Source of the DNA: Desulfovibrio cuneatus DSM 11391
GTDB taxonomy: Bacteria > Desulfobacterota > Desulfovibrionia > Desulfovibrionales > Desulfovibrionaceae
Assembly (NCBI RefSeq): GCF_000430005.1
Contig: NZ_AUCY01000020.1
Location: 1-63,529 of the forward strand
Direction of reading: 5' to 3'
Length of the DNA stretch: 63,529 nt
In this document: positions 1 through 63,529 of the stretch, piece by piece
Layout: every line of letters begins with the position of its first letter
Numbering within the stretch: position 1 is the first letter of the stretch
Program-made: the position numbers and the translations under genes
The notes under the pieces: generated by a model
Database searches by the model: none
What the model was told of the DNA's origin: nothing
The model's input: the letters and a program-made list of their open reading frames with translations, nothing else

Positions 1-263
1 ATTTGCTCACAGACCATGTGCACATTCTTATCTCAATTCCACCAAAGATGGCAGTTTCTTCTGCTGTTGGCTTTATCAAAGGGAAAAGTGCCATTTATAT
101 CGCTCGCAATTTTTTGGGAAAGCGTCGCAATTTTGTGGGCGAAAGTTTTTGGGCACGAGGATTCTATGTTTCAACTGTTGGGCTCGATGAAGCTTCTGTG
201 CGTGAGTACATCAAGCATCAGGAAAAAGAAGACCAGCGAATAGACCAGTTGCAATTGTTTTGA
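1..263 (+). CDS. tnpA: IS200-type transposase TnpA, 3' part
   Basis: C-terminal part of a small Y1 HUH single-strand transposase of the IS200/IS605 group. The first visible residues include the metal-binding H-x-H motif in HVHILI, and the C-terminal segment REYIKHQEKED carries the tyrosine expected to be the nucleophile. The 5' end of the gene is missing from this side. Bases 1-68 are identical to the last 68 bases of the window, and joining the two halves in frame gives a normal-length 142-residue TnpA. The coding part runs from base 1 in the frame of the TTG at 3 and stops with TGA at 261-263. Identification is secure from motifs and size. Confidence 0.93.
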   Translation, partial: LLTDHVHILISIPPKMAVSSAVGFIKGKSAIYIARNFLGKRRNFVGESFWARGFYVSTVGLDEASVREYIKHQEKEDQRIDQLQLF

Positions 264-350
264 GGCAGCCGCCTTTAGGCGGTTCAAGCGTTTCTAACCG
301 CTTTGAGCGGTTCACAGCATTTCAAGCCCCCGGCTTTGCCGGGGGTACAT
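1..350 (+). mobile_element. IS200/IS605-type element, right end
   Basis: The tnpA 3' part is followed by three stem-loops: 269-282 (CCGCC-TTTA-GGCGG), 296-312 (AACCGC-TTTGA-GCGGTT) and 327-345 (CCCCCGGC-TTT-GCCGGGGG). The last is the kind of subterminal hairpin TnpA binds in this family. It resembles the left-end hairpin at 63196-63214. The exact cleavage site cannot be fixed without an empty site; about 346-352 is my estimate, because BASS transporter coding sequence resumes there. Confidence 0.75.
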
Positions 351-884
351 GACTTTTGCTAGCACAAAGGGGACAAGAATTACGGTTGCCATGGTTACGC
401 TCATATCCAGGGGCGAAAAGCGGGCCATAGCGTTGGGGTTTTTCCCCAGCCAGTGCAGGGCGAAGCTTGCCAGCACAGGCAGGGTGAAAGGGGAAAGAAG
501 TGAGGTTAGCACTACCCCCATCAAGGCCAGGGTAAAATCAGCGCCCACAATAGCGGCAAACACGGAAGAGGTGACCCCGGCCGGGGCACCAGCCAAAAGC
601 AGCCCCCCCAGGGCAAATTGTGGCAAGATGAGGGAAAGGAGTAAAAACGTTACAAGGGGAGCCAGCAGTAATTTGCCTGCGACCAGCATGGTAAGTTTTG
701 GGCGCAGTGTTTTTGCAGAAGAAAACAGGGCTTCTGTTTTCAGGCCAAGAAAGCTCAGGTACAGAATAATCATCAGGCTGACGCGGGGGAACCATTCCAG
801 GGGTTTTCCCCATTGAGGCAGAAAAATGCCAGCGCCAATGCCAGCAAAAGCAACCAGAATAAGAAAAGCATCACGTAAACGCAT
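312..884 (-). pseudogene. BASS-family (bile acid:Na+ symporter-like) transporter, truncated by IS200
   Basis: Hydrophobic protein beginning MRLRDAFLILVAFAG, with about six membrane segments and the glycine/alanine-rich stretch LLLAGAPAGVTSSVFAA typical of BASS/SBF-like permeases. The family normally runs to about 300 residues; this frame gives 190. The last 11 residues (from about YPRQSRG) are encoded by the IS200 right-end hairpins, so the gene is interrupted and loses its C-terminal helices. I chose the ATG at 882-884, in front of the first membrane segment, over an upstream in-frame ATG at 971. The substrate cannot be told. The missing part is not found next to the IS left end at 63.2 kb. 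Confidence 0.75.
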
Positions 885-1325
885 GGTGGTTACCCTAATA
901 AGGCTATTGCAAAACTCAGTTTTGCGTGCTTTTTCCATCATGCTTCGTTTTACCTGCGCAAACCGAAACATGGCCTAAGCCACAAAAAGCACTCAGTTAA
1001 CGAGAAAATAAATTTTCCTTATTCGTACTTTTTGGAGCGTCTTCCCTGCGGGAAAACGCTAAAAGATTATCTTGCATTATGAAGTACAGGTGGGTGTATT
1101 GCAAGGAACGTGCTGATGAAAGAAAATTGTGGCAGCGCGCAATTTTTGCTTGGCAAGGTATGCACATTTTTTTAAAGGCGGGCGTTAGCCATTGTGCGGG
1201 AAACCGAATGGAAGCTGTACGCAGGGCAGTGCGCATATGCAGTACAAATAAAAAGCAAGGTGACGCTGAAATTGCCTGGGGCAAGCGTGTGCCACCAGGG
1301 AGCGTTATTCACATGCCAGCGCAGG
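885..1325. other. Intergenic gap with one hairpin, no gene supported
   Basis: This 441-base stretch holds two overlapping opposite-strand frames of about 100 codons, neither with a recognisable domain or ribosome site. A stem-loop at about 1037-1062 (AGCGT-c-TTCCC-tgc-GGGAA-a-ACGCT) is the only structure I can point to. The region should also contain the promoter of the BASS gene. Confidence 0.5.
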
Positions 1326-2408
1326 TTACAGGCTGTGGCGTGAAGGTGGGTGCGGGACTAAGGAAGCAAGGGCGCTTGCTTCACCGGTAAAATAAGGAGG
1401 AGGGGTAACCGCAGCGGTGAGCACGCGGTTGCGGCTTAATTTTTTAGCTTCATACAGGGCGCTGTCTGCATTGGTGGTAATGTGCTGCATGAGGGCACCA
1501 GTGTGTTCTGTGCTGTACCATTCGGGCAAAATAACCGCAACGCCCATACTTACAGTAATGGGTACCGTGCGTTTGTCGGTTGTGGGCACCGGGGTTTCCT
1601 GAATGGCGGCGCGTATGCGTTCTGCCGCTGCGTAGCCTTGTTGCAGGTCTGCCCCGCTAAAGAAAAAGATAAATTCTTCCCCGCCGTACCTGCCAAAAAT
1701 ATCACACTGGCGCAAATGTTTCTGCGCAGTACTTACCATGTGCTTCAGGGCTTCGTCGCCTTCAGGGTGGCCGTATGTGTCGTTGAATTTTTTGAAATGG
1801 TCAATGTCCAGCATGGCAATGCAGCAGGGCATACCAGCTAAGCTGGCGCTTTGGATTTCCACAGTGGTGAGGGAATGGAAGGAGCGACGGTTTAACACGC
1901 CAGTAAGGGCGTCGTGTTCTGCCAGGTATTTGAACTTGGCTTCGCTCTGCTTCAAGGCATACACAGCGGCAGTGCGCAATTCCACTTCTTTTTGCAACGT
2001 TTTTGCAAGGGTGGTCAGGGCTTCTTCCTTCAGGCGCAGGGCGCTCATGGTGGTATCAAGCTGCATGACCATGTTGTTGAACGCTTCAGAAAAGTCACCA
2101 AGAAATTGCAGGCGCTGGGTAAAATCGCCGCTCTCCACTTGCTGTACCTGCCATGTCATGTGGCGCAGGTGTGACTGCAAAGCTTTGAACGAGCCAGCCA
2201 TGAACCCTTTCATGCGAATGTCGGCAGAAAGGTTGCCTTTTGTGAAGTCTGAAAGAATTCCCCGCAAGACTACCAATTTCTGGTGCAGTTCCTCAATGTT
2301 GGCAACGTCTTGAAGTTCTTCAGGGATTGGGGGCGGCGAGGCACTCTCAATAAGGCTGTTCACAAGCCACACAAGAAGATCCATAGGATCCTTGGGAGTG
2401 CCAGTCAT
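1326..2408 (-). CDS. Diguanylate cyclase (GGDEF) with HAMP-like N-terminal region
   Basis: Makes cyclic di-GMP from two GTP. The C-terminal GGDEF domain (about residues 160-335) contains the active-site motif GGEEF at 242-246. An RxxD inhibitory site (RQCD, 233-236) lies five residues upstream, so product feedback inhibition is expected. The N-terminal 150 residues have no membrane segment but contain a HAMP-like stretch (VESGDFTQRLQFLGDFSEAF) and a coiled coil, suggesting a cytosolic dimer that passes a signal to the catalytic domain. The gene lies six bases downstream of the V4R gene and is almost certainly co-transcribed with it. It ends in a proline- and serine-rich tail. Enzyme assignment is confident; the controlled process is unknown. 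Confidence 0.93.
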   Translation of the reverse strand: MTGTPKDPMDLLVWLVNSLIESASPPPIPEELQDVANIEELHQKLVVLRGILSDFTKGNLSADIRMKGFMAGSFKALQSHLRHMTWQVQQVESGDFTQRLQFLGDFSEAFNNMVMQLDTTMSALRLKEEALTTLAKTLQKEVELRTAAVYALKQSEAKFKYLAEHDALTGVLNRRSFHSLTTVEIQSASLAGMPCCIAMLDIDHFKKFNDTYGHPEGDEALKHMVSTAQKHLRQCDIFGRYGGEEFIFFFSGADLQQGYAAAERIRAAIQETPVPTTDKRTVPITVSMGVAVILPEWYSTEHTGALMQHITTNADSALYEAKKLSRNRVLTAAVTPPPYFTGEASALASLVPHPPSRHSL

Positions 2409-2414
2409 GAAGTG

Positions 2415-2942
2415 TTACTCGGTAGGTTTGGCGCTGAAGCGGCAGGTTCTTGCGCCAGTGCACCAGCAATCCACTTCCTTCACTTCAAAAGTCTTGCCAG
2501 TAAAACCAAGTAGAATGCCTGCAATGAACCCTTCATCGTACACGCATATCTGGTCGTCAATATCAGGAAGGCCAGAGCAGTCCAGGTCTTCATCTACGGT
2601 GAACATGGCTTCCATGGTTTCCGGGTTGAACGATTCCACGCGGAAAATGCCAATGCCAAGGTCTTTGAAGAGGTCCTGCACACGCTTTACAAGGGTGTTT
2701 ACATCGGTAGCTTCAGTGCAAAACTTATCGTAAAAGGCTTTGCCTGCCAGTACACCGGCATGGCGGAATAATGTGTCTGCCACTTCGGTGCCGTAATTTT
2801 GTTCAATAACATCACGCATGGTAAACTGAAAAAGGCGGTATACCTCAATGCTGGTGTTGCCCCCCAGACTAGGGCGGGCAAGGGCAAGGTCACTGCCTAT
2901 AACGTCCCAGGTAAATTCATACTTTCGTTGCTTTTCAGACAT
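2415..2942 (-). CDS. V4R-domain sensor protein
   Basis: 175-residue protein that appears to be a free-standing V4R (4-vinyl reductase-type) domain. This small-molecule-binding fold is known from the A domain of XylR/DmpR-type regulators and from bacteriochlorophyll enzymes. Supporting features are the FTMRDVIEQNYGTEVADTLFRHAG region and the C-terminal cysteine pattern CWCTGARTCRF, characteristic of the fold. The frame is open to 3221, but the ATG at 2940-2942 has an AAAGGA ribosome site 11 bases upstream and starts the conserved part, so I chose it. The six-base gap to the diguanylate cyclase gene suggests it senses a ligand and controls that enzyme. The ligand is unknown. Confidence 0.8.
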   Translation of the reverse strand: MSEKQRKYEFTWDVIGSDLALARPSLGGNTSIEVYRLFQFTMRDVIEQNYGTEVADTLFRHAGVLAGKAFYDKFCTEATDVNTLVKRVQDLFKDLGIGIFRVESFNPETMEAMFTVDEDLDCSGLPDIDDQICVYDEGFIAGILLGFTGKTFEVKEVDCWCTGARTCRFSAKPTE

Positions 2943-3527
2943 GGAAGGGTATTCCTTTTTACGGTTGCCAAGGGAATAGTACAAAGGTAAAAAATGATAT
3001 TTTATTTCCTTGGCATGGAAAATTTGAGGAGTAATCCGAGCTGTTATTGCTGCATTACAAGGTTTTCCCTCATGATTCTTTAATACACTAGCATATCGCA
3101 TATATTTTGTATAGAGCCATGATGCAGGCTGTGCACAGGACATAAAACCAGTTGCAGGCATGGCTACCGCGGGTGGGTGTATAGTCAGTGCTGTATTTTC
3201 GTTATGCCCTTCCTTATGCACTAGAAAGGGGAATTCGCTTTTCTCCTAGTATACTTCCTGTGCCATTGTCATGCGAAGCATCAGGCATTGGCCCAAAAAC
3301 AGGCTTGCTTGGTCCTCTTTTTGCAAGTGGAAAAGAGTTTGTCGCATTTCCTGGGGCACCGCCAATCCGCAATGCCTATTGGCCTATTGGCATTACGGCA
3401 CCGGGCCGGCAGTGACTTAAAAACCAATGGTATGGTGGAGGCGGCGACCCTTCCTATAAAAATGTGTTGCAAAGCCAAGGGGCTGAAAGAATACTTCGTC
3501 AGCAATTTCCCCAAAAAAGGATTTGTC
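2943..3527. other. AT-rich gap between divergent V4R and methyltransferase genes
   Basis: A 585-base region more AT-rich than its surroundings. It must hold the promoters of both divergent genes. Open frames extend into it from either side, but without ribosome sites or domain content. I see no RNA gene and no long repeat. Confidence 0.45.
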
Positions 3528-4208
3528 ATGAAAGAAAATGTGTTGTCTCAATTTGGCCCTTTGTATCACAATTACTCTTTGTTTGGAGTTCATAACGAGC
3601 AATTGCCTGGCATATTCAAATTGAATCAGCAGGCAAAGGAGGAATTCCTCATCCCGTATATTACCCGCGCAGTCAATATATTGAAAGAGACAAACATGCT
3701 CATTTCATTTATGGAGCTTTTTTGCGCAGATGGGTATTATGCTATGGTTGCCAGGCAGTTGGGGGCGACTATTGCCTATGGGGTTGACAATAACCGAGAT
3801 GGTTTTTTTGCTAAAGCGAGCCAAATAGCTTCCGCTTTAGGCGTAGACAATATTCATTTCTTTGAAAAAGATGTGCAGGATATTGGCACATTCAAGCCTG
3901 TGGACATAGTAGCCAACCTTGGTGGCTTGTATCATGTTTCAAACCCTGAACAGATATTGGTTGAGAGTTATGCTGTGGCCAAGAGCTTTTTGATAGTACA
4001 ATCCGTCGTTTCCATGGAAAATAATTCTGAAGATTATTTTGAAGCTCCCGCACCGGGTTGGAGTTGGGGCTCACGCTATAGTCGTGAAAGTTTCCATAAA
4101 ATGATTCTTGCAAAAAACTGGAACATACTGGATTACAATTTTAACGAACTCCCAGGAAATATCAATAAAGTGAGCATGGGCAGTGTGTACTATCTCATAA
4201 AAAAATGA
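3528..4208 (+). CDS. SAM-dependent methyltransferase, probably acquired
   Basis: 226-residue class I methyltransferase. The SAM-binding region is visible as MELFCADGYYAMVARQLGA (glycine-rich loop region after strand 1), then YGVDNN (acidic end of strand 2), DVQDIG, and NLGGLYHVSNP in the position of motif IV. It resembles the DUF1698/Methyltransf_9 group, but I cannot name a substrate. The frame is open from 3288; the ATG at 3528 follows an AAAAAGG ribosome site and starts the conserved part. Base composition is clearly more AT-rich than the neighbouring housekeeping genes, and the gene stands alone, which suggests horizontal acquisition, for example from a surface-polysaccharide locus. Function beyond methyl transfer is unknown. 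Confidence 0.7.
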   Translation: MKENVLSQFGPLYHNYSLFGVHNEQLPGIFKLNQQAKEEFLIPYITRAVNILKETNMLISFMELFCADGYYAMVARQLGATIAYGVDNNRDGFFAKASQIASALGVDNIHFFEKDVQDIGTFKPVDIVANLGGLYHVSNPEQILVESYAVAKSFLIVQSVVSMENNSEDYFEAPAPGWSWGSRYSRESFHKMILAKNWNILDYNFNELPGNINKVSMGSVYYLIKK

Positions 4209-4406
4209 GGCATGATTTGCAAACATATTTGATGCCTACGTGCAGCAACATTGGAGTATTATAGCGGAAGCTGCAAGCTTTCCGCTGCCCCATTTGCGCG
4301 CTTTTTTCAGGGCAAGCATTCTCAACAGTATGTAGCCATGGGAATTTTCTTAAGCAGGCGATAGGTGAGGCAGACAGGGGGGAGGCATTGCAAGGGTTTT
4401 GGCCCC

Positions 4407-4712
4407 TTACTTCATGCCCCTTGCCAGGGCTGGCCGTTGCCACAACCAGGCCAGGCGCACTTTGCGCAAAAAATCGTGGAAAGGAATGCGCTCCAGGTTG
4501 TTGTCGCACACGGCGTCAAAGGCTTGCTGTACATGTTCCGGCACCACCCGTTCTGCCCCGTATTGGGCCACCAGCGCATGCAGGGTGTTTTCCCACAGGC
4601 AATCTTCTTCCACCGAAGGGTACACCAGCGTTTGCGGGGCAATGAGTATGCGTGGGGGGTGCATGCTGGGGGCAGCCTTTGTGGGGCCGGTGTGTGTGGG
4701 TGTGGTTCCCAT
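4407..4712 (-). CDS. Small conserved-looking protein of unknown function
   Basis: 101-residue protein I do not recognise. It starts with ATG at 4710-4712, overlapping the TGA of the upstream methyltransferase gene as TGATG, so translation is probably coupled. That is the best argument that it is real. The N-terminal 20 residues are threonine- and proline-rich. The rest looks helical and contains PSVEEDCLWENTLHALVAQY and a basic C-terminus (FLRKVRLAWLWQRP). No signal peptide or membrane segment. By position it is the last gene of a three-gene operon. Confidence 0.6.
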   Translation of the reverse strand: MGTTPTHTGPTKAAPSMHPPRILIAPQTLVYPSVEEDCLWENTLHALVAQYGAERVVPEHVQQAFDAVCDNNLERIPFHDFLRKVRLAWLWQRPALARGMK

Positions 4713-5353
4713 CAGGCTTCCATTTTTTGGACCAAAAACAGGGTTTCCGGGTGGTATTGTTTGTTGCAGCAGGCATAACGAACAACCCGCCACGCAGGGC
4801 AAGGCAAGGCCGCGCACCACGCTTCCACCGCATCCATTTCTTCCTTGCCGCCTTCATGCCCCCCGTAGGCGTGCAGGCTGAAAAGGCCATAGGGCACCAG
4901 CTTTGCCGCAAGTGTGGTTATGGCCTGCATGGTACTGTGCTGCCGGGTGGTGACGGTTTTGTCACTGCCGGGCAGGTAGCCCAGGTTGAACATGGCCACG
5001 CACAGGGGCATGTTTGGGGCCAGTGTTTCTGCGGCGGTTTGGTGCCCTTGCCCGTGCAGGGAAAGGTGCTGGGCAAAGCCCTGTTCTGCCAGCCGGGTGC
5101 GGGTGGCATGCAGGGCTTTTTCCTGAATGTCAAACGCCAGCACCTGCCACGGTGCGGCAGGGAACGCTTCGTGCATGGCCTGGGCCAGAAAAAGGGTGTC
5201 GTGCCCGTTGCCGCAGGTGGCGTCTACCGCTGCCCATAAGGGAGCAGGGCCTGCTGCCTGCTGCCCCTGCTGGGCAGCGGCTGCCACCATGCCAAGAGCC
5301 CGTGTTACCCCTATTTTGGCAAGCTCCAAATGGGAAGGATAGGCAAAACGCAC
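4712..5353 (-). CDS. MnmM/YtqB-like SAM-dependent RNA methyltransferase
   Basis: 213-residue class I methyltransferase of the family long called putative rRNA methylase (PF06962). Its characterised members (YtqB/MnmM) methylate the wobble uridine modification of tRNA. The SAM site reads VDATCGNGHDTLFLA at about residues 42-56, the second strand ends in AFDIQ, and the family motif FNLGYLPGSDK is present. A tail of about 15 residues follows the Rossmann core. It lies six bases after the upstream gene and shares TGATG with the downstream one, so three genes form one unit on this strand. The tRNA role is inferred from the family; the family call itself is good. Confidence 0.78.
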   Translation of the reverse strand: MRFAYPSHLELAKIGVTRALGMVAAAAQQGQQAAGPAPLWAAVDATCGNGHDTLFLAQAMHEAFPAAPWQVLAFDIQEKALHATRTRLAEQGFAQHLSLHGQGHQTAAETLAPNMPLCVAMFNLGYLPGSDKTVTTRQHSTMQAITTLAAKLVPYGLFSLHAYGGHEGGKEEMDAVEAWCAALPCPAWRVVRYACCNKQYHPETLFLVQKMEA

Positions 5354-5359
5354 GGCAGG

Positions 5360-5854
5360 CTATTGGGTGGTTTCTGTGGCGTTGCCAGCAACGCGGGCTG
5401 CCTGTTCTTCAATGCCGGCAATTTGTTCCTGTACTTTCGGGGTGCTGCGCCATTCAGCATACAGTTGTTGCCAGCGGGCAAAGGGAATGAAGGCTTCGTC
5501 CAACTGGTCTTCATGGTTTTGCACCCACATGCCGAACAGGTTCAGCTCCATGTGGAAGCGGGCAGAATCAAACACTTCCTTAATGGTGTGCTCCGGGCTG
5601 GCTGTTTCAAGGCGGCCTGCTACGAACATGCACACTGCTTCCACGGAAGACTGGTGGTCAATTTCCCGGCCATCCAGCATTTCCGCCAGGCCAAACAAGG
5701 TGGGGTAATCGGTTTTAATGCGCTCCACCGCCTTTTCTGGCAGGGAAATAATGAGCTTGTCGCCTTTTTCGGCAATAAAGTAAAAGCGCAGCCAGTTTTC
5801 AAACATAACCACTTCCACAATGCGGTCAAAGGCGGTTTCGAACGAGGTTTTCAT
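5360..5854 (-). CDS. Conserved hypothetical cytoplasmic protein
   Basis: 164 residues, first gene of the operon that continues into the MnmM-like methyltransferase six bases downstream. No signal peptide or membrane segment. It is acidic and mostly helical, with an alternating beta-like segment near the start (ENWLRFYFIAEKGDKLIISLP). The final 25 residues look like a flexible alanine/glutamate-rich tail. I do not recognise a family. Start at ATG 5852-5854 gives a typical bacterial length with no better alternative. Confidence 0.7.
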   Translation of the reverse strand: MKTSFETAFDRIVEVVMFENWLRFYFIAEKGDKLIISLPEKAVERIKTDYPTLFGLAEMLDGREIDHQSSVEAVCMFVAGRLETASPEHTIKEVFDSARFHMELNLFGMWVQNHEDQLDEAFIPFARWQQLYAEWRSTPKVQEQIAGIEEQAARVAGNATETTQ

Positions 5855-5923
5855 GGCTTCCTTTTGGGTGGTAAGTGTTTTGATTCATATGGCTTAAAGA
5901 AACAATTGTATGCGGGATGTTTT

Positions 5924-5987
5924 GGAAACGCTCCGTTATTTCGTTTGGCAAGGCATGAGATTTTTTACGGGATAAATCATCATTTCC
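5924..5987. repeat. Palindromic GGAAACG element, short copy (F)
   Basis: A 64-base copy with left end GGAAACGCTCCGTTATTTCG then TTTGGCAAGG, and a degenerate right end ATAAATCATCATTTCC (other copies: ATAAATCAGCGTTTCC). The right end overlaps the last codons of the ABC ATPase gene: GGG-AAA-TGA (Gly-Lys-stop) lies inside the element end, the same arrangement as in uvrB. Confidence 0.7.
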
Positions 5988-6786
5988 CCAGTTCCATGAT
6001 GGAGTGCAATAACAACCGAGTATATTCCGTTTGCGGCGCAGTGAACAGGGTATTGGCCGGAGCCTGTTCCACCACCTTGCCCCGCTGCATTACTGCCACT
6101 TGGTCGCTCATGTGCCGCACCACGGCAAGGTCGTGAGAAATAAAAAGGTATGTCAGGCCCAGTTCATCCTGCAAATCAAGGAGCAGGTTGAGGATTTGGG
6201 CCTGCACCGAAGCATCCAGTGAAGACGTTGGCTCGTCGCATACCACAAAGGCCGGGCGGCTGACCAGGGCGCGGGCAATGGCAATGCGCTGGCGCTGCCC
6301 CCCGGAAAACTGGTGGGGAAAGCGTTTTGCCTGTTCCGGTTCAATACCCACCCGCTCCAGCATGGCAAGGGCCCCTTCGCGGCGCTGGGCTTTGGGGAGC
6401 GGGGCAGGGGCGCAGGTAAGAGGCTCCTGCACGCTTTCCAGCACGGTCATGCGGGGGGTCAGGGAAGAATACGGGTCTTGGAATACCATTTGGATATGGC
6501 GGGTCATTTCCTGCCGAAACGCCCTGTAATTGTCATGCGCTGCGGCGTTCCACAGCGGTTTCCCCATTACCAGCACGTCGCCGGAATCAGGCGGCAGCAA
6601 CCCTACCACCATGCGGCCCAGGGTGGATTTACCACAGCCCGATTCCCCTACCAGCCCCAGGGTTTGGCCCTTGGGAATGGTAAGGGAAACATTGTCCACG
6701 GCGCGGGTTGTTTCCGCCCCCCGCAGCAACGTGCCCCGCCCGGTAAAGGAGCGGCACAGGCCTGTGGTTTCCACCAAGTTTTCCAT
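5980..6786 (-). CDS. ABC transporter ATPase, oligopeptide/dipeptide/nickel (DppF/OppF) type
   Basis: 268-residue ATP-binding subunit for a peptide- or nickel-type importer. The Walker A GESGCGKS lies at residues 47-54. The Q-loop region reads QMVFQDPYSSLTPRMTV, the signature is FSGGQRQRIAIARAL, and Walker B is VVCDEPTSSLDAS followed by the H-loop FISHDLAVV. The DPYSSLTPRMTV segment is typical of the DppF/OppF branch. No permease, binding protein or DppD partner is beside it; it follows cobA-hemD by nine bases. It may therefore energise a transporter encoded elsewhere, or be a leftover. Its last two codons and stop lie in the palindromic element at 5924-5987. Confidence 0.9.
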   Translation of the reverse strand: MENLVETTGLCRSFTGRGTLLRGAETTRAVDNVSLTIPKGQTLGLVGESGCGKSTLGRMVVGLLPPDSGDVLVMGKPLWNAAAHDNYRAFRQEMTRHIQMVFQDPYSSLTPRMTVLESVQEPLTCAPAPLPKAQRREGALAMLERVGIEPEQAKRFPHQFSGGQRQRIAIARALVSRPAFVVCDEPTSSLDASVQAQILNLLLDLQDELGLTYLFISHDLAVVRHMSDQVAVMQRGKVVEQAPANTLFTAPQTEYTRLLLHSIMELGK

Positions 6787-6795
6787 AGCTGTTGC

Positions 6796-8298
6796 CTACA
6801 ACTTTTTTGCCAGTTCTGCCACCAGGCCGGGAATGGTGTAGTCTTCCGGCTGAATGTGGCAGGTAAGCCCGGCTTCCTGCAATGTTTGTGCGGTGACAGG
6901 GCCAATGCAGGCCAGCTTCACTTCCGGGTGCTGCTTAAGCAATTGGGCTGGCACAAGGGAAAGGAAGTTTTCCACAGTGGAGCTGGAGCCAAAGGTAATG
7001 CAGTGGATGCTGCCGTCTGTAATGCCTTTCAGCACTTCATCCTTGCGCCCGTGGGAGGGCACATTGCGGTAAATGGGGAGTATCTGCACGGTGGCCCCGG
7101 CCTTGGTCAGGGCTTCGGGCAGCACGTCGCGGGCCACTTCCGCCCGTGGCAGCAATATTTTTTGGTCCTGCATGCCCAGGGCCAGCATGCCTTCTGCAAT
7201 GCTTTCCGCCACAAATTTTTCCGGAATAAAATCTGGCAGAATGCCCTTTTCTTCCAGGGCTTTTGCCGTGGCAGGGCCAACAGCCACCACCTTGCACGGG
7301 GCCAGGGCGCGTGCGTCCAGCCCCAGGGCCTTCAACCCGTGCCAAAAGTGGCGTACCCCGTTAACAGAGGTGAACACCACCCAGCCATAGTCTTTCAGCG
7401 TGCCAAGGGCCGCAAGAATGGGGGCCTGGTCCGGCATGGGGGTTATGTCAATGGTGGGAAACTGGATAACGTGTGCCCCTTCTTCCGCCAGCAGGGAGGC
7501 GCTTTCACTGGCCTGTTCACGGGCGCGGGTAACCACCACGGTTTTGCCATACAGGGGGCGCTGTTCAAACCAGTTAAGCTGGTCGTGCAGGCTTACCACG
7601 CTGCCCACCACAATAATGCTGGGGGAGGCGAAGCCCTGTTTCACCGCTTCTTCCGGCAGTTTTTCCAGGGTGCTTACCAGGCTGCGGTGCTGGTGGGTGG
7701 TGCCCCAGCGCACCAAGGCGGCAGGGGTTTCCCCCGGCATGCCGCTGGCAATGAGCTTGTGGGAAATATCTGGCAGGTTCTTCATACCCATAAAGAACAC
7801 CAGGGTATGCCCGCCTTTGGCCAAGGCCGCCCAGTTATGGGCCGATTCCGGCTTGTCTGGGTCTTCATGCCCCGTGGCAAAGCACACGGAAGAAGCGTGG
7901 GAACGGTGAGTTAAAGGAATGCCCGCATAGGCCGGGCCTGCAATGGCGCTGGTCACCCCCGGCACAGTTTCAAAGGCAACCCCGGCGGCAAGCAGTTCTT
8001 CCGCTTCTTCCCCGCCACGGCCAAACATGTAGGGGTCGCCCCCTTTCAAGCGGGCCACCACCTTGCCTTCTTTGGCCTTGTCCACAATAAGGCGGTTAAT
8101 GCCGTCTTGCGAAAGGGTGTGGTCGCCCCCCTTCTTGCCTACGTAAATGAGCTCTGCCCCAGGCCGGGCGAAGGCCAGCAAGGCATCGTTGGCAAGGTAG
8201 TCGTATACCACCACATCCGCACGGGAAAGAACGTCCTTGCCCTTCAAGGTAAACAGGCCAGGGTCGCCCGGGCCAGCACCAATAAGATACACTTTCAT
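6796..8298 (-). CDS. cobA-hemD: CobA-HemD fusion: uroporphyrinogen-III C-methyltransferase / uroporphyrinogen-III synthase
   Basis: 500-residue bifunctional enzyme. Residues 1-about 240 are the SAM-dependent uroporphyrinogen-III methyltransferase, with VYLIGAGPGDPGLFTLKG at the start, RLKGGDPYMFGRGGEE and PGVTSAIAGPAYAGIPLTHR. This makes precorrin-2 for siroheme and corrins. Residues about 250-500 are HemD (TVVVTRAREQASESASLL, WVVFTSVNGVRHFWHGL, CIGPVTAQTL), which closes the tetrapyrrole ring. The fusion is common in Desulfovibrio-type bacteria and Firmicutes. Siroheme is needed for dissimilatory sulfite reductase, matching the dsr operon in this window, and corrin for the cbi genes at 12.8-17 kb. 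The ABC ATPase gene follows by nine bases. Confidence 0.95.
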   Translation of the reverse strand: MKVYLIGAGPGDPGLFTLKGKDVLSRADVVVYDYLANDALLAFARPGAELIYVGKKGGDHTLSQDGINRLIVDKAKEGKVVARLKGGDPYMFGRGGEEAEELLAAGVAFETVPGVTSAIAGPAYAGIPLTHRSHASSVCFATGHEDPDKPESAHNWAALAKGGHTLVFFMGMKNLPDISHKLIASGMPGETPAALVRWGTTHQHRSLVSTLEKLPEEAVKQGFASPSIIVVGSVVSLHDQLNWFEQRPLYGKTVVVTRAREQASESASLLAEEGAHVIQFPTIDITPMPDQAPILAALGTLKDYGWVVFTSVNGVRHFWHGLKALGLDARALAPCKVVAVGPATAKALEEKGILPDFIPEKFVAESIAEGMLALGMQDQKILLPRAEVARDVLPEALTKAGATVQILPIYRNVPSHGRKDEVLKGITDGSIHCITFGSSSTVENFLSLVPAQLLKQHPEVKLACIGPVTAQTLQEAGLTCHIQPEDYTIPGLVAELAKKL

Positions 8299-8344
8299 AG
8301 CAGCCTCATTTTAGCGTGTCGCAAGATGAATTTATTGTTTTTTA

Positions 8345-8512
8345 TTGGGGGACGCTGTCCCCCAGCCCCCTGCAAGGGGAATGATTCCCCTTGACCCTCA
8401 TATGCGTTCAGTTTTTCGCAATGCGAAAAACTGAACGCTGATGTGGGGTTCCAAGGGCATCATGCCCTTGGCGGTGGGGCTTGGGGAGGCAGAGCCTCAC
8501 CAATAAATGCAC
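8345..8512. repeat. Mosaic of short palindromes, copy 1
   Basis: Four palindromes in a row fill the gap between valS and cobA-hemD: GGGGGACGCTGTCCCCC at 8347-8363, a 21-base CAAGGGG...CCCCTTG at 8373-8393, a long stem at 8404-8438 closed by GCGTTCAG/CTGAACGC, and CCAAGGGC...GCCCTTGG at 8451-8471. A last GAGGC-aga-GCCTC sits at 8485-8497. The same modules occur in reverse order at 15970-16131 and in part at 26456-26516. Confidence 0.8.
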
Positions 8513-8514
8513 AA

Positions 8515-11190
8515 TTACAGGGCTTCCTGAAAACGGGTTTTCAGGGCTTGGAGCTTGGCAATGGCGTCGGCCAGTTCTACCACGCGGTTTCTGTCGCGTT
8601 CCACCACTTCAGCCGGGGCTTTTTCCACATAGTTGGCATTGCCCAGCTTGCCTTGCAGCATGCCGCGTTCTTTTTCCATTTTGCCCAGTTCTTTTTCGAT
8701 GCGGGCCACTTCTGCGGCAAAGTCTACTGCACCGGTGAGGGGCACAATAATTTCATTGCCACGGGCCACCTGGCTGGCGCTTACCTTGGGTGCTTCTGCT
8801 GCGGCGTCTAGGGTCAGGCTTTCCAGTCGGGCCAGGGTCATAATCATTTCCCGCGCTCCTTCAAGGGCTTGTGCTGCTGCGGCGTCAGCCGGGCGCACCA
8901 GGGCGTTCAGGCGCAGGGAAGGGCTAATGTTCAGCTCTGCCCGAATGGTGCGCACCGCTATAATAACGTCCTGCACCATTTCCATGCTGTCGGCCTGGGC
9001 AGGGCGCACGCAACCGGGGCGTATCTGCGGGAACAGTTCTGCGGCAAGGTTTGCCCCTTCCCCATGCCCTGGCAGGGCCTGCCATACGGCAGAGGTAATG
9101 AAGGGCGTTACCGGGTGCAACAAAATGAGGGTTTCGCGCAGCACGCTCCAGAGTACGAAGCGGGCTTCCTGCTGGCGCTGGCCGCCTGCCTGCATGTCTG
9201 GCTTGATAAGCTCCAGGTACCAGTCGCAAAACTCGTTCCACACAAACTTGTACAGGCTTTGGGCCGCATCGTTGAAGCGGTATTCTGCCAGGGCTTCCTT
9301 CTGGGCCGTTTTGAGCTCTTCCAGGCGGTGCAGAATCCACTGGTGGTGCAGGCCTGCCACGCCTTCAAGGTTCACCGCTTGCGGGGCATTGCCCGGTTCT
9401 AAGTTCATCAGGGCAAAGCGCGAAGCGTTCCAGATTTTGTTCATGAAGTGGCGGTAGCCGTCAATGCGGTCTTCTGAAAGGCGAATGTCGCGGCCCATGG
9501 CGGCAAAGGCTGTGAGGGTGAAGCGCAAGGAATCGGTGCCGTATTTGTCAATCATCACCAGGGGGTCAATAACGTTCCCTGTGGACTTGGACATTTTCTT
9601 GCCTTCAGCGTCGCGTACCAGGGCGTGAATGTACACATGCTTGAAGGGCACCTGCCCCATAAAGTGCTGGCCCATCATCATCATGCGGGCCACCCAGAAA
9701 AACAGGATGTCGAACCCGGTAACCAGCACGCTGGTGGGGTAGTAGCGCTTGAGTTCAGCCGTTTCATCGGGCCAGCCCATGGTGGAAAACGGCCACAGGG
9801 CGGAAGAAAACCAGGTGTCCAGTACGTCATCTTCCTGTACCAGACTGGCAGAACCACATTTGCAGCAGGTGGTGGGGGCTTCTTCTTCCACCATCACCTC
9901 GCCGCAGGCAGGGCATGTCCAGGCAGGAATGCGGTGGCCCCACCAAATTTGGCGGCTAATGCACCAGTCGCGAATGTTGTCCAGCCAGTTGTAATACGTT
10001 TTCAGCCAGGAAGTGGGGTAAATGGCGGTTTCATCCGGCACGGCATTGCGGGCCTTTTCGGCCAGGGTTTTTACGGCCACAAACCACTGGGGGGAAACGT
10101 GGGGCTCAATAATGGCCTGGCAACGGTAGCAGTGGCCCACGCTGTTTTCATAGTCTGCCACCTGCACAAGAAAGCCCTGGGCTTCCAAATCGGCGGCAAT
10201 CTTCTTGCGGGCTTCTTCCTTGGGCATGCCGGCATAGGCCCCGGCCTCGGCATTCATGCAGCCTTCGTCGTCAATAACCTGCAAAAATTCCAGGTTGTGC
10301 TTGTGCCCCAGGTGCCAGTCGTTGTGGTCGTGGCTGGGGGTCACTTTCAGCGCACCTGTGCCAAATTCGCGGTCAACGTAGGCGTCGGCAATCACGGGAA
10401 TAAGGCGGTCTGTCAGGGGCAGGCGCACCTTTTTGCCCACCAGGGCGGTATAGCGTTCGTCTTCCGGGTGCACGCACACTGCCGTGTCGCCCAGCATGGT
10501 TTCCGGGCGGGTGGTGGCAATGGTCAGGCTGCCGGAGCCGTCTTCCAGCGGGTAGCGAATGTGCCACAGGTGGGTTTTCTGGTTGGCGTGTTCCACTTCA
10601 TCGTCTGCCAGGGCAGTGTGGCAGCGGTTACACCAGTTGATGATGTAGGAACCTTTGTAGATAAGCCCTTCTTTGTACAAGCGCACAAATACCCGGCGTA
10701 CGGCGCGGGAAAGGCCTTCGTCCATGGTAAAGCGTTCCCGCGTCCAGTCAACGGAAGCACCCATGGCTTTAATCTGACGGCGAATATTTTCCCCGTATTC
10801 TTCTTTCCACTGCCACACGCGCTCAATAAATTTTTCCCGGCCAAGGTCGTGGCGGGTTTTGCCTTCCTGGGCAAGGCGGCGCTCCACCACGTTCTGGGTG
10901 GCAATGCCTGCGTGGTCTTCACCCGGCACCCACAGCACGTCTTTACCAAGCTGGCGGGCGTGGCGGCACAGCACGTCTTGCAGGGTAAGGTTTAAGGCGT
11001 GCCCAATGTGCAGGTTGCCTGTTACGTTGGGCGGCGGAATAACAATGGAATAGGCTTCCGCCTTGTGTCCATTGGTTTCCGGGGTGGGGGTAAACGTGCG
11101 GTTTGTTTCCCAAAAGGCTCGCCAATGGTCTTCAATGTCCTTGGGCTCGTAGCCTTTGGGCAGGGTATCTTGCGGTGTGGTTTCAGACAT
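8515..11190 (-). CDS. valS: Valyl-tRNA synthetase
   Basis: 891-residue class I aminoacyl-tRNA synthetase that charges tRNA-Val. The HIGH motif appears as HIGHALN near residue 50 and the KMSKS loop as KKMSKSTGNV near 530. CP1 editing-domain segments (TTRPETMLGDTAVCVHP, GTGALKVTPSHDHND) are intact. The C-terminal 70 residues form the coiled-coil tRNA-binding arm with many Glu/Lys. The frame is open 25 codons further upstream, but the ATG at 11188-11190 starts MSETTPQDTLPKGYEP, the normal N-terminus; its ribosome site is weak. Length is normal for bacterial ValS. Confidence 0.97.
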   Translation of the reverse strand: MSETTPQDTLPKGYEPKDIEDHWRAFWETNRTFTPTPETNGHKAEAYSIVIPPPNVTGNLHIGHALNLTLQDVLCRHARQLGKDVLWVPGEDHAGIATQNVVERRLAQEGKTRHDLGREKFIERVWQWKEEYGENIRRQIKAMGASVDWTRERFTMDEGLSRAVRRVFVRLYKEGLIYKGSYIINWCNRCHTALADDEVEHANQKTHLWHIRYPLEDGSGSLTIATTRPETMLGDTAVCVHPEDERYTALVGKKVRLPLTDRLIPVIADAYVDREFGTGALKVTPSHDHNDWHLGHKHNLEFLQVIDDEGCMNAEAGAYAGMPKEEARKKIAADLEAQGFLVQVADYENSVGHCYRCQAIIEPHVSPQWFVAVKTLAEKARNAVPDETAIYPTSWLKTYYNWLDNIRDWCISRQIWWGHRIPAWTCPACGEVMVEEEAPTTCCKCGSASLVQEDDVLDTWFSSALWPFSTMGWPDETAELKRYYPTSVLVTGFDILFFWVARMMMMGQHFMGQVPFKHVYIHALVRDAEGKKMSKSTGNVIDPLVMIDKYGTDSLRFTLTAFAAMGRDIRLSEDRIDGYRHFMNKIWNASRFALMNLEPGNAPQAVNLEGVAGLHHQWILHRLEELKTAQKEALAEYRFNDAAQSLYKFVWNEFCDWYLELIKPDMQAGGQRQQEARFVLWSVLRETLILLHPVTPFITSAVWQALPGHGEGANLAAELFPQIRPGCVRPAQADSMEMVQDVIIAVRTIRAELNISPSLRLNALVRPADAAAAQALEGAREMIMTLARLESLTLDAAAEAPKVSASQVARGNEIIVPLTGAVDFAAEVARIEKELGKMEKERGMLQGKLGNANYVEKAPAEVVERDRNRVVELADAIAKLQALKTRFQEAL

Positions 11191-11290
11191 ATAATGCTCT
11201 AGGGCTAAGGTGTTGCTGTTCCCCGCTTGCCAAAGCAGGCATGGGAACGTACCATGAGTGGACAAACGGCGATAATTCTATCGTTGTTGA

Positions 11291-11540
11291 GAGAAACGCT
11301 TATTAAATGGCATTTTGGAAACGCGCAGTTATTTCGTTTGACAAGGTCGGGGACACAGGCCCTGTGCGCAAGCTTTTTTTGAAGCAGGAGTGACAATACC
11401 GCAGGAAAGCGGAATTGGGAACCGCCCAAAGGGCGGGAGCCGAAGGCCGAGGCCCAGGAAGGGCCGAGTCAGCTCTTCCGCCCTCGACTGTTTCAAAAAA
11501 AGCGCAGTAACGCAGTGAAACGGAATAAATCAGCGTTTCC
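11291..11540. repeat. Palindromic GGAAACGC element, long copy (A)
   Basis: Starts with an outer end GAAACGCTTATTAAAT and an inner end GGAAACGCGCAGTTATTTCG at 11317, and closes with AAATCAGCGTTTCC at 11527-11540. Its core (about 11380-11495) includes CGCAGGAAAGCGGAATTGGG and GGGCGGGAGCCGAAGGCCGA. This core reappears almost unchanged, on the opposite strand, in the copy at 26065-26364. No open frame inside looks like a transposase, so this is a non-autonomous repeat. Confidence 0.8.
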
Positions 11541-11572
11541 ATAGCGGAACATTTTCATTGAGTGGTACGATA

Positions 11573-12856
11573 ATGTCAACCCTTCTTATAGTATGGGATG
11601 AATCCCAGCTTTGGGGCCTTTTAGCTGTGTACGCTTTGCGTGCCCTTGGGGTGCCGCACACCGTGTGCCAGGCAGCCCATTTGCCGCAGGTTTTAGCCGC
11701 CCGTAAAGGGGGCATGGTGTTTGTGCCGGGGGGCAATGCCCGGTATAAAGCCCGCCGCCTTGGCCCGGCAGGGCGCGAGGCCGTGCGCGGCTTTGTGGCC
11801 GGGGGCGGGCAGTACCTTGGTTTTTGCGGCGGGGCGGGGTTGGCCCTTTCCTGGGGCAAGGAAGGGCAGGAAGATGTGGGCCTTGGCCTGTGCCCCAGCG
11901 GGCGTGGCAGCTATGACGACCGCATGCAGCATTTTATGAGCGGGCACTTGCAGGTACACACCCCGGCAACAGCCTTGGGGTTTGTGCCGGGGGCCACAGG
12001 CCATGCCCCCCTGCTACCCGTGTGGTGGCCTGGGCGCTTTGACCCCATGGAAGAAGGCGGGTTGACCGTGCTTGCCACCTACAGTGACCCTGCCGACGAT
12101 TTCTGGCTGGCAGATTTGCCCATTGCCACCTTGCCTCCCGGTACTTTTGATGTGTGGCGCGACATGTATGGCTTTGCCGCTGTGCCGGACTTTTTGCGCG
12201 GGCAACCCTGCATGGTGCATGGCACGTATGGCAAGGGGGCCTATACTTTGAGTTATTCCCACCTGGAAACACCAGCCTCCCCCTTTGCCAATACCTGGTT
12301 TGCCCATATTTTGCGGGAACAGGGCGGCGTGGCAGCCCCTGCAACGCCCCCAGCCCAGGGCATTGCCCAGTGGCACCCGGCCAAAGCCCCTTCCCTGTGG
12401 GAAGATGCCACCCTGGAAGCTGTGGCCAATGCCATTGAGGACCTAGCCAGAGTGGGGCTTGAGCATGGGCTGCTGTTTCACCGTACCCCATGGCTTTTGG
12501 GCTGGCGCACGGGTATTCCGGGGGCTTCCTTGAATTCATTGCGCCTTGCCATTCACAGCATACGCAGCCTGCCCCCCAGCCCCGGTGCCGTGGCCTTGTG
12601 GCAAAAACAGAAGGATGCCATAGCCCGTGCCACCACCTTGTTTCATGATGGTTGTGTGCAGTATTTTCTGGCAGAGCGCCTAGCCATGACCCTTGCTAAA
12701 TCGCTGCCCGGCACGGTGCCAGATGCCATGTTGCAACAGCAGCGCCAAGGGTTGTTCGGCCCGCCCATGCGGCCCGGGGGAGTGTATGCGGAATTGATAG
12801 CCGCCCTGGATTCCCTGGCCTTTTTGCAGGCAGAAGCCGCCGCACAGCATGAGTAA
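11573..12856 (+). CDS. BPL_N-domain (glutamine-amidotransferase-like) protein
   Basis: 427-residue protein. Residues 1-about 240 match the biotin-protein-ligase N-terminal domain (BPL_N), a class I glutamine-amidotransferase-like fold: TLLIVWDESQLWGLLAVYAL at the start, then VPGGNARYK and the putative nucleophile elbow GFCGGAGLAL with Cys near residue 85. The last 190 residues are helical and unrecognised. No biotin-ligase catalytic domain follows, so biotin transfer is unlikely. It overlaps cbiD by eight bases, suggesting translational coupling and a possible link to corrin metabolism or amidation. Start at ATG 11573 is preferred over TTG 11558. The ribosome site is weak. Confidence 0.75.
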   Translation: MSTLLIVWDESQLWGLLAVYALRALGVPHTVCQAAHLPQVLAARKGGMVFVPGGNARYKARRLGPAGREAVRGFVAGGGQYLGFCGGAGLALSWGKEGQEDVGLGLCPSGRGSYDDRMQHFMSGHLQVHTPATALGFVPGATGHAPLLPVWWPGRFDPMEEGGLTVLATYSDPADDFWLADLPIATLPPGTFDVWRDMYGFAAVPDFLRGQPCMVHGTYGKGAYTLSYSHLETPASPFANTWFAHILREQGGVAAPATPPAQGIAQWHPAKAPSLWEDATLEAVANAIEDLARVGLEHGLLFHRTPWLLGWRTGIPGASLNSLRLAIHSIRSLPPSPGAVALWQKQKDAIARATTLFHDGCVQYFLAERLAMTLAKSLPGTVPDAMLQQQRQGLFGPPMRPGGVYAELIAALDSLAFLQAEAAAQHE

Positions 12857-14369
12857 GCGTATGGACACAGTGGAGAATTCAGAAATACACCAGGCCGCCA
12901 GCGCGGCCCCGGCCCGAAAGGAAGGCCCGCCTCGCCGTAGAAAGCGCCGGGAAAGTGATTCCCCCGCGCCGGATGCTCCCTTGCGCCATGGCTTTACCAC
13001 TGGCACAGCCGCCAGTGCCGCCAGCGCAGCGGCAGTGCATTTACTGTACGGGGCAGCCCTTGGCAGCCACATAACGGTGGGGCTTCCTCCCTTTGATGTG
13101 CAGGGCAACCCCACTGGCCCCTATGACGTGCCCCTGGCAGGGGGGAAAGTGCTGTGCGCCGGGTCTGTTCCTTCCCCTGAATCGCTTGCAGCCATGCTGC
13201 ACGAGGCGGGCGTGTGCCCTGTTGCCTCAGCCCCTGAGGATAGTCCTGCCACAGCGCCATGTGCCTTTCAAGGCGGCGGCTGGTTGCCCCAGCCCCATGC
13301 CGTGTGCGCCGTGGCCCGTGTAGTGAAGGACGGAGGCGACGACCCGGATGCCACCCACAAGGCAGGCATTGTGGCATGTGCTTGTGCCCAGCCTTTTGTA
13401 TGGCAGCATGCAGCAGAATGTTCCACGGCAGAGCCATGCTCGCAGCAACCCTGCCCTGTGTTGCTGCCCGTAATGGTGCCGGGTGTGCAGGTGGTGCTGT
13501 ATGTCGGGGCAGGCATTGGGCGCGTTACCTTGCCCGGTTTGCCTGTGGTTGTGGGGGAACCTGCGGTAAACCCGGTGCCGCGCCAGCAAATTAGCCTTGC
13601 CGTGGCAACCGCCTGTGAGCAACGTGTGCGTACCGCACAAACAAGAACAGAACTACCTGTTTCGATGCATGTGTTGCTGTGGGTGGAGCAGGGGGAAGGC
13701 ATTGCCCGCAACACCCTGAACCCGCGGTTGGGCATTGTGGGCGGCATTTCCATTTTAGGCACCCAGGGCACGGTAAAGCCCTATAGCCACGATGCGTGGC
13801 AGGCCACCATTGTGCAAGGCCTGGAAGTGGCAAAGGCCGTAGGGGTGGACACACTATTGCTCAGTACCGGGCGGCGCAGTGAGCGGCTGTTATTTTCCCT
13901 TTACCCGCATTTGCCTGCCGCTGCCGGGGTGCAGGCGGCAGATTTTGCGCAGTTTTCCATAAAAGAGGCTGCCCTGCGCGGTTTCCCCCATATTGTATGG
14001 GGGTGTTTTGTGGGCAAATTACTGAAACTGGCCCAAGGGTTGGAATACACCCACGCTCATTCAGCCCCGGCAGATATGCCCATGCTGGTGGCCCTGTGCC
14101 AGCAGGCAGGGGGCAGTGCGGCCCTGGTGGCACAGGTGGCAGCCATGCCCACGGCCCAGGGGGCGTTTGCCATTATGCAGGAACACTCTCCCCCTGTGGC
14201 ACAGGCTGTGTTGCGTGTCCTTGCAGCAAAGGCGTATGCCGTGCTTGCAAGGTGGTATGCGGCCAGTTCTTCCAGCAACGCCAGTTCTGCCAGCCCTGTG
14301 GTGTTGCACGTGCTCAGTATTGAAGGTAAATTACTGTATACGTACCCGGAAAAAGCACACCACACCTAG
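12849..14369 (+). CDS. cbiD: Cobalt-precorrin-5B C1-methyltransferase CbiD, enlarged
   Basis: CbiD methylates C1 of cobalt-precorrin-5B in the anaerobic cobalamin pathway. Diagnostic segments are RHGFTTGTAASAASAAAVHL, NTLNPRLGIVGGISILGTQG and VDTLLLSTGRRSE. The protein is 506 residues against roughly 350-400 usual. The excess comes from a basic N-terminal leader (RRRKRRESDSP, residues 28-38) and from proline- and cysteine-containing stretches around residues 100-200. It overlaps the BPL_N gene upstream by eight bases. The next cobalamin gene is separated by a 299-base repeat-bearing gap. No cobalamin riboswitch is seen ahead of this cluster. Confidence 0.92.
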   Translation: MSKRMDTVENSEIHQAASAAPARKEGPPRRRKRRESDSPAPDAPLRHGFTTGTAASAASAAAVHLLYGAALGSHITVGLPPFDVQGNPTGPYDVPLAGGKVLCAGSVPSPESLAAMLHEAGVCPVASAPEDSPATAPCAFQGGGWLPQPHAVCAVARVVKDGGDDPDATHKAGIVACACAQPFVWQHAAECSTAEPCSQQPCPVLLPVMVPGVQVVLYVGAGIGRVTLPGLPVVVGEPAVNPVPRQQISLAVATACEQRVRTAQTRTELPVSMHVLLWVEQGEGIARNTLNPRLGIVGGISILGTQGTVKPYSHDAWQATIVQGLEVAKAVGVDTLLLSTGRRSERLLFSLYPHLPAAAGVQAADFAQFSIKEAALRGFPHIVWGCFVGKLLKLAQGLEYTHAHSAPADMPMLVALCQQAGGSAALVAQVAAMPTAQGAFAIMQEHSPPVAQAVLRVLAAKAYAVLARWYAASSSSNASSASPVVLHVLSIEGKLLYTYPEKAHHT

Positions 14370-14668
14370 TGTTACAATGATCTGTATTCAGGAGTATGGC
14401 ACAATTATCTTTTTTAAGCCTTCGTTTGCGTTCGTTTTTCCGCAAAACAAGAAAGTGAACGTGGATGCGGGTTTCAAGGGCATTATGCCCCTCAAACTGA
14501 CGGCAGTAGCGAGCCGTGGCGCGACAAGGCGGGGCGCAGGTGGCTTTGCCGCCGAAGTATGTATCCCGCCGCAGAAGGGGAGAACAGTACGGGGTTAGGG
14601 GGTAGATTCTCCCCAAGTAAAGTGTAACAGTGTAATTTTGTCATGATCTTTAGTTAAGGAGTATCGCC
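14370..14668. repeat. Gap in the cobalamin cluster with element fragments (copy H)
   Basis: Contains a palindromic CAAGGGCATTATGCCCCT at about 14476-14493. It is followed by a fragment (about 14500-14585) that shares GACGGCAGT..GCGAGCCGTGG with the copy at 26.1 kb and GCCGAAGTATGTA..CGCCGCA with the copy at 32.8 kb. It reads as a decayed mosaic of the window's repeat families. A clear AAGGAG ribosome site for the next gene lies near its end. Confidence 0.55.
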
Positions 14669-15967
14669 ATGCCGCGTATTCACATTCTCAGCCTTGGGCT
14701 TACCCCACCGCAACACTGGGCAGACCACCCGCCCCACGGGGTGGCAAATATGCTTGCCAGTGCTCAGGTGCTTGTGGGGGGCAAGGCGCAGCTTGCGCCT
14801 TTTGCCGACCACCCGGCCCAAAAAATTACGGTGAGCAAAAGCGTGCCTGATGTGCTGAAGCAGATGGCTGTTTTCCAGCAGCGGGGTCTTACCCAAGTGG
14901 TGCTGTGCAGTGGGGATGCCTTGTTTTTTGGCCTTGGTGCTTCTGTTCTGGCCTGGTTTGGTCGGACAGCGGTTTCTGTGTTGCCGGGGGTAAGTTCCTT
15001 GCAGGGTGCTGCGGCATTGCTGGGGCAGCCGTGGCAGGAATGGCAGGCCGTTTCCCTGCATGGGCGGGAAAACTGGTTGCCCCTTGCCCATGCGGTGCTG
15101 GCGGGTGGGCCTGTGGCAGTTCTTGTGGATGCCCGCACAGGCCTTGCCGAGGTGAACGAATTTTTACAGGAACGCGGGGCCGCAGGGTATACCCTGCACC
15201 AAATGGAAGCCTTGCATACCACGCTGGAAGGCCGGGTACAGGCTGAACATGTGCTGCGCCTTGCCCCGGAAGATTCAAAACCGCAAGAATCATGGCAGGA
15301 AGTGCCATGTGCTCGTGGTGCAAAACCACGGGTGATTGTGCTGGAACCACCAGCCCTGCATTCCCGGGCAGGGCAGCAGTACCCGTTGTTTGGTATAGAT
15401 GATGCCCTGTTTGCCAAGGAAAAAGGGCTTATCACCAAAAGTGTTATTCGTGCGGCAGGGTTTGCGGCCTTGCGTCTTTCCCCGCACCACACCATGTGGG
15501 ATTTGGGCGGTGGCAGCGGGGCAATGGCAGTGGAAGCTTCCCGCCTGGTGCGGCAGGGGTGTGTGTATAGTGTGGAACGCCATGAAAGCCGCCTTGCCCT
15601 GATGCGGGAAAACCGCAAACGGTTTGCTGCCGTGAACATGGAAATTGTGCAGGCTATCTTGCCCCTGGGGCTGGAAGGTCTGCCTGCGCCCCACCGGGTG
15701 TTTATTGGCGGTGGCCTTGGCGGGGCAGAGAATGATGCCACCCAATTGCTGCATGGGGTATGGGAAGCCCTTGCCCCCGGCGGGTGGTTGGTGGCCCATT
15801 GTGTGCTGCTTTCTTCCCTGGAGCGCTGCCGCAAAGTGCTGGCAAGCCTTGGTGCCAGCGTGGAAATCACCTGCATGCAGGTAAGCCATGCCGAGCCCTT
15901 GGGCACAGATGTACGCCTTGCCCCCCTGCCCCCGGTGTTTTTGGTAGCTGCGCAGAAGGCTGAGTGA
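14669..15967 (+). CDS. cbiET: CbiE-CbiT fusion: precorrin-6Y/7 methyltransferase and decarboxylase
   Basis: 432-residue bifunctional corrin enzyme (CobL-like). Residues 1-about 205 are CbiE, a tetrapyrrole methylase domain: HILSLGLTP, VLCSGDALFFGLGAS, VLPGVSSLQGAAALLG. Residues about 215-432 are CbiT, a class I SAM domain with MWDLGGGSGAMAVEASRL, YSVERHE and RVFIGGGLGG. Together they methylate C5 and C15 and decarboxylate the acetate at C12. Start ATG 14669 has AAGGAG about ten bases upstream. The downstream gap to cbiF is filled by the palindrome mosaic at 15970-16131, so this cluster is looser than a typical cbi operon. Confidence 0.95.
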   Translation: MPRIHILSLGLTPPQHWADHPPHGVANMLASAQVLVGGKAQLAPFADHPAQKITVSKSVPDVLKQMAVFQQRGLTQVVLCSGDALFFGLGASVLAWFGRTAVSVLPGVSSLQGAAALLGQPWQEWQAVSLHGRENWLPLAHAVLAGGPVAVLVDARTGLAEVNEFLQERGAAGYTLHQMEALHTTLEGRVQAEHVLRLAPEDSKPQESWQEVPCARGAKPRVIVLEPPALHSRAGQQYPLFGIDDALFAKEKGLITKSVIRAAGFAALRLSPHHTMWDLGGGSGAMAVEASRLVRQGCVYSVERHESRLALMRENRKRFAAVNMEIVQAILPLGLEGLPAPHRVFIGGGLGGAENDATQLLHGVWEALAPGGWLVAHCVLLSSLERCRKVLASLGASVEITCMQVSHAEPLGTDVRLAPLPPVFLVAAQKAE

Positions 15968-15969
15968 TT

Positions 15970-16131
15970 TCTTGGGAAGGCTCTGCCTCCCCAACCCCCT
16001 CCGCCAAGGGCATGATGCCCTTGGAACCCCTATCAGCGCTTGCTTTCCCGCTTTGCGGGAGGCAAGCGCAAATATGGGGGTCAAGGGGCGTCACGTCCCT
16101 TGCAGGGGCTGGGGGACAGCGTCCCCCTTAT
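15970..16131. repeat. Mosaic of short palindromes, copy 2
   Basis: Same modules as at 8345-8512 but in opposite orientation: GGCTCTGCC, CCAAGGGC...GCCCTTGG (16003-16023), a stem around GCGCTTGC..GCAAGCGC, CAAGGGGCGTCACGTCCCTTG-type palindrome near 16082-16102, then GGGGGACAGCGTCCCCC near 16111-16127. The stem sequence differs from copy 1 while the palindromic symmetry is kept, which suggests compensatory change in a folded molecule. Confidence 0.8.
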
Positions 16132-16182
16132 CAAAATGACAACAGCGCGCATGGGCGCGTCAAATAATTTGGGAGTTTATAC

Positions 16183-16962
16183 ATGGCAGAAACGAGCATG
16201 GGCATGGTGTGGTTTGTGGGTGCGGGCCCTGGCGACCCGGAGCTGATTACGGTGAAGGGCAAGCGACTTATTGAAGAAGCTGATGTGGTGCTGTATGCAG
16301 GTTCCCTTGTGCCCGTGGCCCTGGTGGCCTGTGCCAAGCCTGGGGCGCAGGTGGTGGATTCTGCTCCGCTGAACCTGGAAGAAACCCACGCCATAATGCG
16401 TGATGCAGCCCGCGCGGGTAAAATGGTGACACGGGTGCATACCGGGGACGCTGCCCTGTATGGGGCCATGCGGGAGCAAAAGGCCTTGCTGGATGCGGAC
16501 GGCATTCCCAGCCGGGTGGTGCCGGGGGTTACTGCCGGGTTTGCTGCGGCAGCGGCAGCCGGGGTGGGCTTTACCGTGCCGGAAGTGGTGCAGGCCGTGG
16601 CCTTTACCCGTGTTGCCGGGCGCACCCCCGTGCCGGAAGGGCAGCGCGTGCGCGACTATGCCCGGCTTGGCGGGGCTTTGGCCATTTACCTTTCCGCAGG
16701 CGACCCCCAAGCTGTGGCAGAAGAATTGCGGGCCGGGGGCGTGCATGAAGACACCCCTGTGGTGCTGGCAAGCCGGGTGGGCTGGCCGGATGAAACCGTG
16801 GTGCACAGCACCCTTGCAGGGCTGGTGCAGGCCGCACAAGACCATGGCTTTACCCGGCAAACTGTGTTTTTGGTACTGCCGGGGGAACGCAAGGAGCAGG
16901 CCCCGGCTTCCCGGCTGTATGCTAAGGAATTTACCCATGGGTTTCGGCAAGGGGAGAAATGA
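16183..16962 (+). CDS. cbiF: Cobalt-precorrin-4 C11-methyltransferase CbiF
   Basis: 259-residue SAM-dependent tetrapyrrole methylase acting at C11 (CbiF/CobM). It shows VWFVGAGPGDPELITVKGKR at the N-terminus, DVVLYAGSLVP (characteristic of CbiF/CobM rather than CobA), RVHTGDAALYGAMREQ and VVPGVTAGFAAAAAAG. Length is normal. The start at 16183 follows GGGAG about 12 bases upstream; a second ATG six codons on is a less likely alternative. It is the last recognised cobalamin gene here. Other steps (cbiC, cbiG, cbiH, cbiJ, cbiK, cbiA) must lie elsewhere. Confidence 0.94.
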   Translation: MAETSMGMVWFVGAGPGDPELITVKGKRLIEEADVVLYAGSLVPVALVACAKPGAQVVDSAPLNLEETHAIMRDAARAGKMVTRVHTGDAALYGAMREQKALLDADGIPSRVVPGVTAGFAAAAAAGVGFTVPEVVQAVAFTRVAGRTPVPEGQRVRDYARLGGALAIYLSAGDPQAVAEELRAGGVHEDTPVVLASRVGWPDETVVHSTLAGLVQAAQDHGFTRQTVFLVLPGERKEQAPASRLYAKEFTHGFRQGEK

Positions 16963-17050
16963 GGTTTACCCTGAAAATGGCAACCAACATATTTATAAAT
17001 GGGCAAAAATATATTTAATGCATTGAAATAACTTGGGATACTTTTTATTG

Positions 17051-17080
17051 TTGATATGGCCCCCTTGTGGTAAATATAGA
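17051..17080 (+). promoter_or_regulatory. Candidate sigma70 promoter of the M23 lipoprotein gene
   Basis: TTGATA at 17051-17056 and TATAGA at 17075-17080 are separated by 18 bases, ahead of the M23 gene start at 17155. Found by eye; no experimental support. Confidence 0.45.
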
Positions 17081-17154
17081 GGTGGTTTTTGGCCACGCTC
17101 CCTCATGTTCTTATTTGATTGAGGGCAGCGCGTTACGTTTACCAAGGAGTTCGC

Positions 17155-17739
17155 ATGGTTAATTCCCGATTGGTTTTTTGCTCACTTCTCGCTCTTTTGG
17201 TCCTTCCTGGGTGTGTAAAAAAACAACCTCCTGCCCAGCCCGCCCAGCGTACCGAACCTGCCCCTGGCTACCTTGCCAAAGGCACAAGCGGTAAACCGCT
17301 TTATATTGCCTCACAAAATTCGTTGCAGAATGCCAAATTTTTGGTGGCTAGTCCGGTGAAGCACGGTGAAGTGTGCTCACTGTTCGGGCCGCGCAAGCTT
17401 TCTGCTAAACGCAAGGCAACCAAATTTCATTGGGGTATTGATATTCGCGCAAAACGCGGCACTGAAGTGCTTGCCGCAGCCCCCGGCAAAGTGGTGTTTG
17501 TGGGAAAAGGGCAGCGTGGCTACGGCAAAACCGTAGACATTGAACACCAAAATGGCTTTGTAACGCGCTATGCCCACCTGGACCGTTTTTATATCAAGAA
17601 TGGCGCTGTAGTCCAGGAAGGCACGTTGATAGGCACAGTGGGCCGCAGCGGGCGCACAACAGGTGCCAACCTGCACTTTGAAGTGCTTAAAAACGGCCAA
17701 CGCCTGAACCCACTGGAATATAAGGCTTGGGTGGAATAA
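17155..17739 (+). CDS. M23 (LytM-type) peptidase-like lipoprotein, NlpD-like
   Basis: 194-residue predicted lipoprotein. The signal peptide ends in a lipobox LLVLPGC with Cys at residue 18. A proline-rich linker follows, then an M23 domain from about residue 70. The metal-site pair HWGID is present and YAHLD is intact. However, the usual H-x-H near the C-terminus reads ANLHFEV, so the first histidine is replaced by asparagine. NlpD-type activators of amidases also lack catalytic residues, so this may regulate cell-wall hydrolysis rather than cut peptidoglycan. Start ATG 17155 has AAGGAG six bases ahead. A strong terminator follows. Confidence 0.85.
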   Translation: MVNSRLVFCSLLALLVLPGCVKKQPPAQPAQRTEPAPGYLAKGTSGKPLYIASQNSLQNAKFLVASPVKHGEVCSLFGPRKLSAKRKATKFHWGIDIRAKRGTEVLAAAPGKVVFVGKGQRGYGKTVDIEHQNGFVTRYAHLDRFYIKNGAVVQEGTLIGTVGRSGRTTGANLHFEVLKNGQRLNPLEYKAWVE

Positions 17740-17770
17740 CCACGCAAGCACACATGCCGCTTTTATAGCG

Positions 17771-17820
17771 CATGTGAAAAAGCCCCCTGCATCGTTTGAT
17801 GTGGGGGGCTTTTTCACATG
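17771..17820. terminator. Strong bidirectional terminator
   Basis: Near-perfect stem CATGTGAAAAAGCCCCC / GGGGGGCTTTTTCACATG with a 14-base loop, directly downstream of the M23 lipoprotein gene, with A/T runs on both sides. Confidence 0.85.
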
Positions 17821-18024
17821 CGCAGCAAGCCTTGGCAGGGAAGACGTCCCAAAAAGTATGAATGCTGGAAACTAATTTTCCAGTAAAATGAGTGCGTTTT
17901 GTGTAACGTGTTTCGCGCATGGTTTATTTCTGAACGAGAAGTTCCTGTTCCAGGGAGAATGTGCAAAGCGACCCGTTGGGCTTACAGTGTTGTGGGCACT
18001 GTGGGCATGGTGGTTGCCTTTGCC
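17821..18024. other. Upstream region of the DUF533 gene
   Basis: About 200 bases between the M23 terminator and the DUF533 promoter. No gene, repeat or RNA structure is recognised. A reading frame running through it into the DUF533 gene lacks a ribosome site. Confidence 0.4.
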
Positions 18025-18055
18025 TTGACAGGTGGGAGGCAAGCACGCATTATAT
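18025..18055 (+). promoter_or_regulatory. Candidate promoter of the DUF533 gene
   Basis: A perfect -35 TTGACA at 18025-18030. Possible -10 boxes lie at 18048-18053 (CATTAT, spacing 17) or 18050-18055 (TTATAT, spacing 19). Transcription would start near 18060, downstream of the only nearby in-frame ATG (18054). This bears on the start codon of the next gene. Confidence 0.5.
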
Positions 18056-18869
18056 GACGAATAAAAGTTTTTATAAGGAGAAATCAATAAGCAATCTATT
18101 TGACAGCCTGCTGAACAACCCGGCTTTGAATGACATAAAAAATAAGGCGCAGGAAACACTGGGGCAAGTAAGTGGCAGCGGTGCAATGGAATCGTTAAAG
18201 CAAAACCTTGGGGGCAATAGCCTTGGTGGCCTGCTGGGGGCTGGTGCCCTTGGTGGCCTGTTGGGGGCGCTTGTTACCGGAAAGTCGGTACAAAAGGTGG
18301 CCAAAGGCGCTTTGGTTGTGGGTGGTACTGCCGCCGTGGGTGCCCTGGCATGGCAGTTTTACCAGAAGTGGGCGCAACCCGGCACTGCCCAAACTGGCGG
18401 TCCTGCCCCCACTGCACAGCCCGGCACAGCCGCGCAAGGCAACATGCCTGTGGCAGCCCCAGGCAGCCAGCCCGTAACTGTTCAGGATGCAAGCGTGAAA
18501 GCCCTGATGCTTGTGGAAGCCATGGTGTTTGCGGCGCGGGCAGACGGGCACATTGATGAAACGGAACAAAGCAGAATTTACGAAACAGTGGCAAAATTGT
18601 GCCCAGGCCAAGAACCCACCAAGCTTATTGAAGAATTGCTGCACAAGCCCCTTGACCCGGCTTCCATTGCGGCAAAAGTGGGTTCACAAGAAGAGGGATA
18701 CGACATTTACAAGCTTTCCTGCCTTATTGTAGACGTAGACCACTTTATGGAGCGCAGCTACCTGGACGGCCTGGCTGCAAGCCTGCACATTTCGGCAGAA
18801 GTAAAGTTCCGTCTGGAGCAGGAAGCAGAGGCCCTGAAACAGCAGGTGTATGCTGCCAATAACGGGTAA
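18054..18869 (+). CDS. DUF533/TerB-like protein (YebE type)
   Basis: Protein with a glycine-rich hydrophobic segment (SLGGLLGAGALGGLLGALVT, then ALVVGGTAAVGALAWQF), a proline/alanine/threonine-rich linker and a C-terminal TerB-like helical domain (MVFAARADGHIDETEQSRIYE). This is the DUF533 architecture of E. coli YebE; function is unknown, probably membrane-associated. The listed start is the first in-frame ATG, but it has no ribosome site and sits in the promoter. An ideal AAGGAG at 18075-18080 precedes an ATA at 18087-18089 that begins ISNLFDSLLNNP, where an ATG would be expected. The true start is probably 18087. Confidence 0.85.
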   Translation: MTNKSFYKEKSISNLFDSLLNNPALNDIKNKAQETLGQVSGSGAMESLKQNLGGNSLGGLLGAGALGGLLGALVTGKSVQKVAKGALVVGGTAAVGALAWQFYQKWAQPGTAQTGGPAPTAQPGTAAQGNMPVAAPGSQPVTVQDASVKALMLVEAMVFAARADGHIDETEQSRIYETVAKLCPGQEPTKLIEELLHKPLDPASIAAKVGSQEEGYDIYKLSCLIVDVDHFMERSYLDGLAASLHISAEVKFRLEQEAEALKQQVYAANNG

Positions 18870-18920
18870 ATAATTTCTGGAAAATTGATTCGCCTGCACC
18901 GCCTGTTTGCGCTGCATAAA

Positions 18921-18959
18921 AACAACGCCCCTGAAGGAATACCTTTCAGGGGCGTTGTT
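18921..18959. terminator. Bidirectional terminator between DUF533 gene and dnaK
   Basis: Stem AACAACGCCCCTGAA...TTCAGGGGCGTTGTT between two convergent genes, with short A and T tracts outside. It can serve both directions. Confidence 0.85.
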
Positions 18960-18981
18960 GTATTCTGCGTGGGCAGGCTGC

Positions 18982-20883
18982 TTACTTTACTTCAGTAAAG
19001 TCTGCGTCCACAACGTCGTCGTCTTTGTCTTTTGGCTTACCAGCGTGCGGGTCGGCTTCGGCATGGCCTGCGCCTTCCTGGCTTTTTTGTGCGTAAAGCT
19101 GTTCTGCCAGTTTATGAGAAGCCTGGGAGAGTTCTTCGGTTGCCTTTTCAATGGCTTCCAGTTCTTCACCCTTCATGGCTTCTTTCACCAGGGTTACTTT
19201 TGCTTCAATGTCTGCTTTCATGGAAGCGTCGGCTTTGTCGCCCAGGTCTGCCAACGATTTTTCTGTGGCATAAATCAGGGAGTCAGCCTTGTTGCGCGCT
19301 TCAATAACAGCCATGCGCTTTTTGTCTTCGTCAGCGTGCAATTCAGCTTCTTTCACCAGCTTTTCAATTTCTTTTTCGGAAAGGCCGGAAGAAGCGGTAA
19401 TCTGAATGGTTTGTTCTTTGCCTGTGCCAAGGTCTTTGGCAGAAACATTCACAATACCGTTGGCGTCAATGTCAAAGCTTACTTCAACTTGTGGCAGGCC
19501 ACGTGGTGCCGGGGGAATGCCCGTCAGTTCAAAGCGGCCAAGGGTCATGTTGTCGCCAGCCATGTTCCGTTCCCCTTGCAGAACGTGAATGGAAACTGAA
19601 GGCTGGTTGTCTGCCGCAGTAGTAAACACCTGGCTTTTCCGGGCCGGAATAGTGGTGTTGCGGTCAATAAGACGGGTCATAACACCACCCAGGGTTTCAA
19701 TACCCAGGGAAAGCGGGGTTACGTCCAGCAGCAGTATGTCTTTCACATCGCCAGTAAGAATGCCGCCCTGAATGGCTGCGCCCATGGCAACTACTTCGTC
19801 CGGGTTCACGGAACGGTTGGGTTCCTTGCCGAAGAAGTCGGTGACGGTTTTTTGCACCAGGGGCATACGGGTCATGCCACCCACCAGTACCACTTCGTCA
19901 ATGTCAGAAGCTTTCAGGCCTGCGTCGGCAAGGGCCTTTTTGCAGGGCTCAATGGTGCGCTGCACCAAATCTTGCACAAGGCTTTCCAGTTTGGCACGGG
20001 AAAGCTTCATGGTAAGGTGCTTGGGGCCCGTTTGGTCTGCCGTAATAAAGGGCAGGTTTATTTCTGTTTCCTGAGCGGTGGAAAGGTCTTTTTTGGCCTT
20101 TTCCGCAGCTTCTTTCAGGCGTTGCAGGGCCAAGCGGTCCTGGGTCAGGTCAATGCCGCTTTCTTTTTTGAATTCAGCAGATATCCATTCAATAACGCGC
20201 TGGTCAAAGTCTTCACCACCAAGGAAGGTGTCGCCGTTGGTTGCGCGCACTTCCACCACGTTGTCGCCCACTTCCAGAATGGAAATGTCGAAGGTACCGC
20301 CCCCAAGGTCGAATACGGCAATTTTTTCGTTTGCCTTTTTATCGGCCCCGTAAGACAGGGAAGCGGCCGTGGGTTCGTTGATGATACGTTTCACTTCAAG
20401 CCCGGCAATGCGGCCAGCGTCTTTGGTGGCCTGGCGCTGGGAGTCGTTGAAGTAGGCCGGAACGGTAATAACCGCTTCGGTAACGGATTCCCCAAGGTAG
20501 GCTTCCGCGTCTGCTTTCAGCTTGCCAAGAATCATGGCAGAAACTTCAGCGGCAGTGTATGTACGGCCTTCAACTTCCACCGCAGCGTCGCCGTTTTTAT
20601 CGGCAACAATGTGGTATGGGCTGTGGGTCTTCCAGTTTTTAATTTCAGGCGTGTCAAATTTACGGCCCATCAGGCGCTTGATACCAAACACAGTACGTTC
20701 CGGGTTGGTAACGGCCTGGCGTTTGGCAATGTCGCCAATGAGACGGTCTTTGTCTGTAAAGGCTACAATGGACGGTGTGGTACGCCCACCTTCGGGGTTG
20801 GTAATGCACTTTGGCTCTTTGCCTTCCATAACGAAAACACAAGAGTTGGTGGTACCAAGGTCAATTCCAATTATCTTACCCAT
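18982..20883 (-). CDS. dnaK: Chaperone DnaK (Hsp70)
   Basis: 633-residue Hsp70. The nucleotide-binding domain starts [17 protein letters not shown], with [16 protein letters not shown] and [15 protein letters not shown]. The substrate-binding domain follows ([26 protein letters not shown]), and the helical lid ends with an acidic tail [26 protein letters not shown] ribosome site precedes the ATG at 20881-20883. No grpE, dnaJ or hrcA is adjacent, so this is a stand-alone dnaK locus. No CIRCE repeat is seen upstream. Length and motifs are normal. Confidence 0.98.
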
Positions 20884-21088
20884 ATGCGCAGTTCCTCCTC
20901 GCTCATCAATTGCGGCGCAAATGCACCGCAGGTATATTTACGTATTCATCAGGAAAGATAAGTTCTTTTTTGGAAGCGTCTAGAGATAGCCACCCATTTT
21001 CACGAAATTTTTATTGTCTTACCGGGCCGATGGTTTTATATTAAACGATAACATATTGATTCTGTTTAAAAAGAAGGCTGTACGCTGC

Positions 21089-22516
21089 ATGAATAACAAA
21101 CAGGCACATTTGCAAAAAAATGGAGATGGGGGCAGGGGCGCAGGTGTTTGCGCCGTGCTGAGCATGGGCGGCTGTTTTGCCCTTGGCAACTTTACAGACA
21201 ATTTTTATAAGCAGTGTGCCGTGCTGCTGGCAGCTTCCGCCGGGCTTACTTCCATGCAAAGCTATGCCACTGTGCTGTTTTCCCTGCCTTTTATTCTGTT
21301 TTCGGCCTGGGCCGGGTGGCTGGCAGACAAAGTACCTAAAAAGCATATTGTGGTGGGGGCAAAAGCTGTGGAATGTGTAGCCCTGTTGCTGGGGGCCTGG
21401 GCATTGCTGCATGGCTTGTGGGCGGGCATGCTGGCCGTGTTGTTTTTTATGGGGTTACAGGCCACGTTTTTCAGCCCGGCCTTGAACGGCGCTATTCCTG
21501 AACTGTTTGAAGCCCCCGCTGTGCCCAGGGTAAATTCTCTTATCAAGCTTGCCTCCACTGTGGCGGTGCTGGCAGGCATTGCCGGGGCAGGCTTTTTTCT
21601 GGATTTTCGCTATGTGCTGGCCCCGGAGCAAGCCGCAGGGCTGCACGTTGTGCACATGCCTGATGCGGTTCTGGCCTGGATGCCTGCCCTGCAAGGGGCT
21701 GGTGGGCAACTGGCCTTTGGCCGGGGCATGGCAGGCCTGTTCATTATACTGGTGGCTGTAGTGGGTGTGTTGGTGGCCTTTACCATGCGCCAGCCCCCGC
21801 GCCAGCAACACACACAGCAGCACCCGTTTCCCTGGGCCGGGCCTGTGGATTCTTTCCGTCATTTTTGGGCCTTGCGCGGGGACAGTGCCCTGTTTCTGGT
21901 GCTGTGTGCGGAAGCGTTTTTTTATGGCATTGCCGCCATTGCCGTTATCAGCGTGAGCAATCTCAGCGCTGCCCTGGGCTACAGCGATACCTTCAGCAGT
22001 ATGCTTTCTTCCGCGCTTATGGTGGGCATTGCCGTGGGGGCGCTGTTTGCCGGGCGCACCCCGGCGGAAAGCTGGCAGCGCCTGCTGGCCCCTGCATCCC
22101 TTGGCATGGGGCTGTGCCTGTGGGCAGTGGCTGCCACCCCGTTGGCACCAACGCTGTTGCCCTGGGTACCCATGGCCCAGGCGGGCTGGTTTTTTGTGTG
22201 GCTGTTCCTGTGCGGGGTGTGCGGCGGGGTGTACCTTATTCCCCTGGCAAGCTTTATTCAGGTGCGCCCGGCCCCTTCTGAAAAAGGGCGGGTTATTGGG
22301 GTTTCCAATTTTTTGTCCTTTGTGTTTATTGCCTGTTGCGGGGTGTTGTTTTATGTGGTTGCCGCAGGGCTTGGGGCTGTGGCGGCTGCCTTGTTTGCGC
22401 AGGAAACAGCCAGGGTGGCTGCCAGTGCCGGGGTGTTTTTGGTGTATGGCGGTGTGCTGGCTGGCCTTGCCACGGTGGTGTGGCGGCGGGTGCATGCCAA
22501 GGGCTGGTCGCTTTAG
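21089..22516 (+). CDS. MFS transporter, LplT-like
   Basis: 475-residue protein with about 12 membrane segments, divergent from dnaK. The N-terminal half has FTDNFYKQCAVLLAAS and the loop GWLADKVPKKHIVVGAK (MFS motif A region). FFSPALNGAIPELFEAPAVPRVNSLIKL resembles the lysophospholipid transporter LplT and the N-terminal domain of acyl-transferase fusions. That would make it a lysophospholipid flippase of the inner membrane, but no acyltransferase partner is beside it. The frame is open from 21014; I chose ATG 21089 because it gives a short polar N-terminus before the first helix. Family call good, substrate tentative. Confidence 0.8.
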   Translation: MNNKQAHLQKNGDGGRGAGVCAVLSMGGCFALGNFTDNFYKQCAVLLAASAGLTSMQSYATVLFSLPFILFSAWAGWLADKVPKKHIVVGAKAVECVALLLGAWALLHGLWAGMLAVLFFMGLQATFFSPALNGAIPELFEAPAVPRVNSLIKLASTVAVLAGIAGAGFFLDFRYVLAPEQAAGLHVVHMPDAVLAWMPALQGAGGQLAFGRGMAGLFIILVAVVGVLVAFTMRQPPRQQHTQQHPFPWAGPVDSFRHFWALRGDSALFLVLCAEAFFYGIAAIAVISVSNLSAALGYSDTFSSMLSSALMVGIAVGALFAGRTPAESWQRLLAPASLGMGLCLWAVAATPLAPTLLPWVPMAQAGWFFVWLFLCGVCGGVYLIPLASFIQVRPAPSEKGRVIGVSNFLSFVFIACCGVLFYVVAAGLGAVAAALFAQETARVAASAGVFLVYGGVLAGLATVVWRRVHAKGWSL

Positions 22517-23066
22517 TGGGGCAGGGCTATGACCCTCGCCAGAGAGGGGAACGGTCTGACTCCGTTTAGTGCAAGCTGCGTGCTTTATTTTTGTGTTTTG
22601 TTTTGGGCGTGGCACGTTGGTAAAACTAGGCTTTTTTATGCATGCTGCGTTGGCGGCAAATTTTCCGTCAGGGCAGACCGTGAGGTCAGCCCCTAGGAAA
22701 ATCCGCCGCCGCCTTGCCTGCACAAAAAATACTATCTTTTCACCAACGCCCCGCCCAAGCACAGCCCCCTTGCTCGCATCGTGAACGCGCAAAGCCGCGT
22801 CCCGATGCTCGCAACGGCTTCGCTTTTTTGAACGGATGGAAACGCAAAGAACTTCCCTTGAGTGAAACCACTTTACTTTTCGCTGCCGGAGCATGGAACC
22901 CGCAGCCCGAGCGAAAAGAATCAAAGAAAAAGGTCTCCACATATTTTGATAGGCATGATTTATGTTATATGCTATGATTACTTCGTTACGAACTTCTGCG
23001 TACAGGGAAACTCGAGCTTGACAAATAACTTGTCCTGGAACAAGATTTCCCTTATGGAGTAATAGT
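22517..23066. other. 550-base gap with no supported gene
   Basis: Both strands carry open frames of 65-90 codons around 22.6-23.0 kb, but none has a ribosome site or domain. The stretch at about 22780-22925 contains AT-rich and GC-rich segments that read as low-information sequence. The phrase GCAGCCCGAGCGAAAAGAA partly resembles the AAGCCCGAGCGGATAAA shared by repeats at 26.2 and 27.2 kb, so it may be an old repeat fragment. The histidine kinase promoter should lie near its end. Confidence 0.45.
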
Positions 23067-26054
23067 ATGGGTTTGTTTTTTATATATACTTTGCGGAAGC
23101 TTGCCAGGAACGTGTGGGGTGTTTTGGGCTGTCGTGCCGCCCATGCTGCTCAGGTTGTCGGGCAACCACAGGACCCTGTTTCGCTGTTTATGGAAAAAAA
23201 ACTGTTTGAAGCGTTGCCATTGCCGTTATCTCTCTGGAAAGTGTCACCCCCTACTCTTTTAGATTGTAATGATCAGTTCATGGCGTCTTTTTCTACAATT
23301 TTTCCCCAGCAAACTGATCTGTTGCAATATTTTTCCTCTCATGATTCACGCCATGCGCTGGGCAAGTTGTTTGTTTCCCCGCCTCGCGGCAGTGTGAACG
23401 CCTCTATCCCCGGGGCAGACCTGCGGGCCTCTTCCCTTACGCTACAAGTACAGGTGCTGGCCGCGCAGGAAAGTTTTGTGCTTGTTCAAATGGCCCCGCC
23501 CACTGCGGCACAGGGGCCAGCCCTTACCCCTGCACCTTCCCGCGCCTATGCCCTTTCTTCGGAATTGGAAAGTGAGCAGCCCGGGCACCAGCGTAGCCTT
23601 TCCCCGGTGTTTTTTTCAGGCCTTAAAGGGGCAGTGGATATTTTGCTTGGCTGTGGTGGCAACTACAGCGCCAGCCTTGCCCTTGTGCTGGAATTGCTGG
23701 GCGAAGGGGTTGGGGTTGACGCGGTGCAGCTTTGGGTAACCCCTGCTGAAACCATGCTTGCCCAGCAGGTTGCAGGCGCATGCTTCTGGAAAAAGGAAGG
23801 CTTGCCGGCAGCCAACGGCCCCCTGCCTGATGGGGGGCAGTTTCTGGTGCAGTTTTCAGAATGGAAAGGCCCCTTGTTGGCCGGGCAGGTGGTGGGTTCC
23901 CACAGCCCGGAAACCCGTTCCGAAACCAAGGCCTTTTTGCGGGAAAGTCTGATGCGTTCTGTGTGCTGTGCCCCTGTTTCTGGGCAAGGACGTTTTTTGG
24001 GGGCTGTTGTTTTTGTTTCATACCAGGAAGAAAAGCTCTGGAGCGATGCGGAAAAAGAAGCCTTGGGTATGGTGGGCACCCTGATGGGAGCGGCCTTTTC
24101 CCTTGCTCACACCGCAGAAAAACTTTCGGAAGCGTATACCCGGTTTGACGATGTTTCTTTGGCCACCGGGGAAGTTATTTGTGAAGTAAGCACCAATGGT
24201 GATGTAGGGTACATTTCAGAGCGTTCACAAGAGGTGTTCAGCATTAAGCCTGATGACGTTAAGGGGATGGATTTTATTCATCTCTTGGGTGGGCAGGACT
24301 ATGCGGAACAGTTTTTTACTCAAATTGAGCGCCAGAATACCAGCGCGGGCTATTTTCGTGGTGTGGAACATGCCATTCTTGACCAGGCCGGGAAAGAGCG
24401 GTTTTTACGTAGTTCTGGCGCACCCTTTTACGACAAGCAGGGGCAGGCCCAGGGCATTCGTTTTACCAGCGTAGACATTACTCAGGAACAGGAGCGGCGC
24501 ACGCATTTGCAGGAAACCCTGGCGGCCCTGCGCCACGCCAATGAAGAACTTGCTGCCTACGCCCGGCTTACAGAACTTTTGGGCAACGAAGCAGAGGCGG
24601 CAAACCAGGCAAAAAGCACGTTTTTGTCCACCATTGGGCATGAAGTGCGCACGCCTATTCATGTTATTTCGGGCATGGCCTATCTTGTTTCGCGTTCTGC
24701 GTTGAGTGAAGAGCAGCGCGAATTTGTAGAAAAAATACAAAAAGCCAGTGAAGCGTTACTGGGTATTTTCAACAACATTCTGGAATATGCCAACACCGGC
24801 ACCGGCAAGGTGAGTTTTGAAGAAGTCCCGTTCCGGTTTGAAAGCGTGGTGTATGCCGCTGTTAGGACTTTTGACGAGTACCGGAAAAGCAAAAAGTTGC
24901 AATGTACAGTGTACATTGACCCCGTTATCCCGCATATTCTGAAAGGAGATGTGGACCGCCTTGGGGTTGTGTTTAAAAACCTGGTGCAAAATGCCATAAA
25001 ATATACGGAAACTGGCGGCGTGCGGGTGTGCTGCGTGTTGCAGGAAAACCTGGGGAGTGAGGTTCTGCTGGCCTGCCAGGTGGAAGATTCCGGCATTGGT
25101 ATTGACGAAGCGGGGCAAGAGCATTTGTTTGAGCCCTTTTACCAGCGCGATGCTTCCGATACCAGAAGGTATGGGGGCACCGGGGTTGGCCTTGCCTTAA
25201 CCCGCAAACTGGTGGAAGCCATGGGCGGGGAAATTAGCCTGCGCAGCCAGCCGGGCCTTGGCACTGTGGTGGCATTTACCCTGCGGTTGAAAATTTCCAA
25301 CACCAGCAGCCCCGAGGGCCTGTGCGAACTGGAAGGGGGCACGTTGCAGCCCCTGCCTGAATGGGTGCATGTGGCAGATAAACCCTTTGCCGGGCAAAGC
25401 CTGCTACTGGTTGTAGACGAAAAGGCAGGCAGTTACGCGCCGCTGACAACCGCCATTGAACAAATGCAACTGCATGTAACCACGGTGCATTCTGCCAAGG
25501 AAGCCCTTGGTGCTGTGCAAACCTGTGATGAAGAGAAACGCTTTGATATAATTGTTGTGGTTGTGCCTGTTAACCGCATTGCAGAATATGTACACTTTGT
25601 GCAAAGTATGCGCTTGCAACGGGTCGGGGAACGCTTACCACTGCTTGTGTATGCGGGGTGTTCTGCCCAGGATCATGTGTGCTTTGGCCGTATTAAGGGG
25701 CTGAGTGGCTGCCTGAACCCAGAATTTCCTGCCCCGGCTGTGCAGGAGCGTCTGGAACGATGGCTCTTTCATTGTGGCAGCAGTATGCCTGCAAAGCAAC
25801 ACATGGCTGATTCTGTAAACGTGGTGGTGGCTGCCCCGGCTGCGCCGGGTGCCCTTGCAAAAGAAGTGGTTGCCCTGGCTGCCTTGCTGGAAGAAGATGA
25901 CGCAGATGCCCGAGAGGTGGCCATGCGCCTTGGGCCACAACTGCGCGTTGTGGATGGCAGGGCAGGCAAACGAGTGGTGGATGCGGCCAGCGACTTTAAT
26001 TTTGCCGAGGCCCTGGAGGCACTGGCTGTTATACGGGATAAGCTTGGCGTATAA
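23067..26054 (+). CDS. Cytosolic PAS-containing sensor histidine kinase with degenerate receiver
   Basis: 995-residue signalling protein. Residues about 185-350 look like a GAF-type sensory region and about 355-480 a PAS/PAC region (ISERSQEVFSIKPDDVKG). A coiled coil leads to the HisKA dimerisation domain with phospho-accepting His525 in STIGHEVRTP. The HATPase has the N box NLVQNAIKY (about 640), EDSGIGIDEAG and GGTGVGLALTRKL. Residues about 775-900 form a receiver-like fold lacking the acidic pocket (VVDEKAG) and with VVVPVN in place of the phosphorylated Asp. The last 70 residues look Hpt-like but have no histidine. No regulator gene is adjacent. Start has GGAG eight bases upstream. Confidence 0.88.
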   Translation: MGLFFIYTLRKLARNVWGVLGCRAAHAAQVVGQPQDPVSLFMEKKLFEALPLPLSLWKVSPPTLLDCNDQFMASFSTIFPQQTDLLQYFSSHDSRHALGKLFVSPPRGSVNASIPGADLRASSLTLQVQVLAAQESFVLVQMAPPTAAQGPALTPAPSRAYALSSELESEQPGHQRSLSPVFFSGLKGAVDILLGCGGNYSASLALVLELLGEGVGVDAVQLWVTPAETMLAQQVAGACFWKKEGLPAANGPLPDGGQFLVQFSEWKGPLLAGQVVGSHSPETRSETKAFLRESLMRSVCCAPVSGQGRFLGAVVFVSYQEEKLWSDAEKEALGMVGTLMGAAFSLAHTAEKLSEAYTRFDDVSLATGEVICEVSTNGDVGYISERSQEVFSIKPDDVKGMDFIHLLGGQDYAEQFFTQIERQNTSAGYFRGVEHAILDQAGKERFLRSSGAPFYDKQGQAQGIRFTSVDITQEQERRTHLQETLAALRHANEELAAYARLTELLGNEAEAANQAKSTFLSTIGHEVRTPIHVISGMAYLVSRSALSEEQREFVEKIQKASEALLGIFNNILEYANTGTGKVSFEEVPFRFESVVYAAVRTFDEYRKSKKLQCTVYIDPVIPHILKGDVDRLGVVFKNLVQNAIKYTETGGVRVCCVLQENLGSEVLLACQVEDSGIGIDEAGQEHLFEPFYQRDASDTRRYGGTGVGLALTRKLVEAMGGEISLRSQPGLGTVVAFTLRLKISNTSSPEGLCELEGGTLQPLPEWVHVADKPFAGQSLLLVVDEKAGSYAPLTTAIEQMQLHVTTVHSAKEALGAVQTCDEEKRFDIIVVVVPVNRIAEYVHFVQSMRLQRVGERLPLLVYAGCSAQDHVCFGRIKGLSGCLNPEFPAPAVQERLERWLFHCGSSMPAKQHMADSVNVVVAAPAAPGALAKEVVALAALLEEDDADAREVAMRLGPQLRVVDGRAGKRVVDAASDFNFAEALEALAVIRDKLGV

Positions 26055-26064
26055 TCGTTGCCGA

Positions 26065-26364
26065 GGAAACGCTTATTTATTCCGTTTGGCGGTGTTATAC
26101 CCCTAAAGCCGACGGCAGTCGCGAGCATCGCGAGCCGTGGAGTGAGGGCAGAGTATGCGGGTGGCTTTGCTACCCGCATACCTCCCCGAAGCCCGAGCGG
26201 ATAAAGGAAACAGTCGAGGACGGAAGAGTTGACTCGGCCCGTCCTGGGCCTCGGCCTTCGGCTCCCGCCTTATGGGCGGTTCCCAATTCCGCTTTCCTGC
26301 GGAATTGTCACTCCTGCTTCAATAAAACCTCGCGCCTTACCAAACGAAATAACTGCGCGTTTCC
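26065..26364. repeat. Palindromic GGAAACGC element, long copy (B)
   Basis: Left end GGAAACGCTTATTTATTCCG then TTTGGCGG; right end CCAAACGAAATAACTGCGCGTTTCC finishing at 26364. It starts 10 bases after the histidine kinase stop. The right half is the reverse complement of the core of copy A at 11.3-11.5 kb over more than 100 bases with few differences. The left half shares GCGGGTGGCTTTGCTACCCGC-like sequence and AAGCCCGAGCGGATAAA with copy G at 27.2 kb. The element is thus modular. Confidence 0.8.
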
Positions 26365-26408
26365 TGCCGCAATTACATGAGTGGGTTTTTAACTTGCAAG
26401 ATTTTTAT

Positions 26409-26450
26409 AAAAGAATCCCCCATACACTGTGTATGGGGGATTCTTTTACG
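26409..26450. terminator. Bidirectional terminator
   Basis: Stem AAAAGAATCCCCCATACAC / GTGTATGGGGGATTCTTTT, about 18 base pairs with almost no loop, flanked by A/T. Lies between the histidine kinase gene and mntP. Confidence 0.8.
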
Positions 26451-26455
26451 TAACC

Positions 26456-26516
26456 CCAAAAGGGGTCAAGGGGCGAAACGTCCCTTGCAGGGGGCTTGGG
26501 GGACAGCGTCCCCCAA
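26456..26516. repeat. Mosaic of short palindromes, partial copy 3
   Basis: Contains GTCAAGGGGCGAAACGTCCCTTG and GGGGGACAGCGTCCCCC, the last two modules of copy 2 at 15970-16131, joined by a similar spacer. The other modules are absent. Confidence 0.75.
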
Positions 26517-26532
26517 TGTAAGGCAACACTAT

Positions 26533-26567
26533 TTTTAGAGCAATTTCAAAGTGAAATTGCTCTAAAA
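26533..26567 (-). terminator. Terminator overlapping the mntP stop
   Basis: Stem TTTTAGAGCAATTTCA / TGAAATTGCTCTAAAA with a three-base loop; the mntP stop codon TAG lies inside the first arm. Confidence 0.8.
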
Positions 26568-27140
26568 TGACATGGCACCGTGTTCACGTAAAATGTTCAG
26601 CCCAATGCCCAGCAGGGTAAGCCCCCCCAAAAGGGCAGCGCGCGAACCAAGCACAGCGGCCCCGGCGGTAATGCGGCCAATGTGCAGGCCCACAAAGGTA
26701 AGCCCGGCACACACCACACCAATAATGGCGGCAGGCAGCCAAATGCTGTAGCCAAGGGCGGCAATGGAAAGGCCAACAGCCAGGGCGTCTATGCTTGTGG
26801 CAACGGAAAGCAGCACAAGGGACCAGCCTTTTGTGGGGTCAAGGGTGTCTTCCTGTTCGTCATCTTCATTGCCAAGTGATTCGCGAATCATGTTTATGCC
26901 CACAAGGCTAAGCAGGGCAAAGGCCACCCAGTGGTCCCATGCTTCAATATAATGGCGCACAGTAAGGCCAAGGGCCCAACCAATAATGGGCATAAGGCAC
27001 TGGAACAGGCCAAAGTGAAAGCACAGGCGGAAAAACTGGCGGCGGTTTATTTTGCGCAGGCGCACGCCCGTGGCAATGGCCACGGCAAAGGCGTCCATGG
27101 AAAGGGCCAGGGCAAGAAGCATAATTTCAAAATAGGGCAT
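26562..27140 (-). CDS. mntP: Manganese efflux pump MntP
   Basis: 192-residue inner-membrane protein with six membrane segments in two repeats. The repeat motifs LALALSMDAFAVAIATG (residues 9-25) and SVATSIDALAVGLSIA (about 111-126) each carry the conserved aspartate of MntP/YebN. It exports Mn2+. The cytosolic loop GNEDDEQEDTLDPTKG is acidic. No yybP-ykoY-type manganese riboswitch is visible in the 154-base upstream gap, which instead holds a palindromic element. The stop is inside its own terminator hairpin. Confidence 0.95.
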   Translation of the reverse strand: MPYFEIMLLALALSMDAFAVAIATGVRLRKINRRQFFRLCFHFGLFQCLMPIIGWALGLTVRHYIEAWDHWVAFALLSLVGINMIRESLGNEDDEQEDTLDPTKGWSLVLLSVATSIDALAVGLSIAALGYSIWLPAAIIGVVCAGLTFVGLHIGRITAGAAVLGSRAALLGGLTLLGIGLNILREHGAMSF

Positions 27141-27179
27141 GGGGAATATGGGGTAAAAGGGAAAGGGTATGGTAGGGTG

Positions 27180-27291
27180 AACGGTGGCAACGCGAAATCT
27201 TTACCGTAAAGTGCGGGTAGCTTTGCTGCCCGCACATCTCCACGAAGCCCGAGCGGATAAAAGTCGCCAAACGGAAAAAATCCGTGTTTCC
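27180..27291. repeat. Palindromic element copy (G) between mntP and flavoprotein gene
   Basis: Right end reads GCCAAACGGAAAAAATCCG then TGTTTCC (27291), beginning four bases after the flavoprotein stop codon on the minus strand. The core GTGCGGGTAGCTTTGCTGCC and AAGCCCGAGCGGATAAA match copy B. The left boundary is unclear. Confidence 0.65.
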
Positions 27292-27294
27292 TCA

Positions 27295-27930
27295 CTAACG
27301 GATGAAGTTGGTACGGGGGCGCGCCTCAAACGCTGGCGCAGGCACAGCCTGCTTGCCATGCTCAATAAGCCGCATTACCCACCCCATGTTGGCAGCAGCG
27401 GTACGCAGGGTAGACATGCCTTCATCATCTTGCAGCACTTCCCCAGGGGCACCGCCATGCACGGATGTCCAGTAGTTACCGCTAGGCAAAATCATTTCCG
27501 TAATCTGGAAATATTTGTTGATTTGATCCACCGTGGGGGTGCCGCCATCACGCCGGGCCACAGCCACGGCCATGCCCACCTTGTGGCGCAGCAGGGAACG
27601 GTTGGCACCGCACACATAAAACACGCGGTCCAGAAATGACTTTAATGACCCGTTGAGCCCTGCATAATACACAGGGGAGCCAATAATAATACCGTCGGCA
27701 GCGGCAAGCAGTTCTACGGATTCGTTCACAATATCGTCTTTAAAAACACACTGGCGGTCTTGGCGCACGGCGCAGGTATTACACCCTACACAGCCGCTAA
27801 CACGCTCTTTGCCTACCTGCAAAATGGAGGTTTCAATGCCTTGCTCTGCCAGCACGCCTGCCATGGCTTCCAGCGCCTGGTAGGTGTTGCCTTTTACTTT
27901 GGGGCTGCCGTTAATTGCTACAACTTTCAT
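27295..27930 (-). CDS. Flavodoxin-fold NAD(P)H-dependent FMN reductase / iron-sulfur flavoprotein family
   Basis: 211-residue protein of the NADPH-dependent FMN reductase family. FMN phosphate loop GSPKVKGNTYQALEAM (residues 8-23), second loop IGSPVYYAGLNGSLKSFLDR. A cysteine motif CVGCNTCAVRQDRQC (about residues 47-61) is the pattern of archaeal and anaerobe iron-sulfur flavoproteins, though one ligand spacing differs from compact ferredoxin motifs. Likely a cytosolic redox enzyme reducing quinones, flavins or oxygen species. Stand-alone gene; its stop is followed within four bases by a palindromic element. Confidence 0.87.
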   Translation of the reverse strand: MKVVAINGSPKVKGNTYQALEAMAGVLAEQGIETSILQVGKERVSGCVGCNTCAVRQDRQCVFKDDIVNESVELLAAADGIIIGSPVYYAGLNGSLKSFLDRVFYVCGANRSLLRHKVGMAVAVARRDGGTPTVDQINKYFQITEMILPSGNYWTSVHGGAPGEVLQDDEGMSTLRTAAANMGWVMRLIEHGKQAVPAPAFEARPRTNFIR

Positions 27931-28123
27931 AACTGCTCCTGCATGGTTGTTCGTGTATTTTACGCTGGTAACAGCGTTGTGCAGTAATGGTTTATCCGTT
28001 CACGTCATTGTTGCTGCACTGCTGGCACGGGGTAAATAGGTGCTCATTCACCTTGCCGTAAGCCGCACTATACCGTTTCTGCTCCCAAGGCTCAAGGGAA
28101 TGGTGAAAAAAGAGCTAAACAGC

Positions 28124-28163
28124 ACTGCCCCCTGCATGGCCACAACGGCATGCAGGGGGCAGT
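28124..28163 (-). terminator. Terminator downstream of rlpA
   Basis: Stem ACTGCCCCCTGCATG / CATGCAGGGGGCAGT with a 10-base loop just past the rlpA stop (28185), followed on the minus strand by T-rich sequence. Confidence 0.75.
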
Positions 28164-28184
28164 AAACTTTTGGGGTGCGCCAGG

Positions 28185-29267
28185 TTACCTGTCCATGCTG
28201 GAAAGCAGGGTGGGGCTTTTGCGCACTGTAGCAGCGGCCTGGTTCGCTTCATTCACGCTGCGGTACGGGCCAACCTGAACCCGCCACAACCCTTTCTGGC
28301 TGTCATACAAGCTGCGGGCAGGCACCCCGGTTTGGCGTATTTTTTCGCACAGGCGCTCAGCATTGCCCTGTACGGAAAAGGCCCCGATTTGCGCAAAATA
28401 TTGTCCTTTCCCTTGTGTGGCAGCCGTGCGGTAGGCAGCAGAAGAACCTGCCTGCCCCTGGTTTTGCACCGTGGTGCCAGCGCTGGTGCCATACCCAGGG
28501 GTATGCGCTGCACCATATACAGGGCTGCCCACAGGGGTTGGCACCGGGCGCCCGCCGGAACGTTGCCCAGGATATTCTTGCGTGCCATAGCCTTGCCCGC
28601 CAGAATTGTGTGCCACCATGGGGCCAGGTTCAGGCACAGGGCGCGGGGCTGCCGGGGCGGTTTGCGGGGCAGGGGGTACATAGGGGGCAGGCGTTGGCGC
28701 GGGGGGCGGGGCATCTGTGGCGGAAGCCACATGTTCCACCACCACATGGGCGGTGCCTGGCCCCAACATGCCAAGTTGCTTGGCCCCTGAATGGGTCAGG
28801 TCTATCACTCTGTCATCAATAAACGGGCCACGGTCGTTAACGTATACCACAATGGAGCGCCCGTTGCGTTTGTTGGTCACCCGCACCTGTGTGCCAAGGG
28901 GCAGTACTTTGTGGGCAGCGGTCATGCCGTACATGTCATAGGGTTCACCGCTGGCTGTGGCCTTTCCGTGAAAATCCCTGCCATACCAGGAAGCAATGCC
29001 TTCTTCCTTAAACCCATGAGCTGATTGCAGAGGGTAATAGGTTTTCCCCCGAATGGTATAAGGCTTGAACCCGCGCTTGCCATAAGAGGCAGTGCTGCCC
29101 TTGCCAGGGGAAGACTTGTGCAATGAACACCCTGAAACGGCCAGGGCCGCAACTAACAGAAGTAAGGGAAGCCACCAACGAACACCCGTTGTGCTTGCCT
29201 CCTCCTTGTTGCAGGAAGGGGCAACCGCGCACATGGGCTTTGTGCTGTTATCCACCTTGCCTTTCAT
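28185..29267 (-). CDS. rlpA: RlpA-family septal ring lytic transglycosylase lipoprotein with SPOR domain
   Basis: 360-residue envelope protein. A hydrophobic stretch [15 protein letters not shown] ends in a lipobox Cys near residue 47, after an unusually long N-terminal lead of about 30 residues. The double-psi barrel RlpA domain follows ([63 protein letters not shown]) with the conserved D and H of the catalytic groove. After a long proline-rich linker, a C-terminal SPOR domain ([20 protein letters not shown]) targets denuded septal peptidoglycan. A good ribosome site (AAGGAGTGATGC) supports start 29267. The ybjQ-like gene lies 31 bases upstream in the same direction. Confidence 0.94.
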
Positions 29268-29298
29268 GCATCACTCCTTATGGGAACGCAGTGTCTGG

Positions 29299-29673
29299 TT
29301 ATAAATTCAATTCAAAGCCGGTGCCAGTGCCGGAACGCTGGCCTGCACCTTCAAACTGCACAGCCGTCCCGTAGCAGGTAAAGTATTTGCTGCCGTCCGG
29401 GTGGAAGGCCACACTTTCCTGGTAGCCAACAATGGCCTGTGCGCCCTTGTTTACTGCACGGGCAGCCATGCCAAAAAAGGTTTCATCGGAATCGTAGCCA
29501 CGGCACACCACAAGGCCAAGTACTTTGCCTATCTTACGGTTGTCGTCTAGGGCGTTGGTGGTTACCACAGGAAAGCGGCCTGTGTTGAACAAATCTCTTA
29601 CGCGGTCCACGTTTTCAACACGCCGGGCAGCAGCCTGTTGCTTCTTCTTTTCTCCACCAAGTAAAAACAGCAT
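29299..29673 (-). CDS. YbjQ/UPF0145-like heavy-metal-binding-domain protein
   Basis: 124-residue protein related to the YbjQ family (PF01906): FPVVTTNALDDNRKIGKVLGLVVCRG near residues 34-59, and ARAVNKGAQAIVGYQES in the position of the family's conserved helix and strand. Family members form pentamers; function is unknown. Here the N-terminus is a charged segment MLFLLGGEKKKQQ, not a signal peptide. An AGGAG ribosome site precedes the ATG. It probably forms an operon with rlpA 31 bases downstream, a pairing I cannot explain. Confidence 0.7.
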   Translation of the reverse strand: MLFLLGGEKKKQQAAARRVENVDRVRDLFNTGRFPVVTTNALDDNRKIGKVLGLVVCRGYDSDETFFGMAARAVNKGAQAIVGYQESVAFHPDGSKYFTCYGTAVQFEGAGQRSGTGTGFELNL

Positions 29674-30043
29674 GATTCACTCCTTTACCGAATTGATTAT
29701 TTCTTCCCTGCTGTGCAGGGGGCCTTAGCGCTAGGGTATGCCTGCCTTTTGCAATTAGCTTGCCAATAGTGCAAAAGTATTCTCTCTCTATGTAAAGCAG
29801 CCAACAATGCCCCGCGGCATTCCCCCTGCCAGGCAATGTATGCCCTTTTGTGCCAAGAGTTTGACGTGCGTAGGGATGGGAACCATGGGTACAAAGATAT
29901 GAGTCGAGAACTTGAACCAGAAGCATGGCTACCACATAACAATTCGCTATTTGGCGAAATAACGCATTGAGCACTTGACTTCTCATTTTCATTCGCTACA
30001 ATTCGGCATATGACGAAATGAAAAAAAGACAGCGGAGGCTGCC
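29674..30043. promoter_or_regulatory. Divergent control region with two ArsR-type operator candidates
   Basis: Between the ybjQ-like gene and arsR. Two inverted repeats lie near arsR: TTCGCTATTTGGCGAA at 29943-29958 and TTCGGCATATGACGAA at 30002-30017, 59 bases apart. The second sits about 25 bases before the arsR start. They share TTCG(C/G)...(G/A)CGAA, so both may bind the same dimeric repressor. The rest of the 370 bases shows no gene. Confidence 0.5.
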
Positions 30044-30490
30044 ATGTTTGCGTTTATGTTCGTGACCAAAGCCCTGACAGATGAAAACCGGGTGCGTATG
30101 CTTATGGCCCTGCACCAGCAGGAGTTGTGCGTGTGCCAAATTACCGCGCTTTTAGACCTTGCCCCTTCCACTACCTCAAAGCATCTTTCCATTTTGCGCC
30201 AGGCCCGGCTTATTGAAAGCCGCAAACATGGCAAGTGGGTGTATTACGCCCCGGTAAACCCGGCCACAGCCCCGGCATATATTCAACAAGCCCTGAACTG
30301 GGTGGTGCAAAGCCTTGAAGCAACACCCCAAATAGAAGCAGACCGCACCCGCTTGCAGCGCATGTTGGCGGAAGAACAACGCCTGTGCCCGGACGCGCCG
30401 GAAGGGCAGGGCCGCGAACTTTGCCATTCTCTTGCCATACACAGCCTTGCAGCGGATGCAGAAGAGGACGATGCCATTACAATTATATAG
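30044..30490 (+). CDS. ArsR/SmtB-family metal-responsive repressor
   Basis: 148-residue winged-helix repressor: ALTDENRVRMLMALHQQELCVCQITALLDLAPSTTSKHLSILRQARLIESRK, with the ELCVCQ metal-binding cysteine pair of the alpha3 (ArsR-type) site at about residues 28-33. The C-terminal extension contains more Cys and His (RLCPDAPEGQGRELCHSLAIHS), which could add a second metal site. A ribosome site GCGGAGGC precedes the ATG. The metal-exporting P-type ATPase starts 67 bases downstream, so the pair is a typical autoregulated efflux unit: metal binding releases the repressor. Confidence 0.92.
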   Translation: MFAFMFVTKALTDENRVRMLMALHQQELCVCQITALLDLAPSTTSKHLSILRQARLIESRKHGKWVYYAPVNPATAPAYIQQALNWVVQSLEATPQIEADRTRLQRMLAEEQRLCPDAPEGQGRELCHSLAIHSLAADAEEDDAITII

Positions 30491-30557
30491 GTGGCTTGAA
30501 ATAGCGAAGTGTGCCAAGCGCTGTGCGTAAAAGACGTGTTGTTTTGAAAGGATCTCT

Positions 30558-32735
30558 ATGATTGCTCCAACCTCCCCCCCCAGTTGCGCCACCGGGTGCT
30601 GTGCCCCAGGGCAGGCCACCCCGCAGGAACCTTGTTCCCCGGCTTCTTGCCCCACCCCGGCGGCTTCTTCCCATAACGGCCCAGCAGCCCCGGCTGGCAG
30701 CACTTCAACCGGGCCAGCAAGGGGCAGGCCGGCCTGCGCCTGCTGTGCGACCAAGCCTGGGGGGAACCCTGAAGAAGGCCATGACCACAGCCACGAACAC
30801 GGCGGGCAGGAAGGTCGCCTTCTGGCCCTGGCTGCCCTGCTATTTTTCCCCACCCTTGCCCTGGAGCATTTTCAGCCGGGGCTGTTGTCCCCCTGGCTGC
30901 GTGTGGGGCTGTACGCCGTGCCCTATCTGCTTTGTGGTGTTCCGGTGTTCCGGCAGGCCATTGCTTTGGTGCGCCATAAGAGCCTGTTCAATGAATTTAG
31001 CCTGATGTGCGTAGCCACCGTGGCAGCCATTGCCTTGGGGGAACTGCCGGAAGCGGTGGGTGTGATGCTGTTCTACCGGGTAGGGGAGTATGTGCAGGAT
31101 AAAGCCACAGCCAGTTCCCGCCGTTCAGTGGAAAGCCTGCTGGCAGTGCGCCCCACGGTGGCCCGTGTGCGCCGGGGCGGGCAGGAAGAAGTGCTGCCGC
31201 CGGAAGCCGTGGTGCAGGGGGATGTGGTGGTGGTGAAGGCCGGGGAGAAATTCCCTGTGGATGGTACGGTGCTGGAAGGGTCCACCCAGGCCGACCAAAG
31301 CCCCCTTACCGGGGAATCCATGCCTGTGCTGCTGGAGCCGGGCAGCACTGCCCTTGGCGGTTCCATTAACCTTTCCGGGGTGGTGCTGGTGCAGGCCAGC
31401 GGCCCCTTTGCTCAAAGCCACATGGCGCGCATTCTGCACCTTGTGGAAAGTGCTGCTGCCAATAAATCCCCCACGGAGCGGCTTATTACCCGGCTTGCCC
31501 GGTACTATACCCCTGCTGTGGTGGCGGCAGCCGTGCTGGTGGCCCTGCTGCCCCCGCTGATTGTGCCGGGGGCCACGTTTGCCCAGTGGGGTTACCGCGC
31601 CCTGGTGCTGCTGGTTATTTCCTGCCCCTGCGCCCTGCTTATTTCCATTCCCCTTGGGTACTTTGGGGGCATTGGGGCGGCTTCACGCCAGGGCATACTG
31701 GTGAAAGGCGGCACCGTGCTGGATAGCCTGCTGCATGTGGATACCGTGGTATTTGACAAAACAGGTACCCTGACCCAGGGGCAGTTTTCCGTTACCCACA
31801 GTGCCCCTGCCCCTGGTGTGGCAGAAAATACCCTGCTGGAAGTGGCTGCCAGGGCGGAGCGCCATTCCAACCACCCCATTGCCCGTTCTTTGGTGGCCCA
31901 TGTGGAAGGTTTGGGGCTGGTTACTGCTCCAGTGCAAAGCCATGCACCCACAGAACAACAGGAGGACTCGCAAGGGCCGGATGCCGCCCGCATAACGGAA
32001 ATTCCCGGCAAGGGGTTGCTGGTGGAGCAGGGTGCAGAAATCCTGCTGGCAGGCACGGCAGCCCTGTTGGCGGAACACGGCATTGCCGTGCCCATGCTGC
32101 AAGATGCATCCGGCGGTACAGGGTATGACGAGGACGGTATTTTGGCCGGGGCGCAGGTGCATGTGGCGCAAAACGGCACCTACCTTGGGTGCGTTGTGCT
32201 GGCAGACACCATTAAGCCGGAAGCGGCCAAGGCCATTGCTGCTTTGCACGCCATGGGCAAAAAAACATTTATGCTTACGGGCGACAATGCTGCCGCAGCC
32301 GGGCGCGTGGCAACAGCCACAGGCATTGGCGGCTACACCGCCGGACTTTTGCCGGAAGGTAAAGTGGCTGCCATGGAACAACTGGCAGGGGCAGACCGTG
32401 TGATGTTTGTGGGAGATGGCATTAACGATGCCCCCATTTTAACCACCGCCAGGGTGGGGGTTGCCATGGGCGGCGTGGGGGCGGAAGCTGCCATTGAAGC
32501 GGCAGATGCTGTGATTGTGAACGATTCCCCCATGAACGTGCCTGCCCTGTTTACCTTGGCAACCAGGGTGCGGGCCATTGTTGTGCAGAATATTTGCCTG
32601 GCCCTGGGTATTAAAACCCTGTTCATGGCCCTGGGGGTTGTGGGCATGAGCAACCTGTGGGAAGCTGTGTTTGCCGATGTGGGCGTGGCCCTGCTGGCGG
32701 TGCTTAATGCCACCCGTGCAGCCCGGCGGGAGTAG
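30558..32735 (+). CDS. Zn/Cd/Pb-type P1B ATPase with Cys/His-rich tail
   Basis: 725-residue heavy-metal exporter. The membrane ion site is CPC in VISCPCALLISIPLG. Phosphorylation motif DKTGTLTQG, HP motif ERHSNHPIARS, TGDNAAAAGRVA and GDGINDAP are intact. Membrane helices 7-8 show LALGIKTLFMALG and FADVGVALLAVLNATRA; the Lys and the DxG are typical of the Zn2+/Cd2+/Pb2+ (P1B-2) group. Instead of a folded HMA domain, the first 85 residues are a proline/alanine-rich tail with about 11 cysteines (CCAPG, CACC) and GHDHSHEHGG. Downstream of arsR; probably co-regulated. Copper export is unlikely from the helix 7-8 residues. Confidence 0.92.
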   Translation: MIAPTSPPSCATGCCAPGQATPQEPCSPASCPTPAASSHNGPAAPAGSTSTGPARGRPACACCATKPGGNPEEGHDHSHEHGGQEGRLLALAALLFFPTLALEHFQPGLLSPWLRVGLYAVPYLLCGVPVFRQAIALVRHKSLFNEFSLMCVATVAAIALGELPEAVGVMLFYRVGEYVQDKATASSRRSVESLLAVRPTVARVRRGGQEEVLPPEAVVQGDVVVVKAGEKFPVDGTVLEGSTQADQSPLTGESMPVLLEPGSTALGGSINLSGVVLVQASGPFAQSHMARILHLVESAAANKSPTERLITRLARYYTPAVVAAAVLVALLPPLIVPGATFAQWGYRALVLLVISCPCALLISIPLGYFGGIGAASRQGILVKGGTVLDSLLHVDTVVFDKTGTLTQGQFSVTHSAPAPGVAENTLLEVAARAERHSNHPIARSLVAHVEGLGLVTAPVQSHAPTEQQEDSQGPDAARITEIPGKGLLVEQGAEILLAGTAALLAEHGIAVPMLQDASGGTGYDEDGILAGAQVHVAQNGTYLGCVVLADTIKPEAAKAIAALHAMGKKTFMLTGDNAAAAGRVATATGIGGYTAGLLPEGKVAAMEQLAGADRVMFVGDGINDAPILTTARVGVAMGGVGAEAAIEAADAVIVNDSPMNVPALFTLATRVRAIVVQNICLALGIKTLFMALGVVGMSNLWEAVFADVGVALLAVLNATRAARRE

Positions 32736-32750
32736 GGGGAAAATCCTTAT

Positions 32751-32874
32751 AAGCGGAATTGGGAACTGCCTGCAAGGCGGGAGCCGAAGGCGGCGATGCC
32801 GCCGAAGTATGTAACTCGCCGCAAGAGCGGAGAAAGTGATGCAACGCCGCTACACGGAATAAATCAGCGTTTCC
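32751..32874. repeat. Palindromic GGAAACGC element, truncated copy (C)
   Basis: Starts inside the core at GCGGAATTGGGAACTGCC, matching copies A and B, continues with GCCGAAGTATGTA..CGCCGCAAGAGCGG as in copy H, and ends AATAAATCAGCGTTTCC at 32874, two bases from the stop of the convergent TRIC-family gene. The left terminal repeat is missing. It fills the gap between two convergent genes. Confidence 0.7.
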
Positions 32875-32876
32875 CC

Positions 32877-33521
32877 CTAAACGCCTTTGCGGCGGGGCAG
32901 GTTCCAGTTTCTGTACAAGGAATACACCCGCAGCCAGCAGCAGGCCAGCACCCCGGAAGCCATGAACAGTTTTTGCCATTCTGGCAGCCATAGCGTGCCC
33001 AGCACCAGCACCCCGCCCCCAAGAAAGGCAGCCGTGGCATACACTTCACGCCGCAGCACGGAAGGTACTTCCCCCACCAGCAGGTCGCGGCCAACGCCGC
33101 CCCCCACTGCTGTAACCACCCCAAGGGTAACGGCCCACAAGGGGGTTATGCCAAAGGAAAGGGCTTTTTCCGCACCCAGTACGGTAAACGCCCCAAGGCC
33201 CAAGGCGTCAAAAAATTCAATGGGGTTACGCAGCTTGTTCATGAGCGGGTATGCTACATAGGCCAGCAACCCTGCCCCCAGGGAAAGGCCAAGCTGGTAA
33301 TTGTCTTGCACCACAGCAGGGGGTATGCCCAGCATAACGTCGCGGCAAATACCACCAAAGCTGGAGGTGATAAATGCCAGCACTAAAATGCCAAAGATAT
33401 CAATTTGGCGGCGAATGCCCGCTAAAGCACCACTAATGGCAAACACCACAATACCCGCGCTGTTCAGCCAGGTAACAAATGTGCTTACGGTTTGCTCCAC
33501 AACAACGCGTTCTATCTCCAT
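32877..33521 (-). CDS. TRIC/UPF0126-family membrane channel-like protein (YadS type)
   Basis: 214-residue protein with seven membrane segments formed from two repeats of a three-helix glycine-rich unit: FAISGALAGIRRQIDIFG with FGGICRDVMLG, then LGLGAFTVLGAEKA with GGGVGRDLLVGEVP. This is the hallmark of prokaryotic TRIC-type trimeric cation channels (former UPF0126). Bacterial roles have been linked to K+ or glycine transport; the substrate here is unknown. It is convergent with the zinc ATPase gene, and its stop lies two bases from a palindromic element. Confidence 0.9.
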   Translation of the reverse strand: MEIERVVVEQTVSTFVTWLNSAGIVVFAISGALAGIRRQIDIFGILVLAFITSSFGGICRDVMLGIPPAVVQDNYQLGLSLGAGLLAYVAYPLMNKLRNPIEFFDALGLGAFTVLGAEKALSFGITPLWAVTLGVVTAVGGGVGRDLLVGEVPSVLRREVYATAAFLGGGVLVLGTLWLPEWQKLFMASGVLACCWLRVYSLYRNWNLPRRKGV

Positions 33522-33900
33522 ACCTTTTACCAGGAAAATGTTCAGGGGCTATGCCCTCGATGCGTGATAACACGTACCAAAAGGGCTGTTTCTTGCTTTT
33601 TACGTATCAACGGGGTACACTCTTTTTACTTTTTCGTAAACAAGTGTATTCAGGCAAGGTTGCCCGGTTTTTTGTATTGGTATTTTACTTGTCATTTTTT
33701 TGTTCCCGGTACCGGGGGCACGTGTGGTGTGCTGTTTCCCCTTAGGGCAACGAGGAATTTGTTCGTAGGCACACAATTTGCAATAGCATTTTTGCTTAGA
33801 TTTATTGCCACGGCGGCACCATGCCGCACCCGGCATTCACATGCGTAGTACATACAGCGCACCCCCTGCCAGGGAATATGGAAAACGGAAAGGAATTGAT
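33522..33900. other. Upstream region of fliG
   Basis: 379 bases between the divergent TRIC-family gene and fliG. It is AT-rich in its first half (polyT/A runs around 33580-33705). No gene is supported; a frame running into fliG from 33805 lacks a ribosome site. I looked for a sigma54 -24/-12 site for the flagellar genes and found only a poor match. Confidence 0.4.
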
Positions 33901-34923
33901 ATGGCACGCGACGACAACACTCCAGCCACCACGCTCAATGGCGCGCAAAAAACTGCGGTGCTTTTGCTGGCCCTTGGCGAACAGTTTGCTTCTGAAATGT
34001 TCAAGCGCATGGAGCGCCATGAACTTGCTGCTGTTTCACAAGCCATGGTAGACCTTGAAACTGTTCCCAAAGAAATGGTGGAAGTTGTTCTGCGTGAATA
34101 CTACCACGACCTGGTAACCGGGCGCGAACTGGTGCGCGGCGGTAAAGAAGCGGTGAAGCGCCTGCTGCTGCCAAACGTAGACAGCGACACAGCCAAATAC
34201 GTAAGCGACTACCTGAACCTGGATACCGGGCCTGTGCCGTTCCGGGAAATTGGCAAGGTAAGCCCCAAGTTGCTGGCCCAAATTTTACGCAACGAACACC
34301 CGCAAACCCTGGCCCTTATTCTTGGCAACCTGCCCAGCGACCATGCCGCAGACCTTTTGACAAGGCTGCCTGCTGGTGTGCGGGTGGAAGTGCTTATGCG
34401 CCTTGCCCGGCTGGAAGCGGTGCCAGAGGAAATGCTTATGGCAGTGGACAAAGTGCTGCAAAGCCAGCTTATTGCCATGGGTGGCAAGGAAGGCAAAAAA
34501 GTGGGCGGTGTGCAGGCCGTTGCAGAAATTCTTAACGCCGTTGACCGTTCCACTGAAGAAGAAGTGCTGGCAGAAATTGAAGAAGATTCCCCCAGCGTGG
34601 CAGAAGAAATTCGCAACCTCATGTTCGTGTTCGACGACGTTTCCGGCCTGGACGACCGCTCCATTCGCGAGCTGCTCAAGGAAATTTCCAACGAAGACCT
34701 TACCATGGCTCTTCGCGGTGCTGCCGAAGATATGCGCGCCATCTTCTTCCGCAACATGTCGGAACGCGCTTCCGGCATGATCAAGGAAGACCTGGAGATT
34801 ATGGGACCAACCCGCCTGGCAGATGTAGAGGCCGCTCAGCAAAACATTGTACGCATTGTACGCAAACTGGAAGGTGACGGCAGGGTAACCATAAGCCGTG
34901 GAGGCGGCGATGTCTTCGTCTAA
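33901..34923 (+). CDS. fliG: Flagellar motor switch protein FliG
   Basis: 340-residue rotor protein of the flagellar C-ring. The N-terminal FliF-binding domain begins TLNGAQKTAVLLLALGEQFAS, the middle domain contains EHPQTLALILGNLPSDHAADLL (EHPQ motif), and the C-terminal torque domain contains MFVFDDVSGLDDRSIRELLKEI, LRGAAEDMRAIFFRNMSERAS and MGPTRLADVEAAQQNIV. Charged residues that act on the stator are present. Start ATG 33901 follows GGAAAGGAATTGAT. fliH starts inside the end of this gene. No fliF, normally directly upstream, is found; 379 bases of non-coding DNA precede it. Confidence 0.97.
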   Translation: MARDDNTPATTLNGAQKTAVLLLALGEQFASEMFKRMERHELAAVSQAMVDLETVPKEMVEVVLREYYHDLVTGRELVRGGKEAVKRLLLPNVDSDTAKYVSDYLNLDTGPVPFREIGKVSPKLLAQILRNEHPQTLALILGNLPSDHAADLLTRLPAGVRVEVLMRLARLEAVPEEMLMAVDKVLQSQLIAMGGKEGKKVGGVQAVAEILNAVDRSTEEEVLAEIEEDSPSVAEEIRNLMFVFDDVSGLDDRSIRELLKEISNEDLTMALRGAAEDMRAIFFRNMSERASGMIKEDLEIMGPTRLADVEAAQQNIVRIVRKLEGDGRVTISRGGGDVFV

Positions 34924-35776
34924 CCCCCACCCCCCCATTACCATGCCGGCAGAGCCCGCAGCGGACCCCGCAGTGGCACAGGGCAGCCCCCAGGCCGCAT
35001 TTGCCGGGGAAGCGCCCATGCCCGAAGAAGGCGACACACACGCCCCCGGTGAAGAACAGGGCGCCGACCTGGAAAGCCGCACCGAAGAATATTGGGGCAC
35101 TGTATATGCATCCGGCAGGGAAGTTGCCTTTGGTGGCATTGAACAGTCCCGCTCTGTTTACTGGACAGAAGCAGACGAGGCCGCTTACCTTGAACGGGTA
35201 AAAAGCAAGGCCAGTGCTATGGCCAGCGAACTATTGGCCAAAGCCCAGGCCGAGGTGGCAGACATACGTGAAGCTGCCCGCCAGGAAGGCTATACCAACG
35301 GCCTTGCAGAAGCCAAGGAAGAGCTGGAAGTATTTCGTACCAGCATTGCGGAAAACGTGGCTTCTGTCCTTTCAGCCATTGAAGGGCAATGCACCCAGGT
35401 GTTTCGCAACTGGCAGGACGATATTGTGGGGGTTGCCCGCCTTGCGGTGGAAAAAGCCACAGCCATTACCATTTCGGAAGAACGCACAGCCGTGCTGCGC
35501 AGCCTTATTGAGCAGTCCCTCTCCGCCCTGGAAGACCACCGCATTATTACCCTGTGTGTTCACCCGGAAGACGAGCCCGCCATTACAGACATTATGCAGT
35601 CCACCACCGAGCGCCGCACGGATATTGGCACCTGGAAGGTGGTGGCAGATGCCAGCATAACCCCAGGGGGCCTGAAGCTTGATACGGGTTCTTCCATGGC
35701 CCAAAGCACTGTGGAAAGCCGCCTTGCTGCGGTAGATAGCGTCCTTCGTCACCTTTCACTGCCAGAAATGCCATGA
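34910..35776 (+). CDS. fliH: Flagellar export apparatus regulator FliH
   Basis: 288-residue protein in the FliH position between fliG and fliI. The first 60 residues are proline-, alanine- and glutamate-rich. A long coiled coil follows (YLERVKSKASAMASELLAKAQAEVADIREAARQEGYTNGLAEAKEEL, about residues 90-150). The C-terminal domain has the FliH/HrpE-like pattern (VGVARLAVEKATAITISEERTAVLRSLIEQSL). FliH binds and restrains the FliI ATPase at the export gate. It overlaps fliG by 14 bases and fliI by four (ATGA). I chose ATG 34910, which has GTGGAGG just upstream. Confidence 0.9.
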   Translation: MSSSNPHPPITMPAEPAADPAVAQGSPQAAFAGEAPMPEEGDTHAPGEEQGADLESRTEEYWGTVYASGREVAFGGIEQSRSVYWTEADEAAYLERVKSKASAMASELLAKAQAEVADIREAARQEGYTNGLAEAKEELEVFRTSIAENVASVLSAIEGQCTQVFRNWQDDIVGVARLAVEKATAITISEERTAVLRSLIEQSLSALEDHRIITLCVHPEDEPAITDIMQSTTERRTDIGTWKVVADASITPGGLKLDTGSSMAQSTVESRLAAVDSVLRHLSLPEMP

Positions 35777-37122
35777 GCCCAGACCCACACGGCATACGCC
35801 GCATGCTTGAAGACATTTCCCCTGTGACCGCCTTTGGCAAGGTGAGCAAGGTGGTGGGGCTTGTGGCGGAAAGCAGTGGTATTAAAGCCCCTCTTGGTTC
35901 CTTGTGCCATATTTTACCCGAAGAAAGCGCCCATTCCAACCCCACCACAATGGATGAAGGGGTGCCCGTGGAAGTGGTGGGCTTTCGTGAAGGCAAGCTG
36001 CTGCTTATGCCTTATGGCGATTTGCGCGGCGTGCAGCCCGGCAGCCTTGTGCGCAACTCCAGCCTGCCTCCCCTTTTCCCTGTGGGCGAAGGCCTGCTGG
36101 GCCGGGTGCTGGATGCGTTTGGCGTACCCCTGCAAACAGGCAGGGAGGAAGATGAAGTGCTGGATTCTTCCGACGTGCAGCCCATTTTTGCCGACCCACC
36201 CCAGGCCCTGACAAGACCGCGCATTCATGAACCTTTGGACGTGGGCGTGCGGGCCATTAACGCCTTGCTTACCCTTGGCAAAGGGCAGCGCATGGGCATT
36301 ATGGCAGGTTCCGGTGTGGGTAAATCTACCCTTATGGGGATGATGGCCCGGCGCACCAAGGCTGATGTGAACGTGATTGCCCTGGTAGGTGAACGAGGCC
36401 GAGAAGTTGTTGAATTTATTGAAAAAGATTTAGGCCCGGAAGGTTTGGCCCGCTCAGTCCTTATTGTGGCAACGTCTGACCAGTCTCCCCTCATTCGTAC
36501 CCGTGCCGCCTATGCTGCCACGGCAGTGGCCGAATACTTCCGCGACAAGGGCAAAGACGTGCTGTTCATGATGGATTCCGTCACCCGCTTTGCCATGGCT
36601 GCGCGGGAAATTGGCCTTTCCGTGGGGGAACCCCCTACCACAAAAGGGTACACCCCTTCGGTGTTTGCCCAGTTGCCCCGGTTGCTGGAACGTACAGGAA
36701 CAAACGCGCACGGAACCATTACCGGCATTTATACCGTGCTGGTCGATGGCGACGACTTTAACGAACCCATTGCCGATGCCGTGCGTTCCATTCTGGACGG
36801 GCACATTGTGCTGACCCGCGACCTTGCTGATCAGGGGCATTTTCCTGCTATTGACGTGTTGCGGTCCATTAGCCGATTGCGGAATGATATTTGCCAGCAA
36901 GTAGACAGAGATGCCAGCCGTATTGTGCTTTCCCGTATGGCGACCTTCCGTAAAGTGGAAGATATGGTGAACATTGGGGCTTATGTGCCGGGTGCCAACC
37001 CGGAAATTGACAAGGCCATTGTGAGTATGCCGGATATTAATCAATTTTTGCAGCAAGATGTGGAGGATGGTGCCACATTGGAGCAGAGTTTTGCGGCGCT
37101 TTCGGCGTTGGCGAAATCGTAG
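35773..37122 (+). CDS. fliI: Flagellum-specific ATP synthase FliI
   Basis: 449-residue type III export ATPase. Walker A MAGSGVGKSTLMGMMARR near residues 176-193, VIALVGERGREVVEFIEKDL, Walker B region DVLFMMDSVTRFAMAAREIG, and PPTTKGYTPSVFAQLPRLLERTG. ATP hydrolysis helps unfold and load flagellar export substrates. Translationally coupled to fliH by ATGA. No fliJ follows; a terminator stem lies directly downstream, so the operon here is only fliGHI. Length is normal. Confidence 0.97.
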   Translation: MSPDPHGIRRMLEDISPVTAFGKVSKVVGLVAESSGIKAPLGSLCHILPEESAHSNPTTMDEGVPVEVVGFREGKLLLMPYGDLRGVQPGSLVRNSSLPPLFPVGEGLLGRVLDAFGVPLQTGREEDEVLDSSDVQPIFADPPQALTRPRIHEPLDVGVRAINALLTLGKGQRMGIMAGSGVGKSTLMGMMARRTKADVNVIALVGERGREVVEFIEKDLGPEGLARSVLIVATSDQSPLIRTRAAYAATAVAEYFRDKGKDVLFMMDSVTRFAMAAREIGLSVGEPPTTKGYTPSVFAQLPRLLERTGTNAHGTITGIYTVLVDGDDFNEPIADAVRSILDGHIVLTRDLADQGHFPAIDVLRSISRLRNDICQQVDRDASRIVLSRMATFRKVEDMVNIGAYVPGANPEIDKAIVSMPDINQFLQQDVEDGATLEQSFAALSALAKS

Positions 37123-37126
37123 AAAC

Positions 37127-37155
37127 AAAGGCGGCGCAAGCCGCCTTTACCTGTT
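37127..37155 (+). terminator. Terminator of fliGHI
   Basis: Stem AAAGGCGGC-GCAA-GCCGCCTTT right after the fliI stop, followed by ACCTGTTT. The tail is only weakly T-rich. Confidence 0.7.
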
Positions 37156-37289
37156 TAGAGGGGAGGGGGGTGCGGGGTGCCGCCGCGTACCCCTTAGCAC
37201 TGTCAAATTCCAACGCGTTCCCCAAAAATTGCGAGCGATATAAAGGGCACTGTTCCCGTTGATAAGGCCAACAGCAAAGTGCGTGCAAA

Positions 37290-39509
<2,220 letters not shown>

Positions 39510-39546
39510 TCATTCCTGTTGTATGGGGAGAGCATTCCCCCCAAAA

Positions 39547-39930
39547 TTAACGCCGTCGTTCAGGGGCCATTGGAGTGGCCGGGGGAAGGGAGTTATCAGG
39601 CCGGGTTTGCCCCCAATGCCAGAAGGGCATATCCGGCTGGATCTGCACCTCTACCCGTACGTCATTGGCAAAATTCGGGTACAGATTGCGGTTATTCTCG
39701 TTACGGTTTGCATTGCGTGACCTGTTGCTCCCCGGCCCAACGCGCATGGTATCCGCGCTGTCGTCATCGCTATGGGTGGTATTGGGGCCAACCTGCATTT
39801 CCACCGCATTACCCCTGTTCTGGGCAGTACGCAGTTCCTGTCCTGCGGCACGGGCAAACCCCATGCCACTGCCCACACCAAGGGCGGCAAGCACAATACA
39901 CAGAAATTGTCGGATTACATGATGATACAT
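39547..39930 (-). CDS. Small secreted protein of unknown function
   Basis: 127 residues with a signal peptide (MYHHVIRQFLCIVLAALGVGSGMGFARAAG, cleavage likely after ARA or RAA). The mature part is rich in Asn, Arg and Asp (GSNRSRNANRNENNRN) and ends in a short segment VRVEVQIQPDMPFWHW plus a proline/arginine tail. I do not recognise a family. The ATG at 39928-39930 follows GGAGTGCAAT, a good ribosome site, so I prefer it over the open frame extending to 40017. Periplasmic or outer-membrane associated by inference. Confidence 0.7.
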   Translation of the reverse strand: MYHHVIRQFLCIVLAALGVGSGMGFARAAGQELRTAQNRGNAVEMQVGPNTTHSDDDSADTMRVGPGSNRSRNANRNENNRNLYPNFANDVRVEVQIQPDMPFWHWGQTRPDNSLPPATPMAPERRR

Positions 39931-39984
39931 ATTGCACTCCTTCATTGAGAGTATTGCATAGAGAAATGTGTAGTTACTCGCTTT

Positions 39985-40111
39985 GGAAACGGTGAGTTTT
40001 TTCGTTTGGCAAGGCACGAGCTTTTTTGGAGGCGGGTGCTGGACTCTTCGGTCCTGCCCCGCCTCAAAAAAAGCAAGAAACGAAGCCCAAACGGAATAAA
40101 TCAGCGTTTCC
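39985..40111. repeat. Palindromic GGAAACGC element, full hairpin copy (D)
   Basis: 127 bases that can fold on themselves almost end to end: GGAAACGGTGAGTTTTTTCG then TTTGGCAAGGC, with an inner stem GAGGCGGG..CCCGCCTC and right end AAACGGAATAAATCAGCGTTTCC. The right terminal repeat lies inside the uvrB reading frame and supplies its last codons (GGG-AAA-CGC-TGA, Gly-Lys-Arg-stop). Confidence 0.85.
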
Positions 40112-42179
40112 CATCCGTGTCAGCCACTAACAACTGGCTCCGCAAGTGGTGAATGCGGTCGCGCAGTTCTGCGGCCCGTTCAAATTCAAGTTCTTTGGCA
40201 GCTTCGCGCATTTCGCGTTCCAGCCGTTGAATGAGGCGGGCCAGCTCGCGGGGGGAGGAGTAGGCTGGTGCGGCTTCCGGCTCTGCTGCGGCCAGGTTTT
40301 GCCCCTTGCCGCGCCCTCTGCCCCGGCCTTTGCCGCTGCCTTCATTGGCAGAAAACAGCGTATCAAAGGCGGAATCCACATTTTTGCGCACGGTTATGGG
40401 GGTAATGTCGTTGACTTCGTTATACTCTTCCTGCCGGGCCTTGCGCCGGGCGGTTTCCCCCATGGCGGCCTTCATGGATTTGGTCATGGCGTCGGCATAC
40501 AGAATAACCCTGCCGGAAGCGTTACGGGCTGCCCGGCCAAAAGTTTGAATGAGCGAGCCAGCCGAGCGCAAAAAACCTTCCTTGTCGGCATCTAAAATAG
40601 CCACCAGGGTCACTTCAGGAATATCCAGGCCTTCCCGCAACAGGTTAATGCCCACCAGCACGTCAAATTCCCCTTTGCGCAGGGAATGGATAATGCTCAT
40701 GCGCTCCATGGTGTCAATGTCGGAGTGCAGGTACTTGGTACGCACCCCCATGCTGTTGCAATATTCCGTCAAATCTTCTGCCATGCGCTTGGTAAGGGTA
40801 GTAATAAGCACACGCTCGGCCCGTTCCGCCCTGGCCCGGCATTCTCCCAGCAAGTCTTCCATTTGGCCTTTGGTGGGGCGCACCTCCACCTGTGGGTCTA
40901 CAAGCCCTGTGGGGCGAATAATTTGTTCCACCACAATGCCTTGGGCCCTTTCGCGTTCCCACGGGCCAGGGGTGGCGGAAACATAAATGCTCTGCCCAAT
41001 GCGCTCCAGAAATTCTTCAAAACTCAAGGGGCGGTTATCCAGGGCAGAAGGCAGACGAAAGCCAAACTCCACCAGGGTGCCCTTGCGGGAACGGTCGCCC
41101 TTGAACATGGCCCCCACCTGAGGAATGGTGATGTGCGATTCGTCCACAAACAGCAGAAAATTGTCGGGGAAATAGTCCAGCAGGCAGGAAGGGGCAGAAC
41201 CGGGGGCGCGGCCATCTAACTGGCGTGAATAGTTTTCAATGCCTGTGCAGTAGCCCATTTCTTCCATCATTTCCAGGTCCAGCATGGTGCGCTGTTCCAG
41301 GCGCTGGGCTTCCACCAGGCGGTTTTCCGCTTTGAGCAACGCCAGACGCTCCTGTAATTCCACCCGAATGTCGGAAATAGCGCGGGTCAGGTTTTCCCGG
41401 TCGGAAACGTAGTGGCTGGCAGGGTAAATAACGGTTTTGCCAATGCGGGCCAGTACGTCACCCGTCAGGGGGTCTACCTCGCTGAGGGATTCAATTTCAT
41501 CGCCAAAAAATTCCAGGCGAATGGCCTGTTCGTGTTCATAGGCCGGAATAATTTCCAGCACATCGCCACGCACCCGGAAGGTGCCCCGGTGAAAGTCGTA
41601 GTCGTTGCGGGTATATTGCACGTCTACCAGGCGCTGCATAATGGCATCCATGCTGGTGCGCTGGCCCACCTCCACCGGAATAACCAGGCGGGCGTAATAT
41701 TCTGGCGAACCAAGGCCGTAAATGCAAGAAACTGACGCCACAATGATAACATCGGAACGGGTGAGCAGGGCATGGGTGGCGGCGTGGCGCAGTTTGTCGA
41801 TGTTGTCGTTAATGGCTGAATCTTTTTCTATATAGGTGTCGGAAGAAGGCACATAGGCTTCCGGCTGGTAATAGTCGTAATAGCTGACAAAATATTCCAC
41901 GGCGTTGTGGGGGAACAGGCCCTTGAATTCACTGTAAAGCTGCGCCGCCAGGGTTTTGTTAGGGGCCAGCACCAGGGCAGGCCTGCCGGAACGGGCAATG
42001 GTTTGGGCCATGGTAAATGTTTTGCCAGAACCGGTAACCCCCAAAAGCACTTGGTCGCGCACGCCCTGCTCCAGGTTTTCCAGTAGCATGGCAATGGCTT
42101 CAGGCTGGTCACCGCGGGGGGAGTACTCTGTTTCCAGGGAAAAAACCGCAGGGGTTGCGGGGAGTTTATGCGTGCTCAT
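40101..42179 (-). CDS. uvrB: Excinuclease ABC subunit B
   Basis: 692-residue DNA damage-recognition helicase of nucleotide excision repair. Walker [14 protein letters not shown] near residue 40, the beta-hairpin region [41 protein letters not shown], and helicase motifs [24 protein letters not shown] and [19 protein letters not shown]. The C-terminal UVR motif ([32 protein letters not shown]) contacts UvrC. It overlaps the end of aat by 14 bases. I took ATG 42177-42179; another at 42191 is possible. The final residues GKR and stop are encoded by the palindromic element. Confidence 0.97.
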
Positions 42180-42864
42180 GCGGTATTCCATCCTTCCAGC
42201 TTTGCAACGGGGTGGGCGCTTCAAGCGCCTGGGTTAACAGGTGCAAAAATTGTTTGCGGGGCATTTCCTGTGCGCCAAAACGCACCATGTGGGCCGTGGT
42301 CTGCTGGCAGTCCAGCAGGGTAAACCCCGCCCCGGCAAGGGCGCGGGCCAAAAACACCACACATGTCTTGGAAGCTTCCGGCATATGGTAGAACATGGAT
42401 TCCCCAAAAAACGCCCTGCCAAGGCTAACGCCATACAGCCCGCCTACCAGCCTGCCCTGGTGCCATGCTTCCACGGAGTGGGCAAACCCAAGGCCGTGCA
42501 AGGCACAATACGCTTCCTGCATTTGGGGCAACAGCCACGTGCCGGAAGCTTCCCGCTGGGCGGCACATTGGCGAATAACCCCGGCAAAGTCATGGTCAAA
42601 GGTAAAATGGAATGTTCCCCGGCGCAAGGTACGTTCCAGGGAGCGGGGCACATGCAGGTTACGGGGCAACAGCACGCAGCGCGGGTCGGGTGACCACCAC
42701 AGTATGGGGGAATCTTCATTATACCACGGGAAAATGCCCTGGTGGTAGGCTGCCACAAGGCGCTGGGGGGTAAGGTCGCCCCCCACGGCCAAAAGGCCAT
42801 CAGGCTCTGCCCAGTGCGGCTGGGGAAAAAGCAGGGGGTCAGGGGAAAGGGCAAATACAGACAT
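42166..42864 (-). CDS. aat: Leucyl/phenylalanyl-tRNA-protein transferase
   Basis: 232-residue enzyme that adds Leu or Phe from aminoacyl-tRNA to N-terminal Arg/Lys of proteins, marking them for ClpAP (N-degron pathway). Conserved segments: [93 protein letters not shown] and [16 protein letters not shown]. Length is normal. I chose ATG 42864, which starts [15 protein letters not shown]. It runs into uvrB with a 14-base overlap, so the two are co-translated. Confidence 0.96.
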
Positions 42865-43097
42865 TTGGCACCAAAGCCCTGGGGCACAGGGCAAACAAAG
42901 AGGACGCACACGCACGAAAGCCACCACAGGCAGCCGCCCATGAGCGAAAAACAGTATACACAAAACCCGCATGCCCGGCAATGCGCCGCAGCAGCACGGG
43001 CAAATAACCGCTGTGCGCTGTGCAGGCCTTGCAACACAGGCCAGAAAAAACTGTGTTTATTTTCGGGTGGCAAGGTGGGGGTTCTCTAACTTCCAGC
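42865..43097. other. Gap between divergent aat and the response regulator gene
   Basis: Part of a 335-base region. A 49-residue plus-strand frame at 42940-43089 (cysteine-rich, CALCRPC) has no convincing ribosome site; I do not call it. The region must carry the aat promoter. Confidence 0.4.
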
Positions 43098-43126
43098 TTG
43101 ACCCAAAACACCATGAGCGGTAGTAT
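43098..43126 (+). promoter_or_regulatory. Sigma70-type promoter of the response regulator gene
   Basis: TTGACC at 43098-43103 and TAGTAT at 43121-43126 with exactly 17 bases between, 74 bases before the ATG at 43200. Close to consensus in both boxes. Confidence 0.65.
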
Positions 43127-43199
43127 TAGGAAGCAATTCTCATTGCCTACACCCTATCCCCCTACTTGCTGCACCGCAGCTTGGTGAGAGGAGTTCATT

Positions 43200-43610
43200 A
43201 TGCGTTTTCTTGTTGTTGACGACGACTTTGAAACACGTTTGCTGGTGCAAAAACTGCTGCGCCCTTTTGGCACGGTTGACACCGCCGCAGACGGTGAAGA
43301 AGCCGTGGCAGCCTTTTGCGCCGCGTTGAAAGACAACGAACCATACGACCTTGTGACCATGGACATTTTAATGCCCAACAGCAATGGTCAACAAGCCCTG
43401 CGCGAAATTCGTGAAATTGAAAAAGAGCGGGCCACACCCACAGCCAAGCAGGTACGGGCCATAATTATTTCCGGCCTGGACGACTCCAAGGAAGTGCACG
43501 ACGCCTTCTTCCTGGGGGAAGCCACCAGCTACATCATCAAGCCCATCAACCATAAGGCCCTGCTGGACGAAATAGAAAAATTGGGAATTGCCCTGCGCGC
43601 TTCTTCCTAA
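43200..43610 (+). CDS. Single-domain CheY-like response regulator
   Basis: 136-residue stand-alone receiver domain. Acidic pocket VVDDD (residues 5-9), phosphorylated Asp in LVTMDILMPNSNG (about residue 58), the conserved Ser/Thr position in AIIISGLDD, and the Lys in SYIIKPINH (about 117). No output domain, so it acts by protein contact, as in chemotaxis or phosphorelays. No kinase gene is beside it; candidates in the window are the histidine kinase at 23-26 kb and whatever partners the MCP at 54 kb. GAGAGGAG ribosome site. Own promoter and terminator, so a single-gene unit. Confidence 0.93.
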   Translation: MRFLVVDDDFETRLLVQKLLRPFGTVDTAADGEEAVAAFCAALKDNEPYDLVTMDILMPNSNGQQALREIREIEKERATPTAKQVRAIIISGLDDSKEVHDAFFLGEATSYIIKPINHKALLDEIEKLGIALRASS

Positions 43611-43637
43611 GTTTTACCGTTACTGCATTGCTGCCAT

Positions 43638-43672
43638 AGCCTGCCCAAGTTTCCTTGGGCAGGCTTTTTTAT
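43638..43672 (+). terminator. Intrinsic terminator of the response regulator gene
   Basis: Perfect 12-base stem AGCCTGCCCAAG / CTTGGGCAGGCT with a four-base loop followed by TTTTTTATT. Confidence 0.92.
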
Positions 43673-43816
43673 TCTGGGCACCAAAACACGGGTTCTGCTC
43701 TTTCCCCCAGGGCACTTGCCTTGCCTGCAAAAAACAGTAACAATACCCCAAGGGCCAGCATATGGCAGCGCTGCGTTGCCCGGTTCCGCCACCCAACTCC
43801 CACAAGGATACCCACC

Positions 43817-44653
43817 ATGCTTACTATAGGTTGCCATCTTTCCACTGCTGACGGTTTCAAGGCCATGGGTGAAACCGCCCTTTCCATTGGGGCCAACACC
43901 TTCCAGTTTTTTTCCCGCAACCCGCGCGGCAGCCGTTCCAAGGCGGTGAACCCCAAAGACGCAGCCGCCCTGGTGGCCCTGATGCAGGCCAACGGCTTTG
44001 CCCCCCTGCTGGCCCATGCGCCCTACACCCTCAACGCCTGTTCCGCCGACCTGAAAGTGCGCGACTTTGCCCACATGGTGCTGCAAGAAGACCTTGCCAC
44101 GCTGGAAAAATACCTGCCGGGCAACTACTACACCTTTCATCCAGGCAGCCACGTGGGGCAGGGCGCGGAAGAAGGCATTCGCCTGATTATTGAGGCCCTG
44201 GACGAAGCCCTGAAGCCGGACCAGAGCACCTGGGTACTGCTTGAAGCCATGTCTGGCAAGGGCAGTGAGGTAGGGCGCAACTTTGAGGAATTGCACGCCA
44301 TTATCAGCGGGGTGCAGCACCCCCAGCGCCTTGGGGTGTGCCTGGACACCTGCCACGTCTATTCTGCCGGGTACGACATTGTGAACGACCTGGACGGCGT
44401 GCTGGCCCAGTTTGATGCCACCATTGGTCTGGAAAGGCTGAAGGCCATTCACCTGAATGACAGCATGAACCCCATAAGCAGCTTTAAAGACCGCCACGCC
44501 GTTATTGGCGGTGGCAGCCTTGGGCTGGAAGCTGTGGTGCGGGTGATTAACCACCCCGCCCTGCGCGGCCTGCCCTTTTTTCTGGAAACCCCCAATGAAC
44601 TGCCGGGGTACAAGGCGGAAATTGCCTTGCTGCGGGAGCGTTATACGGCATAG
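43817..44653 (+). CDS. nfo: Endonuclease IV (AP endonuclease)
   Basis: 278-residue TIM-barrel AP endonuclease that cuts 5' of abasic sites and repairs 3'-blocked ends using three zinc ions. Visible metal-site segments: [85 protein letters not shown] and FFLETPNE. All expected His/Glu/Asp ligand positions appear present. The frame is open from 43655, but ATG 43817 starts the conserved barrel and has AAGGA upstream. Single gene after the regulator terminator. Confidence 0.96.
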
Positions 44654-44695
44654 AAAATACGCAGAAGCGGGGCACCCAGAGCAGCCCCCTGCAAA

Positions 44696-44729
44696 TACGA
44701 AACGCCCTGCTAAAACAGAGCGTTTCGTA
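44696..44729. terminator. Hairpin between nfo and the convergent gene
   Basis: TACGAAACGC / GCGTTTCGTA stem with an inner CTG/CAG pair, between two convergent genes. There is no strong T run, so it may be a weak terminator or an mRNA-stabilising hairpin. Confidence 0.5.
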
Positions 44730-44754
44730 TTCGATGCACCTTTGCGGAATATGC

Positions 44755-45312
44755 CTATACAATAATATCAACAGACTCACTGGCAGGCGCAGTAATGCTT
44801 CCACTGCCATCAGGGGCAGGCACGGCAACTTCTTCTGCCACGGGTTCAGTTGCTGAAGCTGCATCCTGCTGCATTGCTTTTTCTGCTGCGGCATCAAGAT
44901 CATCTCTATTCTCTTCCAAAATCTTTTCAGCTTCTTCCTGCACAGTTCTGTGCATGTCCTGCATCATGACCCTGGCAGCTTTGTTGCCTGCCAGCGTTTT
45001 TGTGGCATAGGAAGTGCCATTGCCCACCTGGTTCAGGCCCGCGTTTAAAATGGCGTCCTGCCGGCTTTGCAGGGCCGAAGCAGCCTGCATGCCCTCAAGC
45101 TTTTTCTGGGCATAATCTTTTGCATCGTCCTGTGGCGGTTGCTCCCCATTTTTGGCCATGAGGCTGTCTGCCTGCACAGCTGAAAGAGGGGTTTCTGCCG
45201 GGGCTGCATCACCCGCAGCAAGCATACCTTCCTCTTTATTTCCTTTGCGCATCATTTTTTTCATGCGCATAAGGTCCAGGCCACTGCCACCCACCAACGC
45301 CATAATGTCCAT
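44755..45312 (-). CDS. Uncharacterised alanine/glutamate-rich protein
   Basis: 185-residue protein I do not recognise. It begins MDIMALVGGSGLDLMRMKKMMRKGNKEEG, an unusual methionine-rich amphipathic segment. A helical region follows (DAKDYAQKKLEGMQAASALQSRQDAILNAG), then MMQDMHRTVQEEAEKILEENRDDLDAAAEKAMQQ, and a low-complexity acidic C-terminus (EPVAEEVAVPAPDGSG). No signal peptide. ATG 45312 has TATGGAGGGCCGT ahead, a better ribosome site than that of the in-frame ATG seven codons upstream (45333). The GC content is lower than in neighbours. It may associate with membranes through its N-terminus; this is inference. Confidence 0.6.
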   Translation of the reverse strand: MDIMALVGGSGLDLMRMKKMMRKGNKEEGMLAAGDAAPAETPLSAVQADSLMAKNGEQPPQDDAKDYAQKKLEGMQAASALQSRQDAILNAGLNQVGNGTSYATKTLAGNKAARVMMQDMHRTVQEEAEKILEENRDDLDAAAEKAMQQDAASATEPVAEEVAVPAPDGSGSITAPASESVDIIV

Positions 45313-45577
45313 ACGGCCCTCCATAGTTTCCATACGTCCTTCAATGCATCAATGCATAAGAATCATATCGGCAATACAATGAAATGCATTAGCATTCTGT
45401 TGACTAATGCACTTGCCATACCTGCACAAGCAAGAGGGACAGAACCTACCGCCCCACAACCAGATTATTTTTCTGAATCCTTGAAGCTGGACTTTATTAA
45501 TATCCTATTTATTCTTATATTTGTTTCGTATACATACCCCACAACCACATACACTTCTTGACTAAAAAAGAGTATCC

Positions 45578-46150
45578 ATGATTACCATTATCCTTTCCCA
45601 CCCCTGGCACGGAAGCTTTAACAAGGCATTGCTAGATGCCACCATAGCAGGCATAACCGCCCAACAGAAAGAATATACCATTATTGACCTGTACAAGGAC
45701 GGCTTTAACCCGGTGATGACAGAAGGGGAGCTGGCCCTTTTTGCCAAAGGGGAAAGCACAGACCCGTTGGTAAAGAAGTACCATGACATTCTCAAGCGCT
45801 CCACCGAGCTTGTGCTTCTGTTTCCTATTTGGTGGTCTTTTCCGCCTGCCATGCTCAAAGGATTTTTTGACAAGGTGTTCCTGCCTCATTTTGCCTACGA
45901 GGAAGGAAAACTGGGCCTGTTAACTGGCTTGCTCCCGAATATTGAAAAAGCAACGGTTGTTACAACAGCCGGAGCCCCAAAATGGTACCTTCGTTTTTTT
46001 TGCGGCAACCCGGTGGCAGGCACCGTGCGCAGAGTGCTGGTAAGTATTGGCGTGAAAAAATTCCAGTGGCTGCATTGTGGTAATGTTAAAAGTACTTCCC
46101 CCAAGCAACGCCAAAAGCTGCTGCGACGCTTGGAACTAAGTAATTATTAA
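45578..46150 (+). CDS. Flavodoxin-fold NAD(P)H dehydrogenase (quinone), MdaB/KefF type
   Basis: 190-residue protein of the flavodoxin_2 family (NQO1/KefF/MdaB). ILSHPWHGSFNKALLDA is the FMN/FAD phosphate loop region, FPIWWSFPPAMLKGFFDKVFLP (about residues 82-103) is the family signature, and VTTAGAPKWYLRF sits in the substrate loop. It should reduce quinones or nitro/azo compounds by two electrons using NAD(P)H in the cytosol. Base composition is lower in GC than surrounding genes and the 240 bases upstream are AT-rich, compatible with acquisition. It ends in front of a very strong terminator. Confidence 0.88.
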   Translation: MITIILSHPWHGSFNKALLDATIAGITAQQKEYTIIDLYKDGFNPVMTEGELALFAKGESTDPLVKKYHDILKRSTELVLLFPIWWSFPPAMLKGFFDKVFLPHFAYEEGKLGLLTGLLPNIEKATVVTTAGAPKWYLRFFCGNPVAGTVRRVLVSIGVKKFQWLHCGNVKSTSPKQRQKLLRRLELSNY

Positions 46151-46169
46151 TAGCCACGGCTGCAAATAC

Positions 46170-46207
46170 AAAACGTGGGAAGGGGGGTACTCCCCTTCCC
46201 ACGTTTT
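46170..46207. terminator. Bidirectional terminator
   Basis: Perfect 16-base stem AAAACGTGGGAAGGGG / CCCCTTCCCACGTTTT with a six-base loop between two convergent genes. Confidence 0.93.
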
Positions 46208-46231
46208 GTGCATATATTCAAAACATCGTTA

Positions 46232-48292
46232 CTATTCTGCTGGTTTACCGTACTCCGCAACCACCTTATCTGCCACAGGTGGTGGTGCTTCTTCGTAGTG
46301 GGAAAACTCCATGGTAAAGCTGCCCTGCCCGCCTGTCATAGAACGTAAGTCCGGTGCATAGCGCAGAATTTCGTTCATGGGCACAAGGGACTTTATTTCT
46401 GTTAGGCCTGCAAGGCTGTCTGAACCGGAAACCTTGCCCCGGCGGCTGGAAAGGTCGCCAATAACATCGCCCATGTATTCATCGGGAATGGATATGGTGA
46501 GAATGACCACAGGCTCCAGCAGCACAGGGCTGCACTGTTCCATGGCTTTTTTAAAGGCCAAGGAGCCCGCAATTTTAAAAGCCATTTCCGAAGAATCCAC
46601 CGTGTGGTAGCTGCCGTCATACACTTTTGCCCGGAAATCCACCATGGGGAACCCGGCAAGGCAGCCGCGCACCGAAGCTTCCTGAATGCCTTTGTCCACC
46701 GCAGGAATGTACTGCCGGGGAATTACCCCGCCCACAACGGCATCGACAAATTCATAGCCGGAACCGCGCGACATGGGCTCAAAGGCCACCCAGCAGTCGC
46801 CAAACTGCCCGCGCCCGCCGCTTTGCTTTTTATGGCGTCCCTGCACTTCGGTTTTTTTGCGAATGGTTTCCCGGTAAGGCACCTTGGGTGTTTTCAGCAC
46901 AATTTCCACTTTGGAGCGGCGCTTGGCCTTTTCCACTGCCGTTTCAATGTGCAACTGCCCCATGCCGGAAAGCAGAATGTCGCCTGTTTCTTCTTCCCGC
47001 GAAAGCTTCAGGGTAATGTCTTCTTCCAGAAGTTTTTGCACGGCGGTAAAAATTTTATCTTCATCGCCTTTTTCTTTGGGGGCCAAAGCGTAGGAAATAA
47101 GCTGCGCAGGTAAGGTTGGGGGTTGCAGAACAAAGCCAAGGGCCGAATCCGAAAGGGTGTCGCCTGTGCGGGTGCCTTTGAGTTTGGCAAGGGCCACCAC
47201 AGCCCCTGGGCCAAGGGTTTCCTTGGTGGGGGTTTGGGTTTTGCCCAGCATAAGCACAGGCGCGCCCAGCCGCTCCATTTCTCCGGTGGTCATATTTTTT
47301 AAGGAAAGATCGGCTGTTACGCTTCCTGTAAGCACGCGGGCCACAGCAAGTTGCCCGGCAAACGGGTCTTGCAGGGTTTTCAGCACAAACAAGGCCGCAG
47401 GGCCTTTTTCCGCCGGGGTAAGGGCGTTGCCTTCCTTCCCGGTAAAGGGGGCGCGCTCCAGCCCGGAAGGCAGCAAGGCTTCAATACACTGAAACAGCGG
47501 GGCTGCGCCCTTGCCTTCCAGCCCGGAAACAGCCACCACAGGCACCAAAGCACCGGAAAGCACCCCAGCGCGCAGGCCTTTTTGAATATCTTCCTCGGAA
47601 AGCTCACCCGATTCCAGGTACAGCTCCAAGAGGTCGTCGTTGCTTTCTGCAATGTTTTCCACAATGGTGTCGCGCAGCAGGGTCATTTCATCGGTCATAT
47701 CTGCCGGAATGGGCTGCTCGGTTGTGGTGCCGTCTTCCTTAAACACAAGGGCTTTTTGCCCCAGCACATCCACAACTCCGGCAAAGGCTTCTTTTTCCCC
47801 TATAGGGGCAAACAGCAGTACCGGGCGCATGCCCAACACGGCGGAAAGGCCGCTCAGTGCTGCGAAAAAATCTGCCCTGTCGCGGTCTACCTTGGTAATG
47901 GCGCACACGGCAGGCAACCCGGCATTGCGTACCGAGCTCCATAGCCGTTTGGTCAGGGGGCGCACGCCGTCTACAGCGTCTATCACGAACAGGGAGGCGT
48001 CCATGCCAGCCAGCAGCATGTCAAGGTCGCCAATAAAGTTACCGTCGCCGGGGGTGTCTACCAGAAAATGCCTGGAGCCGCCGTGCGCAAAGGTGGCAAA
48101 ACCGGGCTGAATGCTGCCGCGGCGTTTCACTTCTTCCGGCTCATAGTCCAGCGCAGTGGTGCCTTCTTCCACTTTTCCCTGGCGGGTAAGGGCGCCCGCG
48201 CTCAGCAGCATCATTTCTGCCAGCGTGGTTTTGCCACACCCACCAGTGCCAACAATCGCATAGGTTCTTTGTGAATGAAGAGATTGAGACAT
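46232..48292 (-). CDS. EF-G-like translational GTPase paralogue with altered GTPase motifs
   Basis: 686-residue EF-G homologue with all five domains. The P-loop is GTGGCGKT (residues 15-22). Switch I reads VKRRGSIQPG, with Ser where canonical EF-G has Thr. The G3 motif reads DTPGDGNF (79-86) instead of DTPGHVDF, so the catalytic histidine is Asp83. G4 is TKVD rather than NKxD. Domain IV follows (SGGRGQFGDCWVAFEP) and domain V ends with the EF-G element MTGGQGSFTMEFSHYEEAP. This is the divergent EF-G2-like subfamily, not the translocase encoded with rpsL/rpsG/tuf. It may act in recycling, stress translation or another slow-GTPase role. Ribosome site AGGGAG. Confidence 0.9.
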   Translation of the reverse strand: MSQSLHSQRTYAIVGTGGCGKTTLAEMMLLSAGALTRQGKVEEGTTALDYEPEEVKRRGSIQPGFATFAHGGSRHFLVDTPGDGNFIGDLDMLLAGMDASLFVIDAVDGVRPLTKRLWSSVRNAGLPAVCAITKVDRDRADFFAALSGLSAVLGMRPVLLFAPIGEKEAFAGVVDVLGQKALVFKEDGTTTEQPIPADMTDEMTLLRDTIVENIAESNDDLLELYLESGELSEEDIQKGLRAGVLSGALVPVVAVSGLEGKGAAPLFQCIEALLPSGLERAPFTGKEGNALTPAEKGPAALFVLKTLQDPFAGQLAVARVLTGSVTADLSLKNMTTGEMERLGAPVLMLGKTQTPTKETLGPGAVVALAKLKGTRTGDTLSDSALGFVLQPPTLPAQLISYALAPKEKGDEDKIFTAVQKLLEEDITLKLSREEETGDILLSGMGQLHIETAVEKAKRRSKVEIVLKTPKVPYRETIRKKTEVQGRHKKQSGGRGQFGDCWVAFEPMSRGSGYEFVDAVVGGVIPRQYIPAVDKGIQEASVRGCLAGFPMVDFRAKVYDGSYHTVDSSEMAFKIAGSLAFKKAMEQCSPVLLEPVVILTISIPDEYMGDVIGDLSSRRGKVSGSDSLAGLTEIKSLVPMNEILRYAPDLRSMTGGQGSFTMEFSHYEEAPPPVADKVVAEYGKPAE

Positions 48293-48437
48293 ACAAAACT
48301 CCCTACCGTAAGAGTGTCACAGCGAGTCCTTTGCCAGAAAGGATTATTAACTCGAAACGCCTCAAATGCGGGAAGACTACCCTGCGCGGTGAACGCGCTG
48401 CGTTGGAAGAACGAAGAGGGCAGGTAGCCTTATGGGT
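48293..48437 (-). promoter_or_regulatory. Structured 5' leader of the EF-G-like gene
   Basis: From the predicted transcription start near 48430 to the ATG, about 140 bases. On the minus strand it contains CTACCTGC...GCAGGGTAG enclosing GCGCG-TTCAC-CGCGC, and a later CCTTTCTGGCAAAGG hairpin, then the ribosome site. This is long for a simple leader and could regulate translation. No known riboswitch class is recognised. Confidence 0.4.
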
Positions 48438-48467
48438 ACTGTAAAGAGGCATTCCCTTTATTGTCAA
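48438..48467 (-). promoter_or_regulatory. Candidate promoter of the EF-G-like gene
   Basis: On the minus strand TTGACA (48467-48462) and TACAGT (48443-48438) are 18 bases apart. A perfect -35 box makes this a reasonable call. Confidence 0.55.
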
Positions 48468-48479
48468 GGTATGAAACCT

Positions 48480-48737
48480 AAAAAGAGCTAGGCAGCATGC
48501 ATAATAGCTGCACCTTCCCTCGTTCAGCCCAAATTCGTGCCCCACACTGCCCCTAATCAGGCGATTATCTGTTGCCAAACGCTTGGCCTCTCGGCTATGG
48601 TTACAGGGCACAAGCCACACTCAAAACCCTTTTTATTCCCATTTTTTTATTGTCCTGCAACACGTTCAGCCTGAACATTTTACAACCGCGTGCCCGCCCC
48701 CTTATGCACGGGCACCCTCTTTTTTGCTGAGGAAGCC
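48480..48737. other. Structured intergenic stretch, no gene
   Basis: Between the EF-G promoter and the glutaredoxin-like gene. It contains a long-range pair GTGCCCC (48537-48543) with GGGCAC (48605-48610), enclosing CCTAATCAGG and GCCAAACGCTTGGC hairpins, and later a CCCTTTTTATTCCCATTTTTTTA tract near 48626-48652. It could be a small RNA reading on the plus strand with a T-rich end, but I cannot match it to a family. It is not a tRNA (no T-loop). Confidence 0.3.
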
Positions 48738-48998
48738 ATGAACACCCATTCTGTTACCGTATATGCCTTAAGCAGTTGCCTGCACTGCCGCAAAGCCATG
48801 GAATTTCTACAAGGCCAATGTGTTGACTACAACTGCGTGTATGTGGACAAGCTGCAAGGCGAAGAACGCAGTACCACCATTACCACCATAAAACGCCACA
48901 ACCCGCGCCTTTCCTTCCCTACTCTGGTCATTGACGATGGCGAGTATGTGGTTATCGGCTTTCAGGAAACGGAGTTGAAGGAGGCGCTTAAGCTATGA
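48738..48998 (+). CDS. Glutaredoxin/NrdH-like protein with CLHC active site
   Basis: 86-residue thioredoxin-fold protein: TVYALSSCLHCRKAMEFL with the redox pair Cys14-Cys17, the cis-proline loop RLSFPTLVIDD, and a C-terminal VVIGFQETELKEALKL. The motif CLHC differs from the usual CPYC of glutaredoxin and CVQC/CMQC of NrdH. It overlaps the ferredoxin:thioredoxin reductase catalytic gene by ATGA, which strongly suggests it is that enzyme's electron acceptor. Start ATG 48738 follows GAGGAAGCC. Cytosolic. Confidence 0.88.
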   Translation: MNTHSVTVYALSSCLHCRKAMEFLQGQCVDYNCVYVDKLQGEERSTTITTIKRHNPRLSFPTLVIDDGEYVVIGFQETELKEALKL

Positions 48999-49357
48999 GC
49001 CATGAAGAAACCGGGGTAACCCCGCAGGACGTTGACGCCCTGTTTGAAAAGCTGCGCACCCTGCAAGAACCCAAAGGTTACTACTTCAACAAAGACACAG
49101 CCTTAGCCAAGGGGCTGATAGAGCAGCTTATTGCCTTGCGCAAAAGCATGGGCTATGCCCCATGCCCGTGCCGTCTGGCCAATGGCACCAGGGAAGCAGA
49201 TAACGATATTATTTGCCCCTGCGTATACCGCGAAGAAGACGTGCGCGAATACGGCGTGTGCTTTTGCGGGCTCTACGCTTCCAAGGAATGGAACGAAGGC
49301 AGCATTCCCCACACCACTGTGCCGGAGCGCAGACCCCCGGAAAATATTCTGTTTTAG
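48995..49357 (+). CDS. Ferredoxin:thioredoxin reductase catalytic (beta) subunit-like
   Basis: 120-residue protein carrying the FTR catalytic-chain signature: YAPCPCRLANG, then IICPCVYREEDV, then YGVCFCGLY (CPC-x16-CPC-x8-CxC). These cysteines hold the [4Fe-4S] cluster and the adjacent active disulfide. FTR passes electrons from ferredoxin to a thioredoxin-like partner; here the partner is likely the CLHC protein encoded just upstream with a four-base overlap. No variable subunit gene is present, as in archaeal and deltaproteobacterial versions. The stop TAG shares its last base with the start of a palindromic element. Confidence 0.93.
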   Translation: MSHEETGVTPQDVDALFEKLRTLQEPKGYYFNKDTALAKGLIEQLIALRKSMGYAPCPCRLANGTREADNDIICPCVYREEDVREYGVCFCGLYASKEWNEGSIPHTTVPERRPPENILF

Positions 49358-49508
49358 GAAACGCTGATTAAATAATATTGTAGAAACGCGCAGTTATTTC
49401 GCTTGGCAAGGCGCGCAGTGTTTTTGCAAGGGCGGGCAGGGCTCTTTGGCCCTGCCCCCGTTGCAAAAATGCAAGCAACGCCGCCAAACGAAATAAATCA
49501 GCGTTTCC
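49357..49508. repeat. Palindromic GGAAACGC element, full hairpin copy (E)
   Basis: Left end GGAAACGCTGATTAAATAAT then GAAACGCGCAGTTATTTCGC; central stem GGGCGGGCAGGGC..GCCCTGCCCCC; right end GCCAAACGAAATAAATCAGC then GTTTCC at 49508. It starts in the stop codon of the FTR gene and ends 19 bases before the next start. The whole 152 bases can fold into one hairpin. Confidence 0.85.
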
Positions 49509-49526
49509 CATTGCCAAGGCACGCCC

Positions 49527-50834
49527 ATGCACCTCTCCCCGCTCCCTCCCCACCAAACGCGCCTTGTGGTGCAGCTTGGGTTTTCTCAAATTATGGGTTG
49601 GGGTGCCAGCTACTACCTGCCGGCTCTGCTGGCAGCCCCCATGGCCCAGGCCATGGGTATTTCCCCCTCCATGGTGTTCACCGCCTTCACCCTTGGCCTG
49701 GTTGTTACAGCCCTGGCCGGCCCCGTAGCAGGCAGAGCGGTTGACACCTACGGCGGCCGAACCCTGCTGGTTATTTCCAACATTGTACTGGCGGCAGCCC
49801 TGGTGAGCATGGCCTGGGCCACGGGCCCCGTTTCTTTATGCATAGCCTGGCTTTTTATGGGCGCAGGCATGAGCATTGGCCTTTTTGAAACAGCCTTTGC
49901 CACGGTGGTGCAACTGCACGAGCAAGAGGCACCTGCCATTATTTCCGGTATAACTCTGGTGGCAGGTTTTGCCAGCACCATAAGCTGGCCCCTTACCGCC
50001 TTTTTCCATGACCATTTGGGCTGGCAAGGCACGCTGTATATGTGGGCAGGCATACAGCTTGCCATCGCCTTACCCTTAAACTACCTGCTGCCAGAACCAA
50101 CAGGGCGCACGCCTTCCCTGCTGCCCCGCCCAAAACGCCTGGCCCCCCTGGTGGCTTCTTCTTCCCCTGTGGCACTTCCCCCAACTGCCCCCGGGCCAGC
50201 ACCGCAGCCCAGCCCTGCACAAACCACCTTGCAACCCCACCCCACCCCTGCCACGCCGCCCCACCCAGCCATTTTCCCGCTGCTGGCCTTTGCCTTTATG
50301 CTTACCAGCTTCACCGCCACCGCCATGGCAGCCCACATGCCTGCCCTGCTTGTGGGGCTTGGGGCCACCCAAGGGGCAGCCCTTTGGGCCAGTATGCTTA
50401 TTGGCCCGGCCCAAGTTGCTGGCAGGCTGTTCCAGGTAGTAATGCTACGCGGCAAAGGTGCCCTGCCCACCGCCATTGCCGCTGCCATGGGGCACCCCCT
50501 GGGCATACTTACCCTGTGGCTTGGCGGGGTTGCCGCCATATTCCCCTTTTCCATACTGCACGGCCTTGGCAATGGCATAATTACCATTGTGAAGGGGGCG
50601 CTGCCCCTGGAGCTTTACGGGGCAGAAGGGTATGGCCTGCGCATAGGCTGGCTGCTTATGCCTGCCCGCTTTGCCCAGGCCCTTGCCCCCATGCTGTTTA
50701 GCATGGCCATAACGGTTCCGGGCAACTTCGCGTTGCTGCTTTCTGGTACGTGTGGGCTGCTGGCAGCACTTACGTTTGTGGGTGTGCGGGGGTTGCATAA
50801 AACTGCGCCCAAGAATGCAGAGGATCCATCGTAA
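49527..50834 (+). CDS. MFS transporter
   Basis: 435-residue protein with 12 predicted membrane segments. MFS features: GWGASYYLPALLAAPMAQAMG in helix 1, the helix 2-3 loop AGRAVDTYGGRTLLV (motif A-like), and FMGAGMSIGLFETAFATVV. The central cytosolic loop (about residues 195-250) is an extended proline/threonine-rich low-complexity segment (PTAPGPAPQPSPAQ), unusual in length and composition. I cannot name the substrate; the N-terminal part resembles the oxalate/formate and monocarboxylate-type branch. The gene begins right after a palindromic element, with a weak ribosome site. TTG or ATG further in are possible alternatives. Confidence 0.82.
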   Translation: MHLSPLPPHQTRLVVQLGFSQIMGWGASYYLPALLAAPMAQAMGISPSMVFTAFTLGLVVTALAGPVAGRAVDTYGGRTLLVISNIVLAAALVSMAWATGPVSLCIAWLFMGAGMSIGLFETAFATVVQLHEQEAPAIISGITLVAGFASTISWPLTAFFHDHLGWQGTLYMWAGIQLAIALPLNYLLPEPTGRTPSLLPRPKRLAPLVASSSPVALPPTAPGPAPQPSPAQTTLQPHPTPATPPHPAIFPLLAFAFMLTSFTATAMAAHMPALLVGLGATQGAALWASMLIGPAQVAGRLFQVVMLRGKGALPTAIAAAMGHPLGILTLWLGGVAAIFPFSILHGLGNGIITIVKGALPLELYGAEGYGLRIGWLLMPARFAQALAPMLFSMAITVPGNFALLLSGTCGLLAALTFVGVRGLHKTAPKNAEDPS

Positions 50835-51166
50835 CCGTTGGCAGATATCGCCATTGGCATAAAATTTATCGTGTACCAATACGCCTTCATGGTGCCATTT
50901 TTTAAACACCAAGGCGCACAAGCAACTCACCTTTTTTGTCGATACATATCAGGAAACTACCAAACAACACCGCTTTCTTGCCCAAAAATTTGATGTATGA
51001 TATGTTACTTTTAGGACATTTTTTTTCTTTCACCGCAGTTGCTTCCTGCACAACGCCACCAGATGCCTGCACAGGCACCTGCATGGCAAGACAGGCCTGG
51101 CAATGGCCTTCCTTTTACCAGTATGCCTGTACCTGTTTTCCAACCTGTATCTCTTGGGAGGAGCCT
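50835..51166. other. Leader/promoter region of aor
   Basis: 332 bases. Around 51000-51040 it is T-rich. From about 51050 to the start there are several short stems (GCCTGCACAGGC, GGCCTGGCAATGGCC) just ahead of the GGGAGGAG ribosome site. A molybdenum/tungsten-cofactor riboswitch would make sense here, but I cannot match its consensus with confidence. Confidence 0.35.
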
Positions 51167-53044
51167 ATGTTTGCTGGCGGTTATTGGGGTAAAATACTCC
51201 GCGTGAACCTGACGAACAAAACGTATGCTGTTGAAGAATTACCCCGCGAAACAGCCAACCAGTTTCTTGGCGGCATGGGGTTTGCCGTGCATTACCTGTA
51301 CAAGGAACTGACCCCCGGCATAGACCCCCTTTCTCCTGAAAACAAACTGGCCGTGTTCCCTGGCCCCTTCACAGGCACCAATGTGCCTTGTTCCAGCCGC
51401 ATTGCCTTTGCTGCCAAGTCGCCCCTCACCGGGGCCCTTGGGGTGGCCCTTTCCGGCGGGTATTTCCCGGCGGAACTGAAGTTTGCCGGGTTTGACGGCA
51501 TTATTGTGGAAGGCAAGGCAGAAAAACCCACCTATATTTTTATTCAAGACGGAAAAGTGTTGTTCCGTAATGCCCAGCGCATGTGGGGCAGCACCACTTC
51601 CGACTGCCAGGTAATGATAAAGCACGACCTGGGGGACCAGAACGTGCGCATTGCCTGCATTGGCCCTGCCGGGGAAAAACTCAGCCACATGGCGTGCATT
51701 ATTAATGAACGCCGCGCCGCAGGCCGCAAGGGCCTTGGAGCGGTTATGGGTTCCAAAAACCTGAAAGCCATTGTGGTGCGTGGCAACCAGCAAGTGCCCA
51801 TTAGCAATGCCGAAGCCCTGAAAGAAGCCCGCAGCACCATGGCAAAAGCTATGAAGGCCAGCCCGGTGCTGTACCCCCAGTTTTCCAAGCTGGGCACCGC
51901 CATGGTGGTGGACCACTTAAGCGCCATGGGCATGCTGCCCATGAACAACTGGAGCGAAACAGGCACCGCCCCCGTGGAAGAGAACATTGGGGTAGCCAAG
52001 CAGGAAGAATTGAAGGTGGGCAAAGAGCATTGCCACTCCTGCCCTGTGGGCTGCACCCAGCAACTGATTACCCGCAAAGGTCCCCGCGCTGGCATTTTGG
52101 GCGAGCCGGAATATGAATCCTTCTACTCCCTTGGCAGCACCACCGGGGTAAGCGATGTTGGGGAAATAAGCGCTTCCGACCGCCTGTGCGACGAACTTGG
52201 GCTAGACACCATGAGCGCCGGGGTATGCGTGGGGTTTGCCATGGAGCTGGCTCAGAAAGGCTTGTTGCCCAAAGAACAGCATGAAGGCCTGGACCTTTCA
52301 TTTGGCAATGCCACAACACAGTACGAACTTATTCGCCGCATGGCCCTGCGTGAACCGGGCCTTGGGGAACTGCTTACCAACGGCACCCGGCAGGCTGCGA
52401 AAAAGCTGGGGGGCGAGGCCTGGAAATATGCCATGCACGTGAAGGGGCTGGAGCTGCCTGCTTACGATGTGCGCGGTGCCATGGCCCACGGCCTGAATTA
52501 CGCCACCTCCTTCACCGGGGCAGACCACAACCGGGGCTATGCCATTCAGGAAATATTCAGCGTGCCCGTGCCCTACCCGGTGGACAAAGACAGTATTGAA
52601 GGCAAAGGGGCCCTGACCAAATGGAACCAGGACATTGGCACCGGCACCTGTGATTGCGCCACCATTTGCGCCTTCATGCTGACCATTGCCATGCCCGACA
52701 CCATTGTGGAATGCACGGCAGCCATGGCTACCGCCCTTACTGGGGTTACCTTTACGGCGGATGACGTGTGGCGCATTGGCGAACGGGTGAACAACCTTGC
52801 CAAGGCCTTTAACTGCCGTGAAGGCTTCAGCCGCAAGGAAGACACCCTGCCCTGGCGCGTGATGCACGAACCCTTGAAGGCAGGCCTTTCCAAGGGTGGG
52901 GTGATAAGCCCGGAAAAGCTGGACACTATGCTGGATGAATACTACACGGTGCGCGGGTGGGATAAAACTACCTCTGCCCCCACAAAGGAAACCCTGCTGG
53001 CCCTGAACCTGCCTGAAGCAGCGCGGGATTTATACGGCGCATAG
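51167..53044 (+). CDS. aor: Aldehyde:ferredoxin oxidoreductase (tungsten-type)
   Basis: 625-residue AOR-family enzyme, oxidising aldehydes to acids with ferredoxin as acceptor, using a bis-pterin tungsten (or molybdenum) cofactor and one [4Fe-4S] cluster. N-terminal AOR domain: GGYWGKILRVNLTNKTYAVEELP, FPGPFTGTNVPCSSRIAFAAKSPLTG, AACIGPAGE-like RIACIGPAGEKLSHMACIINERRAAGRKGLGAVMGSKNLKAI. Cluster cysteines C289-x2-C292-x3-C296 (CHSCPVGC) and a fourth near 495 (TCDC). The pterin-binding DVRGAMAHGLNYATSFTGADHNRGY is intact. ATG 51167 follows GGGAGGAG; the longer frame upstream is not supported. A MoaD-like gene follows. Confidence 0.95.
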   Translation: MFAGGYWGKILRVNLTNKTYAVEELPRETANQFLGGMGFAVHYLYKELTPGIDPLSPENKLAVFPGPFTGTNVPCSSRIAFAAKSPLTGALGVALSGGYFPAELKFAGFDGIIVEGKAEKPTYIFIQDGKVLFRNAQRMWGSTTSDCQVMIKHDLGDQNVRIACIGPAGEKLSHMACIINERRAAGRKGLGAVMGSKNLKAIVVRGNQQVPISNAEALKEARSTMAKAMKASPVLYPQFSKLGTAMVVDHLSAMGMLPMNNWSETGTAPVEENIGVAKQEELKVGKEHCHSCPVGCTQQLITRKGPRAGILGEPEYESFYSLGSTTGVSDVGEISASDRLCDELGLDTMSAGVCVGFAMELAQKGLLPKEQHEGLDLSFGNATTQYELIRRMALREPGLGELLTNGTRQAAKKLGGEAWKYAMHVKGLELPAYDVRGAMAHGLNYATSFTGADHNRGYAIQEIFSVPVPYPVDKDSIEGKGALTKWNQDIGTGTCDCATICAFMLTIAMPDTIVECTAAMATALTGVTFTADDVWRIGERVNNLAKAFNCREGFSRKEDTLPWRVMHEPLKAGLSKGGVISPEKLDTMLDEYYTVRGWDKTTSAPTKETLLALNLPEAARDLYGA

Positions 53045-53138
53045 CAATTTGGGAACCTATCGGTAAGCGTACAATTCCACCCGGCCAGCCTATGCGGTTG
53101 GTCGGGTGGTTATTTGTTATGATGCAATGGAGAATACC

Positions 53139-53417
53139 ATGGTCACCATCACGTTTCAGACAACATTGCGGCGTAGCCTTGGGGTGCATACCATGCAGGT
53201 GGAGCGCCCAGGCGCAACGGTGGGAGATGTGCTTGCCCAATGCGAGGAAGCGCTGGGGCAGCCCGTGCTGGCCCACCTGACGAATGCGCAAGGGGAACTG
53301 CTGCGCGGGGTGATGATTCTGGTGAATGGGAAGAATGTACTGCTGCTGCAAGGGTTGGGGACTGCCTTGAAGGCGGAGGATGAGGTGGTGGTGTTTCCCC
53401 CTGCCGGGGGAGGGTGA
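53139..53417 (+). CDS. MoaD/ThiS-family sulfur carrier paired with AOR
   Basis: 92-residue ubiquitin-fold protein ending ...EDEVVVFPPAGGG. The C-terminal Gly-Gly is the thiocarboxylate-bearing end of MoaD, which donates sulfur for the pterin dithiolene of the W/Mo cofactor. Internal matches are MQVERPGATVGDVLAQC, GVMILVNGKNVLLLQGLGTALKAEDEV. A third terminal glycine extends past the usual GG, so processing or tolerance of an extra residue is implied. It lies 94 bases after aor; specialised MoaD copies next to AOR genes are common. Start ATG 53139 follows ATGGAGA. Confidence 0.88.
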   Translation: MVTITFQTTLRRSLGVHTMQVERPGATVGDVLAQCEEALGQPVLAHLTNAQGELLRGVMILVNGKNVLLLQGLGTALKAEDEVVVFPPAGGG

Positions 53418-53751
53418 GGGGAAAGGGAGAGTTTTAGAACAGTGGGGGAGCGCTGAGGAATTGTGCGGCGTGCCGCCGCGACCACACCATCATCCCGCGC
53501 AGGCGGGGAACCAGTATTTTTAGGTGTTCCACAACACCATTTTGCAAGAGTTGTATCAGGTTACCTTCAAATGCAAACTCTTCTTGATGGAAAATCTATC
53601 TGGAAGGAAAAAGTCGGACAGCTTAACTAATCGGACAGAGGTGCCAGCAAAACGGAGCCGATTGTCAGATCAAGTTTGATGAACTACTCCATTCTATTTC
53701 CTCTAACCGCAGTATGCAGGTCATGTTTTACTTCCCAGGCATCATGCCTAT
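53418..53751. other. Gap with a single CRISPR-like palindrome and a short direct repeat
   Basis: 334 bases. CATCCCGCGCAGGCGGGGAA at about 53490-53510 is a lone palindrome resembling a type I-E repeat or a dRS3-like interspersed repeat; no second copy. TCGGACAG occurs twice, at 53614-53621 and 53631-53638, 17 bases apart, which could be a binding site. No gene. Confidence 0.45.
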
Positions 53752-55002
53752 TTACTCTTTATTATGCACCCGCAGGTTCCCCGCCAAAACGTGCAGGGTG
53801 TTAATTTGGTGGAATACTTCTTTCACGGCCTTGTCTGATTCACGCATGGCCAGGGTAGTATTTTCTGCCAGGGCAGTAATTTCCGTTAAAATGGCCGTAA
53901 CGGTGCCACTTTCCACGGCTTGACGCTGGGTAGCTTCTGCCACGGTGTGAATCTGGTCGTTCACCTTGGAGGATTCTGTGACAATGGCGGTAAGGGCCTC
54001 GCGGGACTGGCTGATGCACCCGGTGGCATATTCCAGGTTTTTTACTACCTGCTCGGCTGCTGCAATACTTTTGCTGGTGTTTTGCTGCATGGCGGCAATG
54101 GCAGATTCCACCTCGTCTGTAGCTTGCATGGTACGGGTAGCCAGTTTTTTTACTTCCCCCGCCACAACGGAAAAACCCTTGCCTGCCGCCCCGGCCCGTG
54201 CCGCTTCAATGGCTGCGTTCAGGGCCAGCATGTTTGTCTGGTCAGCCACTGCGTCAATAAGGGTAATAACGGTGCCAATGCCATGCATTTGGGTTCCCAA
54301 ATCTTCAATATGCTGGCGCATACGGGCAATGTCTTCCCGTACCGTATCCATGGCGTCCACGCTGCGGCGCACCACGGTGTCGCCTTCATGGGCAGTGCCT
54401 TTGGAGTGGTTGGCAGCATCGGAAACAAGCCCGGCACTTTGGGTGACTTCCAGCAGGTTGCTGTTCATGTGTTCCATGGAATGCAGGCATGATTCAATTT
54501 TTTGCTGTTGCACGGAAGAACCCGCCAGCAGGTGTTCCATTTGAGTGGAAATACGCTTGCCCGCATCCAGCAGGCCTTCAACGGCACCTTCCACCTTGGA
54601 AGCCACCTCCACAATAATGCCATAACTTTCTTCTGTGCGGGCTTTGGCCATGTCAGTTTCATGACGGGCTGTTTCTGCCAGTTTTTGTTGGTGCAGGGCT
54701 TCCAGGCGGCGGCCTTCTTCCAGGGCAATGCGTTCTTCCAGTTCGTCCACCAGATCGTGCAATTGCGTATTGTAGGTTTCGGCAGCAGCTTTATACCGGC
54801 CCATAACATAGGCAAAAAGGCCAAGAAAAATAGGCGCGGAGCTTATCATATACAGCAGTGGGCACCGGATGTAGATTTCGACAAAGTTGCCAAAGCTGTA
54901 GGGCAGTTCTGTGTACCAAAACTGAAAAATCCACGCCATAAGTGGAAACATTGCTCCAAAGAGCACACCGAACAGTGTGTATTGTTTAACCGTTTTGTTC
55001 AT
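53752..55002 (-). CDS. Methyl-accepting chemotaxis-type protein
   Basis: 416-residue signal transducer. Two membrane segments near the N-terminus ([17 protein letters not shown] and [22 protein letters not shown]) flank a very short loop of about 25 residues, so there is no periplasmic ligand domain. A coiled coil follows, then the MCP signalling domain. Its hairpin tip reads [18 protein letters not shown], then [15 protein letters not shown], close to the canonical sequence. It probably senses something in the membrane or cytoplasm, such as redox or energy state. No CheA/CheW nearby. The start ATG 55000-55002 has AGGA upstream. Confidence 0.92.
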
Positions 55003-55207
55003 GTGCCTGTTTCCTGAAAAAATAATATTCATTGTGCTGCTGGTCATTGTTCATATCGGCAAATAACACCCAAAGTTTAGTGACATAGATGATATGCAAA
55101 ATATATGCCTATGTATACAATTTGTGCTTGTTTTTGGGTAATAGATGGGTGATATACCAAGTTATCTCATTTGTGTGGAAATTTGTTTGCCTGTGTGTTT
55201 GTAATAA
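55003..55207. other. AT-rich gap upstream of the MCP gene
   Basis: About 200 AT-rich bases carrying the MCP promoter region. No repeat, RNA or small gene recognised. Confidence 0.4.
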
Positions 55208-55243
55208 AACAACACCCGGCATTGTACAATGCCGGGTGTTGTT
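55208..55243. terminator. Perfect palindromic terminator after dsrP
   Basis: AACAACACCCGGCATTGT / ACAATGCCGGGTGTTGTT, a 36-base perfect palindrome lying 56 bases beyond the dsrP stop at the end of the dsr operon. Confidence 0.88.
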
Positions 55244-55298
55244 GTGCAAGGCGAATACGTGAAATGGAACGGATAACGCTGAACAGCTCAGCGCTTTG

Positions 55299-56462
55299 TT
55301 AAAACGTGCCAGCTTCCTTTTTCACATCCAGGGCAATTTTCCACAGCAGGGAAACAACCAGGGCACCCACGGCGTAAATGCCCAGGGAAATGGTGAGTTC
55401 CGCAAAGCTGGGGGCGTAAACTGTAATGCCCTCAAACGGGTTGGGGGTGAAGCCGGCAATGAGCATGCCCAGGCCCTTGTCTATCCATGAAGCAATAACC
55501 AGCATAATCAAGGTAAAGGGCAGAATGCTGTTGTTGTCGCGGGTGGAAGGGAAGGCGATGAGCAGGAAGGACACAATGGCCATAACCACGGCGGCCCACA
55601 TCCATGTTGTTACCCACAAGGGGTGCCCATGCCCGCCGCCAAAGAGCGCCCCAAAGGGGTGCTGGTGGCCGGGAATGCCGCTGTAAAACGCGGTGAACAC
55701 TTCCAAAAGGTAAAAGAAGATGTTGATGCCCATGGCGTAGGCAATAATCTTGGTAAGGGTTTGAATGGCTTCCTTGCCAGCGTCAAAGCCGGTAAGGCGG
55801 CGCAGCAAAAGGCATAGCAGCAGCAGAATGGCCGGGCCTGAACAAAAGGCTGAAGCCAGGAAGCGGGCAGCCAGAATGGCCGTGAGCCAGTAGTGGCGGC
55901 CAGGCAGGCCAGCATACAAAAAGGCTGTAACGGTGTGAATGGAAAACGCCCAGAAAATGGAAAGGTAGATGACGGGCTTAATCCATTTTGGCGGGTCCAC
56001 CTGGTGGCGTTCTGCTTCCAGGGTAACCCAGCCAATGAGCAGGTTCAGCACCAGGTAGCCGCTTAACACCATCATGTCCCAGAACATAACAGAGTTGGGC
56101 GTTGGGTGCAGAATAACGTTCATTACGCGCTGGGGTTGGCCCATGTCAGCCACAATAAAAAGCATACAGACAATAACCGCACCAATGGCCATGAATTCGC
56201 CAAGGATTATCATCTTCTTGAACTTTTTATAGTGGTGGAAATAGGTGGGCAGCACCAGCATAACAGCAGAGGCCGCCACACCCACCATGTAGGTGAACTG
56301 GGCAATGTAAAAGCCCCAGGAAACGTCGCGGGAAAGGCCCGTTACCTGCAAGCCCAAAAAGAGCTGGAACAGATACACGGTGGCCCCAAGGCCCACTAAG
56401 GCACCCAGGGAAAGCAGCCAAATGTAGAAAGGCGGAGAGCCTTTAAGCACTTTTTCGATCAT
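55299..56462 (-). CDS. dsrP: DsrP, NrfD-family membrane subunit of the DsrMKJOP complex
   Basis: 387-residue integral membrane protein of the NrfD family with about 10 helices. It exchanges electrons between the menaquinone pool and the periplasmic subunits DsrO and DsrJ. Segments include FYIAQFTYMVGVAASAVMLVLPTYFHHY, FIVADMGQPQRVMNVILHPTPNSVMFWDMMVLSGYL and FWAFSIHTVTAFLYAGLPGRHYW. Last gene of the operon, 11 bases after dsrO, ending just before a strong terminator. Length and topology are normal for DsrP. Confidence 0.97.
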   Translation of the reverse strand: MIEKVLKGSPPFYIWLLSLGALVGLGATVYLFQLFLGLQVTGLSRDVSWGFYIAQFTYMVGVAASAVMLVLPTYFHHYKKFKKMIILGEFMAIGAVIVCMLFIVADMGQPQRVMNVILHPTPNSVMFWDMMVLSGYLVLNLLIGWVTLEAERHQVDPPKWIKPVIYLSIFWAFSIHTVTAFLYAGLPGRHYWLTAILAARFLASAFCSGPAILLLLCLLLRRLTGFDAGKEAIQTLTKIIAYAMGINIFFYLLEVFTAFYSGIPGHQHPFGALFGGGHGHPLWVTTWMWAAVVMAIVSFLLIAFPSTRDNNSILPFTLIMLVIASWIDKGLGMLIAGFTPNPFEGITVYAPSFAELTISLGIYAVGALVVSLLWKIALDVKKEAGTF

Positions 56463-56473
56463 TGCCGGCCTCC

Positions 56474-57268
56474 CTACAGAATGTAGTACACGCTGGGTTC
56501 GGTACCCAGTGTGGGTTTACGGCGAAGGGTAAAATTCTCCGCCAGTAGTTTGCGCACTGAAGATTCAGGGTCGGTCAAATCGCCAAAGGCAATGGCCCCA
56601 TCGGAAGCTTCAACACACAGGGGCATTTTACCAACAGCCAGAAGTTCGGAACAGAACGTACACTTTTCCACCACGCCGCGCATGCGGGTAGGGAAGGTGG
56701 GGTTTACTTGGGCAATGTGGTCACGCGGGTCCATAAAGTTGAAGCTACGCGCACCAAAGGGGCAACCGGCCATGCAGTAACGGCAGCCAATGCAGCGGTG
56801 GTAGTCCATTACCACAATGCCGTCTTTACGGCGGAAGGTGGCTTTGGTGGGGCACACGCGCACACAGGCGGGGTTTTCGCAGTGGTTGCACAGCATAAGG
56901 TAACGGCGCTGCTCAATTTCATGGGAGGGGTAGTTGTCTACCTGGTCTGTGAACGTCTGGTGGTAGCCATCGGTCCAAATCCATTTTACTTCCCGCTTGG
57001 AAGGCATTCCGTTTTCCACAATGGTGGGCACGTTGTGGTAACTGTGGCAGGCGGTAGTGACCGCGTTGTACAGCTCCGGGTTTTCGGCAAACTTGCGGGT
57101 ATCAATAACCATACCCCATTTTTTGGCATGCAGGGCATTTTTTGCTGTGGTAAAGGAGCCTTCCCCGGGGGCTGCCGCCTGGCACACAGGCCCAAGGGCC
57201 GCAGAGCCAGCCACGCCAAGGAAGGAAAGGCTGGCTACCTTCAAAAACTGGCGTCTATCTTTTTTCAT
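56474..57268 (-). CDS. dsrO: DsrO, periplasmic iron-sulfur protein of DsrMKJOP
   Basis: 264-residue ferredoxin-like subunit with a Tat signal peptide (MKKDRRQFLKVASLSFLG, twin arginines at residues 5-6), so it is exported folded with its clusters. Cluster-binding groups: CNHCENPACVRVCP, CIGCRYCMAGCPFG and CTFCSELL..PLCVEAC-like PLCVEA, giving up to three [4Fe-4S] centres. The start ATG at 57266-57268 overlaps the dsrJ stop as TAATG; the frame open to 57337 is not used. It passes electrons between DsrP and DsrJ. Confidence 0.97.
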   Translation of the reverse strand: MKKDRRQFLKVASLSFLGVAGSAALGPVCQAAAPGEGSFTTAKNALHAKKWGMVIDTRKFAENPELYNAVTTACHSYHNVPTIVENGMPSKREVKWIWTDGYHQTFTDQVDNYPSHEIEQRRYLMLCNHCENPACVRVCPTKATFRRKDGIVVMDYHRCIGCRYCMAGCPFGARSFNFMDPRDHIAQVNPTFPTRMRGVVEKCTFCSELLAVGKMPLCVEASDGAIAFGDLTDPESSVRKLLAENFTLRRKPTLGTEPSVYYIL

Positions 57269-57648
57269 TACTGGTTCCCCTTTGGCAGAACGTGACAATC
57301 CCAGCAGTATGGGCTCACGCTGTTGCTCACGTGGCACTTGTCACAAAATTCCACATAATTGCTGTGGCACTTCATGCAGGTGTTTTGCAGGCTTACTTCC
57401 CATTGTTTGCCGGAAGAAGAAACATACACGCGCTGCTCTTCACGCAGGGCCATGTCGCGCCAGGTGTTCAGTAGCTGCATGTGGTTGGCCCGCATCCATT
57501 CAGCAGGTTCAACACATTCTTTTTCCCCTGCTGGCAGGGCCAGTTGTGGGCGGGTGTATTGTTCCTGGCCTGTGTTCATCCAGAACGGCATGGAAAACAG
57601 CACGATGAAGATGACGATGCCCGGCCAGATATACTTTGCGTTGTACAT
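57268..57648 (-). CDS. dsrJ: DsrJ, membrane-anchored triheme cytochrome c
   Basis: 126-residue periplasmic cytochrome with an uncleaved N-terminal anchor (YIWPGIVIFIVLFSMPFW). Three CxxCH heme sites: CMKCH, CDKCH and CWDCH, all in the C-terminal 40 residues. DsrJ is the site where one heme has unusual axial ligation in characterised complexes. Gene order dsrK-J-O with a two-base gap before and TAATG overlap after. Confidence 0.97.
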   Translation of the reverse strand: MYNAKYIWPGIVIFIVLFSMPFWMNTGQEQYTRPQLALPAGEKECVEPAEWMRANHMQLLNTWRDMALREEQRVYVSSSGKQWEVSLQNTCMKCHSNYVEFCDKCHVSNSVSPYCWDCHVLPKGNQ

Positions 57649-57650
57649 GA

Positions 57651-59267
57651 TTATTCGTCCTCCTCAACACCGGGCAGGTCTTCTTGGCGAAGGTCCAGGG
57701 TACGCTTGATTTCGCCCTTCATTACCAGTGCGTTGGCAATAAGTTCATGCGTGCCGGTAACGGAAACACCGGGGGCCCAGTAGTCTGCCAGGGGGGGCAG
57801 GGTTGCCCTGTCAATGGCGCAAATACAGGCCATGGTGTTTACACCGTGTTTTTCCTGAACAAAGCGCAAGGCGTTGCCGCGTGGCAGGCCACCGCGCATG
57901 CGCAGCTCCATAATTTCTTCTGTGTTCAGGCCGGAACCGCCACCGCAGCAGAAGGTTTGTTCACGAATGGTGTTTTCAGGCATTTCCACAAAGTTTTCGC
58001 AGGCGGCCTGAATGCAGTAGCGCGGTTCTTCCAGCAGGCCCATGCCCCGTGCCGGGTTGCATGAATCGTGGAAGGTAACGATTTTGTCGGCGTTGCGGCT
58101 TGGGTCAAGCGTAATTTTGTTGTGCTTGATGAGGTCTGCCGTAAACTCGGTAATGTGCACCATTTTTGTGGCTGCCGCGTTGTGGAACACCGTGCCCGTA
58201 ATGGGGCTTTTGGGTGTTTCCATGCAGGCCGGGGTGGGGCCGTTCATGGTTTCCATGTACTGGTGTACCACACGCCACATGTGGCCGCATTCCCCGCCCA
58301 GAATCCACTTGGAGCCAAGGCGTTCTGCTTCCGCATACATCTTGGCGTTAAGTTTTTTCATCATGTAGGCAGAGGTGAAGGAACCAAAGTTCCCGCCTTC
58401 GGAAGCGTAGGTGGACAAGGTATAGTCCAGGCCAATTTCATGAAACAGCATCAAATAGCCCATGAAGGTGTAAATACCCGGGTCGGCGAACACGTCGCCA
58501 GAGGGGGTAATGAACAGCACTTCGTGCCCTTTTTCGTTAAAGGGCGGCTTAATTTGAATGCCGGTGATGGTTTCAATGTCTTCGCACAAAAATTCAACAA
58601 TTTCGCGGAAGGCATGGGGCTGAATGCCCAGGTGGTTCCCGGTGCGGTTACAGTTGCTTACCGGGTCCATAATCCAGTGAATGCCAAGGCCAAGTTCGTG
58701 CAGCAGTTCGCGCACAATCATGGTAATTTCTGCTGTGTCAATGCCATAGGGGCAGAACAGGGAGCAGCGGCGGCATTCTGTGCACTGGTAGAAGTAGTAG
58801 AACCACTCCTTGATAACGTCTTTGTCCAGTTTGCGCGCACCCACCACTTTACCCAGCAGTTTGCCCACGGTGGTAAAGTCGCGGCGGTATACAGAGCGAA
58901 GCAGCTCTACCCGCAGTACAGGCATGTTTTTGGGGTCGCCCGTACCAAGGAAAAAGTGGCACTTGTCTGCACAGGCCCCGCAACGCACGCAAATGTCCAG
59001 AAACACTTTGAGGGAGCGGTACTTTTCCAGCCGGTCCTTCAGGGCATTATAAATAATTTCTTCCCAGTTTTCCGGCAGGTTCCAGTCTTCTTCCGCTGGG
59101 TTCCAGTTGTGGGGGTTGGGCATGCCCAGCCCTTCCATGGTATCTTTTTTTGCAGGGTAGCACCATGTTCCCGGGGCAAAGGCAGGCTTTGTGTCCATCC
59201 AGGAAACCTTGGGGAACGCATAGCTTATACTTTTGGCAAGTTCCGATGCTTTTGGCAGCTTAGACAT
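57651..59267 (-). CDS. dsrK: DsrK, HdrD-like catalytic iron-sulfur subunit
   Basis: 538-residue cytoplasmic subunit related to heterodisulfide reductase HdrD. Two [4Fe-4S] ferredoxin motifs (CVRCGACADKCHFFLGTGDP and CTECRRCSLFCPYGIDTAE), and CCG-type cysteines (TFHDSCNPARGMG; TFCCGGGSGLNTEE) that bind the noncubane catalytic cluster. It is the proposed site of reduction of the DsrC trisulfide/disulfide during sulfite reduction. Located between dsrM and dsrJ with gaps of two bases. Confidence 0.97.
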   Translation of the reverse strand: MSKLPKASELAKSISYAFPKVSWMDTKPAFAPGTWCYPAKKDTMEGLGMPNPHNWNPAEEDWNLPENWEEIIYNALKDRLEKYRSLKVFLDICVRCGACADKCHFFLGTGDPKNMPVLRVELLRSVYRRDFTTVGKLLGKVVGARKLDKDVIKEWFYYFYQCTECRRCSLFCPYGIDTAEITMIVRELLHELGLGIHWIMDPVSNCNRTGNHLGIQPHAFREIVEFLCEDIETITGIQIKPPFNEKGHEVLFITPSGDVFADPGIYTFMGYLMLFHEIGLDYTLSTYASEGGNFGSFTSAYMMKKLNAKMYAEAERLGSKWILGGECGHMWRVVHQYMETMNGPTPACMETPKSPITGTVFHNAAATKMVHITEFTADLIKHNKITLDPSRNADKIVTFHDSCNPARGMGLLEEPRYCIQAACENFVEMPENTIREQTFCCGGGSGLNTEEIMELRMRGGLPRGNALRFVQEKHGVNTMACICAIDRATLPPLADYWAPGVSVTGTHELIANALVMKGEIKRTLDLRQEDLPGVEEDE

Positions 59268-59269
59268 GG

Positions 59270-60283
59270 CTACTCCTTGGCGGCGGCTTGTTCTGGGGTT
59301 ATTTCAAGGGGTAAGCCCGCCTCGTCCATCAGGTCGCGGAAGTCATTTTCATACTCTGCATAGGTGCGGTATGTTTTGGGTGGGTTCCACGGGTTGGTGT
59401 GGTGCACAGCCCTTGTGTTGTTGGGCAGGTTCCGGGTAGGGGAAAGGAAGATACCACCCATGTGCATAAGCTTGGAAAAGGGAAAGACAATAAGCAGCGT
59501 GCTTAAAAAGCCAAGGTGCACGTAAAACAGGGGGCTAATGGGCAGTGCAGGAATGTGTGGGCTCAGTGTGGCAATGCCCATGGTCATTTCCTTAATGGTG
59601 GCAATGTCTGCCTTGCCTATGTAGCGCAGGCACAGGCCACTGCCTACAAGGCCAATAAGCAGTAGCAGCGGGAAATAGTCGTTGGGCAGCGAAATGTAGC
59701 GCAACTTTTGGTCGCACAGGCGGCGCATAAGCAAAAACAGCAGGGCGCCAAACAAAATTACCCCAGACATAAACAAGCGGGGCACACCAATTTGCATAAT
59801 GCCGTCCACGGTTTCCATCATGCCAATGGCTACGGGAACCGGGTCCAGAAAAAAGCGGAAGTGGCGAATGAACACGACAAGGAAACAGTAGTGGAACAGC
59901 AGGGCAAACAGCCACAGCCACTTGGAAGACCAGTACACAAGGCGCGGGCCGTTACGCAGTTCCGCCTTGGTGTTCCGGAACAGGGAACGGAACAGGAGCA
60001 CTTCAAGGAGCATACGCCCCACAGTGCCGGTTTTGGTGTAAGGGGAATCAAGCCTGGCTGGTTTTATCCAGTCAAGTGAACGTTGTTGCCCCCCGGTGGT
60101 GGGAATGCTGAAGGGAACGGGCGATTTTGCCCAGTCCATGATCCGCCAGATAAAGCCGGCCAGGAAAACAACAACGGCAATCATTGGCAGCACGATGCCG
60201 AACAGGTACTGCAAGCCAGGTGTTGCTCCCCCCATCCAGGCGATGGCACCGAGCACGATGACCGCCACTAGTGAAATGAACAT
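59270..60283 (-). CDS. dsrM: DsrM, NarI-like cytochrome b subunit
   Basis: 337-residue membrane protein with about six helices, a heme b subunit that oxidises menaquinol and delivers electrons to DsrK. Helix His candidates appear in FALLFHYCFLVVFIRHFRFFLDP and FYVHLGFLSTLLIVFPFSKLMHMGG. The start ATG at 60281-60283 (MFISLVAVIVLG) opens directly into the first helix; the longer frame upstream is not supported. First structural gene of the dsrMKJOP operon, 19 bases after the RsbRD_N gene. Confidence 0.96.
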   Translation of the reverse strand: MFISLVAVIVLGAIAWMGGATPGLQYLFGIVLPMIAVVVFLAGFIWRIMDWAKSPVPFSIPTTGGQQRSLDWIKPARLDSPYTKTGTVGRMLLEVLLFRSLFRNTKAELRNGPRLVYWSSKWLWLFALLFHYCFLVVFIRHFRFFLDPVPVAIGMMETVDGIMQIGVPRLFMSGVILFGALLFLLMRRLCDQKLRYISLPNDYFPLLLLIGLVGSGLCLRYIGKADIATIKEMTMGIATLSPHIPALPISPLFYVHLGFLSTLLIVFPFSKLMHMGGIFLSPTRNLPNNTRAVHHTNPWNPPKTYRTYAEYENDFRDLMDEAGLPLEITPEQAAAKE

Positions 60284-60302
60284 TCCATACCTCGCTACTT
60301 GG

Positions 60303-60884
60303 CTATGGTTTTTGGGGTTCTGCCTCTTCCGGTTCCATGCCCGCTTTGCGCATGGCAAGGCGCATTAACTGAGAGTGGCTGCGCTTATGTTCCTCCACCT
60401 TCAGTAAATGCAACCGTTCACGGTGGCGCGCATAGGCCCCAAAGGCCATTAGTGCCACCGCGTCAATGCGCGATTCAAGCGCCCACATGGCACGAAGGCA
60501 CGCTGCCCCCTGCCCTGAAGCGCTTACCACTTCGCGCACAATATCTTTAAGCGCGAAAACCACCCCAACAGCGGTTTCCGGCGGAAAGTCTTGTATTGCT
60601 CGAACTCGAATAATTTCATCCACCGCTTTGTGCAGGGTGGCTTCTTCAGGCTGGTCGGTAAACAGAATCTCTATAAGGGCTTTTGCCGCTTCTTCCGTGC
60701 GGTAGCCCACGGGGTTGGCAAACCTGTTACTGTTTGTACGTAAAAAACCGATAGTTTCAAAAGGGTAGGAACCGTGAACAACGCCCACCCAACGGTTCAC
60801 CATGGCCTCTTTGTGGGGCCATAGCACCGCATAAAGGGTGGTGCCTGAGCGAATATCTTCATCTGTGCCTTGGGGGGTGCTCAT
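60303..60884 (-). CDS. RsbRD_N-domain protein at the head of the dsr operon
   Basis: 193-residue cytoplasmic protein with an RsbRD N-terminal-type domain (four-helix globin-like bundle seen in stressosome sensors): YAVLWPHKEAMVNRWVGVVHGSYPFETIGFLR and NRFANPVGYRTEEAAKALIEILF. The C-terminal part (ALESRIDAVALMAFGAYARHRERLHLLKVEEHKRSHSQ) is a long charged helix; no STAS domain. Genes of this kind precede dsrM in other sulfate reducers, so it may assemble with or regulate the complex. ATG 60884 follows CGGAGCAGT. It has no signal peptide. Confidence 0.82.
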   Translation of the reverse strand: MSTPQGTDEDIRSGTTLYAVLWPHKEAMVNRWVGVVHGSYPFETIGFLRTNSNRFANPVGYRTEEAAKALIEILFTDQPEEATLHKAVDEIIRVRAIQDFPPETAVGVVFALKDIVREVVSASGQGAACLRAMWALESRIDAVALMAFGAYARHRERLHLLKVEEHKRSHSQLMRLAMRKAGMEPEEAEPQKP

Positions 60885-60994
60885 ACTGCTCCGGTAACGG
60901 AAAAAGGGTATTGAAAACCGCCGAAAAAATGCACTCGTGTTTGTGGCGGTTAGGCCACAAAATTCCAAAACTCATGAGTCAATAGTAGCCCAAT

Positions 60995-61023
60995 ACCCTA
61001 TGCGGAAAAGGCTGAAAGGTCAA
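60995..61023 (-). promoter_or_regulatory. Candidate promoter of the dsr operon
   Basis: On the minus strand TTGACC (61023-61018) and TAGGGT (61000-60995) with 17 bases between, about 110 bases ahead of the RsbRD_N gene. The -10 box is weak. Confidence 0.4.
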
Positions 61024-61111
61024 GGGTAACACGGCAGCGCAACGGCGTTTGCCGAGGTGTTGCGTATGCTCTTTTGTTTTTTTGTATCGCGTTCGTTCTG
61101 CAGCGTTTCCC

Positions 61112-62086
61112 TTAGGGGCAGGGGGCTTCTGTAGTGCTGTTGCACTGCCCAAGTTCACTTCCCCACAGTTCCTGCTCTGCTGCCGGGGTTAAGGGGGTGG
61201 TATCTGGCTGTGCAGCTTCGTTGCCCTTGGGGGCCGGGTGCACCTGTTCCAGCCAGGCCTTGGGCATACCGTTTATGGTAATAAGCGGCAGGCTGGTGTG
61301 TCCCTGGCGGAACACAGCGGCCTTGTTGCGCATTGTTTGTAAAGAGCGCACGGCGTAGTGAATGGGGGAAATGGCAGGCACCGGGGCGTTAGGGTCGCGG
61401 CTTTGGCGCAGGGCTTCTTCCATGGGCACCCCTTGGGCCAATAAAAATTCAAGGCGGATAATGGCCTGCATGTCGCCTTCGCGTTCCACCACTGGGTACA
61501 ATGCCACAGAAGGGCCAAAATACACCAGCGCGTCGCGGCAATAGGGGCAGGAAGGCGAGAAAAATACGCGAACAGATTTGTTTTGGGGGTTGCCAATGGC
61601 CCAAAGAGGCATCATTTCGTTGGTGGCAACGGCTGCATTGCTTATGAACAGCCCCACCCACAAGGAAAGCACCAGCATACGCTTGCTGCCAGCCTCTTCG
61701 CGCATGTTGCCGGGGCGCAGGGGGCGCAGGCACAGGTAAATAAGCGGGAAAAACAGGGCCACCACAAGGCAGTCCAGGCATGGGGCCGAAAACAGCATAA
61801 TCAGCAACAGGAGGGTGTCTATGAGCAAAGCCGTTCTTGCCAGCCACCAGGCAAGGGAGTAAAATCCGCGCAGGCAAATAAGGGCCAGCACAAAAAAGTA
61901 GGTGCCCCCCACCCACCACATGGAAACGCCCAGTATGCGCACATCGCGAAACAGGGCGCAGCCAGAGGTAGCGCATGCAGGCGGGTTGCCGGAAGGAAAG
62001 GCAACGTAGCCGCACCAGAAAAGGGCCAGCAAGGTAAAAAGCAGGGCTCCTAAGGGAGACTTGGGCTGAGAGATACGCGCAATCAT
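61112..62086 (-). CDS. VKOR-like membrane oxidoreductase fused to a thioredoxin-like domain
   Basis: 324-residue protein. Residues 1-about 160 form four or five membrane helices with VKOR-type cysteines: Cys38 and Cys43 in ACATSGCALF, and the CxxC pair Cys103/Cys106 in SAPCLDCLVVALFFP. Residues about 170-305 are a thioredoxin/DsbA-like domain with CPYC (SPSCPYCRDALVYFG) and a cis-proline region SLPLITING. VKOR enzymes reoxidise DsbA-like thiol oxidases using quinone, so this fusion should form disulfides in the periplasm. A C-terminal tail has two more cysteines. The dsr operon lies next to it on the same strand; a functional link is not shown. Confidence 0.8.
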   Translation of the reverse strand: MIARISQPKSPLGALLFTLLALFWCGYVAFPSGNPPACATSGCALFRDVRILGVSMWWVGGTYFFVLALICLRGFYSLAWWLARTALLIDTLLLLIMLFSAPCLDCLVVALFFPLIYLCLRPLRPGNMREEAGSKRMLVLSLWVGLFISNAAVATNEMMPLWAIGNPQNKSVRVFFSPSCPYCRDALVYFGPSVALYPVVEREGDMQAIIRLEFLLAQGVPMEEALRQSRDPNAPVPAISPIHYAVRSLQTMRNKAAVFRQGHTSLPLITINGMPKAWLEQVHPAPKGNEAAQPDTTPLTPAAEQELWGSELGQCNSTTEAPCP

Positions 62087-62313
62087 CTATGTTCCTTCCA
62101 TACTGTCCGGCTATCTTTTTGTTCTCGGGCAGATATTTACCCAAAATGAGAGTCAAAAAGAGTTGGTTGAAAAGGCAAACCACACGCTGCCCAGGGAGAT
62201 TTTGCCGACAAAATCACCCCCATGCGGTACGGCCTGTGAGCCGAACAGCATTGATGCTCCTTCATGCACGTGTTGGAGGTCTTTATTAGTACATGAAAGG
62301 AGCTGCGTAAAGC
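62087..62313. other. Divergent promoter region
   Basis: 227 bases between the VKOR fusion and the YgjP gene, which point away from each other. A GAAAGGAGC ribosome site for YgjP lies at the end. No repeat or RNA recognised. Confidence 0.4.
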
Positions 62314-63180
62314 ATGACAGTTGAAAATATTCCAGAGCCGATGTTTTCCCCTCCGTATACCGTGCGGCGCAGCCAGCGGGCGCGGCGTATTTTATTGCGT
62401 ATTGTGCCCGGTAAAGGGCTTGAGGTCATATTGCCGCCCCATGCCGACCCGGCCCAGGTGCCGGGGGTGGTGGTGCGCATGCGAAGCTGGATTGAAAAGC
62501 ATATGCCCCGGTTTGCTTCATCTTGTGGGGGGGCTGGGGGGTATGACGTTGGCCGCCATGAAGGCGGCGAGAATGGCCTTCATGGCGGTGCCCGGGGGAT
62601 TGGTGCAGGAACCCATGGCGCAGGCCTGCCCCTGTTGCCGTTGGCATTGCCTTTGCTGGGGGGGAAAGCCCCCATAACGGTGCAAAGGCGTACGGTATTT
62701 GCCGGGCAGGGCTTGCGGCAGCAGGGGGTGAAAAGCGTGGGTATGGAGGAAGCCGAGGGGCGGGTGGTTCTGCTGCCGGAGCGGGTGCAGCCTGCACAGG
62801 GGGAAAGCCAGCGCCTGACCCCGGAGGGACTGGCGTGGTTGCGGGAGCGCCTGCGGCGGGAGGCCGAAGAAATGCTGCTGCCCCGGCTGGAGGGGTATGC
62901 CGTCATGCATGGCTTTCGTTATGAAGCGGTACGGTTCCGCTTCCAGCGTACCCGTTGGGGGAGTTGCTCTGCCAAAGGGAATATTAATTTGAATGTGGGG
63001 TTGGTGTTCTTGCCGGAACCGCTCATTCGGTATGTGCTGTTACACGAGCTGTGCCACACCGTGGCGCTGGACCATTCGGAGAGGTTCTGGAAGGCGCTGT
63101 TCGCGGTGGAGGGGGAGGCGTTGATTTTAGATAAGCAGTTACGGAGAGGGCAACGGTATGTGCCGGAGTGGTTGTATTGA
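62314..63180 (+). CDS. YgjP-like metallopeptidase (M48/SprT group)
   Basis: 288-residue cytosolic metallopeptidase of the YgjP (DUF45) family. The C-terminal domain carries the zinc motif HELCHTVALDHS (His-Glu-x2-His) with the third ligand in DHSERFW, preceded by RFQRTRWGSCSAKGNINLNVGLVFLP, the family signature. The N-terminal part starts with YTVRRSQRARRILLRIVPGKGLEVILPP. Compared with the usual 230-250 residues there is an insertion near residues 68-105 rich in Gly and His (GGAGGYDVGRHEGGENGLHGG). The stop at 63178-63180 is about 10 bases from the IS200 left end, so the gene is intact. Confidence 0.88.
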   Translation: MTVENIPEPMFSPPYTVRRSQRARRILLRIVPGKGLEVILPPHADPAQVPGVVVRMRSWIEKHMPRFASSCGGAGGYDVGRHEGGENGLHGGARGIGAGTHGAGLPLLPLALPLLGGKAPITVQRRTVFAGQGLRQQGVKSVGMEEAEGRVVLLPERVQPAQGESQRLTPEGLAWLRERLRREAEEMLLPRLEGYAVMHGFRYEAVRFRFQRTRWGSCSAKGNINLNVGLVFLPEPLIRYVLLHELCHTVALDHSERFWKALFAVEGEALILDKQLRRGQRYVPEWLY

Positions 63181-63184
63181 TAAA

Positions 63185-63529
63185 AAATCGGTAAACCCCA
63201 GGCTCTGCCTGGGGACTCCCAAAGTTTGACTTTTCCAGAAATAGAAGAGACCTCCGTTGTTGAACCGCTCAAAGTTCATCAACAGGAGGCCCCAAATGGA
63301 TGGAGCCTTGAGTTTAAGTCACTCCAAATGGGTTTGCAAGTACCATGTGGTTTGGATTCCAAAGTACCGCAAGAAAAAGCTTTTTGAAGGTTTGAGAAAG
63401 CAGCTTGGTGATGTCTTCCACGCTCTTGCCCAACAGAAGGAATGCAGGATTTTGGAAGGGCATTTGCTCACAGACCATGTGCACATTCTTATCTCAATTC
63501 CACCAAAGATGGCAGTTTCTTCTGCTGTT
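63185..63529 (+). mobile_element. IS200/IS605-type element, left end
   Basis: Begins shortly after the YgjP stop. Left-end hairpin CCCCAGGC-TCT-GCCTGGGG at 63196-63214, then an imperfect stem GTTGTTGAAC / GTTCATCAAC at about 63257-63284 just ahead of the AGGAGG ribosome site, as IS200 uses to limit transposase expression. The exact tip is not determined; the element continues beyond the window. Confidence 0.8.
63296..63529 (+). CDS. tnpA: IS200-type transposase TnpA, 5' part
   Basis: First 78 codons of a Y1 transposase: MDGALSLSHSKWVCKYHVVW at the start, then KYRKKKLFEGLRKQLGDV, reaching the H-x-H motif HVHILI near residue 60. The ATG at 63296 has an AGGAGG ribosome site. The last 68 bases equal bases 1-68 of the window, so the two fragments belong to the same IS family and probably to identical copies. 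Confidence 0.93.
   Translation, partial: MDGALSLSHSKWVCKYHVVWIPKYRKKKLFEGLRKQLGDVFHALAQQKECRILEGHLLTDHVHILISIPPKMAVSSAV

Follow-up and report, generated by a model that had tools for sequence, protein, structure and literature searches.

What does a free-standing V4R gene do six bases ahead of a gene for a cytosolic GGDEF enzyme? This question is raised by a contig of Desulfovibrio cuneatus DSM 11391 (NZ_AUCY01000020.1), analysed here as a window of 63,529 nucleotides, the whole stretch to which all coordinates below refer. An earlier note, made from the sequence alone, had proposed that the two genes form a two-protein module turning a small aromatic, tetrapyrrole or gas signal into cyclic di-GMP. 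Our literature search, with most subscription journals outside its coverage, returned no paper on this pair of V4R protein and di-HAMP partner, and the terms V4R, 4VR and vinyl are absent from the main text of a census of c-di-GMP stimuli and receptors (PMC8846402). Our analysis makes it probable that the two genes encode a two-protein signalling unit, in which a V4R sensor acting in trans would bind a di-HAMP stalk and thereby control c-di-GMP synthesis.

A stand-alone V4R protein with a predicted zinc site

Both genes lie on the minus strand, in the arrangement that the earlier note had described. The first (2415-2942) encodes a stand-alone V4R protein of 175 amino acids, assigned on its Pfam match and AlphaFold2 fold, and just 6 bp (2414-2409) separate its stop codon from the second (1326-2408), which encodes a predicted cytosolic diguanylate cyclase of 360 amino acids. 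The Pfam V4R domain (PF02830) covers residues 114-173 of the first protein with an E-value of 5.5e-16 and 58.8 bits against a curated cut-off of 31; no other Pfam family, HNOB included, matches this protein at E 0.01, and it has no transmembrane stretch, the highest 19-residue hydropathy being 1.1. It is the single V4R match in the Desulfovibrio cuneatus genome (3.36 Mb, 76 contigs searched). The AlphaFold2 model, built from 76 sequences (pLDDT 87.6), finds its best structural matches in the sensor domains of MopR, PoxR and DmpR (Z 14.6-15.9, with MopR at 15.9), followed by MJ1460 (Z 14.1), TRAPP/Bet3 proteins (Z about 13) and BcsD, with H-NOX (Z 9.7) and guanylate cyclase (Z 9.5) lower. Outside the Pfam domain, residues 6-27 (2862-2927, minus strand) form an N-terminal arm with the pattern RKYxFxW...G...RPxLG, of which F10, W12, R23 and G27 are identical in all 104 V4R sequences compared, and this arm is a candidate docking surface.

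Conservation and a profile alignment with MopR together point to a zinc site, which, with one extra cysteine, C161, spans 2442-2546 on the minus strand. The predicted ligands are C133 (codon 2544-2546), E156 (2475-2477), C159 (2466-2468) and C167 (2442-2444), and they align, with the same spacing, to C155, E178, C181 and C189, which we take to be the numbering of the MopR zinc ligands. According to the available text of one source, the zinc site of a phenol-sensor V4R domain consists of three cysteines and one glutamate and is structural (PMC10715001). C133, E156 and C159 are present in 104/104 sequences and C167 in 103/104; C161 (codon 2460-2462), which falls outside the predicted ligands, is present in 99/104. 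A further extra cysteine, C122 (codon 2577-2579), belongs to a conserved DLDCSGLP loop (2565-2588, minus strand) and also occurs in 104/104, a figure partly selected for, since one of the two patterns used in our GTDB scan was [EQ]DLDCSGLP. The region of this loop, residues 121-130, is the lowest block of the V4R model (pLDDT 55). The cysteine cluster read in the earlier note is thus present, with the spacing CWC-x5-C (C159, W160, C161, C167) in place of the CWC-x4-C given there; its C159 and C167 join C133 and E156 in the alignment to the MopR zinc site, and C161 and C122 are additional.

A cyclase with a tandem HAMP-like stalk

By its sequence, the second gene product is predicted to be a diguanylate cyclase that makes c-di-GMP. 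Its GGDEF catalytic domain occupies residues 163-328 (1425-1922, minus strand; Pfam E 2.1e-38), with the active-site signature GGEEF at residues 242-246 (1671-1685) and the inhibitory I-site motif RxxD, here RQCD, at residues 233-236 (1701-1712), both recognised as sequence motifs on the same strand. RxxD is kept in 67 of the 68 partners in the GTDB set that have GG[DE][ED]F. The protein has no transmembrane stretch (highest 19-residue hydropathy 1.2), and the earlier description of a cytosolic GGDEF enzyme with an intact feedback site is borne out. Pfam places no sensor domain in it.

The region ahead of the catalytic domain is the part that links this protein to other V4R partners. Residues 38-120 (2049-2297, minus strand) form a tandem HAMP-like module, delimited by a module profile and by the helices of the model and common to V4R partners; the profile has one match in the Desulfovibrio cuneatus genome. 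In the AlphaFold2 model of the partner (78 sequences, pLDDT 93.6, pTM 0.68) helices run over residues 8-21, 38-56, 69-92 and 105-164, so that the module reads helix-loop-helix-loop-helix, a layout that suggests two HAMP units in series. The last of these is a long signalling helix (1917-2096, minus strand; block pLDDT 94-98) that leads into the GGDEF domain. The HAMP-like segment of the earlier note is visible as tandem helices in the model, although its Pfam score stays under the threshold: HAMP (PF00672) matches at E 0.0098 in the whole protein and at 0.0006 in the module alone, with 20.5 bits against a cut-off of 25. When 20 modules were scanned alone, 17 matched HAMP at E 0.01 or better (best 7.5e-9) and one matched HAMP_N3. 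The modelled GGDEF domain reaches Z 25.3 against solved GGDEF domains, and such structures fill the VIA-align rows for the partner model, in which stalk folds are barely represented.

Occurrence of the pair

The pair recurs in distantly related, mostly anaerobic bacteria; among its cultured hosts, by the titles of their records, are Desulfuromusa kysingii, Sporomusa ovata and Breznakiella homolactica. A first survey of 59 genomes, including the window's own, with the V4R protein as query gave 24 loci in 20 genomes, and at 23 of these 24 (the exception being L046) the next downstream gene carries the N-terminal module of the window's cyclase, a count to be read with the fact that the module profile, derived from genes beside V4R, is biased towards detecting modules there. 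The pattern in these partners is GDLS...RG..AG.LKALQ..L.HLTWQ..QVA.GDFSQRV.FMGEFS.AFN.M. A GTDB-wide scan then confirmed at least 588 relatives, of which the best 80 were analysed; these are the most window-like ones and make an uneven sample, in which at least three loci (L059, L075, L079) repeat those of the first survey. They carry 14 NCBI phylum labels, and the module adjoins V4R in 78 of the 80, with none at L106 and L128. It lies downstream on the same strand in 77 cases and upstream in one (L088), and for 58 of the 77 downstream partners a possible start codon stands no more than 50 bp from the V4R stop, the other 19 lying farther away, up to 662 bp. No locus among these best 80, or among 31 later ones, has V4R fused to the module in a single reading frame; such V4R fusions as do occur are C-terminal on large proteins that lack the module.

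A more even sample was provided by 247 genomes of the phylum, with thresholds of E 1e-20 for V4R and E 1e-12 for the module. Its 35 V4R rows correspond to 33 places, two genes in two pieces each being counted once. V4R occurs in 23 genomes, the module in 21 and both in 18 (hypergeometric P 4e-20), and adjacency holds at 21/33 V4R places and 21/26 module places. The 12 V4R places that lack an adjacent module comprise one contig-end fragment and 11 others; three of the 11 have V4R at the C-terminus of large proteins and one (L136) precedes a PAS-GGDEF gene that has no module. Modules without an adjacent V4R number 5/26 in this sample, and 6/29 among the strong modules (E under 1e-20) of the 59 genomes. 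The adjacency is strong, yet the pairing is optional. Asked whether the pair is kept in relatives, as the earlier note had suggested checking, the three samples answer that it is, and far beyond them. Its V4R-cyclase module survives in altered form: the pair is conserved, but the conserved part of the partner is the tandem HAMP-like module, not the cyclase.

Singly occurring V4R genes and modules are what would be expected if the two genes were merely co-transcribed, the V4R protein acting elsewhere and the HAMP-like cyclase being driven by something else. We consider this improbable, as adjacency over 14 NCBI phylum labels together with the co-occurrence P of 4e-20 is hard to explain without joint function, and the largest neighbour clusters show little further shared context. 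The promoter-like and terminator-like sites of this region fall within the spread of shuffles, so co-transcription itself rests on spacing and conservation.

Several other arrangements were seen. In one genome (G110) a V4R gene and a module-GGDEF gene lie at separate places (L140 and L141) besides two adjacent pairs. At L130, L131 and L132 a V4R domain of the same subfamily is C-terminal on a large solute-binding/PAS protein, with Pfam SBP and PAS matches in L130, where the fusion protein comes after a V4R and module-SpoIIE pair.

Exchange of output domains

As read from the sequences, the constant part is the V4R protein with the tandem HAMP-like module, and the output varies, being mostly GGDEF. 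The 23 partners of the first survey divide into 17 GGDEF proteins, two of them with an added PAS, five histidine kinases and one STAS protein, outputs that were read from sequence and in seven cases also by Pfam. A Pfam scan of 78 partners, comprising the window protein and 77 of the 78 GTDB partners (L080, cut by a contig end, was omitted), returned GGDEF in 70, HisKA in five, HATPase in five, HD in two, SpoIIE in one and a PucR HTH in one. Nineteen single-partner scans add a GGDEF-EAL protein (L157), a class III nucleotide cyclase (L160), a second SpoIIE (L130) and STAS (L047). Hybrid kinases with receivers and Hpt occur at L041 and L096, and the partner at L156 has no known output domain. 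Two of the 17 GGDEF partners of the first survey have genes that look broken, beside intact V4R genes: at L029, with a frameshift between stalk and GGDEF, and at L035, with an in-frame stop within GGDEF.

The exchange of outputs can be placed on a V4R tree of 116 rows, made by a quick method, with 29 of 113 inner branches starred and with seven near copies and two split genes omitted. Its 101 labelled rows (80 GGDEF, 14 histidine kinase, 7 others), with labels assigned by motif and hand-corrected from the Pfam scans, imply at least 13 changes of output. V4R distances correlate at 0.73 with those of the module and at 0.65 with those of the GGDEF domain. The partial correlations with V4R, for module versus GGDEF, are 0.55 versus 0.34 (81/83 loci), 0.53 versus 0.24 (56 loci) and 0.41 versus 0.10 (36 loci) at three redundancy cut-offs, and each time zero falls inside the bootstrap interval of the difference. 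Closer co-divergence of V4R with the module than with the GGDEF domain is suggestive only. A broader reading, which may hold about as readily as it may fail, is that V4R/di-HAMP pairs form a widespread class, in which a stand-alone, cysteine-rich V4R protein of anaerobes, probably a sensor of redox state or of a small hydrophobic molecule, acts through one standard stalk on at least eight outputs (GGDEF, EAL, HD, histidine kinase, SpoIIE phosphatase, class III cyclase, STAS and PucR-type HTH).

Candidate signals

The aromatic, tetrapyrrole or gas signal proposed in the earlier note found no support in the sequence. His106 and Trp134 of MopR anchor phenol, according to the available text of the source (PMC10715001). 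Neither His nor Trp stands at the aligned columns 94 and 112 in any of the 104 V4R sequences, though the profile alignment is weak here; column 94 is D or E in 83/104 and column 112 is mostly F, L or C. Over columns 86-116 Trp occurs nowhere in the 104 sequences and His in at most 12 at any one column (column 111), and no His reaches 90% conservation, which leaves no candidate for a haem ligand like that of H-NOX. With the phenol anchors absent (0/104), an aromatic or a haem signal is unsupported, and we set aside aromatic, tetrapyrrole and haem-gas signals on these anchors, on the want of a conserved His and on the BchJ 4-vinyl reductase profile (TIGR02019), which gives 15.3 bits, far below its cut-off of 74.3.

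The cysteines invite a second reading, somewhat short of an even call, in which the signal is redox and, under oxidative stress, oxidation or loss of zinc at C133, C159 and C167, together with C122 and C161, would make the V4R protein switch the cyclase. Many of the pair-carrying hosts are presumably anaerobes, which would suit a redox signal. The cysteines are near-invariant (C122, C133 and C159 in 104/104, C167 in 103/104, C161 in 99/104), although C161 is absent in 5/104 and the DLDCSGLP motif was partly selected for by the scan pattern. All 76 members scanned match the methanogen regulator MsvR in NCBIfam at E 0.001 or better. In the available portions of the two sources, redox switching is proposed for MsvR (PMC3729527) and for haem-free H-NOX (PMC8738867). 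The MsvR cysteines C206, C232 and C240 are spaced by 26 and 8, as are C133, C159 and C167; C206A alters the redox response of MsvR according to the text available (PMC3729527). Haem-free Vibrio cholerae H-NOX forms disulfides at its zinc site, again as far as the accessible text goes (PMC8738867), which offers a further precedent; against this, the three canonical cysteines also build the structural zinc site of phenol sensors, by the accessible text of PMC10715001. Among the neighbours, a peroxiredoxin gene (AhpC-TSA, E 2.6e-32; 2230-2823 of L032) ends 48 bp before the V4R gene on the same strand, and another (3452-4099 of L141) immediately precedes a module-GGDEF gene that has no V4R beside it. 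Across all fetched loci, however, these two are the sole matches of the peroxiredoxin probe, and the rubrerythrin probe matched only L070, L091 and L098; by our estimate, such frequencies may be about the chance level in anaerobes.

Alternatively, the pocket of the V4R domain may bind a small hydrophobic or aromatic molecule, in the manner of MopR, PoxR and DmpR. We hold this reading tentatively: the phenol-sensor domains are the best structural matches of the V4R model (Z 14.6-15.9) and TRAPPC3, of related fold, is listed with bound palmitate, but the MopR phenol anchors are absent from the weakly aligned columns (0/104) and the 40 largest neighbour clusters contain no metabolic family that turns up again in distant groups. 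We give redox and another small hydrophobic ligand nearly the same likelihood, and we lean slightly to redox because of the peroxiredoxin neighbours in L032 and L141.

Neighbour genes were otherwise discarded as a hint to the signal, since the clusters are mostly restricted to close relatives. Most of the 40 largest are confined to the Treponema group, termite-gut Deltaproteobacteria or Synergistaceae, and some are antisense or spurious frames. Read by eye, a cluster that spans distant loci is an ABC transporter and others are signalling proteins; rubrerythrin spans three loci.

Origin and surroundings of the pair

On the tree the nearest relative of the window's V4R protein is that of Oxalobacter (L050; 72% over 174 columns, SH-aLRT 97), and V4R copies from its own genus reach up to 64% identity, below Oxalobacter. 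The window's partner is likewise closest to the Oxalobacter partner, at 55%, the highest of 77 compared. The shared nearest relative suggests that the pair was transferred as a unit between phyla; paralogy or wrong binning could also account for the likeness to Oxalobacter. A plasmid search returned no match. Elsewhere in the window, an IS200-like Y1 transposase fragment (3-263, Pfam E 7e-20) is cut by the contig end; short stretches that look inverted come after it, at about 265-350. An uncharacterised open reading frame of 164 amino acids (5360-5854) has no Pfam match at E 0.01, and a relative of it (46% over 150 amino acids) stands directly after the V4R/cyclase pair of L043, in genome G017.

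Discussion

The two proteins, their adjacency, the partner module, the exchange of outputs, the predicted folds and the zinc-ligand pattern are computed features of this locus and its relatives, and they can be drawn together in a model of signal transfer between separate chains. The input would be the soluble V4R protein, with its predicted zinc site and two additional cysteines, and the partner would supply both transmitter and output through its tandem HAMP-like stalk, long helix and diguanylate cyclase. The V4R protein, probably as a dimer, would bind the di-HAMP stalk in trans. A change in redox state or a small hydrophobic molecule would alter its shape, the stalk would shift between conformations in response, and the state of the stalk would decide whether the two GGDEF domains of the cyclase dimer meet. 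Physical binding, the dimer state, the direction of the effect and the nature of the signal are the parts of this model that we infer.

Should the proteins bind, many GGDEF proteins, kinases and phosphatases that appear to lack a sensor would gain an identified input. V4R, mostly known in cis in transcription regulators, would then, if the model is true, act in trans as a sensor, much as H-NOX does. The stalk could be a portable adaptor if types of V4R and of stalk pair one to one.

Known systems offer partial parallels. MopR, PoxR and DmpR carry their V4R domain in the same chain as a sigma54 activator; they share with the window's protein the V4R fold and the Cys-Glu-Cys-Cys zinc ligands, but their phenol anchors are absent from V4R proteins of the window's type. 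MsvR of methanogens is matched in NCBIfam at E 8e-17 and has the same cysteine spacing, but its V4R domain shares a chain with a DNA-binding domain, by the accessible text of PMC3729527. Assignment of the window's protein to MsvR itself was rejected, at 61.7 bits against a cut-off of 220 and with only profile positions 103-235 of 236 matching. PYP-V4R and PcrS-type sensors likewise use V4R as the input of signalling proteins, but fused in one chain, and the available parts of the sources mention no stand-alone V4R protein that has a separate di-HAMP partner (PMC12826048, PMC10715001).

Two further systems have their regulator in a separate protein. SiaC, to our knowledge, is no V4R protein, and the window's cyclase scores 143.2 bits against a SiaD equivalog cut-off of 290. 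Nevertheless, the top Foldseek match of the partner model is SiaD solved in complex with its activator SiaC, and VIA-align superposes the two over residues 52-332 with Z 24.1 and an rmsd of 7.7, the stalk shapes being only roughly alike. In Pseudomonas aeruginosa, as the accessible text describes it, SiaC is a small separate protein that activates the diguanylate cyclase SiaD by binding its stalk and promoting active dimers (PMC8457831). H-NOX proteins are, from the text available, stand-alone sensors that regulate cyclases or kinases, cyclases being direct targets of some and kinases of others (PMC8738867). Their fold is related to that of the window's V4R protein (Z 9.7), which differs in having no HNOB match at E 0.01 and no conserved haem His. 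Although a member of neither system, the unit would, by analogy, work like SiaC with SiaD or like H-NOX with its partners.
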